NCBI GenBank assembly: GCA_016286785.1
Contig: JAEEUB010000012.1
Coordinates: 1-34,796, forward strand
Length of the DNA: 34,796 nt
Direction of reading: 5' to 3'
DNA from: Candidatus Saccharimonadota bacterium
Lineage (GTDB): Bacteria > Patescibacteriota > Saccharimonadia > Saccharimonadales > Saccharimonadaceae
Of the stretch, positions 1 to 34,796 are shown one piece after another; within the stretch, counting starts at the first letter, position 1; the number at the start of each line of letters is the position of its first letter. The position numbers and the translations under genes were made by a program. The notes beneath the pieces were generated by a model. That model saw nothing but the letters and a program-made list of their open reading frames with translations, was not told the origin of the DNA and ran no database searches.

Positions 1-2
1 AC

Positions 3-860
3 TCAAATGATTTCAGTCTAAATCTTTCTTCTTGGAATGTTTCTAACGTGACGGATATGGGTAATATGTTCGAATATGCCGGCCGCTCCGCCACCACCTG
101 GTCCATAGGCGACCTTTCTTCCTGGAATACTTCTAGCGTAACGATCATGGGCTATATGTTCTACGGCGCCGGCTACTCCGCCACCACCTGGTCCATAGGC
201 GACCTTTCTTCCTGGAGGAATACTGCTAGTGTGACAAATATGTCTGATATGTTCGCTTATGCCGGCTACAGCGCCACCACCTGGTCTATAGGCGACCTCT
301 CCTCCTGGAATACTTCTAGTGTGACGAATATGCAAAGAATGTTCGAATCTGCCGGCTACTCCGCCACCACCTTTGTCTTGAACCTCTCCTCCTGGAATAC
401 TTCTAGCGTAACGGACATGGGTTATATGTTCGCTTATGCCGGCCGCTCCGCCACCACCTGGTCCGTTGGCAATCTCTCTTCCTGGAATACTTCCAATGTG
501 ACGAATATGCAAGACATGTTCGACTCGGCTGGTAATAACGCCACCACCTTTACTTTAAATCTCTCTTCCTGGAACACTGCTAACGTGACAGATATGTCCG
601 ATATGTTCTACCTTGCTGGATATAGAGCCACCACCTTCACCCTAGATCTCTCTTCCTGGAACACTTCCAATGTGACGAATATGTATCAAATGTTCACCGA
701 GGCCGGCCACTCCGCCACCACCTGGTCTGTTACTATTCCAAAAACCAACGACGGTACAACTTCTGGCCCAATTTCTAATACTACTTCAAACCTTTACGGC
801 AAAACCACTTCGGTTACTGCGACTCCAGATTCTGGCAAATCTTTCACTCTCGCAAACTAA
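3..860 (+). CDS. BspA-like (DUF285) repeat surface protein, 5' partial
   Basis: The reading frame is open from the window edge, so the N-terminus, including any signal peptide, is outside. The visible 285 residues are about eight copies of a 29-31 residue repeat with the pattern SSWNTSxVTxMxxMFxxAG followed by SATTWSIGDL or similar. This is the DUF285/BspA-type leucine-rich-like repeat found in surface proteins of mycoplasmas, lactobacilli and oral bacteria, where it is thought to mediate adhesion (family knowledge). After the repeats comes a short tail (SVTATPDSGKSFTLAN) and a stop. No transmembrane segment, LPXTG motif or basic tail follows, so either the anchor is N-terminal, the protein is released, or the 3' end has been lost. 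Role as an adhesin is inference. Confidence 0.85.
   Translation, partial: SNDFSLNLSSWNVSNVTDMGNMFEYAGRSATTWSIGDLSSWNTSSVTIMGYMFYGAGYSATTWSIGDLSSWRNTASVTNMSDMFAYAGYSATTWSIGDLSSWNTSSVTNMQRMFESAGYSATTFVLNLSSWNTSSVTDMGYMFAYAGRSATTWSVGNLSSWNTSNVTNMQDMFDSAGNNATTFTLNLSSWNTANVTDMSDMFYLAGYRATTFTLDLSSWNTSNVTNMYQMFTEAGHSATTWSVTIPKTNDGTTSGPISNTTSNLYGKTTSVTATPDSGKSFTLAN
21..735 (+). repeat. Tandem coding repeat, period 87-96 nt, about 8 copies
   Basis: The DNA encoding the DUF285 units is itself repetitive: segments such as GCCACCACCTGG and CTTTCTTCCTGGAATACTTC recur roughly every 87-96 bases from about position 21 to 735. Near-identity at DNA level, not only protein level, points to recent expansion or gene conversion and to a potential for copy-number change by slippage or recombination. 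Confidence 0.85.
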
Positions 861-966
861 AACAATCCGTAATATCTCAACTAAAGCACCATCTATCCAC
901 ACAAAAGCCACCGTCCATCCCTGCCAGCCCCCGCCTCCACTAACCCTTGTCTTTTTCCACCACCTA

Positions 967-975
967 TGCTATAAT
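967..975 (+). promoter_or_regulatory. Extended -10 promoter (TGCTATAAT) of rpsU
   Basis: TG-C-TATAAT lies 10 bases before the rpsU ATG. No convincing -35 hexamer precedes it. A start site about 7 bases after the hexamer would leave a leader of only 3-4 nt, so the mRNA is essentially leaderless. Confidence 0.7.
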
Positions 976-985
976 ACACCGTGAT

Positions 986-1204
986 ATGTCAATTAAAGTA
1001 ACTAGAAAAGATCAGGGCGAAGCAAACGAGAACATCATTCGTCGTTTTAATCGCAAAGTCCTCCAAAGTGGTATGATGCCTCTAAAGAAGTCGCAAATGC
1101 GTTTTAGTAAGCCTATCTCTAAGCGCGAACGCCGTCTAAAAGCTATCATCCGCGAAGCACGTAAGGCCGAAAAAACCGAACGCATTAAACTAGGACTTAA
1201 GTAA
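986..1204 (+). CDS. rpsU: 30S ribosomal protein S21
   Basis: This 72-residue, very basic protein matches bS21: an N-terminal IKVTRKDxGE strand, the RRFNRKVLQSGMM helix, and a Lys/Arg-rich C-terminal helix (KRERRLKAIIREARK). S21 sits on the small-subunit platform near the anti-Shine-Dalgarno end of 16S rRNA and helps initiation. The start was placed at ATG 986 because it begins the conserved MSIKV sequence and lies just after a TATAAT box; an upstream in-frame start at 947 would read through that box. A good hairpin terminator follows, so it is a single-gene unit. S21 on a near-leaderless message is notable, since S21 affects leader-dependent initiation. Confidence 0.9.
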   Translation: MSIKVTRKDQGEANENIIRRFNRKVLQSGMMPLKKSQMRFSKPISKRERRLKAIIREARKAEKTERIKLGLK

Positions 1205-1207
1205 ATA

Positions 1208-1229
1208 ATCCCCCATCAGGGGGATTTTT
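1208..1229 (+). terminator. Intrinsic terminator after rpsU
   Basis: Stem ATCCCCC / GGGGGAT with a 4-nt loop (ATCA), followed by a run of T, four bases past the rpsU stop. Confidence 0.85.
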
Positions 1230-1239
1230 GATGCGTGCG

Positions 1240-1260
1240 TGATATAATAAGGGAAAGGAG
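1240..1260 (+). promoter_or_regulatory. Promoter and ribosome binding site of adk-map
   Basis: TGATATAAT at 1240-1248 is an extended -10. AAAGGAG at 1254-1260 is a full Shine-Dalgarno 5 bases before ATG 1266. Unlike most first genes here, adk has a short leader with a proper SD. Confidence 0.75.
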
Positions 1261-1265
1261 ATTAA

Positions 1266-1859
1266 ATGATAATACTATTTGGTTTAGCCGGCTCCGGCAA
1301 GGGCACCCAGGGCAAAGCGTTGTCCGAAATCTTTGGTTGGCGTTGGCTATCAGTAGGCGAAGCAATCCGCCAGACCGGCAAGTTTAAAGAGATTACCGAC
1401 TGTGGCGAACTAGTCCCAGACGAAAAGGTGATCGAACTCATGAATAATCAAATTAAGAAAGCCGAACTAGAAGGTTTTAATGTTATTCTAGACGGCTACC
1501 CAAGGGATGTTGTGCAGGCCGAGTATCTTGTAAACAATATGGCAGAAAAAATCGAAGGCGCCATTATTCTTGAGGTGCCAAAAGAAGAGCTATACGAAAG
1601 ATTAGCCTTGCGCGGCCGCGACGATGATCTAGAAAAAGACAGCATTAACCGCCGTTTCGAGGTTTTTGAACAGAATATCGACCTTATCTTACCTCTACTA
1701 GAGGAAAAAAACATCCCAATTGAGCATGTAAATGGCGTAGGCTCAGTAGAAGAAGTAACTAGTCGCCTAGTAGAAATTATAAAAAGAATTGTCCCTGGCG
1801 CCACGCCGCAAAGTAACGATGTAAACGGCGGAGAAATCGAGAAAAGCTATGGTGAATAA
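1266..1859 (+). CDS. adk: Adenylate kinase (short-LID type)
   Basis: Reversible phosphoryl transfer between ATP and AMP giving two ADP, in the cytoplasm. Residues 6-15 (GLAGSGKGTQ) are the P-loop, DGYPRDVVQ near residue 76 is the NMP-binding DGxPR motif, and LRGRDDD near 115-121 begins a very short LID segment with no zinc-binding Cys. RRFEVF follows as in the family. At 197 residues it is slightly shorter than E. coli Adk (214). It overlaps map by 11 bases, so the two are translationally coupled; adk-map adjacency is also typical of ribosomal protein operons elsewhere, but here the pair is detached from secY. The last 20 residues after VPG are unconserved. Another NMP kinase is possible but less likely. 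Confidence 0.88.
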   Translation: MIILFGLAGSGKGTQGKALSEIFGWRWLSVGEAIRQTGKFKEITDCGELVPDEKVIELMNNQIKKAELEGFNVILDGYPRDVVQAEYLVNNMAEKIEGAIILEVPKEELYERLALRGRDDDLEKDSINRRFEVFEQNIDLILPLLEEKNIPIEHVNGVGSVEEVTSRLVEIIKRIVPGATPQSNDVNGGEIEKSYGE

Positions 1860-2631
1860 AGAAAACTCCGACCCTAAAACCCTTAAAGAAAAAATCATCG
1901 CCATGCGTGAAGGCGGAAAAATCATGGGGAACCTGCTAAGAGATTTAAAAAGCTACGTTAAACCCGGCATGACGGGCAAAGAAGTAGACGCCTGGGTTCG
2001 CAAAGAAATCGTAGCGCGCGGAGCCACCGTTGCCTACGACTCCTTAGAGGAAAAATTCCCCGGCGCAATCTGTATTTCTGTAAACGACGAACTAGTCCAC
2101 GGCGCCCCAAAAGACGAACCATTAGAAGAAGGCGACAAAGTTTCCTTTGACCTTGTTATTGGCTACAAAGGCTATTTCACCGATTCCGCTTTTACTATGT
2201 TAGTAGGGAACGTTGGTTCGCCCGCGGTCAAAAGAATGATTGCCGTAACCGAAGAATCACTTTGGGCCGGTATCGAACAAGTTAGGCCCGGAGCCCACAT
2301 CGGCGACATCGGCCACGCTGTAGAAACTGTCTTAAGAAAAGGCCACCTTGGCGTTATCGAAAACTATATTGGCCACGGTATCGATAAAACCATGCATCAG
2401 GCCCCCGAGGTTCCAAACTATGGCAAAAAGGGCCACGGTTATAAACTGGTCGAAGGCGATACTATTTGTATTGAGCCAATGTCCTGCCTTGGTAAACCCA
2501 CTAATTACGTAGATAAGGACGACGGCTGGAGTGTCAAGATGAAAGACGGTTCCACCGGTTGTCACTGTGAGCATACAATCCTCGTCACAAAAGACGGCTA
2601 CGAGGTCCTAACTCTGCCAGATGAAGAATAA
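1849..2631 (+). CDS. map: Methionine aminopeptidase, type I
   Basis: Removes N-terminal Met from nascent proteins using a dinuclear metal site. The pita-bread metal ligands are all present: D101 (SFDLVIG), D112 (FTDSAF), H176 (GHGID), E209 (IEPM) and E241 (CEHTILV); H84 (LVHGAP) is the conserved substrate-site His. The usual GHGIG is GHGID here. At 260 residues the length is normal for type I, without an N-terminal zinc extension. The start at 1849 lies inside the end of adk and lacks a strong SD, consistent with coupling. No terminator hairpin dedicated to this operon is seen before the repeats at 2645, but the hairpins in those repeats could serve (see 2659-2692). Confidence 0.93.
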   Translation: MVNKENSDPKTLKEKIIAMREGGKIMGNLLRDLKSYVKPGMTGKEVDAWVRKEIVARGATVAYDSLEEKFPGAICISVNDELVHGAPKDEPLEEGDKVSFDLVIGYKGYFTDSAFTMLVGNVGSPAVKRMIAVTEESLWAGIEQVRPGAHIGDIGHAVETVLRKGHLGVIENYIGHGIDKTMHQAPEVPNYGKKGHGYKLVEGDTICIEPMSCLGKPTNYVDKDDGWSVKMKDGSTGCHCEHTILVTKDGYEVLTLPDEE

Positions 2632-2658
2632 ATCCATAAAAAAATGGTAGCCCCGGCG

Positions 2659-2692
2659 CGAGTCGCACCATCGGTTCGACTCGTGATTTTTT
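2659..2692 (+). terminator. Hairpin plus T-run built on tRNA tail copy 1
   Basis: On the plus strand CGAGTCG (2659-2665), an 11-nt loop, CGACTCG (2677-2683), then TGA and six T. It lies 27 bases past the map stop and would terminate the adk-map transcript before it runs antisense through tRNA-Arg. Confidence 0.7.
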
Positions 2693-2720
2693 GAGCAAAT
2701 AAAAAATGGTAGCCCCGGCG

Positions 2721-2754
2721 CGAGTCGCACCATCGGTTCGACTCGCAACTTTTT
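2721..2754 (+). terminator. Hairpin plus T-run built on tRNA tail copy 2
   Basis: Same arrangement as the previous one: CGAGTCG (2721-2727), an 11-nt loop, CGACTCG (2739-2745), CAAC, then five T. Confidence 0.65.
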
Positions 2755-2769
2755 GAACACATAAAAAAA

Positions 2770-2845
2770 TGGTAGCCCCGGCGCGAGTCGAACGCACAAC
2801 CTTCTCCTTAGGACGGAGCCGCTCTATCCATTGAGCTACGGAGCC
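2770..2845 (-). tRNA. tRNA-Arg (anticodon CCT)
   Basis: On the minus strand a full cloverleaf is visible: acceptor GGCTCCG/CGGGGCT with two G-U pairs, D-arm GCTC...GAGC, anticodon loop GTCCTAA with CCT (reads AGG), T-loop TTCGACT, discriminator A and an encoded CCA. The anticodon stem has a G-A mismatch at its outer end. A minus-strand -10 (TGTTATAAT, hexamer 2862-2867) lies upstream. Two partial copies of its tail follow downstream. Confidence 0.95.
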
Positions 2846-2851
2846 AAAATA

Positions 2852-2870
2852 TGCTATAATTATTATAACA
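2852..2870. promoter_or_regulatory. Back-to-back divergent promoters, tRNA-Arg and foldase gene
   Basis: TGCTATAAT on plus (hexamer 2855-2860) and TGTTATAAT on minus (hexamer 2862-2867) are separated by one base. The plus hexamer ends 9 bases before ATG 2870; the minus one is 16 bases from the tRNA 5' end. The two -10 boxes cannot be melted independently, so the two transcripts should compete or share an open complex. Confidence 0.65.
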
Positions 2871-3883
2871 TGAAACTATCGAAGAAAAAAGAGAAGAAAC
2901 AATCCGAACAGGAAAAAGTGGAGGAGCGTCGCGAAGAGGTACTGGCCACTGGCCGCAAATTCAAATACCCTTTGCAGTGGACGAAACACCGCATCGTTGT
3001 AAACACCATCCTGATTGCATTTGTAATTCTGGCAATGATTGTTGTTGGTATTTGGCTTGCACTCTATCGTCTAGGTATGACAGACGATCCCCTTTATCGC
3101 ATCACTAAGGTTGTCCCTGTCTCCGTAGCGAGCGTCGAATCGGCCGGCGTACCTTTTTCCGACTATTTAATGCTTTATCGTAGTAGTATTTCGTCTATCG
3201 AGCGCCAATCTGGCAGCCAATTCGACCAAAGCTCGGCCGAGGCTCTGCGCGCCAAATATAAGCGCGTAGCCCTTACCGAAGCCGAAAAATACTCTTTTGC
3301 TGCCGCGCTAGCTAAAGATTTGAATATCAATATCTCAAATGAACAGATTAAATCAGAATTCGACCGTCATCTCAAAATCGGCGGTATCGACCGTAGCGAA
3401 GAAGGATTTTTAAAGATCATTAACGACAATTTTAGCTTAGACAAAGGCGAATACGAGCACATGCTCTATCTATCACTCTTAAAATCAGAAGTTAGCGTTG
3501 CGATTGATGAAAATGCAAATCGTATCGCAGGCGAGGTCGAACGCCAACTGGCCGAGAATGAAAACGACTACAAGCAGGTAGCCGAGCAATTAGGTGAAAG
3601 TGTTATTTACCAGGAAACCGGCGGCCTAGTAGATAGCAAAAACATTGACGGCGGCCGCGCCACCGAAGCCATGAAGCTAGAACCCGGCCAAAGTAGCGGT
3701 AAGTTTATTTCCATGAATGGAGACGGATATTATTTTGTAAAACTAATCAAAAAGAACGACGCCGAGGTTAATTTTGTTTCGATCAAAGTTCCATTTACGG
3801 AGTTCGATAAACGTTTCGAAACGCTTCAAGATGAGAATAAGATTCAAGAGTATATTGAATTACGAGACGCAGAAAAAAGATAG
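2870..3883 (+). CDS. Membrane-anchored SurA/PpiC-like foldase
   Basis: A 337-residue protein with a Lys/Glu-rich cytoplasmic N-terminus (about 1-40), one transmembrane helix (about 43-70, NTILIAFVILAMIVVGIWLALY), then an extracytoplasmic region. About residues 85-210 are helical and resemble the SurA N-terminal chaperone domain. About 235-337 contain GGLVDSKNIDGGRATEAMKLEPGQSSGKFIS..GYYFVKLIKK, which is the parvulin/PpiC (peptidyl-prolyl isomerase) pattern. The role would be folding of exported proteins at the outer membrane face, which fits a cell with a large exported hydrolase and pilins. The start at 2870 follows the -10 by 9 bases; earlier in-frame starts overlap tRNA-Arg. Isomerase activity is not certain, since the parvulin part is short. 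Confidence 0.75.
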   Translation: MKLSKKKEKKQSEQEKVEERREEVLATGRKFKYPLQWTKHRIVVNTILIAFVILAMIVVGIWLALYRLGMTDDPLYRITKVVPVSVASVESAGVPFSDYLMLYRSSISSIERQSGSQFDQSSAEALRAKYKRVALTEAEKYSFAAALAKDLNINISNEQIKSEFDRHLKIGGIDRSEEGFLKIINDNFSLDKGEYEHMLYLSLLKSEVSVAIDENANRIAGEVERQLAENENDYKQVAEQLGESVIYQETGGLVDSKNIDGGRATEAMKLEPGQSSGKFISMNGDGYYFVKLIKKNDAEVNFVSIKVPFTEFDKRFETLQDENKIQEYIELRDAEKR

Positions 3884-3927
3884 AAAAAGACATAAATTTG
3901 AAAAATAGAGATTTTTTGTTTTTGCTA

Positions 3928-3956
3928 TTGACAAATTAAATGATGTGTGCTCAAGT
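3928..3956 (+). promoter_or_regulatory. Candidate promoter of the structured RNA
   Basis: A perfect TTGACA (3928-3933) is followed after 17 bases by TG-C-TCAAGT (hexamer 3951-3956). The -10 is poor (three of six) but the -35 and extended TG are good. Predicted start about 3963. Confidence 0.45.
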
Positions 3957-4239
3957 AACACTCAAATGGTGGCCTGACGCCAGATGGGTGGAGCGTTATG
4001 TACGCTCTTGGTGGTTTCTCCTCGCCTTGTCCTACGAGGGGGACGGAAAACATCAAGAGCGGATGGGAAGGACATCCTCACCTCCATCGCCGAGGAGATG
4101 AGCAGATAAAAGGGTCAGGTGGGCGCGTGGGTCGTCCGATAAAATGAGGAGAATTCAAGGCGCGCAGTCCTTTTAGGATTGCAAATGGAATTCAAATCAA
4201 ACCCGCATTGCTCGACCCTGACGCTTACGCGCCAGGAAG

Positions 4240-4269
4240 GCCCCCGCTTTTAGGCGGGGGCATACTTTT
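4240..4269 (+). terminator. Very stable hairpin, possible first terminator of the RNA
   Basis: Eight-pair stem GCCCCCGC / GCGGGGGC with a 6-nt loop, followed by ATACTTTTA. The T-run is weak, so this may be an internal stem of the longer RNA rather than its end. Confidence 0.55.
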
Positions 4270-4332
4270 ATCTGTGTAGACATAGAAAGCAAGATTTTGC
4301 AATGCGGATTCTCCTCTTGCATCATATCAAAT

Positions 4333-4362
4333 AAAAAGTAAGTCCCTTTGGGACTTATTTTT
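4333..4362 (+). terminator. Intrinsic terminator, bidirectional
   Basis: Stem TAAGTCCC / GGGACTTA (4339-4357) with a 3-nt loop, five T after it and five A before it. Probable true 3' end of the structured RNA. Confidence 0.8.
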
Positions 4363-4538
4363 GGTGCACGATTCTTTATGAAGTTCGTACCTCATTATTA
4401 TACCATAGCTAACCCCATTATTTATTCTTATTAGGCATAACTCCAGAGAAAAGTCTAAAGGAACTAGAAGAAGAAAATAAGGAATTAAGATAATAGTTAA
4501 AATGTGAAGTATAATAAGTGGTAGGAAGGATTACTTTA
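4363..4538 (+). other. AT-rich spacer with a decayed coding fragment and promoter
   Basis: Between 4417 and 4493 one plus frame reads PHYLFLLGITPEKSLKELEEENKELR then stop, flanked upstream by a stop. The charged helical end resembles the tail of many transposase or coiled-coil proteins, but it is too short to assign. TATAAT at 4510-4515 and GGAAGGA around 4524-4530 then serve the DUF4272 gene. Confidence 0.35.
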
Positions 4539-5531
4539 ATGGAAGAAAACCTAATTAATGATAAAAAGTTAAAAGAGAACATAAGTAATACCGTTGTTGC
4601 GGTGCTATTAGATAATAAATTAATAAATGAGAATGATTTAACAGATGTTAATGTTAACTTTGGCTATTTGTTTGCTAAAGCTGATAGGATAGCAGAGGGG
4701 CTTTTAAAGATTTCGTGCAAAGGAAAATCATTCTATTTTGCTGTTCAAGATAATACAATTAAATTGCTTACTATTGGCGAAGTGCAGTATCAAGAAACTA
4801 TTAATTATATGGTAAGCAATCATGATTGCCTAAAAGAAACTCCAAGTATTGAAAATGAAAAAGAAAAAAATAGAAGAATAAAAAATAATAAAGTATTAGA
4901 ACAATTTGGAATTACCACGAATGATAAACTTGTTAGTGGTAAAAATGAACAAAATATAAGAATTAAAAGTGTTGATGAAATATGTAAAAGAGCCATTGCC
5001 AGTTTAATAACAATACAAGTTGCATGTGATATTAATAACGGAAAAGATATAAAGAGTGATGAATATAAAGATGATTTTGAATATATAAAATCTTTGTATA
5101 AAAAATTTGGTGTCGAAGATAGTTTGAACTCTAAGGAAAAAAGAATTATTGAAGGAACCTATACAGATCAGGATCCGATTGATATGGATTGGGCTTATGA
5201 ATCATATTGGACTTTGTGTTGGGCGCTCGGTTTGGTTAATGATATAACAAATGCTGCTGAATTATGTGATTGCAGTATGGCTATTTCATTTGTTATGAAT
5301 AATAATTCGTTTGATGAATTTAGAAGCAAATGTAAATTAAGGAGCGTTGAAGAAATACTTGATATGTATGATTTATATTATAAATATCATTGGGTTATAA
5401 ACGACAAAAAGGTTAATCCAAGCACAAGTGCCGATAATCTTAATCCATCCAATGTGCTTGAACGTAGAAGGGCATTAGAATGGTTAATTAGTGACGTTGA
5501 TGATTGGTATGATTTGCAACTTAATGCTTGA
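4539..5531 (+). CDS. DUF4272-family protein, probably acquired
   Basis: A 330-residue protein. Residues about 1-100 form an alpha/beta N-terminal region of unknown type. From about 145, RIKSVDEICKRAIASLITIQVACD, then SLNSKEKRIIEGTY, then AYESYWTLCWALGLVNDI match the DUF4272 pattern as I know it from Firmicutes; near the C-terminus ERRRALEWLISDVDDWYD fits the same family. Biochemical function is unknown. ATG 4539 was chosen over GTG 4518 because GGAAGGA precedes it at proper spacing. The gene is distinctly AT-rich, with ATA, AGA and TTA codons where neighbours use CGC and CTA, and it ends in TGA. It stands alone between an RNA gene and a tRNA, which suggests horizontal acquisition. No stop-free partner gene is adjacent. 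Confidence 0.75.
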   Translation: MEENLINDKKLKENISNTVVAVLLDNKLINENDLTDVNVNFGYLFAKADRIAEGLLKISCKGKSFYFAVQDNTIKLLTIGEVQYQETINYMVSNHDCLKETPSIENEKEKNRRIKNNKVLEQFGITTNDKLVSGKNEQNIRIKSVDEICKRAIASLITIQVACDINNGKDIKSDEYKDDFEYIKSLYKKFGVEDSLNSKEKRIIEGTYTDQDPIDMDWAYESYWTLCWALGLVNDITNAAELCDCSMAISFVMNNNSFDEFRSKCKLRSVEEILDMYDLYYKYHWVINDKKVNPSTSADNLNPSNVLERRRALEWLISDVDDWYDLQLNA

Positions 5532-5599
5532 ATACTAAAACTACAGAGATGCGGTTTTTGCTTGTAACAAATAATTAATCTATACAATTTTTACTTTTT

Positions 5600-5674
5600 T
5601 GGTGCGGGTACAGGGAGTCGGACCCTGATCTCATCCTTGGGAAGGATACATAATAGCCGCTATACGATACCCGC
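5600..5674 (-). tRNA. tRNA-Gly (anticodon CCC)
   Basis: Minus-strand cloverleaf with a perfect acceptor GCGGGTA/TACCCGC, anticodon loop TTCCCAA with CCC (reads GGG), T-arm AGGG-TCCGACT-CCCT, discriminator A and encoded CCA. Unlike the tRNA-Arg and tRNA-Ser genes of this window, it has no duplicated tail. Confidence 0.93.
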
Positions 5675-5684
5675 AGCTCCTCTC

Positions 5685-5693
5685 ATTATAACA
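5685..5693 (-). promoter_or_regulatory. Extended -10 of tRNA-Gly
   Basis: TGTTATAAT on the minus strand, 10 bases before the tRNA 5' end, the same spacing as for tRNA-Ser. Confidence 0.65.
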
Positions 5694-5707
5694 TATCTCT
5701 GTAATTA

Positions 5708-5716
5708 TGGTATAAT
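5708..5716 (+). promoter_or_regulatory. Leaderless promoter of argS
   Basis: TGGTATAAT with the hexamer ending exactly six bases before ATG 5723, so the predicted transcription start is the A of ATG. No SD is present. Confidence 0.75.
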
Positions 5717-5722
5717 TATCCT

Positions 5723-7414
5723 ATGCAAGAGATACAGAAACGACTAAAAGCTTTAATCAAAAAACTATACGATTTAGATTTTGAGGCCGATATTACTCCA
5801 GCCCCCGCAAACGTAAACGCAGATTATTCCTCTAATGCCCCATTAAAACTTGCCGGAACCCTGCATAAATCTCCCATAGAAATCGCCGAAGAAATAAAAA
5901 ATCAACTCAATATTTTAACCCCATCCTCAGATTGTCCTTTTCTAGATGTTTCCGTCTCTAGACCAGGTTTTTTGAATTTTGTTTTACCAAGCGATTATTT
6001 GTTAAATTCAATCGATAGCCTAAATCATGACTTTTTAAAAAGCATTAAATCTACCCAGTACAAAGACAAGGTCGTAATTTGCGAGTTTTCTGATCCGAAT
6101 CCATTTAAAGTACTTCATGTTGGCCATCTTTACACTTCAATTGTCGGTGATTCTATTGGTAAACTATTCGAATACGCGGGTGCTAAAGTTGTTAGAGCCA
6201 ACTATGGCGGCGACGTCGGTCTGCATGTGGCAAAAACCATGTATGCTTTACAAAAAAAGAAATTTGAAAACCTAAAAATAGACGATATTGCTAAATGCTA
6301 CGTTGAAGGTACTGCTGATTACGAAGACGACGAATCCGCCAAACAAGAAATTACTAAGCTAAATAAAGAAATCTACAAGATTAATACCGAAAAACTTCAC
6401 GATTCTCCAGTCGCCGAGCTATACTGGCGAGGAAGGGAATTGTCGTATGACTACTTTGAGCAGTTTTATAATTCCATTGGGGTAAAATTCGATAAGTACT
6501 ATCCAGAATCTACGGTAGCCGGCCTCGGACTAAAAACCGTTAAGGAACAACTTAAAAACGGCGTCTACGAAATGAGCGGCGCAGCGGTCATATTTAATGG
6601 TGAGAAATACGGTCTTCATACCAGAGTATTTATCAACGGCGAAGGGATTCCAACCTACGAAGCGAAAGACGTTGGCCTAGTGCAAACAAAATGGAACGAT
6701 TATCATTTTGATAAATCCATCATCATTACTGGTTCCGAGCAGCTAGAATACATGAAAGTGGTCTATAAATCGATCGAGCAATTTGCCCCCGAGCTCGTAG
6801 CAAGAACAACTCACCTAACGCATGGCTTAGTTAAATTACCAGGCAATGTTAAGATGTCTTCTAGAAAAGGGAACTTCCTAAAAGCCGTAGACGTGATTAA
6901 TCTAGTAAAGAACGAGCTAAAAAATGAGTACAACTCTACCGACGACAAAGTTTCTTTAGCGGCAGTAAAGTATGCCTTTTTGAAATACAAAATGGGTGGC
7001 AACATTGTCTTTGATCCTAAAGAATCCGTTAAAATGACGGGAAACTCTGGCCCCTACCTTTTGTATTCTGCCGTTCGTGCTAAAAAAATTCTAGACAAAT
7101 CCTCCGTAAAAGACCAAGATAATCAAAGCAATCTAGTCTCGCAGGAATCTAACTTTGAACCTAGCGAAAAAGCATTAATGAAAAAGATTCTAGAATACAA
7201 GCCCGTGCTAGATGGTGCGGTAGAAGAAATGGCTCCGCACAAAATTGCAAATTACCTCTACGAGCTAGCCCAAGAGTTTTCAAGATTTTACGAAAACTGT
7301 GCCGTAATCGGCGATAAAAAAGAAATGTTTCGCATAAAACTAGTTAAGGCCTATCTAGATACTATCGCCCACGGCTTAAACCTCCTGGGAATTGCTATCC
7401 CATCAGAAATGTAG
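5723..7414 (+). CDS. argS: Arginyl-tRNA synthetase
   Basis: Class I synthetase charging tRNA-Arg. Residues 1-110 form the N-terminal Arg-N (ADD1) domain. DPNPFKVLHVGHL near 125-136 is the HIGH motif (HVGH), as usual in ArgRS. VKMSSRKGN near 376-384 is the KMSKS equivalent. VKMTGNSGPYLLYSAVRAKKIL follows, and the last ~110 residues form the DALR anticodon-binding helical domain. Length 563 is normal. It is transcribed from a leaderless promoter and ends 45 bases before the serpin gene, which has its own promoter. The tRNA-Gly gene is divergent. Confidence 0.95.
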   Translation: MQEIQKRLKALIKKLYDLDFEADITPAPANVNADYSSNAPLKLAGTLHKSPIEIAEEIKNQLNILTPSSDCPFLDVSVSRPGFLNFVLPSDYLLNSIDSLNHDFLKSIKSTQYKDKVVICEFSDPNPFKVLHVGHLYTSIVGDSIGKLFEYAGAKVVRANYGGDVGLHVAKTMYALQKKKFENLKIDDIAKCYVEGTADYEDDESAKQEITKLNKEIYKINTEKLHDSPVAELYWRGRELSYDYFEQFYNSIGVKFDKYYPESTVAGLGLKTVKEQLKNGVYEMSGAAVIFNGEKYGLHTRVFINGEGIPTYEAKDVGLVQTKWNDYHFDKSIIITGSEQLEYMKVVYKSIEQFAPELVARTTHLTHGLVKLPGNVKMSSRKGNFLKAVDVINLVKNELKNEYNSTDDKVSLAAVKYAFLKYKMGGNIVFDPKESVKMTGNSGPYLLYSAVRAKKILDKSSVKDQDNQSNLVSQESNFEPSEKALMKKILEYKPVLDGAVEEMAPHKIANYLYELAQEFSRFYENCAVIGDKKEMFRIKLVKAYLDTIAHGLNLLGIAIPSEM

Positions 7415-7443
7415 AAAAAGAAATGTAGAAAAAACACCTTTCG

Positions 7444-7452
7444 TGATATAAT
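7444..7452 (+). promoter_or_regulatory. Leaderless promoter of the serpin gene
   Basis: TGATATAAT, hexamer 7447-7452, six bases before ATG 7459; no SD. Confidence 0.75.
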
Positions 7453-7458
7453 AAGCGC

Positions 7459-8580
7459 ATGAACAATGACAATGATTTTAACTTTCTTAAACTAGAAACC
7501 AACCATCAAAACCTTATTTATAGCCCACTTTCCATTCGCAATGGTCTAGCTCTTCTTAGTGCCGGAGCAAACGGCGCTACCAAGGCCGAAATCGACGCTG
7601 TTCTCGGTGACGCCGAAATACCTAAATATCAAAATGATAATAAAACATCTTTAGCTAACGCTATTTTTATTCGCGATACCTTTAAAGATAAAGTCCTTTC
7701 ATCATATACGGATCTAATTCGGGACAAGTATGGTGGAGAAGTTATTTACGATAATTTTGCATCCAACGAAAAAATGAACAACTGGGTTTCAGAAAAAACT
7801 TTCAAGCTCATTGATAGTATTGGTATTGAATCAAGTTCCGAACTTAGGATGGTCCTCGCGAATGCTCTTGCTATCAAAATGGATTGGAAATATAAATTCC
7901 GAACCGATAAAACTTATGGAATGAACTTTGTTAAGCAAGATGGTACTAATATAGAAGCTACTATGATGCAAAATCAATACTATAACGAAGACATGAAATA
8001 CTTTGCCGACGAAAAAATGAAATCCATCACCTTACCGCTTGCATCCAGCTCCAATACTGAGTTGGAATTCTCTGCAATAATGCCTTCTGGCAATCTCAAC
8101 GAATATATCAATAATACTTCTATTTCCGATATTAATGCCATCCTCGATAACTCTATATCTGCCGCCACGCCAGAACACGGAGTAAAACTCTTCATTCCTA
8201 AATTTAAATTCGATTACAAGCTAGATTTCGAAAATAATCTTAAAACTATGGGTATTCAAGCGGCATTTAATAGTGATTCGGCAGATTTTTCGAAAATGGC
8301 GTCTTTCCCTCTATATATCAATAAAGCAGTACATAAAGCTAATATTGATTTTTCCGAAGATGGTATTAAAGCAGCCGCAGTCACTGCATTCGCAATGAGG
8401 GAGGCGGCTATTGCCAACTACGGACCTCGACCCCAACCTATTACTATCAAAATCAATCGCCCATTCTTGTTCGTTATCCGTGATCGGGAAAATGGCGCCA
8501 TTTGGTTTACTGGCACTGTGTATGAGCCAAACTCGTGGAAGAACGATATGAAAGAGTATAGGCCAGGCTACGACTATTAG
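7459..8580 (+). CDS. Serpin-family protease inhibitor, apparently cytoplasmic
   Basis: A 373-residue complete serpin fold. Recognisable segments: NLIYSPLSIRNGLALLSAGANGAT near residue 18 (serpin helix B region), VLANALAIKMDWKYKF (strand 3A, usually NA-YFKG-W), FIPKFKFDYKLDFENNLKTMGI, INKAVHKANIDFSEDGIKAAAVTAFAM (breach and hinge) and INRPFLFVIRDRENGAIWFTGTV (serpin C-terminal signature). The hinge EDGIKAAAVTAF with small residues at P12-P9 indicates an inhibitory serpin. If E300 is P17, the scissile pair is A316-A317, suggesting an elastase- or subtilisin-like target; a shifted P1 (R314) would instead favour trypsin-like targets. There is no signal peptide and no cysteine-rich region. Bacterial serpins are sporadic, and secreted in bifidobacteria; a cytoplasmic one may protect against own or host proteases (inference). 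Confidence 0.93.
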   Translation: MNNDNDFNFLKLETNHQNLIYSPLSIRNGLALLSAGANGATKAEIDAVLGDAEIPKYQNDNKTSLANAIFIRDTFKDKVLSSYTDLIRDKYGGEVIYDNFASNEKMNNWVSEKTFKLIDSIGIESSSELRMVLANALAIKMDWKYKFRTDKTYGMNFVKQDGTNIEATMMQNQYYNEDMKYFADEKMKSITLPLASSSNTELEFSAIMPSGNLNEYINNTSISDINAILDNSISAATPEHGVKLFIPKFKFDYKLDFENNLKTMGIQAAFNSDSADFSKMASFPLYINKAVHKANIDFSEDGIKAAAVTAFAMREAAIANYGPRPQPITIKINRPFLFVIRDRENGAIWFTGTVYEPNSWKNDMKEYRPGYDY

Positions 8581-8585
8581 AGATA

Positions 8586-8594
8586 TGCTATAAT
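8586..8594 (+). promoter_or_regulatory. Leaderless promoter of orn
   Basis: TGCTATAAT, hexamer 8589-8594, six bases before ATG 8601; no SD. Confidence 0.75.
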
Positions 8595-8600
8595 AAATCT

Positions 8601-9125
8601 ATGAAAAAGGCTAAATTACTTTGGCTCGATCTTGAAATGACCGGCCTGGATCCGACCAAAGATAAGATTTTGGAGGTGGCCGCAATTGCTACTGATATGG
8701 ATTTAAACGAGATAGCTCATTTTGAGGCAGTCACAAAAGTTGATGAAAAGCTGATTAAATCCAGAATGGTGGGAGATTTTTGGGAAAAGAATAAGGAATC
8801 TAAAGAAGCTTTAATGGTTCAAAACGCCTCCGGCAGGCCAGTATCTGAAGTTGAAAAAGAACTAATTTCTTTCATTAAGAAAAACTTTGGAAAAACCATA
8901 TATCTATCTGGCAATTCCATCCATCAAGACCGTAAATTCATCGAAAACGAAATGCCAGAACTAAACAAACTTTTGCATTACCGCATGCTAGATGTTTCGG
9001 CCTGGAAGATTTATTTTGAAAACGCCCTAAATAAAAGATTTGTAAAACCCGACCATCATCGTGCGCTCGACGATATCCAAGGTTCAATAGAGGAGTTAAA
9101 ATGGTACTTGACGTTTCTAAAGTAA
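8601..9125 (+). CDS. orn: Oligoribonuclease
   Basis: 3'-5' exoribonuclease that degrades 2-5 nt RNA (and pGpG) to mononucleotides, cytoplasmic. DEDDh residues are visible: D10 and E12 (WLDLEMTGLD), D110 (IHQDRKFI), H153 and D158 (HHRALDDIQGSIEEL). Length 174 is close to E. coli Orn (181). It overlaps the next gene by 25 bases. In a cell making leaderless transcripts with RNase Y, Orn completes RNA turnover. DEDDh proofreading subunits are longer and have different flanks, so Orn is the best call. Confidence 0.93.
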   Translation: MKKAKLLWLDLEMTGLDPTKDKILEVAAIATDMDLNEIAHFEAVTKVDEKLIKSRMVGDFWEKNKESKEALMVQNASGRPVSEVEKELISFIKKNFGKTIYLSGNSIHQDRKFIENEMPELNKLLHYRMLDVSAWKIYFENALNKRFVKPDHHRALDDIQGSIEELKWYLTFLK

Positions 9126-9388
9126 GCGGTATTGGCGAATATACCGTAAAAAGCGAAAAGGATCGCGACATTTACTATAAGGGCAAAATGGCTTTTTTGG
9201 TTCTGCATCGTAATACTATCGAAATACGTTGCGACGCCAAGCTTTCCGCACTCCTTAAAGAAAAATACGAATCAGTAATGGAATCACGCTATTATGGGCA
9301 CGGAGGTATAGAAATTGTCTTAGCTGGCCAACTAACCCCCCGCGAACTAGAAGATTTAATTCGCCTAAGTTATAATCTAACTGTCTAA
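9101..9388 (+). CDS. MmcQ/YjbR-family protein
   Basis: A 95-residue protein beginning inside the end of orn. RDIYYKGKMAFLVLHRNTIEIRCDAKLSALLKEKYESVMESRYYGHGGIEIVLAGQLTPRELEDLIRLSYNL follows the YjbR (CyaY-like fold) pattern with an LLxEKYxSV segment, a WixV-like strand and a final SYxL helix. The family has a predicted double-wing DNA-binding surface but no firm function. GAGGAG lies about 8 bases before ATG 9101. Coupled to orn in an operon. Confidence 0.75.
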   Translation: MVLDVSKVSGIGEYTVKSEKDRDIYYKGKMAFLVLHRNTIEIRCDAKLSALLKEKYESVMESRYYGHGGIEIVLAGQLTPRELEDLIRLSYNLTV

Positions 9389-9390
9389 TA

Positions 9391-9410
9391 AAGGCCCCAA
9401 AGAGCCTCTA
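9391..9410. terminator. Weak bidirectional terminator between YjbR-like gene and mscL
   Basis: AGGC / GCCT stem with an 8-nt loop. On the minus strand it is followed by TTTATT, on the plus strand by CTATTTACTTTTT. It lies between convergent stops. Confidence 0.45.
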
Positions 9411-9411
9411 T

Positions 9412-9834
9412 TTACTTTTTTTCAGATTTTTTGTTTGAAGCTTTTTCGTCGGTCTTCTTTTCGCTAGCGCGCTTTGCTTTGGCCGCATCGCGTTTTTCGT
9501 TAAATCGATTCATCGCCTTAATAATCATAAAGATCACGCACGCAATAATCAGAAATTCGATTACGTTTTGGATAAAATTGCCATAAGCAATCACTGCTTC
9601 ATCGCCAGTTCCAAAGAAATTTGGAATCCTAATGGCGAGCCCTGTAAAATCTACGCCACCAACTAATAGACCTACAATCGGCATAACTATGTCATTAACA
9701 AGAGAGTTAACAATCGCAGTAAACGCACCACCCACTACTACACCTACGGCCAAATCTACAACCGACCCACGATTAATAAACTCTATAAATTCCTCTTTTA
9801 AAGTTTTCTTTTCTTCTTTCTTATCCTCTGCCAT
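9412..9834 (-). CDS. mscL: Large-conductance mechanosensitive channel
   Basis: Emergency valve that opens under membrane tension in hypo-osmotic shock. FIEFINRGSVVDLAVGVVVGGAFTAIVNSLVNDIVMPIVG is the amphipathic N-terminal helix plus TM1; NFIQNVIEFLIIACVIFMIIKAMNRF is TM2; the tail is Lys/Ala/Glu-rich. The periplasmic loop is of usual size. Length 140 is normal. AAAGGAG stands 6 bases before ATG. It is the second gene of a two-gene unit, 15 bases after the membrane protein 9850-10464. Confidence 0.95.
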   Translation of the reverse strand: MAEDKKEEKKTLKEEFIEFINRGSVVDLAVGVVVGGAFTAIVNSLVNDIVMPIVGLLVGGVDFTGLAIRIPNFFGTGDEAVIAYGNFIQNVIEFLIIACVIFMIIKAMNRFNEKRDAAKAKRASEKKTDEKASNKKSEKK

Positions 9835-9849
9835 TTGTTTCTCCTTTCG

Positions 9850-10464
9850 TTATTTGGCTTCCGAAAAACTATTAAAATTTTCGTACAAAACATCAAGTCC
9901 ATCCTTCGAGGTCGTAAGAATTTCTTTTAACCTAGAATCGTCTGTCGTATTTATAATTTTAGTCTCTTCGCTAGTTAAAATCGAAATTTCGTAGGCCATC
10001 TTGTGTGCATAAATTCTATCGAGAGTGCCGTTAATTTTAGCTTCAAATAAATCAGTGTTTAATTCTTCTTTATTTAAATCAGCTTCATCAATCAAGTTTT
10101 TGTCAATCTTGCCCTCACTATAATTATATTTTTCTACCAAATAATCAGTTAATGTTTTTTTAGTATTAGTTAATACTCCATATAACGAAGCGCTACTAGA
10201 CCTTAAATACGAAGATTTAACTTCTGGCTGGTAAGTATGTATTTGTTCGGAGGTATTCCCGACATGGAGTAGCAAAGCGTACGAATCATTTTTTACATCG
10301 CCTTTACTAGCTTTAATTATTGTGCCAATTATTATAATAATAATTAAAAGAATTAATGTAGTTATGCCTAATACAAAATACTTCGAAGTAAAAATGCTAC
10401 GTTTACTTTTTTTAATTGGCCTGTTTTCGGCCGAAATTTGTGTTAGATATTCTTGCCCGTCCAT
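9850..10464 (-). CDS. Single-pass membrane protein of unknown function
   Basis: A 204-residue protein not recognised. Residues 1-32 are polar and basic (KKSKRS before the membrane), residues about 33-56 form one very hydrophobic helix with a run of isoleucines, and the rest (about 57-204) is an extracytoplasmic helical domain with many Thr/Lys and no Cys. Start chosen at the ATG of MDGQEY, because a longer reading from 10485 (MCYNRRS) merely translates the -10 box. It shares a unit with mscL, so a role at the envelope under osmotic stress is possible but unproven. Divergent from dnaG, with start codons 44 bases apart. Confidence 0.75.
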   Translation of the reverse strand: MDGQEYLTQISAENRPIKKSKRSIFTSKYFVLGITTLILLIIIIIIGTIIKASKGDVKNDSYALLLHVGNTSEQIHTYQPEVKSSYLRSSSASLYGVLTNTKKTLTDYLVEKYNYSEGKIDKNLIDEADLNKEELNTDLFEAKINGTLDRIYAHKMAYEISILTSEETKIINTTDDSRLKEILTTSKDGLDVLYENFNSFSEAK

Positions 10465-10473
10465 ACTACGTCT

Positions 10474-10482
10474 ATTATAGCA
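10474..10482 (-). promoter_or_regulatory. Extended -10 for the membrane protein-mscL unit
   Basis: TGCTATAAT on minus (hexamer 10474-10479), nine bases before the ATG whose A is 10464. Predicted leader 2-3 nt. Confidence 0.7.
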
Positions 10483-10493
10483 CAATACCGGTG

Positions 10494-10502
10494 TGTTATA
10501 CT
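10494..10502 (+). promoter_or_regulatory. Leaderless promoter of dnaG
   Basis: TGTTATACT, hexamer 10497-10502, six bases before ATG 10509. It lies 17 bases from the divergent minus-strand -10. Confidence 0.7.
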
Positions 10503-10508
10503 ATCTAT

Positions 10509-12149
10509 ATGAACGACGCGAAAGAGGAGATCAAATCTCGGCTCGCGATTGAGGATGTGGTGGGGCAGTACGTAGAGCTAAAACGAGCTGGCCGAAATCT
10601 AAAAGGTCATTCTCCTTGGGGTGTCGACAAAACTCCCAGTTTTATGGTCTCGCCAGAAAAAGGCATCTGGCATGATTTTTCGGCCAACAAAGGCGGAGAT
10701 ATTTTTAGTTTTGTGATGGAAGTGGAGGGAATTAGCTTTAAAGAAGCCATGGAAAAACTCGCCGCTCAAGCCGGAGTAGATTTAACTAAATATCGCGGTG
10801 GCGATCCGGCCGTAACTCGCAAAAAAAATCGCGCCAGGGAAGCCCTCGCTCTCGCCACTAAATATTATCAAGCATGTTTAGTTAAAAACAAAGCCGTAGG
10901 CGAATACGTTTTTTATAAGCGTAATCTGCACCGAGCCACGGTCCAGGAGTTTAAGATTGGCTACGCGCCAAGCAGCGGCAAAGCATTACTTAATGTTTTA
11001 GTTAGACGCGGATTTACTATAGACGAACTTGATACTGCCGGCCTACTTAATCGTTTTAAGACTGACTTGTTTAGAGACCGCATGACCGTTCCGTTTATAG
11101 ATACCACGGGTAGCGTAATTGGTTTTACTGCTCGTGTTACAGGCAAATCTGAACCAAAATATTTAAACACCCCCGAAACTCTATTATTTAACAAATCTAA
11201 GTTTATTTTTGGACTTTATCAGGCTAAAGAGTTTATTCGCCGCAGCGGGTATGTAGTGATTGTTGAAGGAAATATGGACGTGATTTCATCCCATCAGGCG
11301 GGGGTAAAAGAAGCTGTTGCTACTTCTGGCACCGCCATGACCGAGCAGCACCTTAAGGCTCTTTCGCGTCTAACATCTGATATTCGTTTGGCCTACGATA
11401 GAGATGCTGCCGGAGTCAAAGCTACAGAACGTGCGATTATGATGGCAGGTGACCTCGGAATTGATCTTACTGTCATCTCTGACTATCACGGCGCCAAAGA
11501 CCCAGACGAGCTAATTCAAAAAGACCCTAAACTGTGGCAAGAAGCGGTAAATCACAGAATACCAGCTGTAGACTGGTTGCTCTCAAAATATGAAGAAGAC
11601 TTGGATCTTGCCACCGCTCCGGGAAAACGCAAGTATTCTGATGTGGCCCTAAAGCTATTATCCTACATCAAAGACGAAATCGAACGCGCCAGCTACGAGA
11701 AAAAAATAGCCGAAAAACTAGGCGTAGAACTGGAGATTTTACGAGAAAAAGGCAAACGCCTAGACGAAAAACTTTCGTTCCCAACCAAGAAATTCCTTAA
11801 AAAACCCCAAACCGAAGCAAAAAGCGACGAACTAAAAAAACTAGAGAACTCCCTGCTTGCAGTCAAAATCTACGGTGGTGTTTCTAAAACTCAAATACCA
11901 TTAGAAATTCCAGATGACGAAGTAAAACTGTCCGAGCTTGAACTGATTTTTAACCAGGAGCATGAAGATTTAAAGGGCTACGACTCCGAGCAAGAAGCCG
12001 GCGAATTATTAGCTAGATATCAGGAGGAATTAAAAAAACAAGAAATTAGGGCATTAAAACAACAACTCGAAGGGATGCCTGAAGATGATCCGGATTATCT
12101 TTCTGTTTTAGAAAAAATAACAAACCTTCAACGTCAGACCTCTTTATAA
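10509..12149 (+). CDS. dnaG: DNA primase with ligand-less zinc domain
   Basis: Makes RNA primers for replication. The N-terminal domain aligns with the CHC2 zinc-binding domain: HSPWGVDKTPSFMVSPEKGIWHDFSANKGGDIFSF. But the four ligands C-x2-H-x17-C-x2-C are S35, G38, D56 and A59 at exactly that spacing, so no zinc site remains. The catalytic core is intact: VVIVEGNMDVISSHQAG (TOPRIM Glu), LAYDRDAAGVKA (DxD) and KDPDELI. The C-terminal ~130 residues are charged and helical, a possible DnaB-binding region. From ATG 10509 the protein has 546 residues, a little shorter than E. coli DnaG (581). An in-frame extension to 10416 was rejected because it crosses the promoter. rpoD does not follow; ftsZ does. 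Confidence 0.95.
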   Translation: MNDAKEEIKSRLAIEDVVGQYVELKRAGRNLKGHSPWGVDKTPSFMVSPEKGIWHDFSANKGGDIFSFVMEVEGISFKEAMEKLAAQAGVDLTKYRGGDPAVTRKKNRAREALALATKYYQACLVKNKAVGEYVFYKRNLHRATVQEFKIGYAPSSGKALLNVLVRRGFTIDELDTAGLLNRFKTDLFRDRMTVPFIDTTGSVIGFTARVTGKSEPKYLNTPETLLFNKSKFIFGLYQAKEFIRRSGYVVIVEGNMDVISSHQAGVKEAVATSGTAMTEQHLKALSRLTSDIRLAYDRDAAGVKATERAIMMAGDLGIDLTVISDYHGAKDPDELIQKDPKLWQEAVNHRIPAVDWLLSKYEEDLDLATAPGKRKYSDVALKLLSYIKDEIERASYEKKIAEKLGVELEILREKGKRLDEKLSFPTKKFLKKPQTEAKSDELKKLENSLLAVKIYGGVSKTQIPLEIPDDEVKLSELELIFNQEHEDLKGYDSEQEAGELLARYQEELKKQEIRALKQQLEGMPEDDPDYLSVLEKITNLQRQTSL

Positions 12150-12155
12150 TCCCCC

Positions 12156-12184
12156 TTGATTTAGAGATGAAATAGGTATATAAT
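12156..12184 (+). promoter_or_regulatory. Full sigma70-type promoter of ftsZ
   Basis: TTGATT (12156-12161), 17 bases, TATAAT (12179-12184). It shares GGTATATAATAAA (13 nt) with the hsp20 promoter. Leader of about 23 nt with GAGGA as SD before ATG 12214. Confidence 0.8.
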
Positions 12185-12213
12185 AAAATCATATTTAAAG
12201 CGAGGATAATATT

Positions 12214-13377
12214 ATGCCAGAAGTTAAACCTACAGAGGTGGAAAGTCAAGCCAGTATCAAAGTAGTAGGTGTTGGTGGTGCCGGTGGTTCGGCAGTTGAG
12301 CGCATGAAGGAGGTGGGTCTTTCTGGTGTGGAATTTGTAGCAATTAATACAGATGCGCAGGCGCTTCATCACTCACCAGCCGATGTTAAAGTCCATATCG
12401 GAAAAGGTCTAGGCGCCGGCGGCGATCCAGAAAAAGGCCGCGAGGCAGCCGAAGAAGGGCGGGAAGCGATCAGTAAAGCCCTAGAAGGTGCCGATATGGC
12501 ATTTATTACTTTAGGCGCTGGTGGCGGCACGGGCTCGGGTGCTGGTCCAATCGTTGCAGAGGAGGCACGCAAAAAAGACATTCTAACCGTTGGTGTTGCT
12601 ACTAAGCCATTTACCTTTGAGGGTGCTCGTCGTAAGGCTAATGCAGAGGTAGCTATCGATAAATTGGCCCGTCAGGTTGATGCGCTAATTACTATTCCTA
12701 ACGATCGTTTACTTCAAACTATCGACCCGCGCACCCCACTTCTTGAAACGTTCAAGATTGCTGACGATGTACTACGTCAAGGCGTACAAGGTATCTCAGA
12801 ATTAATTACTGAGCATTCCTTAATCAACCTAGACTTTGCCGATGTCAAGGCCATCATGAAAAACGCCGGTTCAGCTCTTATGGGTATTGGTAGAGCCGCA
12901 GGGGAAAATCGTGCCGTTGTGGCCGCCCAGCAAGCTGTAGAATCACCACTTCTTGAAGTTAAAATCGAAGGCGCTCGCGGCGTACTGTTCTCTGTAGCTG
13001 GCGGATACGATATGTCCATGAGCGAAGTTCAAGAAGCCGCCGAGGTAATCACTGGTTCAGTATCTCCAGATGCTAATATCATCTTTGGTGCCTCCATCCG
13101 CCCAGAACTAGAGGATGAAATTGTCGTAACAGTAGTAGCTACCGGCTTTGATTCAGACTATTTTAACGAAGAAGCAAACAATCGTCCCGAAACCGACTTC
13201 ACCGACGAAAAACCAGAAGCCGAAGCTAAGGATTTTGCGGCGGATAACAAATCCAACATGTGGGATTCCATTAAAAACGAGCCCGTAGAAGAACCTGCTC
13301 ACGAAAGTGATGATGACATGGATATTCCTCCATCACTTAGAGATAGACTAAAAAACAGGAAGAAAAAGAATAGCTAA
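12214..13377 (+). CDS. ftsZ: Cell division protein FtsZ
   Basis: Tubulin-like GTPase forming the Z-ring. [13 protein letters not shown] near 19-31 is the first G-box, [12 protein letters not shown] at 101-112 holds the tubulin signature GGGTGSG, NDRLL and the synergy-helix region are present, and the C-terminal domain ends near 317. A 55-residue acidic linker leads to the C-terminal conserved peptide [16 protein letters not shown], the binding site for FtsA and others. Length 387 is typical. It overlaps nrdR by one base (TAATG). It is the first gene of a three-gene unit with nrdR and a thioredoxin-like gene; ftsA follows under its own promoter, whereas most bacteria have ftsA before ftsZ. Confidence 0.97.
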
Positions 13378-13832
13378 TGAAAGCAATGCGCGAATTTCAT
13401 ATCGGCGATAGTAAAGTTCTAGAAAGTCGTGAAACTGTTGATGGCACCATGATACGCCGCCGTCGTGAGACGGCCGATGGGCATAGGTTTACCACCTATG
13501 AGAGAATCGAGATGCCGCAGCTCACGGTTTTAAAACGAAGCGGTAATAAAGAAATCTTTGACCGAGACAAACTAATCTTGGCTGTTCGTCGCAGCGTAGG
13601 TAAGTTCTTTGATTCCGAGCTCGAAGTAGAAGAAGTCGTAAATCGTGTCTCGGATATTCTATACGGTTACGGCGTTGATCAAATAACATCTAAGCAGATT
13701 GGCGAAGCCATTCTCGAAGTACTAGCAGATGTTAATGAAGTCGCCTATGTCCGTTTTGCATCAGTTTTTCGTGAATTTAAAACCCTTGAAGACTTTGAGG
13801 ATATTTTAAAGGAACAGAAAAACAAAAAATGA
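13377..13832 (+). CDS. nrdR: NrdR-like repressor lacking its zinc ribbon cysteines
   Basis: NrdR represses ribonucleotide reductase genes and senses ATP/dATP. Residues about 47-140 are a good ATP-cone (LTVLKRSGNKEIFDRDKLILAVRRSVGKF .. VRFASVFREFKTLEDFEDIL). Residues 12-45 keep the flanks of the zinc ribbon (SKVLESRE..GTMIRRRRE..HRFTTYE), but the cysteines normally before DTKV and in RRRRECxxC are absent; the whole 151-residue protein contains no cysteine. The arginine block and RFTTYE are retained, so DNA binding may persist without zinc, or the protein may have another use. It overlaps ftsZ by one base and the next gene by four (ATGA). No nrd gene is in the window. Confidence 0.88.
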   Translation: MKAMREFHIGDSKVLESRETVDGTMIRRRRETADGHRFTTYERIEMPQLTVLKRSGNKEIFDRDKLILAVRRSVGKFFDSELEVEEVVNRVSDILYGYGVDQITSKQIGEAILEVLADVNEVAYVRFASVFREFKTLEDFEDILKEQKNKK

Positions 13833-14083
13833 GATTAGTCTGTGTTTATAGAGATAATCAGGATTATTCGCGAACAGTTAGCGAATGGCTAGAAGATTTT
13901 CGTCGCCGAACAGGCCACGAAATTGAGGTAATAGATCCGGATACGGCTCCTGGCTTTTGCGAAGCCTACGATATTGTAGAGTATCCCACCATAATGGCGC
14001 TCGGCGAGCGTGGCGAAGTTCGTGCCAGTTGGCGTGGACGTAATTTGCCTCTAATTAACGAAGTATCATTTTATGCGATTTAG
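13829..14083 (+). CDS. Thioredoxin-fold protein without CxxC
   Basis: An 84-residue protein starting in an ATGA overlap with nrdR. MRLVCVYRDNQDYSRTVSEWLEDFRRRTGHEIEVIDPDT gives strand-helix-strand, and EYPTIMALGERGEVRASWRG has the cis-proline and following strands of thioredoxin/glutaredoxin folds. The position of the active-site CxxC reads RDNQDY, so there is no dithiol chemistry; the only cysteines (C5, C48) are elsewhere. It may be a structural or binding version. Position between nrdR and ftsA suggests a link with ribonucleotide reduction (where glutaredoxin-like proteins serve as donors) or division, but this is speculation. Confidence 0.65.
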   Translation: MRLVCVYRDNQDYSRTVSEWLEDFRRRTGHEIEVIDPDTAPGFCEAYDIVEYPTIMALGERGEVRASWRGRNLPLINEVSFYAI

Positions 14084-14125
14084 CTCTTCTTGAAGTCGCC
14101 AAAATTATAAGGTAAACACTAATTA

Positions 14126-14134
14126 TGATATAAT
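14126..14134 (+). promoter_or_regulatory. Leaderless promoter of ftsA
   Basis: TGATATAAT, hexamer 14129-14134, then AAGCTT and ATG 14141 (gap six). The string TATAATAAGCTTATGG is identical to that of the minus-strand gene at 16552. Confidence 0.75.
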
Positions 14135-14140
14135 AAGCTT

Positions 14141-15370
14141 ATGGATGATAATAAGAATTTTGTCACTGGTCTTGATGTCGGAACAGAAAATGTCCGCGCA
14201 GTGATTGCTACTGTCTCAAAAAACGGAGAGGTGTCAATCGTAGGATACAACGAGGGGAAATCATCTGGCATGCGAAAGGGTATCCCGGCCAATCTTAATG
14301 GTCCAGCCGAAGCAATTGATAAAATGTTGGGGGACGCCGAGCGTATGGGTGGATACGATGTGCGAGATGCTTACGTCTCAATCAATGGTTCTACTGTAAT
14401 GTCAACACATACCGAGGGAATGATTGCTGTTGGTGCGGCCGATCACGAGATAAATGACGAAGATCTAGCCCGTGTCGAAGATGTAGCCGTAACCGGCAGA
14501 ATTCCAGCTAATCGTGACGTACTTGACGTAGTTCCGTTAGAATACGCCCTAGATGGGCAAGGGGGAATTAAAGACCCTATCGGAATGGCAGGTGCCAGGC
14601 TCGAGATGCGTGCCTGTGTAGTTTCGGCATTAACCCCAAATTGCGAAAACTTGCGTCGTGCTACTATGTCTGCCGACGTAAAGGCTCATCGTCTAATACC
14701 TAGCGTAGTGGCAGCCGCCAAAGCAGTTTTAACGGATCGTCAAAAAGAAAATGGCGTAGCCGTAGTGGATCTTGGCGCCGCTACAACTTCTGTAGCTATT
14801 TATGAAGAAGGTGACTTGCAATACGTAGGTGTAATCCCTGCCGGCTCCAACAATCTTACCAACGATCTTGCTATCGTTCTTGCAATCGAGCCAGAGTTAG
14901 CCGAAGAAATCAAAGTCAATTTTATTACTGGTGACTTTAACGCAGAAAAAAGTCCAGCTATCAAAGTTGGCAAAAAGGGCGAGCGCGTATTTGATCGCAA
15001 GGAAGTCGAAGAAGTAGCTAAAGCCCGCCTCGACGAAATCTTCGGAGAAGTCAGAAAAAAGCTTAAAGCCGCCAAGTACGATCAGCGCTTACCAGAAGGA
15101 ATTGTTCTTGTAGGTGGTGGTGCAAAAATGCGTGATATCGATTTGTTTGCAAAAGACGCCCTAGAGGCTGCTGTTAAAATCGGTACTCCAAAAGGCTTAA
15201 ATGGCGTTGCCGAATCGATCGAAAAACCCGAATTCGCCACCGCGGTTGGTCTTGCGCTGATGGCTGCTGAGACTTCTGAGCTCGAACCATCTCGTACCAA
15301 AAAGAGCAAAAAAGCAAAGAACTCAAAATCTGGTTTCAGCTTTATAAAAAATATTTTCTCAAAATTCTAG
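14141..15370 (+). CDS. ftsA: Cell division protein FtsA
   Basis: Actin-like ATPase tethering FtsZ to the membrane. TGLDVGTENVRAVIA near 9-23 is phosphate 1, the 1C domain (about 80-165) specific to FtsA is present (VPLEYALDGQGGIKDPIGMAG), VAVVDLGAATTSVAIYEEG is phosphate 2, and GIVLVGGGAKMRDIDLFA is the adenosine motif. The extreme C-terminus GFSFIKNIFSKF after a Lys-rich linker is the amphipathic membrane-targeting helix. Length 409 is normal. Transcribed alone from a leaderless promoter and ended by a strong terminator. Confidence 0.95.
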   Translation: MDDNKNFVTGLDVGTENVRAVIATVSKNGEVSIVGYNEGKSSGMRKGIPANLNGPAEAIDKMLGDAERMGGYDVRDAYVSINGSTVMSTHTEGMIAVGAADHEINDEDLARVEDVAVTGRIPANRDVLDVVPLEYALDGQGGIKDPIGMAGARLEMRACVVSALTPNCENLRRATMSADVKAHRLIPSVVAAAKAVLTDRQKENGVAVVDLGAATTSVAIYEEGDLQYVGVIPAGSNNLTNDLAIVLAIEPELAEEIKVNFITGDFNAEKSPAIKVGKKGERVFDRKEVEEVAKARLDEIFGEVRKKLKAAKYDQRLPEGIVLVGGGAKMRDIDLFAKDALEAAVKIGTPKGLNGVAESIEKPEFATAVGLALMAAETSELEPSRTKKSKKAKNSKSGFSFIKNIFSKF

Positions 15371-15390
15371 GTAGCTCCAACTTGGCAAAA

Positions 15391-15422
15391 AAATAATCGG
15401 CATGCACTGCCGATTATTTTTA
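15391..15422. terminator. Strong bidirectional terminator
   Basis: ATAATCGGCA / TGCCGATTAT ten-pair stem with a 5-nt loop, T-run after and A-run before, between the convergent ftsA and minus-strand gene ends. Confidence 0.9.
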
Positions 15423-15426
15423 TTAG

Positions 15427-16035
15427 TTACATCTTGTCGATTGCTTCGACTACGTAGAGTAAGGCCTTGGCTCGTTCTCCGCCATCTGTCATATCTTTTG
15501 CGGCGCGGTAAGCAGACTCAAGTACCGAGTAATCGCGCAATTCTTCAAATATATTCTTGTATATATTGAATTTTTGCGTAGGGTCAAGATCTAAGTTTCC
15601 AAGTATCGGGGCCAAATCTCTGAGGGCCGCCTCCTTAATTTGCTTTACGCTAAGAGTTCCGCTATTTGTCTCGCCATAATCTGGTGCAGATGTCTCACCG
15701 GTAGAAGCTGGTAATTCTGGTTCAACTGTGCTAGTCGCAACTTCGGCTGGCTCAGGTGATACAGGCAATGTATCTTGTGGGGCTGGCGGCAGATTATTAA
15801 GTTGCGGAATATCCATGGCCTCAAGCGGAGCAATCGGCTCTGGGGCTGGCGCAACCATTTCAACCTTGGGCTCAGGGAAAGGTCCAACTGGATCACCCAA
15901 TTCACCAGTATCCCCTTCTGGCACTGATGATGGCGCAGCAACAGGGTCCGAAAAAACTGGGTCCACATTAGTCGTATTAGTTATGTTATCTATTGCTCTT
16001 TGTAGATCGTTATCTACGGTCTGATTTTGGTCCAT
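15427..16035 (-). CDS. Pro-rich disordered protein with C-terminal helical domain
   Basis: A 202-residue protein not recognised. Residues about 25-130 are very rich in Pro, Glu, Ala and Val (PAPEPIAPLE, VSPEPAEVA) and are surely disordered. Residues about 135-202 (LSVKQIKEAALRDLAPILGNLDLDPTQKFNIYKNIFEELRDYSVLESAYRAAKDM) form a compact helical domain. No signal peptide or membrane segment. ATG 16035 is preferred over an upstream GTG at 16047 because that GTG lies inside the SD AAAGGTGGG. Promoter candidates on minus are TATAAT at 16054-16059 and TGCTAAAAT at 16069-16077. It lies next to ftsA; a division or envelope adaptor role is only a guess. Confidence 0.7.
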   Translation of the reverse strand: MDQNQTVDNDLQRAIDNITNTTNVDPVFSDPVAAPSSVPEGDTGELGDPVGPFPEPKVEMVAPAPEPIAPLEAMDIPQLNNLPPAPQDTLPVSPEPAEVATSTVEPELPASTGETSAPDYGETNSGTLSVKQIKEAALRDLAPILGNLDLDPTQKFNIYKNIFEELRDYSVLESAYRAAKDMTDGGERAKALLYVVEAIDKM

Positions 16036-16084
16036 TTTATTGCCCACCTTTACATTATACTTATGTTAATTTTAGCATACTTTT

Positions 16085-16552
16085 TTAAATACGCAAGAAG
16101 TTTACAATTTTATCTAGGAAATCTAGTTTCACTTCTTCCATCGGCAAACGTGCGCCAAGAGCATCTACGATTGCTTCGCCACTACCAGTGGGGAAATAAA
16201 CTTTCACATTGATGGAAAAACGTTTTTTAGGTATTAAAACGGCAGAATAATGCGAACCTTCCTTCATGATGCCAAAAGCTCTAAACTCATCAAAATGGTG
16301 TGTTAGCTTTCCCTCTGTAAGGCTATTATAATCAAGAACATATTTAATCTTTCGTGGTGGACGAAGCGAGGATATTAAAATTGTCATTACGCTCAGTACT
16401 ATCAAAATTAAAAAAGTCCACCATCGTAGCCAAATTGCCAAAACCACAAGTCCAGTCGTAACTATCAGTAGTCCAAAATACCAAGCAATATTGTGCTCAT
16501 GCATTAAATATTCCTCTGCTTCCCAGGTAATGGTTTGTTGGTTTTTTACCAT
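16085..16552 (-). CDS. Two-helix membrane protein with PH-like tail
   Basis: A 155-residue protein of unknown function. WEAEEYLMHEHNIAWYFGLLIVTTGLVVLAIWLRWWTFLILIVLSVMTILISS holds two adjacent transmembrane helices (about 23-75). The cytoplasmic rest, PRKIKYVLDYNSLTEGKLTHHFDEFRAFGIMKEG..AVLIPKKRFSINVKVYFP, is a beta-rich region like bacterial PH domains (tyrosine-, glycine-containing strand pairs). Such proteins are widely conserved in CPR genomes to my knowledge. The start at 16552 is fixed by the -10; a reading from 16570 (MCYNKL) translates the promoter. A hypothetical envelope protein. Confidence 0.75.
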   Translation of the reverse strand: MVKNQQTITWEAEEYLMHEHNIAWYFGLLIVTTGLVVLAIWLRWWTFLILIVLSVMTILISSLRPPRKIKYVLDYNSLTEGKLTHHFDEFRAFGIMKEGSHYSAVLIPKKRFSINVKVYFPTGSGEAIVDALGARLPMEEVKLDFLDKIVNFLRI

Positions 16553-16558
16553 AAGCTT

Positions 16559-16567
16559 ATTATAACA
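16559..16567 (-). promoter_or_regulatory. Leaderless promoter, minus strand
   Basis: TGTTATAAT with the hexamer 16559-16564, then AAGCTT and ATG (A at 16552); gap six. Confidence 0.75.
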
Positions 16568-16618
16568 CACATCTCGTAGAGTCTTTTTAGTTTTTCTCTA
16601 CGTATAGCGAAATATCGC

Positions 16619-16745
16619 TCTCGTTTTTTAATGCAATTCCGCCAGGAATTGGCGGAGGGTGGGAGATTCGCTCCGAATGAAATGAGAACCGAATCTCGTT
16701 TTTTAATGCAATTCCGCCAGGAATTGGCGGAGGGTGGGAGATTCG
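16619..16745 (-). repeat. Duplicated tRNA-Ser 3' tail with flanking hairpin unit
   Basis: A 52-nt sequence occurs at 16619-16670 and 16694-16745 (period 75). It ends with the last 21 nt of tRNA-Ser (C56-A76) and begins with TCTCGTTTTTTAATG and a GCCA..TGGC hairpin. Only the second copy is part of a complete tRNA. The tail boundary, C56, is the same as for the tRNA-Arg tail copies. Confidence 0.9.
16663..16704 (+). terminator. Hairpin plus T-run built on the tRNA-Ser tail copy
   Basis: On plus, GAGATTCG (16663-16670), a 19-nt loop, CGAATCTC (16690-16697), G, then six T. It would stop antisense transcription into tRNA-Ser. Confidence 0.65.
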
Positions 16746-16817
16746 AACTCCCGCTCCAGATCACTCCAGACTAACGATTTAGCAAACCGTCCCCTTCAGC
16801 CACTTGGGTAACCCTCC
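16725..16817 (-). tRNA. tRNA-Ser (anticodon GCT)
   Basis: Minus-strand class II tRNA of 93 nt: acceptor GGAGGGT/ACCCTCC, discriminator G, encoded CCA, anticodon loop TTGCTAA with GCT (reads AGC/AGT), a long variable arm (TAGTCTGGAGTGATCTGGAGC region) and T-loop TTCGAAT. Confidence 0.95.
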
Positions 16818-16827
16818 GTGTAAAACT

Positions 16828-16836
16828 ATTGTACCA
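16828..16836 (-). promoter_or_regulatory. Extended -10 of tRNA-Ser
   Basis: TGGTACAAT on minus, 10 bases before the tRNA 5' end. Confidence 0.6.
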
Positions 16837-16862
16837 TATATTTTTTGATTTTTAACTAGTTA

Positions 16863-16871
16863 TGATATAAT
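16863..16871 (+). promoter_or_regulatory. Leaderless promoter of the VirB2-like gene
   Basis: TGATATAAT, hexamer 16866-16871, six bases before ATG 16878. A TTGATT at 16845-16850 lies at a 15-base spacing. Confidence 0.7.
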
Positions 16872-16877
16872 AAAACC

Positions 16878-17303
16878 ATGAGAAAATATTTGAAAATTGT
16901 TTTACCTTCATTATTGCTAATAGGAATACTTGTTCTGGTTGGAACGCAAAGTGTTTCTGCGCTTACGTTAAAGGAGGGGGCGAATGCTGCCAGATGCGAC
17001 GGTTGTCCAGAAAACCTATTTGGTGGTACCGGGGTATTTAAGCAGGTCACAAATACTATTCTTTATATTGTTGGTGTGATAGCTGTTATTATGCTAATTT
17101 TCGGCGGCATAAAATATGTTATCTCGGGTGGCGATGCTAAAAAAGTTACCGACGCAAAAAACACAATTCTTTATGCAATTATTGGTTTGGTCATAGCATT
17201 TCTAGCATATGCAATAGTAAACTTTATTATCTCGGCTCTTCCATCCTCTGAAGATGACGATAATACCAAGACGAGCTTAATTATTAATTCTGCTAACGGC
17301 TAA
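16878..17303 (+). CDS. VirB2/TrbC-like pilin, copy 1
   Basis: A 141-residue exported small membrane protein. Residues 1-29 are a signal peptide (KIVLPSLLLIGILVLVGTQSVSA). The mature part has two transmembrane helices (about 58-78 and 94-118) flanking GGIKYVISGGDAKKVTDAKNTILYAIIGLVI, the VirB2/TrbC motif (GG..Y..SGGD..K...AK..I). Such proteins form the extracellular pilus of type IV secretion systems. It stands 3.5 kb from the PrgI-VirB4 genes, on its own leaderless promoter, and its 3' end overlaps the convergent comF by 27 bases. A C16-C19-type pair (RCDGC) is in the mature N-terminus. A membrane channel subunit rather than a pilin is possible. Confidence 0.8.
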   Translation: MRKYLKIVLPSLLLIGILVLVGTQSVSALTLKEGANAARCDGCPENLFGGTGVFKQVTNTILYIVGVIAVIMLIFGGIKYVISGGDAKKVTDAKNTILYAIIGLVIAFLAYAIVNFIISALPSSEDDDNTKTSLIINSANG

Positions 17304-17972
17304 AACTAACATTGCAGTTTTTGTAGCTCCGGCTTTTGTGAGCAGTTTTTGTGCGGCTTTCATACTCGCCCCCGTCGTCCAAACATCATCAATCAGCAGA
17401 TAAGTCATAGAAGGGTTAGCTATCCAGTTTAATTTAGTTTTGTAAGCCTTCTTGGCCTGCGTGCGACGAACTGACTCGCTAGTCCCCACCTGAACCGTAT
17501 CACCGGCGCGCTCTAAAATGGACTGGACTTCCCAGTCTCGGTGAAATCTGGCAAGGTGTTTAGCGATCAAAAGCGTATGGTCAAACCCGCGCTCGCGAAT
17601 ATGACGCGAAATTGTAGGCAAGGGAACCACTGCAACTTTACCAACGATATTTGGAAGCACTGCATCTGCTAGTTCGGCTAAAGGAAAGGCCAAAGCACGA
17701 AGAGATGAATACTTGTAGTCATGTATCAACGCACCCACAAGCGACTCTCTGTCGCTAACCATATAAATCGGAGGAAGCGACGCACATTTTTGACAAACGC
17801 CGGCAAGGTTTTCCGATTTACAATTTGGGCAAATATTTCTATGCGCTAAAAGAATGTTATTTTTACAACAATCACAAAGTGGGCAACCGATGCGTCCGCA
17901 ACCCCTACAGGTATGGGGGGCTATAAGGTCTATAGGATTAATAAATGTTGTATTTTTTACAATAAAACCCAT
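17277..17972 (-). CDS. comF: ComF-family phosphoribosyltransferase-like protein
   Basis: A 231-residue protein with the ComFC layout. The N-terminal zinc region has four CxxC-type pairs (CRGCGRIGCPLCDCC ... CPNCKSENLAGVCQKC). A linker region with ALIHDYKYSSLRALA follows, then a phosphoribosyltransferase fold with VAVVPLP, RERGFDHTLLIAKHL and the PRPP motif YLLIDDVWTTGASM. ComF proteins take part in natural transformation (they bind helicase ComFA and DprA) and are widespread in CPR. Start MGFIVK follows AGAGGA closely; an upstream reading to 18020 crosses the hsp20 promoter. The zinc sites here are intact, in contrast to DnaG and NrdR. Confidence 0.9.
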   Translation of the reverse strand: MGFIVKNTTFINPIDLIAPHTCRGCGRIGCPLCDCCKNNILLAHRNICPNCKSENLAGVCQKCASLPPIYMVSDRESLVGALIHDYKYSSLRALAFPLAELADAVLPNIVGKVAVVPLPTISRHIRERGFDHTLLIAKHLARFHRDWEVQSILERAGDTVQVGTSESVRRTQAKKAYKTKLNWIANPSMTYLLIDDVWTTGASMKAAQKLLTKAGATKTAMLVLAVSRINN

Positions 17973-17979
17973 ATTCCTC

Positions 17980-18008
17980 TTGATTTTACAATAGTGATGG
18001 TATATAAT
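17980..18008 (+). promoter_or_regulatory. Full promoter of hsp20
   Basis: TTGATT (17980-17985), 17 bases, TATAAT (18003-18008); about 24 nt leader with GTGGAGGAA as SD before ATG 18039. It has the same -35, spacing and GGTATATAATAAA core as the ftsZ promoter. No CIRCE-like repeat is seen here. Confidence 0.8.
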
Positions 18009-18038
18009 AAAGCATAACAATATAAGTGTGGAGGAAAT

Positions 18039-18545
18039 ATGGCTCGTACAAACAGTGACGACTTGCTGATGGAAGATGACCTCGCTGCAGCTTTCTTGGG
18101 AGATGATGAAATAGTTGCTCCCACGGAAGGCGAAGAGTTGGGCGGCGAAATGGTCACCGAAGAAGAACCAAGCGAAGTCGTTGAAGATGAGTGGGCAAAC
18201 GATACCGATGATTTTCCTGGGCAGCTAGCAGTAGATGTCTACGAAACCGTCGATAAACTAGTAGTAAAAGCTCGCACTGCGGGAATCTCAAAATCTGATC
18301 TAGACGTCAGTATTTCTGATAATATCCTAACTATCTCCGGAGTATTGTCTGGTGGCGAAGATGAGCAAACAACCAGGTGGCATATTCAAGAATGTTATTG
18401 GGGAGAGTTTTCTCGTACAATCGCTCTTCCGGTGCAGGTCCGTGAGGATGAGAACAGCGTAAAAGCAGAACTAAAAGATGGCGTCCTTACTATTACCTTC
18501 GAAAAGGAAAAGACTGAGGCCCCTAAGAAGATCGAAATTCAATAA
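18039..18545 (+). CDS. hsp20: Small heat shock protein (Hsp20/alpha-crystallin)
   Basis: ATP-independent holdase. Residues about 63-168 are the alpha-crystallin domain: LAVDVYETVDKLVVKARTAGISKSDLDVSISDNILTISG, then ECYWGEFSRTIALPVQV and the conserved ALKDGVLTI-like AELKDGVLTITFEK with a final IEIQ tail (IxI). The first 60 residues are unusually long and acidic (many Asp/Glu), where sHsps normally have a hydrophobic arm, so oligomerisation may differ. A terminator follows. Confidence 0.92.
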   Translation: MARTNSDDLLMEDDLAAAFLGDDEIVAPTEGEELGGEMVTEEEPSEVVEDEWANDTDDFPGQLAVDVYETVDKLVVKARTAGISKSDLDVSISDNILTISGVLSGGEDEQTTRWHIQECYWGEFSRTIALPVQVREDENSVKAELKDGVLTITFEKEKTEAPKKIEIQ

Positions 18546-18584
18546 GCTTAGCTTGATGCTGTATCTGTGAAAACACGAAACAAC

Positions 18585-18614
18585 AAAAAATCACCCTAAA
18601 AAGGTGATTTTTTG
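18585..18614. terminator. Bidirectional terminator after hsp20
   Basis: AAAAAATCACC / GGTGATTTTTT stem with a 7-nt loop; serves hsp20 and the convergent pilin cluster. Confidence 0.9.
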
Positions 18615-18621
18615 TAAATAA

Positions 18622-18918
18622 TTATTCTCCTCCAAGTTTTCCAATTACGAAGTTCACAATAGCATATGCTAAAACACAAATGATTAGACCAACGATGCCA
18701 TATAAAATTGTATCCTTAGCTTTTTTCACCTTGGTAGAATCTCCCGTTGATGTCATATATTGAACACCACCTAAAACAATTACTACGACGGCAACTATAC
18801 CAAGAGCGGCGATAACGGCATTAATAATATCGGTGATATTTTGCTTTAAGTTATCATTGCTAGTCTCGTTAACCTTTTCCACGGTGACGACCGCAAGCTG
18901 TGAAATTATTTCTTTCAT
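18622..18918 (-). CDS. VirB2/TrbC-like pilin, copy 2 (no signal peptide)
   Basis: A 98-residue protein with two transmembrane helices around GGVQYMTSTGDSTKVKKAKDTILYGIVGLII, close to the motif of copies 1, 3 and 4. Unlike copies 1 and 3 it has no signal peptide; the 30 residues before TM1 are polar (MKEIISQLAVVTVEKVNETSN), so insertion must rely on TM1. AAAAGGAT precedes ATG 18918. Third gene of the minus-strand pilin cluster, 69 bases after copy 3. Confidence 0.78.
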   Translation of the reverse strand: MKEIISQLAVVTVEKVNETSNDNLKQNITDIINAVIAALGIVAVVVIVLGGVQYMTSTGDSTKVKKAKDTILYGIVGLIICVLAYAIVNFVIGKLGGE

Positions 18919-18987
18919 TGTTATCCTTTTTTAGTTTAACCTTATTTTATAACTATTTTTCAAATAATGCAAGCATTATGTCTTTTT

Positions 18988-19437
18988 TTAGGTCACATTC
19001 TGCGGCGTAGCCTCCTGCTCTTCGCTCTGCGGTTTCGAATTAATTTTATCAATCGTAAAGTTAACAATCGCAAAGGCTAAAGCGCAGACCACTAAGCCTA
19101 TCACAGCGTATAAGATAGTCTGACGAGCTTTTTGCACTTTTGTGGCATCTCCACTAGAAGTCATATAGTTAATGCCTCCTATGACTATATAAACCACGGC
19201 AACTAGACCAGAGCTAGCTATAACTGCATTTAGAATCCCTTGGACCACATGGGAAATCTGATCGCTACCCTCTCCGTTGCAGCCAGAAGCCGCTTTTACC
19301 TCTGCCGGAACACCATTGCCGCATGGGTCGCCTTTGAATCCGTCATCGGCAAATGATGGTAAAGTTAGACTAGCGCTAAAAGTAAGACAAAGCATGGCTA
19401 TTATGATGGCTTTAATTGGTTTAGTTATTTTTTTCAT
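18988..19437 (-). CDS. VirB2/TrbC-like pilin, copy 3
   Basis: A 149-residue protein: signal peptide 1-30 (AIIIAMLCLTFSASLTLPSFA), a short loop with two cysteines (DPCGNGV..SGCNGEG), then the two-helix module GGINYMTSSGDATKVQKARQTILYAVIGLVVCALAFAIVNF and a polar tail. AAAGGAG stands before ATG 19437, which lies inside the 3' end of the double-module gene (17-base overlap), so the two are coupled. Confidence 0.8.
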   Translation of the reverse strand: MKKITKPIKAIIIAMLCLTFSASLTLPSFADDGFKGDPCGNGVPAEVKAASGCNGEGSDQISHVVQGILNAVIASSGLVAVVYIVIGGINYMTSSGDATKVQKARQTILYAVIGLVVCALAFAIVNFTIDKINSKPQSEEQEATPQNVT

Positions 19438-20275
19438 GTATCTCCTTTGCGATTATTTGATAATTATAGCCAGTGGAGTTTGCGTTATTAGCTGCCCCGT
19501 TTATCGTGTTCGTTACAAAGGCGGTAATTATTTCGGCGAGAGCGACGATAGCAATTCCAATTAATGCATACAAAATTGTTTGTTTGGCGCGTTGCGTCTT
19601 TTGCGAATCTCCAGACGAAGTAATATATAGTATGCCACCATAGACCACGAATGCGGCGGCCACTAAACCACAAATTCCAACACTCCATTGAATAGCTTCG
19701 GACACCATCTCGGTTGGATTAACACACTCTGTCGAGAAGCAATTTTGAGTAAAGTTTGCGCCTAGCGCAACGCGAATACTAGTTACAAAAATGTTCGCTA
19801 GCAAAACGATGGCAAGCCCAATAAAACCATTAGTTAGGGTCTTTTTGCCTGTTGCGACTTTAGCTGTTTCTCCACCCGAAAAAATATAAAGGTATCCCCC
19901 ATAGATTACAAAACCTAAAATAAGATATGCAGCAATAACGACTAAATCTTTCAACACGTTTGCGAGCGCCTTCCAGATATTATCCGATAATTCTTTCTCC
20001 GAGCCAACACCTTCGAGCTTGACACCGCAATACCAAGGAACTAATCCGAGGAGAAGTTCACAACCCCCCGTCCCATCAGTAATATTGCTCGAATCGGAAT
20101 TATCTGCAGAAGCGGAAGAATTATTACTATTACCGTTACTAGAAGATGAGTTCCCATCGCTACTTGACCCCGTAGTGCCAGGAGCCTCTCGTGCAAACAC
20201 GACCGATGGCGCCAATGTAAAAACGGACACTATCGAAACAGAAACAGCCAAGATAATTAAGAATTTTTTAATCAT
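19421..20275 (-). CDS. Double-module VirB2-like protein, copy 4
   Basis: A 284-residue protein. Signal peptide 1-28, a Ser/Asn/Gly-rich linker about 30-70 (SSSDGNSSSSNGN), a Cys pair (GGCELLLG..WYCG), then two VirB2-like modules in tandem: GGYLYIFSGGETAKVATGKKTLTNGFIGLAIVLLANIFV (about 115-165) and GGILYITSSGDSQKTQRAKQTILYALIGIAIVALAEII (about 215-260), separated by a loop with another Cys pair (NCFSTEC). Fusion of two pilin units in one chain is unusual; it could cap or nucleate a pilus or be a membrane channel. Start MIKKFL at 20275 is fixed by a -10 six bases upstream. First gene of the minus cluster. Confidence 0.82.
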   Translation of the reverse strand: MIKKFLIILAVSVSIVSVFTLAPSVVFAREAPGTTGSSSDGNSSSSNGNSNNSSASADNSDSSNITDGTGGCELLLGLVPWYCGVKLEGVGSEKELSDNIWKALANVLKDLVVIAAYLILGFVIYGGYLYIFSGGETAKVATGKKTLTNGFIGLAIVLLANIFVTSIRVALGANFTQNCFSTECVNPTEMVSEAIQWSVGICGLVAAAFVVYGGILYITSSGDSQKTQRAKQTILYALIGIAIVALAEIITAFVTNTINGAANNANSTGYNYQIIAKEIHEKNN

Positions 20276-20281
20276 ATCTAA

Positions 20282-20290
20282 ATAATAGCA
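20282..20290 (-). promoter_or_regulatory. Leaderless promoter of the pilin cluster
   Basis: TGCTATTAT on minus, hexamer 20282-20287, six bases before ATG (A at 20275). Confidence 0.65.
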
Positions 20291-20349
20291 CAAAAAGTTT
20301 TAAATAAAAAGGCACAACAATCAAAGGTGCTTTAAGTTCATGAAGTTTA

Positions 20350-20358
20350 TGCTATAAT
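20350..20358 (+). promoter_or_regulatory. Promoter of the PrgI-VirB4-hydrolase operon
   Basis: TGCTATAAT, hexamer 20353-20358, nine bases before ATG 20368. It is divergent from the pilin-cluster promoter 60 bases away, so both halves of the locus share one control region. Confidence 0.7.
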
Positions 20359-20367
20359 ATATAGCAT

Positions 20368-21291
20368 ATGGCGCAATATAAAGTACCTCAGGATGTAGAG
20401 GCCGATGATAAACTAATTGGCCCTTTTTCCTTTAGGCAATTTGTTTATTTATTGATAGCCGCAGGATTAATCGCTCTTGCTGTGGCGCTTTTTCAAATTC
20501 TTCCAATTCTAGCTATTATACCAATTCCGTTTATATTGCTTCTTCTTGCTCTTGCTTTACCTATTAAAAAAGATCAACCGATGGAGACATATCTAGCAGC
20601 AGTTATCTCATATTACCTAAAGCCGCATAATCGCATATGGACCCCGGGCCAACGTGAATCAACCGTTGAAATCACGGCACCAAAGGTAGTTGACGATGAC
20701 GACCGCTCACGAAATATTACTGGGGACGAAGTTACACACAGGTTGTCATTTTTGGCTGACATCGTAGATACGAAAGGTCGCGCAATTGATAGTATTGGCG
20801 GGAGCAGAATAAATGAAGATTTGATAATGGAAGCCAATACCACTAATGATATGTTTGAAACCGGACACTTTGAACGTCTCGAAAGCGCTATTGCTAAAGA
20901 CGAAAATGAGCGACATAAGAACGTAGTAGATGAAATGCGTCGAGCCATGACGAATGCCGACAATCTACCTAAAGTCAAAATAGGAAACGGTGTGACGTCG
21001 CACCAACCTCCAGCAGATATCTTTAATGCGAAGAGAGGCAAAGAAGATCAACTGCCTAGTAGTAGTTATAGTAGACAGAGAATTCAGGAAATAAAAAATG
21101 CAGCCATGGAAAAGTCCGTGGAAAACCAAAACAGAACAAAATCTCAATACTCCAAAAATGAAGCGACAAATTTACCAGAATCTAGTATAATTAATTTAGC
21201 AAACAATACTGATTTTTCTATAGCGACCATAGCCAAAGAAGCCAATCGAATGAAAGAAAAGGAGGGCGAAGTTTACATTTCGTTACATTAA
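20368..21291 (+). CDS. PrgI-family (VirB3-like) type IV secretion protein
   Basis: Residues 1-110 match PrgI: YKVPQDVEADDKLIGPFSFRQFVYLLIAAGLIALAVALFQILPILAIIPIPFILLLLALALPIKKDQPMETYLAAVISYYLKP with two transmembrane helices. PrgI/VirB3 proteins dock the VirB4 ATPase at the membrane. The remaining ~200 residues are polar and probably disordered, longer than in Firmicute PrgI (about 120-150 total). First gene of a plus-strand operon; the next start is 3 bases after its stop. Confidence 0.88.
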   Translation: MAQYKVPQDVEADDKLIGPFSFRQFVYLLIAAGLIALAVALFQILPILAIIPIPFILLLLALALPIKKDQPMETYLAAVISYYLKPHNRIWTPGQRESTVEITAPKVVDDDDRSRNITGDEVTHRLSFLADIVDTKGRAIDSIGGSRINEDLIMEANTTNDMFETGHFERLESAIAKDENERHKNVVDEMRRAMTNADNLPKVKIGNGVTSHQPPADIFNAKRGKEDQLPSSSYSRQRIQEIKNAAMEKSVENQNRTKSQYSKNEATNLPESSIINLANNTDFSIATIAKEANRMKEKEGEVYISLH

Positions 21292-21294
21292 ATT

Positions 21295-22233
21295 ATGAAC
21301 CCACAAGATTATCAAAACAATAATCCACAAATTATTTTGCCAAATCAGCAGCCGCAGTATTTTGCTCAGCAACAAACTGGTTATCCGCAGCCATCAGTGC
21401 AGCCAATGCAGCCAATGCAACAGATGAACCCCCAACAGCCTTACGTGCAACAGTCGCAAATGCTGCAAAATCCCACCGCGGCCAATCTTGGATCAGCAGC
21501 AATCGACGCCAATAAGGCTGCTCCTGTATCTCCAAATAAGGAGTCTCCAACTTCTACGCAGTCAACCTTGCTTATATCGGAGCTAAGAGACAACATGGTA
21601 ATCATGAAGGACGGATCGTTTCGCGCGGTTATAGCGTGTAAATCGATTAATTTTGATTTAATGTCCCAAACAGAACGCGAAGGAGTTGAGTATGCCTACC
21701 AGCAATTCTTAAACTCTCTCAACTTTACTACGCAGATACTGGTTCGTTCTCAACGAGTCGATATTGGTCCATACATTGAGCAACTTAGCGAAATACGTCG
21801 CAATAACGATAATATGTTGCTTGGTGTATTAATGGACGATTACATTGAATTTATGGAAATTTTGTCACAGGAAGCGAATATTATGGACAAGTCATTCTTT
21901 ATAGTTATCCCTTATTATACGTCTATCGATGCAGAAAAAATCGTTCAGCAAACCAAGAATTTCTTTAAATCATTTGCAAAAAATAGGGGCAACGAAGCAG
22001 CAAAAATAGACCCCGCTGCTTACGAAAAGGCAGTAACAGAACTAAACAACCGCGTAGATTCCGTAACGAGTGGTTTGGCACAGGTTGGGATTAGCTCGGC
22101 AAGACTAAACACTAAGGAGCTCGCGCAACTTTACTATAATTTTAATAACCCGGACACAGCGATAAGGGAACCGCTAGTCGACTTTTCAAAATTAGCAACT
22201 ACATATGTAAGAAAGGGAGAGGGCAATGGCTAG
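21295..22233 (+). CDS. VirB4/TraC N-terminal-domain protein
   Basis: A 312-residue protein. Residues 1-95 are Gln/Pro-rich (QPQYFAQQQTGYPQPSVQ) and disordered. From about 96, LLISELRDNMVIMKDGSFRAVIACKSINFDLMSQTEREGVEYAYQQFLNSLNFTTQILVRSQRVD resembles the non-ATPase N-terminal part of TraC/VirB4 (CagE/TrbE/VirB family). It overlaps the ATPase gene by 8 bases. The two together would make a VirB4 in two chains; alternatively this is a separate adaptor repeated beside a complete ATPase. Confidence 0.78.
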   Translation: MNPQDYQNNNPQIILPNQQPQYFAQQQTGYPQPSVQPMQPMQQMNPQQPYVQQSQMLQNPTAANLGSAAIDANKAAPVSPNKESPTSTQSTLLISELRDNMVIMKDGSFRAVIACKSINFDLMSQTEREGVEYAYQQFLNSLNFTTQILVRSQRVDIGPYIEQLSEIRRNNDNMLLGVLMDDYIEFMEILSQEANIMDKSFFIVIPYYTSIDAEKIVQQTKNFFKSFAKNRGNEAAKIDPAAYEKAVTELNNRVDSVTSGLAQVGISSARLNTKELAQLYYNFNNPDTAIREPLVDFSKLATTYVRKGEGNG

Positions 22234-24046
22234 AAAACGACAACCGACTCAAGCCGAAATAGAAGCGCAACGAGAAGCTATGGAGGCTGCACGCTTACAG
22301 CAAGTATTTGAACAGGGCACCAATACTCTGCGTGATTTAATTTCGCCGTCTGCCATCGAAATCCATTCAGATTATTTTAGATTGGGCAATAAATATGGGC
22401 GCACAATTTACGTTTACGGTTATCCTAGGTCAATTTCCACTGGCTGGATATCTCCAATTATTAATATCGATGAAGTTGTAGATGTTTCTATGTATATTTA
22501 CCCAGTAGAATCTACCGTAGTAATGAAAAACCTTCGCACAAAAGCAACACAGCTAGAAGCCTCGATGAGCTTAAATGCAGAAAAAGGAAAGATACGCGAT
22601 CCGGGACTAGAAGCAGCACTACGGGATACGGAGGAGCTACGCGATCAGTTGCAACTTGGCGCAGAAAGGTTTTTCCGCTTTGGTCTATATATCACTTTAT
22701 GGGCGGATTCTCTAGATGAACTAAAGTTTGTCCAGCAAAAAATAGAAACCATTTTTGGTCAACAAATGGTATTTTCGAAGGTAGCTAACACTCAACAAGA
22801 GCAGGGGCTAAACTCGGTAATGCCACAGTGTACTGATCAGCTACAAATCCGTCGCAACATGAACACCGGTGCCATTTCTACGTCATTTCCATTTACCTCG
22901 GCTGACCTAACGCAGGATAAAGGCATTCTGTACGGTATCAATATGCATAATAGTGGCCTAGTGATTTTTGATCGATTTAGTCTAGAGAATGCTAATATGG
23001 TAGTCTTTGCAAAATCGGGCGCTGGTAAATCATTTACGGTTAAATTGGAAGCTCTTCGCTCTATGATGATTGGTGCCGAAATACTAATCATCGACCCGGA
23101 GAACGAATATCAAAGGCTCTGCGAAGCAGTTGGGGGCTCGTATATAAGATTATCCCTAAACTCGGACGTACGAATTAATCCTTTTGATTTGCCAAAAGTT
23201 GTAGATTCAGAGGATGCTAACGATGCATTGCGGGCGAATCTGGTAACTCTCCACGGGTTACTTAGGTTAATGCTTGGTGGCAACCAAATGACCGCTGGTG
23301 GGCAAATTGTCCCAGCACTTACGGCCAATGAAGAAGCTGATCTCGATCAGGCTTTAATTGATACTTACGCAAGAGTCGGAATTACTTCGGACCCATTAAC
23401 ACATCAATCCACTCCACCAACTATTATGAACCTTTATGATACGCTTCTACACATGGGCGGCTCTGGGCCAAATCTTGCTAATCGCCTCCGTAAATATACT
23501 ACGGGAACCTTTGCGGGAATTTTCTCACAACAATCAAATATCGACATTAATAACCAAATGGTGGTATTTAATATTCGCGATCTTGAAGATGAACTCCGTC
23601 CAGTAGCGATGTATATCGTGCTTTCGCACATTTGGAACATAGTAAGAGCGGAGCAAAAAAAGCGCTTACTAATTGTGGACGAGGCGTGGCAATTAATGCA
23701 ACATGAGGATTCGGCGAATTTCTTATTCTCTCTAGCAAAAAGAGCACGTAAATATTATCTTGGACTAACTACCGTAACGCAAGATGTGGAAGATTTTATG
23801 AGCACCAAAATGGGCCGCGCAATTGTCGGTAACTCCTCGATGCAACTCCTGCTTAAACAATCAGTTTCCGCAATCGACGTGCTAGCAGACGTTTTCAAGT
23901 TAACAGAGGAAGAAAAAAAGCGCCTAGCTAATTTCCCAGTAGGTCAAGGTTTATTCTTCGCCGGCCAAAACCACGTTCATATGCAGATTATTGCCTCCAA
24001 AACAGAAGAAAGCCTAATCACAACAAATCCGGGGGACAGAGTTTAA
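22226..24046 (+). CDS. VirB4/TraC-type secretion ATPase
   Basis: A 606-residue P-loop ATPase that powers pilus assembly or secretion at the inner membrane. Walker A FAKSGAGKSF (about 261-270), EILIIDPENEYQRLCEAVGGSYIRL as in TraC, Walker B LLIVDEAWQLM (about 480-490), and the sensor region TVTQDVEDFM. The N-terminal ~230 residues are the start of the VirB4 domain (YPRSISTGWISPIINID). No VirD4 coupling ATPase or VirB11 is in the window, so export of DNA cannot be inferred. SD-like AGGGAGAGGG precedes ATG inside the preceding gene. Confidence 0.93.
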   Translation: MARKRQPTQAEIEAQREAMEAARLQQVFEQGTNTLRDLISPSAIEIHSDYFRLGNKYGRTIYVYGYPRSISTGWISPIINIDEVVDVSMYIYPVESTVVMKNLRTKATQLEASMSLNAEKGKIRDPGLEAALRDTEELRDQLQLGAERFFRFGLYITLWADSLDELKFVQQKIETIFGQQMVFSKVANTQQEQGLNSVMPQCTDQLQIRRNMNTGAISTSFPFTSADLTQDKGILYGINMHNSGLVIFDRFSLENANMVVFAKSGAGKSFTVKLEALRSMMIGAEILIIDPENEYQRLCEAVGGSYIRLSLNSDVRINPFDLPKVVDSEDANDALRANLVTLHGLLRLMLGGNQMTAGGQIVPALTANEEADLDQALIDTYARVGITSDPLTHQSTPPTIMNLYDTLLHMGGSGPNLANRLRKYTTGTFAGIFSQQSNIDINNQMVVFNIRDLEDELRPVAMYIVLSHIWNIVRAEQKKRLLIVDEAWQLMQHEDSANFLFSLAKRARKYYLGLTTVTQDVEDFMSTKMGRAIVGNSSMQLLLKQSVSAIDVLADVFKLTEEEKKRLANFPVGQGLFFAGQNHVHMQIIASKTEESLITTNPGDRV

Positions 24047-24048
24047 AA

Positions 24049-24750
24049 ATGAATAATAGCTCGCCGCTCAGCCAGTTTTTTAGCAACAAATGGATAAAGC
24101 TAACTATAGCTATTAATGTGGTTATTATTATTATTATAATAATTATTGCTGTCGACAATGCTCAGAAAAACGCTACCATAAAAATTAATATAGCTCCGTC
24201 CGACGCCGAAGTGACGCTAAATGGGCAGAGTTTTATAGGCGGCACACATCAAATTAAGCCAGGAGAATACAAAGTCTTAGTATCACACGAAGAAATGACA
24301 CCAAAGGAATTAATTATTAATGTTGAAGGAAATAGTGTTACAAATCTAATAACCTTTTTATCTAATGAGGGGAACTTTGATTATTATGCTAGAGCCGGAA
24401 ACTACAGCTCATTTTATAAGTTATCCCAAATTGCCTCGGCGGCAAACAACATTACTATAGATCAAGACAAATCTGCGGAGGAATTTATTTCCTGGTTCGC
24501 GAATGCATATAATCTATATCAGACAGCACTACCCATCAATTATTCCGAATACGAAACGCTCGAACACGGCAGATCGTTAACTACGGATATCACGATTAAA
24601 CGCGCTGAAGATGGTTGCAATAAAATTCTTTGTATAGAAGCCTTGATTCTTGCGCCAAGCGACAAAGATGGTGAGGGCCTTGCAAACGAACTAATGATTA
24701 GTAATGGATTAAGACTGGAGGACTATGAAATCAAATACGACATTTACTAG
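24049..24750 (+). CDS. Single-pass membrane protein with PEGA-like domain
   Basis: A 233-residue protein, three bases after the VirB4 stop. TM helix about 17-36 (Ile run), then residues about 43-97 (ATIKINIAPSDAEVTLNGQSFIGGTHQIKPGEYKVLVSHEEMTPKELIINVEG) fit a PEGA domain, a small beta domain on bacterial surfaces. The C-terminal half (about 110-233) is alpha/beta with C-x4-C (GCNKILC). Its place fits a VirB8- or VirB10-like structural partner, but no homology to those is seen. Its 3' end overlaps the hydrolase gene by 26 bases. Confidence 0.7.
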   Translation: MNNSSPLSQFFSNKWIKLTIAINVVIIIIIIIIAVDNAQKNATIKINIAPSDAEVTLNGQSFIGGTHQIKPGEYKVLVSHEEMTPKELIINVEGNSVTNLITFLSNEGNFDYYARAGNYSSFYKLSQIASAANNITIDQDKSAEEFISWFANAYNLYQTALPINYSEYETLEHGRSLTTDITIKRAEDGCNKILCIEALILAPSDKDGEGLANELMISNGLRLEDYEIKYDIY

Positions 24751-27472
24751 TATTAGAATAAGTAGCTATCCATGTATACTTTTGATAACTCTATTGATCA
24801 TGCTTTCATCAGCGGCATTTTTTGGCGGCAGAGTTAATGCGCTGGAAGTATCAAACGAGCTAGCTTCTTTAACCGAAGACGAGTATATTATCTATTCGCA
24901 AAATGATATCTTTTTTGCGGCTCCAGGATGTACTGATACTGGGGGTTCATCTTCAATTTGTGGCGATACGGCCAAAGAAATGTATTGGTCGGCGCTCAGC
25001 CAGTATATAGATGACCCAATAAAAGTCGCTGGTATTGTAGGCAATCTTATGCGCGAAGGCGGCATGAACCCGGTGGCTTGGGAGGGGACTATAACGAACT
25101 CCGATGGGTCATTAACGTATAGCTGGGATTATATTTACGGAGGCGGACTTGATGGCGAAAAAGGTGTCGGTGCTTTTGGCATCACTTCTGGATTGGGCAC
25201 ATATCTTCATTATATCAACGATAATTATCCAGACTTACTAAAGTATTTTAAGAATTCAAAAGAATACAGTTTTAGCTATATGTATCCTGGAAGTGGAGCT
25301 GACCCAACGTATGGAGACACACTGCTTAAGAAAATCGGTTCAAACGAATATGCCAAATTAGTTGAGGCGGAAGTCAAGTTTGCGATGGAAGACTCGGATA
25401 CGTTTAGTCCAAGAACAAAAGAATATATGGAAAAGAGCTTTTCTAGTCCTATGGACTCAGCTTATTGGTGGGCAAGTGAATGGGAAAGATGTGGCACCGG
25501 ATGTCTCAATGGGCCTAATAGTGCCGAAAATATAGCAAGAGGCCGCACAGCCGAAAAAGTGTACGATGAATTGAAGGATTTTAAGTGCTCTCCTGGCTCG
25601 TCCGCGAATTCGACAACAAATACCGCAACAAGTGGCATGAACTCCGATATCACGCTAATCGGGGATTCAATCGCTGTGCAATCTGAGGCAGAATTACAGA
25701 GTAAATTCCCAGGATCCTTTATGTCTAAAGTTGGCTCACGCCACCCAACTTCTATGGGCGCATGCCCTTTAGACGAAGGCGGCCTAGACATATTAAAAAG
25801 AATTGCGTCCGGCTCTGGTGAAGTGGCCGATTATAGCCTCAGGACCTTTAGGTGTGAAAAGCTAAAAGTCGATGCTAATTCCCTAAAAGAAAACGTCGTG
25901 TGGGAACTAGGAACTAATTCAACTGAAGCCGATGCCGATTTGATCAAAAAAATAATTAGTATTATCGGCCAACGTAAATTATTTTTAGTTACCCCATATA
26001 ATGGCGATGATATGGATAATGCAGATGCTATCGCAAAAATGTATCGCAAATTTGCTGCAGATAACGATAATGTGTATGTTGTGGACTGGAACGAAGCCGT
26101 AAGGTATGATGCGGAAAAATATATTACAACGACTGATGGTATGGCGGTACACCCAACACCTAAAGGCCGTCAGTTATTAGCCGACCTGATTGCAGAGGCA
26201 GTAGAAAGTAAAGCTAGTTGCGCAATCGCCACTTACAAACACCCCGCATACGAAAAAAGATTAAAAGAGCTACATAACTTCAACCAATGGCGCGGCCCAT
26301 GGAGTAACTATTTAATGTGTCCAGGAAACCCAGATTCTTCAACGATGGGCGATGGGTGCGGAATTATGTCAATGTTTGCAATGTACTACATGTTTAGTGG
26401 CGAAGGTCTCAATGACGACGCACTTCTGAATGGTTTTCTTGAGGCTACGATGAAAGATGGGTACAATGTCTGCAGTGCGGCAAACGGTAATAATTGGGGA
26501 GAGGAATCAACGAACTATACCGGCATGGTCATGAAGCCCGAAGATGCGTTTTGGAATGGTAGAAATTATCTAGATTCAGACTGGGATACATTGGTTAATG
26601 CTTTAAAGCAAGGGAAAAAAATCCTGATCGGTACGACCGGACCTAAATACAACGGGCCTTCGAAATTTGGTTACGGTGGACACTATATTTTCTTCGATCA
26701 TTACAACGAAGAAAAACAGGCAATTTACTTGTTTGATCCATCAATGGGGCCTGCTAGGGCGAGATATGCCACAAGCTATGGCCCAGGGCCCGAGGGCGAA
26801 AATTTTTATAACGGAGTATATATTGATAGAGAAACCATGTTGAAAAATGTGGTACCGGATGAGGCGCGCCCAGTAACTTATTATGGTCAAAACTGTATGA
26901 TTTGCGAAGATGAAAGCATTGGATTGATTTCTGGTGGTATGACATACGAACAAGCTGTAAAGTTTATGCAGCCCTATGTCGATGAGGCATCAAAGAAAAA
27001 GAGGGACGATTATGGCGCCGGCTTTGCGAATGGCTCAATTATTGGTCCAGGATGGGTATATGACGCAGAGTGTAGGGACGGGACCCTAAACAACTGTGTT
27101 GCTTTTTCGCAGTGGTTTATTAACAACTATACTACAGCGCATCCAGGAATTGGCACCAATTCCGGTAATGGCTACGTTGACACGTTGATTAGTGACGGCT
27201 ACACTGATGGCGGTTCGACGCCAAGACCATATGCGGTTTTTAGCACCGGATTTGAGTCTGAAAATGGACATACAGGAGTTGTTTTGGGAATCAATAAGGA
27301 GAAAAACGAAATATATATAGGCGAGGCCGGATGTGGTGGATTTGATGCCGTAAATGGTTGGCCCGGTGTTCATATCGGGTCTCTGGACGAATATACTAGC
27401 GAAGCATATAAGTACGCATACACTGATGGCAGATTAAGGAACAGCCAGACTTTAACGGCGGCATCAAATTAA
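24725..27472 (+). CDS. Exported four-domain cell wall hydrolase
   Basis: A 915-residue protein with a signal peptide or anchor (13-40). Domain 1, about 80-285: YWSALSQYIDDPIKVAGIVGNLMREGGMNP..GAFGITSGLGTY, the phage-tail-lysozyme/VirB1-like pattern, catalytic E111. Domain 2, about 308-495: SGNH hydrolase with GDS (S315), ELGTNS (N398 block) and DGMAVHPTPKG (D471, H476), like OatA/peptidoglycan esterases. Domain 3, about 515-715: C39-like papain fold, GDGCGIMSM (C545), GGHYIFFDHY (H653), LFDPSMG (D671). Domain 4, about 755-900: CHAP, NNCVAFSQW (C791), GHTGVVLGI (H849), GEAGC (E867). GGAGG precedes ATG 24725. Likely cleaves glycan, O-acetyl and peptide bonds. The T4SS operon context suggests wall opening for the machine or attack on a host wall; the target is unknown. 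Confidence 0.85.
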   Translation: MKSNTTFTSIRISSYPCILLITLLIMLSSAAFFGGRVNALEVSNELASLTEDEYIIYSQNDIFFAAPGCTDTGGSSSICGDTAKEMYWSALSQYIDDPIKVAGIVGNLMREGGMNPVAWEGTITNSDGSLTYSWDYIYGGGLDGEKGVGAFGITSGLGTYLHYINDNYPDLLKYFKNSKEYSFSYMYPGSGADPTYGDTLLKKIGSNEYAKLVEAEVKFAMEDSDTFSPRTKEYMEKSFSSPMDSAYWWASEWERCGTGCLNGPNSAENIARGRTAEKVYDELKDFKCSPGSSANSTTNTATSGMNSDITLIGDSIAVQSEAELQSKFPGSFMSKVGSRHPTSMGACPLDEGGLDILKRIASGSGEVADYSLRTFRCEKLKVDANSLKENVVWELGTNSTEADADLIKKIISIIGQRKLFLVTPYNGDDMDNADAIAKMYRKFAADNDNVYVVDWNEAVRYDAEKYITTTDGMAVHPTPKGRQLLADLIAEAVESKASCAIATYKHPAYEKRLKELHNFNQWRGPWSNYLMCPGNPDSSTMGDGCGIMSMFAMYYMFSGEGLNDDALLNGFLEATMKDGYNVCSAANGNNWGEESTNYTGMVMKPEDAFWNGRNYLDSDWDTLVNALKQGKKILIGTTGPKYNGPSKFGYGGHYIFFDHYNEEKQAIYLFDPSMGPARARYATSYGPGPEGENFYNGVYIDRETMLKNVVPDEARPVTYYGQNCMICEDESIGLISGGMTYEQAVKFMQPYVDEASKKKRDDYGAGFANGSIIGPGWVYDAECRDGTLNNCVAFSQWFINNYTTAHPGIGTNSGNGYVDTLISDGYTDGGSTPRPYAVFSTGFESENGHTGVVLGINKEKNEIYIGEAGCGGFDAVNGWPGVHIGSLDEYTSEAYKYAYTDGRLRNSQTLTAASN

Positions 27473-27491
27473 ATGGAGTAAAGGTGCGAAA

Positions 27492-28298
27492 ATGGAAGGA
27501 CAAACAAGAAAGATAATTAGCCCAACTATAGCGGCGGCCATATTCATTCAGATTATATTTATTATTGTAGTCGTATTATCAATAAAACAAATAATAGAAT
27601 CGAATCAGCCAAAACTAGAAGTCAAAGTAACTGGACTCACTTCAGAAATTCGTAATATTACGGATAATGGCAAGGAATCAATAGAATACTCAATCTACCA
27701 GGCAATTTCCGAAAATTCACCCACGATTGTTGTTGATAAAAATGGAGTAGATATTCGCGAAGGAAGCCTAATCGAAGCATACTATGGAGACGCAGATGTG
27801 CACTATGTAAGTTTTATTGCGGATGTTCCAACCGTAAATCAATCATACAGAGTAGCTCATATATGGTCAACAAGCGGAAACAATAAATATGTTTCGCCAA
27901 ACGTAAACGTGGCCGTAACGTGCTTGCCTAAAGAACAACTAATCTTTGGAGATTTTGAATGTAACCATAAGCAGAATGGATATAAGAAGGATATCCTATT
28001 GATGATAATACGAATCCTGCATGGCAAACTAAAAATCGACGACGATGAATACCTATCGTTGACCACCGCTAAGTCTAGCGATAATTCCAGTGATCTTATA
28101 ATTAGAATTAACTATTCTTCATGCGATAGTATGTGCATCTGCAAAAAAGCTTCAGAGGCAGATAAACAGCGGGCACTAAATAGGTATAATGAGTTCATAA
28201 GAGGTTTAGGCTACGTTCCGGAGGATTTTACCCACTACTTCTATGATTGTGAGGATGATAGCATGTACCTAACCGAAGACAACACTCTTATAAGATAA
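27492..28298 (+). CDS. Membrane-anchored protein of unknown function, last gene of the secretion operon
   Basis: A 268-residue protein with one N-terminal transmembrane helix (about 10-33, AAAIFIQIIFIIVVVLSI) and an extracytoplasmic domain. The first part (about 40-150) looks beta-rich, with DADVHYVSFIADVP and VAVTCLPKE; the second part has cysteines (C158, then SSCDSMCICKK), possibly disulfides. No known domain recognised. GGAGTAAAGG lies before ATG 27492, 19 bases after the hydrolase stop. Its stop is two bases from the convergent dnaJ stop, with no terminator between. It may be an immunity or partner protein for the hydrolase, but there is no direct evidence. Confidence 0.7.
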   Translation: MEGQTRKIISPTIAAAIFIQIIFIIVVVLSIKQIIESNQPKLEVKVTGLTSEIRNITDNGKESIEYSIYQAISENSPTIVVDKNGVDIREGSLIEAYYGDADVHYVSFIADVPTVNQSYRVAHIWSTSGNNKYVSPNVNVAVTCLPKEQLIFGDFECNHKQNGYKKDILLMIIRILHGKLKIDDDEYLSLTTAKSSDNSSDLIIRINYSSCDSMCICKKASEADKQRALNRYNEFIRGLGYVPEDFTHYFYDCEDDSMYLTEDNTLIR

Positions 28299-28300
28299 CC

Positions 28301-29200
28301 TTAAAAGAACTTGCGTTTTTTAGAATTTCTAAATTCTTCCAAAATCTCTCGTTGTTTTCTGCTTAAGTTTTTTGGGGTCTCTACTAGCACCGTTACAATA
28401 TGCGGCCCCCTGTCGCCATCCTTCCTAAATGGAACGCCGTGGCCAGATAGCTTAAACGGAGTGCCGGAATCCGTTCCAGCCGGAACCTTCATGGTTACCT
28501 TGCCATCTACGGTTTCAACTTCGATCTCGCATCCCAGGGCCGCATCTACCATACTAATGGTTTCCTCGGATAGAATAATTGCCCCTTCTCTTGTTAGATG
28601 CTTATGTGGACGAACTCGGATTTGGATATAAAGATCACCCCTCTCACCACCCTCAGGAGCCTCGCCGCCCTTACCGCGCAGGCGAATCGATACGCCATCA
28701 TCAATTCCTGCCGGAATCTTAACGGGCAACTTTTCGCCATCAAAATTGATTGTTTTTGTAGTTCCAAAAACAGCTTCCTCAAAAGTAAGGGTTAGTGAAG
28801 TCTGGTAGTCGCGCCCTCTTCGTGGCCGCCTAGCACCACCAAATCCAAATATTCCACCAAGAATGTCGTCAAGCCCACCACCACCAAAGTCAAAATTAAA
28901 GGCCTGTCCATTAAAGTTAAAGCTACCACCCTCGAATGGGTTGCCGCCACCAAAAGGATTACCACCTGCAGCACCATTAACCCCAGCATGCCCAAACTGA
29001 TCGTACCGTGCTCGCTTTTGTTTGTCGCTTAAGACTTCATGTGCTTCGGAAATTTCTTTAAATTTTGCCTCGGCCTCTTTATCACCAGGATTTTTATCTG
29101 GGTGGTACTTTAAAGCCAGTTTACGAAACGCCTTTTTTATTTCGTCATCAGATGCGTTTTTAGATACGCCTAAAACTTCATAATAATCTCTTTTTGCCAT
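28301..29200 (-). CDS. dnaJ: DnaJ-like co-chaperone without zinc finger
   Basis: A 299-residue J-protein. J domain 1-70 with the HPD motif ([29 protein letters not shown]), a Gly/Phe-rich region about 75-125 ([20 protein letters not shown]), then directly the two C-terminal substrate-binding beta domains ([44 protein letters not shown]). The CxxCxGxG zinc-finger repeats of classical DnaJ are absent, so it is type II (CbpA-like). It stimulates DnaK ATPase. ATG with A at 29200 was chosen because J domains start [10 protein letters not shown]; 29245 lies in the operator. A CIRCE operator lies over the promoter, so HrcA control is likely. grpE and dnaK are not adjacent. Confidence 0.93.
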
Positions 29201-29207
29201 ATACTTA

Positions 29208-29236
29208 ATTATAGCGCCCTGGCACTCGCAAGTCAA
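29208..29236 (-). promoter_or_regulatory. Promoter of dnaJ
   Basis: On minus, TTGACT (29231-29236), 17 bases, TATAAT (29208-29213). The hexamer ends seven bases before ATG, so the leader is 0-1 nt. Confidence 0.8.
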
Positions 29237-29244
29237 GAGTGCCA
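29220..29244. promoter_or_regulatory. CIRCE operator (HrcA binding site)
   Basis: TGGCACTC-N9-GAGTGCCA, an inverted repeat with the 9-base spacer of CIRCE (consensus TTAGCACTC-N9-GAGTGCTAA), with G for A in the third position of each arm. The dnaJ -35 lies inside its spacer, so HrcA binding would block RNA polymerase directly. Confidence 0.88.
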
Positions 29245-29305
29245 AACTGCAAGGTGGCTTATAGGCGTACTTTTATGTAAAAATTTCCATATGACGCTAG
29301 ATTTA

Positions 29306-29400
29306 TGGTATAATAAAGAGTGGAAACTTATTAAATTTGATGTTATTTGTTAACCCGCTGGTATAGAGAAAAATACCAGCAAAAACAATTAGAAAGGAAA
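29306..29400 (+). promoter_or_regulatory. Promoter and leader hairpin of rny
   Basis: TGGTATAAT (hexamer 29309-29314) starts an ~80-nt leader, the longest in the window. It holds the hairpin GCTGGTAT (29357-29364) / ATACCAGC (29373-29380) with an AGAGAAAA loop, then AGAAAGGA as SD. The hairpin ends about 10 bases before the SD and might be a site of control by RNase Y itself. Confidence 0.65.
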
Positions 29401-29402
29401 TT

Positions 29403-30920
29403 ATGGAAATTATAATTCCAATAATTGCCGCTGTAGTGGGTCTAGCCGCTGGGGCTGGTGGTATTTTGGCCTACAACAAAACTAGAGAAAACGGCGGCAA
29501 GGAGAAAGCGGACGATTTAATCCGAAAAGCCAAACGCGAGGCTTCGGAGATTGTGCTAAATTCTAAAAAAGAAGCAGCCAGAATCACCGAGAAAAACCAA
29601 GCCGAAGAAAACGAACGCCGCAAGGAATGGAAGCGTACAGAGAATCGCCTAGCCGAGCGTGAGAACACTCTAGACTCTAAGCTAGACCAACTAGAGAAAA
29701 AATCCGACCGTCTCGTTAAAGAAGAAAAGGAAATCGAAGAACTAAAAAACGAAATCCGCAGCATTCGAACCAAGCAACACGAAAAGCTCGAAAAAATCGC
29801 TGGCCTCTCTAAGCAAGATGCTCGCGAAAAGCTCATGAAAATGACCGAAAACGATATCAAGCAAGACTTAGCAGGTCTAATTGTTAAGGAGCAAAAAGAA
29901 ATCAAGCATGATATAGATGAAGCCGCTCAGGCTATGCTTCTTACCGCTATGGAGAGAATGAGCTCCGAGGTAACGGCGGACCGTACTATCACTGCGCTTA
30001 AATTACCAGATGACGACATGAAAGGCCGAATCATTGGTAAAGAAGGTCGCAATATCCAGGCTCTTCAGCGCGCAACCGGCGTAGATATTATGGTGGATGA
30101 CACTCCCGGCATGGTAGTATTGTCATCGTTTGATCCGATTAGGCGTCAGGTGGCTAGATACGCGCTGGAGCGCTTGATGAAAGATGGCCGCATTAATCCT
30201 GCCTCTATCGAAGACGCCGTAGCAAAGGCTGAAAAAGAGATCGAAAAAGAGGTTGTTCGTGCTGGCGAGGACGCCGCTAGGGAAGTAGGCGTAGTCGGAA
30301 TCCCACGCGAGCTAATTCATCTTCTTGGTGAATTAAAGTTTAGAACCTCATATGGACAAAACGTACTGTTGCACTCTGTAGAGATGGCTCATGTGGCCGG
30401 CATGATTGCCGAAGAAATTGGCGCCGATAAAAGAATTGCCAAAACTGCAGCTTTAATGCACGACATGGGTAAAGCTGTAACTCACAAAATCGAAGGCAAG
30501 CATGCGGACATTGGTGCCGAACTTGCTAAAAAATATGGCATGCCAGACGAAGTCGTTCACGCCATTGCAGCGCATCACGACGATATCGAACCAACTACGC
30601 CAGAGGCCATCATCGTTAAGATTGTGGACGCCATGAGCGCTGCTCGCCCTGGGGCCCGTAATATCTCGGCCGAAAACTTTGCCGAGCGCATGAAGGATCT
30701 TGAGAACATCGCAACTTCTTTCCCGGGTATCGATAAAGCCTATGCAATCTCGGCCGGTCGCGAGATTCGCGTAATTGTAGAGCCAAAACAAATCGACGAT
30801 CTCTCTGCGCTTAAACTTGCGCGCGACATCGCCAATAAAATCGAAGCTACAATGAGCTACCCTGGCATTATCAAAGTAAACGTAATTAGGGAAACTCGCG
30901 CGGTCGAATACGCAAAATAA
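29403..30920 (+). CDS. rny: Ribonuclease Y
   Basis: Membrane-bound endoribonuclease that starts mRNA decay. One N-terminal TM helix (3-24), a long coiled coil (about 30-185, very Lys/Glu-rich), KH domain (about 199-265, MKGRIIGKEGRNIQALQRATGVDI) and HD domain (about 320-415) with H353-D354 (ALMHDMGKAV) and LHSVEMAHVAG. Length 505 is typical (B. subtilis 520). With Orn at 8601 it supplies both ends of RNA turnover. Terminated by the hairpin at 30998. Confidence 0.96.
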   Translation: MEIIIPIIAAVVGLAAGAGGILAYNKTRENGGKEKADDLIRKAKREASEIVLNSKKEAARITEKNQAEENERRKEWKRTENRLAERENTLDSKLDQLEKKSDRLVKEEKEIEELKNEIRSIRTKQHEKLEKIAGLSKQDAREKLMKMTENDIKQDLAGLIVKEQKEIKHDIDEAAQAMLLTAMERMSSEVTADRTITALKLPDDDMKGRIIGKEGRNIQALQRATGVDIMVDDTPGMVVLSSFDPIRRQVARYALERLMKDGRINPASIEDAVAKAEKEIEKEVVRAGEDAAREVGVVGIPRELIHLLGELKFRTSYGQNVLLHSVEMAHVAGMIAEEIGADKRIAKTAALMHDMGKAVTHKIEGKHADIGAELAKKYGMPDEVVHAIAAHHDDIEPTTPEAIIVKIVDAMSAARPGARNISAENFAERMKDLENIATSFPGIDKAYAISAGREIRVIVEPKQIDDLSALKLARDIANKIEATMSYPGIIKVNVIRETRAVEYAK

Positions 30921-30997
30921 CCCCTCAAATGCTAAAAGTAGATTCTCGAATATGCAGAGTATATTCTTGAATAAAAAAGTAAGCTTTTAGAAGCAAC

Positions 30998-31034
30998 GAA
31001 ATAGCCCCCGCATAGAGCGAGGGTTATTTCTACA
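30998..31034 (+). terminator. Hairpin terminator after rny
   Basis: Fourteen-base stem GAAATAGCCCCCGC / GCGAGGGTTATTTC with one mismatch and a 5-nt loop, 77 bases after the rny stop. The stem's own A/T base serves as the T-run. Confidence 0.65.
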
Positions 31035-31060
31035 AGCTAAACCAAGTAAACGTTCCTAGA

Positions 31061-31114
31061 AATCATAGTAATTATATTCATGTCACCGGTATATCATACA
31101 CCGAAACTATGATT
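31061..31114. repeat. Inverted repeat in the rny to LiaF-like spacer
   Basis: AATCATAG (31061-31068) and CTATGATT (31107-31114) enclose 38 bases with a smaller CGGT/ACCG pair. No gene or T-run adjoins; it could be part of a small RNA or a cruciform. Function unknown. Confidence 0.4.
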
Positions 31115-31156
31115 ATAACTTCATTATAGCACACAAAGCTAAAAAAGTCAATAGTA

Positions 31157-31194
31157 TATTAATATATTTGACGGCAAGTCAAAATATTTTAATA
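31157..31194 (-). terminator. AT-rich hairpin downstream of the LiaF-like gene
   Basis: TATTAATATATTTGAC, GGCAA loop, GTCAAAATATTTTAATA: near-perfect 16-base stem just beyond the minus-strand gene end, with TTTTTT further on the minus strand at about 31141-31146. Confidence 0.55.
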
Positions 31195-31210
31195 AAACCA
31201 GTGCTCTATG

Positions 31211-31918
31211 TTATTTTTTATCCGCAATTGTAACGCCACCAAATCCACCAGCGGCATCAATATAAATAGTGTATTTACCTTTTTCGGTAGCCGACTTACG
31301 ATCGTCCGAAATCCCACCAAAGATAAAACTAGACCTTAACTTCACTTTTACATCCGCCGGGACTAAAATGTCAATTCCGCCAAACAGCGCAAAAGCCTTT
31401 ATCACGGTATCCTTTTCGAACTTAGCATCTCTAAGATCCAAGTTAACACCGCCAAAAATAGCCGCAACGTTAGCACCGCTAAAGACCTCGTCTTTATAAA
31501 CACGGTCATTCCCAGAAAAGGCGGCAAACTGCGAATCCATAATCTTATCATTTTCTAAATCTTTAATCTTCTTGGCGACTTCCTTGTCATTTTTATTATT
31601 TAAAATACTTCTAAATATTATCGAGAGACCAACAGCTACCAGAAGAACAGCCAGAATAACTTTCCAGGCAACTTCGTAAGAAAAAACATCCTGTGCCGCA
31701 AGCAGCAAAATAATGCCCACCGCAATAAATCCGAGGCTCGAAATCTTGTCTTTATCCGTAAATAAACTAACGACGCTAGGAATGATGATAAATAGCGTCC
31801 ACCAACCGTCAAAGAAAATATCTAGACTAAAAAGTCCAAGGGCATTGCCGCCAAATATTATGCCAAGAGCGATAATGGCGATACCCCAAATTATTGGTTT
31901 GATTTGTTTCATAATCAT
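31211..31918 (-). CDS. LiaF-like envelope stress protein
   Basis: A 235-residue protein with four hydrophobic helices in about 5-105 (LiaI/LiaF-type transmembrane region, GIAIIALGIIFGGNALGLFSLDIFFDGWWTLFIIIPSV) and a C-terminal beta-helix-like domain (about 140-235) with GANVAAIFGGVNLDLRDAKF..AFALFGGIDILVPADVKVKLRSSFIFGGIS, the LiaF C-terminal pattern with repeated FGG turns. In Firmicutes LiaF restrains the LiaRS envelope-stress two-component system; no histidine kinase is nearby here, so it may act alone. ATG 31918 lies seven bases after a TATAAT (near-leaderless); ATG 31912 is a possible alternative. Confidence 0.8.
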   Translation of the reverse strand: MIMKQIKPIIWGIAIIALGIIFGGNALGLFSLDIFFDGWWTLFIIIPSVVSLFTDKDKISSLGFIAVGIILLLAAQDVFSYEVAWKVILAVLLVAVGLSIIFRSILNNKNDKEVAKKIKDLENDKIMDSQFAAFSGNDRVYKDEVFSGANVAAIFGGVNLDLRDAKFEKDTVIKAFALFGGIDILVPADVKVKLRSSFIFGGISDDRKSATEKGKYTIYIDAAGGFGGVTIADKK

Positions 31919-31925
31919 TATGTTT

Positions 31926-31931
31926 ATTATA
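31926..31931 (-). promoter_or_regulatory. -10 of the LiaF-like gene
   Basis: TATAAT on minus, seven bases before the ATG with A at 31918. Confidence 0.6.
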
Positions 31932-31983
31932 GTGGTTTTGACGACAAATGCAAGGTTCGCTAAAGTTTCTATCTTAAATAATA

Positions 31984-31989
31984 TATAAT
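31984..31989 (+). promoter_or_regulatory. Leaderless -10 of the AlkD-like gene
   Basis: TATAAT six bases before ATG 31996; GGAG in the gap would be upstream of the predicted start site and so probably not an SD. Confidence 0.65.
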
Positions 31990-31995
31990 GGAGAC

Positions 31996-32712
31996 ATGGA
32001 TCAAATTCGTAACTATAAAGAGCTCAAAGAAGAATTGGCAAGTCTAGCAGATGATGAATACCGTGAGTTTAGTATGAAGGGTATTCCAAGCGAGAGGCCG
32101 TTTATCGGAGTGAGGATTCCTCTGATTCGGAAAGTAGTAGCAAAAGTGCCAGATGAAAAGATTGTTGAATTATTAAAAGTAGAGCCAGTGGCAATTGAAG
32201 AAGTGTTAGCAAGAGGAATGCTAATTTGTCGGTTGCCGTACGATGAAGTTGTATCTTTGCATGATAATGATAAGTCGTGGTTTGATTCGCAGATTGAATA
32301 CATTGATAATTGGTGCACATGCGATATTTTCTGCTCTGGGATTTGCCGGAAAATCAAAAAACACCAAGAGAATTTTTTAGAATCAAAAATAGATGAATTA
32401 CTTAATGCTGCGGATGAATTTGCGGTTCGAGCGGGACTAGTAATGCTAAAATGCGGATACATAAGCGAGGATTATCTCGCAGTAATTTTTGATCGAGTGG
32501 AGAGGCTAGCCGAGCGGGAAGAGTATTATATACGAATGGCAATAGCATGGTTAATCGCGGAATGTTTTATTAAATTTCCTGAGGCGACCTTAGCATATAT
32601 GAAAGTATCTAAACTTCCCAGATGGACTTTTAATAAAACAATTTCAAAGATTTGCGATTCGTATCGGGTGGACGAAGACGCAAAAGCGATGTTAAAGAAA
32701 ATGAGGAGATAA
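31996..32712 (+). CDS. AlkD-like DNA alkylation repair glycosylase
   Basis: A 238-residue all-helical protein of the HEAT-like AlkD family, which excises alkylated bases such as N3- and N7-alkyl purines. Family marks: RPFIGVRIPLIRKVVAKV near 34-51, IEYIDNWCTCDIFCSGICRKIKK near 100-122 (the W-x-x-x-D segment holding the catalytic Asp), FAVRAGLVMLKCGYI, YYIRMAIAWLIAECFIKFPE, and FNKTISKICDSYRV near the end. Length is normal. One base separates it from the DUF1653 gene. Confidence 0.88.
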   Translation: MDQIRNYKELKEELASLADDEYREFSMKGIPSERPFIGVRIPLIRKVVAKVPDEKIVELLKVEPVAIEEVLARGMLICRLPYDEVVSLHDNDKSWFDSQIEYIDNWCTCDIFCSGICRKIKKHQENFLESKIDELLNAADEFAVRAGLVMLKCGYISEDYLAVIFDRVERLAEREEYYIRMAIAWLIAECFIKFPEATLAYMKVSKLPRWTFNKTISKICDSYRVDEDAKAMLKKMRR

Positions 32713-32713
32713 A

Positions 32714-32962
32714 ATGAAAAGAGAATTAGTAATGCACGGAGTTTACCAGCATTTTAAAGGGAATAAATATATCGTAGAGGATGTAGCAATCGATTCGGAA
32801 ACAGGGGAATATTTAGTACTGTATCGAGCACTTTATGGAGAAGGGATTCTTTTTGCTAGACCCCTAAAGATGTTTCTTGGCCCAATCGACAAAGAAAAGT
32901 ATCCAAACGCGGAGCAAAAATGGCGATTTGAACTAGTAGAGGAAAAAGACAAAACAAAATAA
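32714..32962 (+). CDS. DUF1653 protein
   Basis: An 82-residue protein: GVYQHFKGNKYIVEDVAIDSETGEYLVLYRALYGEGILFARPLKMFLGPI follows the DUF1653 pattern (G-Y-HFKG-Y-V, then SET-E--V-Y-ALYG, RP--MF). Function unknown. Coupled to the AlkD-like gene; ATGAGGAGATAAAATG provides GAGGAG as SD. Confidence 0.85.
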   Translation: MKRELVMHGVYQHFKGNKYIVEDVAIDSETGEYLVLYRALYGEGILFARPLKMFLGPIDKEKYPNAEQKWRFELVEEKDKTK

Positions 32963-32989
32963 GAATCAAGAACCTAGAGTGAGCACAGA

Positions 32990-33061
32990 TTAGAGCTCGG
33001 TGAATTTCTCAACCTTCATGCGTAAATGATACTTGTCGCGTAGTTTTGCAACAAGGCTCAT
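32990..33061 (-). CDS. Very small reading frame after the flavodoxin gene
   Basis: MSLVAKLRDKYHLRMKVEKFTEL, 23 residues, begins in an ATGA overlap with the flavodoxin stop. It resembles the C-terminal tail of a larger, otherwise lost protein rather than a free peptide, but the overlap would allow coupled translation. Function unknown. Confidence 0.3.
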   Translation of the reverse strand: MSLVAKLRDKYHLRMKVEKFTEL

Positions 33062-33690
33062 AGGCTATCAGTCCATTCTTTTATTTCGGCATCGGTAGCA
33101 TCCTGATAAAAGCGATAGCCAGGCTGCCAGTTGCCGGTAGTGGTCTTGGAGTGCAAATTCGTATCGCTGCCACTAAGGCCAGAAGAGTGGGAGGTGCAGA
33201 AAGGAATGACGGTCTTGTTGGTAAAGTCGACTTGCTTAACAAAAGAATCTACGGGCCAAGCAGAAACGCCCCACCAAATTGGATAGCCTATAAGAACCGT
33301 GTCGTATGTGTCCCAATTAGGAACGTTGACGTTTTTAAGAGCGACATCTTGAAGTGATTCGTCGCTATGCTCCCTCGAGACGCGCGAATTGGCATCAGTC
33401 CAGCTTAGATCGTCCTCGGAGTAGGACTCGACCGGTTCAATTTCAAAAATATCGGCATTTAAGTTTTCTGCAATCTTATTTGCGACGTTCCGCGTATGAT
33501 TTTGAGCTGAGAAGTAGATGACGAGTGTTTTGTTATTGTTCATTGAAGATTTTTCCTCCGTTATGGTTGATTGGTTAGTTTGGTCATCGCTATCATCCTT
33601 GGAATTTCCGTTTAATAATAAAATCGCTCCTGCAGTAATTGCGAGGAGTCCGGAAATGATTAAGATTATAGCGATAATCTTTTTGTCCAT
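33058..33690 (-). CDS. Membrane-anchored flavodoxin-like protein
   Basis: A 210-residue protein. Residues 1-25 (MDKKIIAIILIISGLLAITAGAILLL) are a signal anchor; a polar linker (KDDSDDQTNQSTITEEKSS) leads to a flavodoxin domain about 50-210: TLVIYFSAQNHTRNVANKIAENLNADIFEIEP has the FMN phosphate loop (S-x-x-x-H-T), and DTVLIGYPIWWGVSAWPVDSFV and KTVIPFCTSHSSGLSGS flank the isoalloxazine. The topology puts the FMN domain outside the cytoplasm, where flavodoxins are uncommon. Start chosen at ATG with A at 33690, six bases after TATAAT; the longer upstream reading crosses it. Possible extracytoplasmic electron carrier or quinone reductase (inference). Confidence 0.85.
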   Translation of the reverse strand: MDKKIIAIILIISGLLAITAGAILLLNGNSKDDSDDQTNQSTITEEKSSMNNNKTLVIYFSAQNHTRNVANKIAENLNADIFEIEPVESYSEDDLSWTDANSRVSREHSDESLQDVALKNVNVPNWDTYDTVLIGYPIWWGVSAWPVDSFVKQVDFTNKTVIPFCTSHSSGLSGSDTNLHSKTTTGNWQPGYRFYQDATDAEIKEWTDSL

Positions 33691-33696
33691 ACAATT

Positions 33697-33702
33697 ATTA
33701 TA
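33697..33702 (-). promoter_or_regulatory. Leaderless -10 of the flavodoxin gene
   Basis: TATAAT on minus, six bases before ATG. Confidence 0.65.
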
Positions 33703-33727
33703 TAACAGTTTTATATCGCTCCAATAA

Positions 33728-33756
33728 TGATACAATAGTATAAAATAAAGAAAGGA
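33728..33756 (+). promoter_or_regulatory. Promoter and SD of the zinc-ribbon gene
   Basis: TGATACAAT (33728-33736), a second candidate TATAAA just after it, and AGAAAGGA as SD before ATG 33761. Confidence 0.5.
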
Positions 33757-33760
33757 TTTT

Positions 33761-34018
33761 ATGGAACAAGCTATTTGCCAAAGTTGTGCGATGCCGCTAA
33801 CATCAGATGATATGCTGGGCACAAATGCAGACGGAAGTGTTAATAAAGATTACTGTAAATGGTGCTATGATAAAGGCGAGTTTTTAGATAAATGTACAAT
33901 GGAGGAATACATTGAGAAGTGTTCGCAGTTTGGTGAACAAGCGGGAATGACGAACGAGCAGATGAAGGAATATTGTGCGAAGGTGTTTCCGACGCTGAAG
34001 AGGTGGAAGAAGGATTAG
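33761..34018 (+). CDS. Zinc-ribbon protein
   Basis: An 85-residue protein. CQSCAMPL at the start and CKWCYDKGEF at about 36-39 give two CxxC pairs of the putative zinc ribbon family (PF12674 type), followed by the conserved TMEEYIEKC and a C-terminal FPTLKRWK. Common in Firmicutes and gut bacteria, function unknown. Divergent from the flavodoxin gene. Together with ComF it shows that the cell does use structural zinc. Confidence 0.8.
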   Translation: MEQAICQSCAMPLTSDDMLGTNADGSVNKDYCKWCYDKGEFLDKCTMEEYIEKCSQFGEQAGMTNEQMKEYCAKVFPTLKRWKKD

Positions 34019-34028
34019 TAAGATATTA

Positions 34029-34060
34029 GACTGGGTAGCTAGAATATATACCCAGTCCTT
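34029..34060 (+). terminator. Terminator after the zinc-ribbon gene
   Basis: GACTGGGTA / TACCCAGTC nine-pair stem with an 11-nt loop, followed by CTTTATT. Confidence 0.75.
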
Positions 34061-34490
34061 TATTCCTCTCTTTTAGTTTTTCTTATTACGGACCATACCG
34101 CTATCATTAGTCCAGTCATTACAACAATAGAAACAGTGCCGCTTGTGGCTTTGGCGCTTCCTGAATCTGGTTCCGTGAAATATGCTTCAAAGGAATGTTC
34201 GCCTAGTACGAGGGTGTTTAAGAGGCTCGCTGGAAGGATGATAGTCTGGTTGTCTGGGTCTACTATGCAATCTGTACGCATATCATAGTACTCGTCATCA
34301 ATGATGAGTAGAAGGTCAAAGATTCTGTGCCGGGCGTCACTTTAAAAACGTTGTTTTCTATCTGGTCGGTGACTTCTTGGCCGTCTAGCGCTAGATAAAC
34401 TAGCTCATTGCCGGGTTCTGGTACAATTCCAACTTCCACATCAGTGCCACCGATGACGGTTAATCAAAAACCAGGCCGATTTTCTGCTAA
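34060..34490 (-). pseudogene. Decayed C-terminus of a surface protein
   Basis: Reading the minus strand, one frame gives GGTDVEVGIVPEPGNELVYLALDGQEVTDQIENNVFKVTPGTESLTF, then near 34318-34330 the sense continues in another frame as DLLLIIDDEYYDMRTDCIVDPDNQTIILPASLLNTLVLGEHSFEAYF, ending in a transmembrane helix and KRE tail (SIVVMTGLMIAVWSVIRKTKREE). Upstream, at 34464-34466, the frame meets TGA where a one-base change in a T-run would restore GFDLTVIGG. So it is a fragment with one and probably two frameshifts: the membrane-anchored tail of an adhesin-like protein. A sequencing error cannot be excluded. Confidence 0.65.
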
Positions 34491-34509
34491 TCATATAAGA
34501 GTGGCAGGA

Positions 34510-34796
34510 TTATTTGATGAGTTTAGCGAGATTTTGACGTTCGCGAGCAAGAGTTTTTTGGTAATTTTCTGCATGTTTAATGGCCTTACCTATAAAATCT
34601 ATAGCCGCCTTGGCGTCAATACCGGTTGCTCTAATAAAAGGAATGAATTTGGTATCGGCAAATTCTCGGAGTTTTTTCGTAGTTTTTGGACTCGTTGCGG
34701 TATCAGTAAGATTGGAGAAAAAATTAATAGCTCTCTCTGGGTCGCAATCCTTGTTTTTGATGAAATCAAGAAGAGTAGATTTAAGCGACTCAAAAT
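34510..34796 (-). CDS. Unknown helical protein, 5' partial at window edge
   Basis: On minus, an open frame enters from the right edge and runs 94 residues to TAA: FESLKSTLLDFIKNKDCDPERAINFFSNL near the edge and AIKHAENYQKTLARERQNLAKLIK at the end. It is amphipathic and helical with plausible codon use and no start inside. It is longer and more protein-like than the overlapping 64-codon frame that starts MSRLNLL. Not recognised. Confidence 0.6.
   Translation of the reverse strand, partial: FESLKSTLLDFIKNKDCDPERAINFFSNLTDTATSPKTTKKLREFADTKFIPFIRATGIDAKAAIDFIGKAIKHAENYQKTLARERQNLAKLIK

Follow-up and report, generated by a model that had tools for sequence, protein, structure and literature searches.

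What occupies the protein-free interval between the gene for a SurA/PpiC-like PPIase and that for a DUF4272 protein? The window analysed here, a stretch of 34,796 nucleotides (contig C21), comes from a genome of 0.77 Mb, 97% complete, in which genes are tightly packed and DUF285 repeats are present; this size and gene content point to an organism of the Patescibacteria/Saccharibacteria type. Many congeneric genomes were used for comparison. At its start the window encodes a DUF285 (BspA-like) repeat protein (48-860), and at 7459-8580 it shows that this small genome also encodes a serpin (PF00079, E 5e-69). The candidate RNA lies in the following setting:

2831-3883, SurA/PpiC-like PPIase gene, with its stop codon at 3883, upstream of the candidate RNA.
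3962-4322, plus strand, candidate structured RNA, predicted core extent; MFE z-score -5.75 (3960-4365) or -4.8 (3960-4322), no coding match, GC 0.53.
4518-5531, plus strand, DUF4272 protein gene of the same island (PF14094, E 4e-55), GC about 0.28, with its own TATAAT upstream.
5600-5674, minus strand, tRNA-Gly gene, after the DUF4272 gene and followed by ArgS.

The initial annotation had described the region as protein-free, and indeed no piece of any ORF in it gave a convincing match to Pfam or PHROGs. (A frame resembling DILTSIAEEMSR was considered as a decayed resolvase and discarded, having no support from either collection.) Nor could the RNA be placed in a known family, as had been said of RNase P and tmRNA. 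A search of Rfam 15 on both strands returned nothing at the gathering score; with the threshold relaxed to E 10, weak matches to unrelated families were all that appeared, every one of them under its gathering score. The covariance models named earlier as comparisons, those for raiA, OLE, ROOL, GOLLD and RNase P, did not match, and membership of the OLE, ROOL, GOLLD or raiA families as modeled in Rfam 15 was rejected. Identity with RNase P RNA or tmRNA was likewise rejected, with no covariance-model match at 3928-4362 and the genome's own genes for both RNAs on contig C19. The group I intron models stayed without a match even with E relaxed to 10, and there was no interrupted gene around the region. 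An OMEGA/TnpB-type guide RNA was set aside after a search of the genome for PF07282, the one family covered, gave no match, and a riboswitch or attenuator was set aside because the predicted folds do not involve the terminator stem.

The unusual complementarity of the region was read out directly from the sequence. The 9-mer GCAATGCGG (4299-4307) is exactly complementary to CCGCATTGC (4203-4211), and ATTCTCCTC (4308-4316) is exactly complementary to GAGGAGAAT (4146-4154). The 18-nt 3' strand 4299-4316 is therefore made up of two adjacent 9-mers with separate internal partners, just as the initial annotation had it. The pairings at issue are these:

4122-4233, plus strand, helix 1, 13 bp, exact: GGCGCGT (4122-4128) with ACGCGCC (4227-4233), 7 bp, and GGGTCG (4129-4134) with CGACCC (4213-4218), 6 bp.
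4203-4211 with 4299-4307, plus strand, helix b, 9 bp, exact, crossing helix 1; pair probability 0.86 in the nested ensemble, duplex energy -14.6 kcal/mol.
4146-4154 with 4308-4316, plus strand, helix a, 9 bp, exact, crossing helix 1, its 3' strand continuous with that of helix b; duplex energy -12.1.

Because both internal partners lie inside helix 1 while the 3' strand lies outside it, helices a and b cross helix 1, in agreement with the earlier claim. Neighbouring 9-mers, each with an exact partner, arose in 0.15% of 2000 dinucleotide shuffles (P = 0.0015). For exact 9-mer complements as a whole, the statistic, in which every pair is counted from both sides, was 8 versus 0.57 expected (P = 0.006, 2000 dinucleotide shuffles). 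Some of these strands have competing partners. A second GAGGAGA (4092-4098) rivals helix a for the 3' strand, with a duplex energy of -10.9 versus -12.1, and beats it in the plain ensemble. In addition, CCTGACGC is present twice, at 3973-3980 and again at 4217-4224, and the CCTGAC within each copy is a possible partner for GTCAGG (4114-4119), which the read-out bore out.

Folding calculations upheld the claim of dense complementarity over a large region. The MFE of 3960-4365 was -161.5 kcal/mol, with a z-score of -5.75, and none of 100 shuffles was as stable; depending on the extent taken, the z-score ranged from -4.8 (3960-4322) to -5.8. In a scan of the 34.8 kb at 95 positions on both strands (190 scan windows, with rough z-scores from 10 shuffles each), the two strand versions of the region ranked first and second. 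The minus strand of the region folds with a similar z-score. Under the same protocol, with 30 shuffles each, the RNase P RNA and tmRNA of the same genome reached z-scores of -3.2 and -2.1, and the candidate folds more strongly than both. The region is a credible large structured RNA candidate that folds far better than chance. Its z-score, its rank and its advantage over the genome's own RNase P RNA and tmRNA, together with the rarity of adjacent crossing complements in shuffled sequences, argue for a stand-alone structured RNA.

The predicted fold has a 5' domain built on a three-way junction and a 3' domain that contains several hairpins:

3987-4088, plus strand, three-way junction of the 5' domain, closed by helix 3987-3993:4082-4088, pair probability 0.69.
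4004-4013 with 4051-4060, plus strand, long arm of the 5' domain, ending in an inner hairpin, pair probability 1.00.
4061-4065 with 4073-4077, plus strand, short hairpin of the 5' domain, pair probability 0.68.
4164-4182, plus strand, hairpin GCAGTCCT/AGGATTGC of the 3' domain, pair probability 0.76.
4240-4261, plus strand, GC-rich hairpin GCCCCCGCT/GGCGGGGGC of the 3' domain, pair probability 0.98.
4271-4286, plus strand, hairpin TCTGTG/CATAGA of the 3' domain, pair probability 0.95.

The free MFE structure, which contains helix b, has an energy of -146.1, compared to -143.0 when helix 1 is forced. Helix 1 and helix b together, as a pseudoknot, would come to about -136.4 - 14.6 before the pseudoknot penalty is added. 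When successive prefixes were folded, the 4110-4232 domain kept a helix-1-like structure until about 4300 and was rearranged once 4299-4322 was present, which implies that either the pseudoknot closes or the domain refolds at this stage. By these energy models, which cannot choose between them, a pseudoknot and a two-state switch are equally possible. Thus, of the proposal that the RNA forms a deep pseudoknot or alternates between two folds, the strong structure stood and the pseudoknot is possible, while coexistence of the crossing helices did not follow from the near-equal energies. We regard the pseudoknot as a well-founded hypothesis and the region as probably pseudoknotted.

We then considered how such an RNA might be transcribed. 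The signals around it are as follows:

3928-3933, plus strand, TTGACA, a perfect -35-like hexamer in the sequence with no convincing -10; a putative weak promoter of the RNA's own.
4339-4362, both strands, bidirectional terminator, a hairpin with a T-run on each side; the plus-strand reading is TAAGTCCC TTT GGGACTTA TTTTT, and the terminator scan lists the minus strand.
4390 to 4362 (4362-4390), minus strand, conserved 29-nt hairpin GTACGAACTTCATAAAGAATCGTGCACCA, ending in CCA, a neighbour outside the candidate RNA.

The hexamer reported earlier as promoter-like is a perfect -35, but it lacks a proper -10: a promoter scan of the region gave 0 passing, and the best hexamer at 17-nt spacing, TCAAGT, matches at 3/6 positions. 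The terminator was as clean as claimed, with T-runs in both directions, and is common to the candidate RNA and a minus-strand hairpin unit. From the PPIase stop codon (3883) as far as 3960 no terminator was found, so that read-through from the PPIase gene is possible. In one relative (G174, locus L079), the PPIase stop directly precedes a terminator and the same minus-strand hairpin unit as at 4390-4362, an arrangement that places the RNA of the window between gene and terminator. The unpaired bases of the plus strand (A 0.38, G 0.21, C 0.15) are rich in A and G like those of RNase P RNA in the sense direction (A 0.48, G 0.21, C 0.14), which favors this strand; those of the minus strand (C 0.31, G 0.10) resemble RNase P antisense. 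Wobbles in the imperfect helices were balanced (4 G-U versus 4 A-C) and uninformative as to strand, and an extended -10-like TGATATGAT near 4329, oriented toward the minus strand, counts against the plus-strand reading. On balance, plus is the likely strand of the candidate.

Covariation in homologues would be the decisive test of the helices. BLAST searches of 174 congeners with the DNA gave the genome itself as the only real match, the rest being terminators or chance, and the outcome was the same in DNA searches of 393 genomes of the order and 380 of the phylum (the three sets overlap). Nor was it found in E. coli genomes, phages or plasmids; all these DNA searches together yielded only terminators, chance coding matches, or nothing (the single match in a plasmid covered 38 nt, with E 0.3). 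Exact DNA patterns found only scattered matches in viral contigs, which were rejected with the R1 or R2 covariance models. Single-sequence models of the 3' and 5' domains detected no relative among the 174 congeners. The R2 model matched its own locus only. Of the best R1 matches, those inspected proved to be an intergenic terminator (L054), a GC hairpin (L055) and a sequence 3' of an rny-like gene (L056). A pseudo-peptide scan of the contigs of the genome collection returned a single hit, which was spurious and lay in a gene that reads as an M42-type peptidase. The candidate is an orphan RNA, found in one genome among those searched. With no homologue in the 174, 393 and 380 genomes, there is neither covariation nor any sign that selection acts on the structure, which counts against the RNA reading; single-sequence models miss strongly diverged relatives, leaving room for a fast-evolving family.

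The locus is a variable one. Among 29 relatives read around the PPIase gene, many have tRNA-Gly(CCC) within 1.1 kb, often directly, and others have different genes in between, which identifies the PPIase/tRNA-Gly interval as a variable site. In the window, the island at 3884-5600 consists of the candidate RNA and the AT-rich DUF4272 gene, inserted between the PPIase gene and tRNA-Gly/ArgS. It is flanked by imperfect 36-nt direct repeats (3901-3936 and 5537-5572, 72%) that may mark its boundary or may be due to chance, and the TTGACA at 3928-3933, which lies within the repeat, may belong to that boundary instead of a promoter. At the same site in another relative (G022, locus L016, about 2520-2890), the sequence after the PPIase gene is rich in AT, contains a long nested stem (CTACAATTAATCATATTTATCA ... 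TGATAAATATGATTGGTTGTAG) and has no Rfam match; it is possibly another, unrelated small RNA.

The minus-strand unit spans 4405 to 4338 and consists of an extended -10 (TATGGTATAAT, at about 4395-4405), the 29-nt hairpin GTACGAACT...TCGTGCACCA (its RNA ends also written GUACGAACUU...UCGUGCACCA) and then the terminator. The predicted start is at about the first base of the hairpin. An exact pattern search found the hairpin in 7 of the 174 congeners, own genome included, with no control matches, and a looser scan of the collected loci added an eighth (L023), for 8 congeneric genomes including its own. It occurs at differing loci with constant stem ends and a variable loop, and ends in ACCA like the tRNA genes of the same genus. 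By its sequence, the unit looks like a free-standing tRNA acceptor minihelix. It may be a firmer discovery than the large RNA candidate, and it deserves separate study.

We give about even chances to a lineage-restricted, plus-strand, stand-alone structured non-coding RNA of about 360-400 nt with a candidate function. That DUF4272 forms a separate unit after the terminator speaks for this reading, which is weakened by the missing -10 box, the balanced wobbles and the similar z-score of the minus strand. It is somewhat unlikely that the region is instead a structured 3' UTR of the PPIase gene, made by read-through only and protecting or regulating the upstream mRNA (3'-end stability, RNase block) with no separate RNA. 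The terminator-free stretch from 3883 to 3960, the lack of a good own promoter and the position of the terminator at 4339, in the place of the PPIase terminator in L079, would all fit, but the RNA is much bigger and more elaborate than 3' protection requires, and in the relatives read the site is occupied only by a short hairpin or by different genes. A leader switch for the downstream DUF4272 gene, in which two 3'-end folds decide termination at 4339, would explain why two competing folds end just 5' of a terminator with a same-strand gene after it. However, the terminator stem takes part in neither fold, and a promoter-like TATAAT of its own lies just upstream of DUF4272, making such a switch very unlikely; a minus-strand unit with its own promoter also lies in between, and the GC content differs sharply (0.53 versus about 0.28).

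The inverted repeats might also act as DNA, as a mobile-element end, a recombination site or an origin that folds as a single strand. Insertion in a variable spot adjoining tRNA genes, the direct repeats around the island and the balance of G-U and A-C wobbles agree with such an element, which we nevertheless consider unlikely: the island has no integrase or transposase, the genome contains the region only once, nothing matched in phages, plasmids or viral contigs, and the repeats on either side are weak and could have arisen by chance. Quite improbable, finally, is a decayed or chance sequence, the remnant of an acquired element whose leftover complementarities have no present function. Its presence in one genome only would be expected of a remnant, but the long exact helices are undecayed, where decay would erode exact matches of 9 to 13 bp, and the fold is the strongest in the window and above that of RNase P RNA.

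If the region is a stand-alone RNA, it would be transcribed either from a weak promoter of its own, at the TTGACA, or as read-through of the PPIase gene. The 5' three-way-junction domain and helix 1 would form first during synthesis, and as the last 20 nt (4299-4316) emerge they would pair back into the domain, either locking the pseudoknot or opening helix 1. The finished RNA would presumably act in trans, either as a compactly folded molecule by itself or as a ribonucleoprotein scaffold. We tentatively entertain a new class of large pseudoknotted RNA, either restricted to a single lineage of a small-genome bacterial genus or evolving very fast there, in which the 3' 18-nt strand would close the fold as transcription ends. 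Bacteria have few large structured RNAs, and every one of them has led to new biology; a fold stronger than that of RNase P RNA, in a 0.77-Mb genome with little that is dispensable, would be worth a transcript check. The isolation of the candidate exposes a limit of covariation-based discovery, by which an RNA of one lineage is neither found nor proved.

Among known systems, the strand order of helix 1 and helix b is that of P3 and P7 in group I introns, with a P8-like hairpin between them, but helix a would not fit such a core. ROOL and GOLLD are longer than the candidate RNA. Like OLE, ROOL and GOLLD, the candidate is a long, protein-free, multi-helix RNA gene; unlike these recurrent families, it was found once, and with no phage context, and their class is defined by a homo-oligomer made by RNA alone. 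OLE, ROOL and GOLLD have intricate tertiary contacts (PMC12286853). The raiA motif (ModT RNA) is also non-coding, structured and a few hundred nt long; it is reported to have a complex tertiary structure and to be conserved in >2,500 species (PMC11706538), a wide distribution compared to that of the candidate, which has no match. RNase P RNA and tmRNA, both present in the same genome, are of a size similar to that of the candidate and have pseudoknots, as proposed for it.
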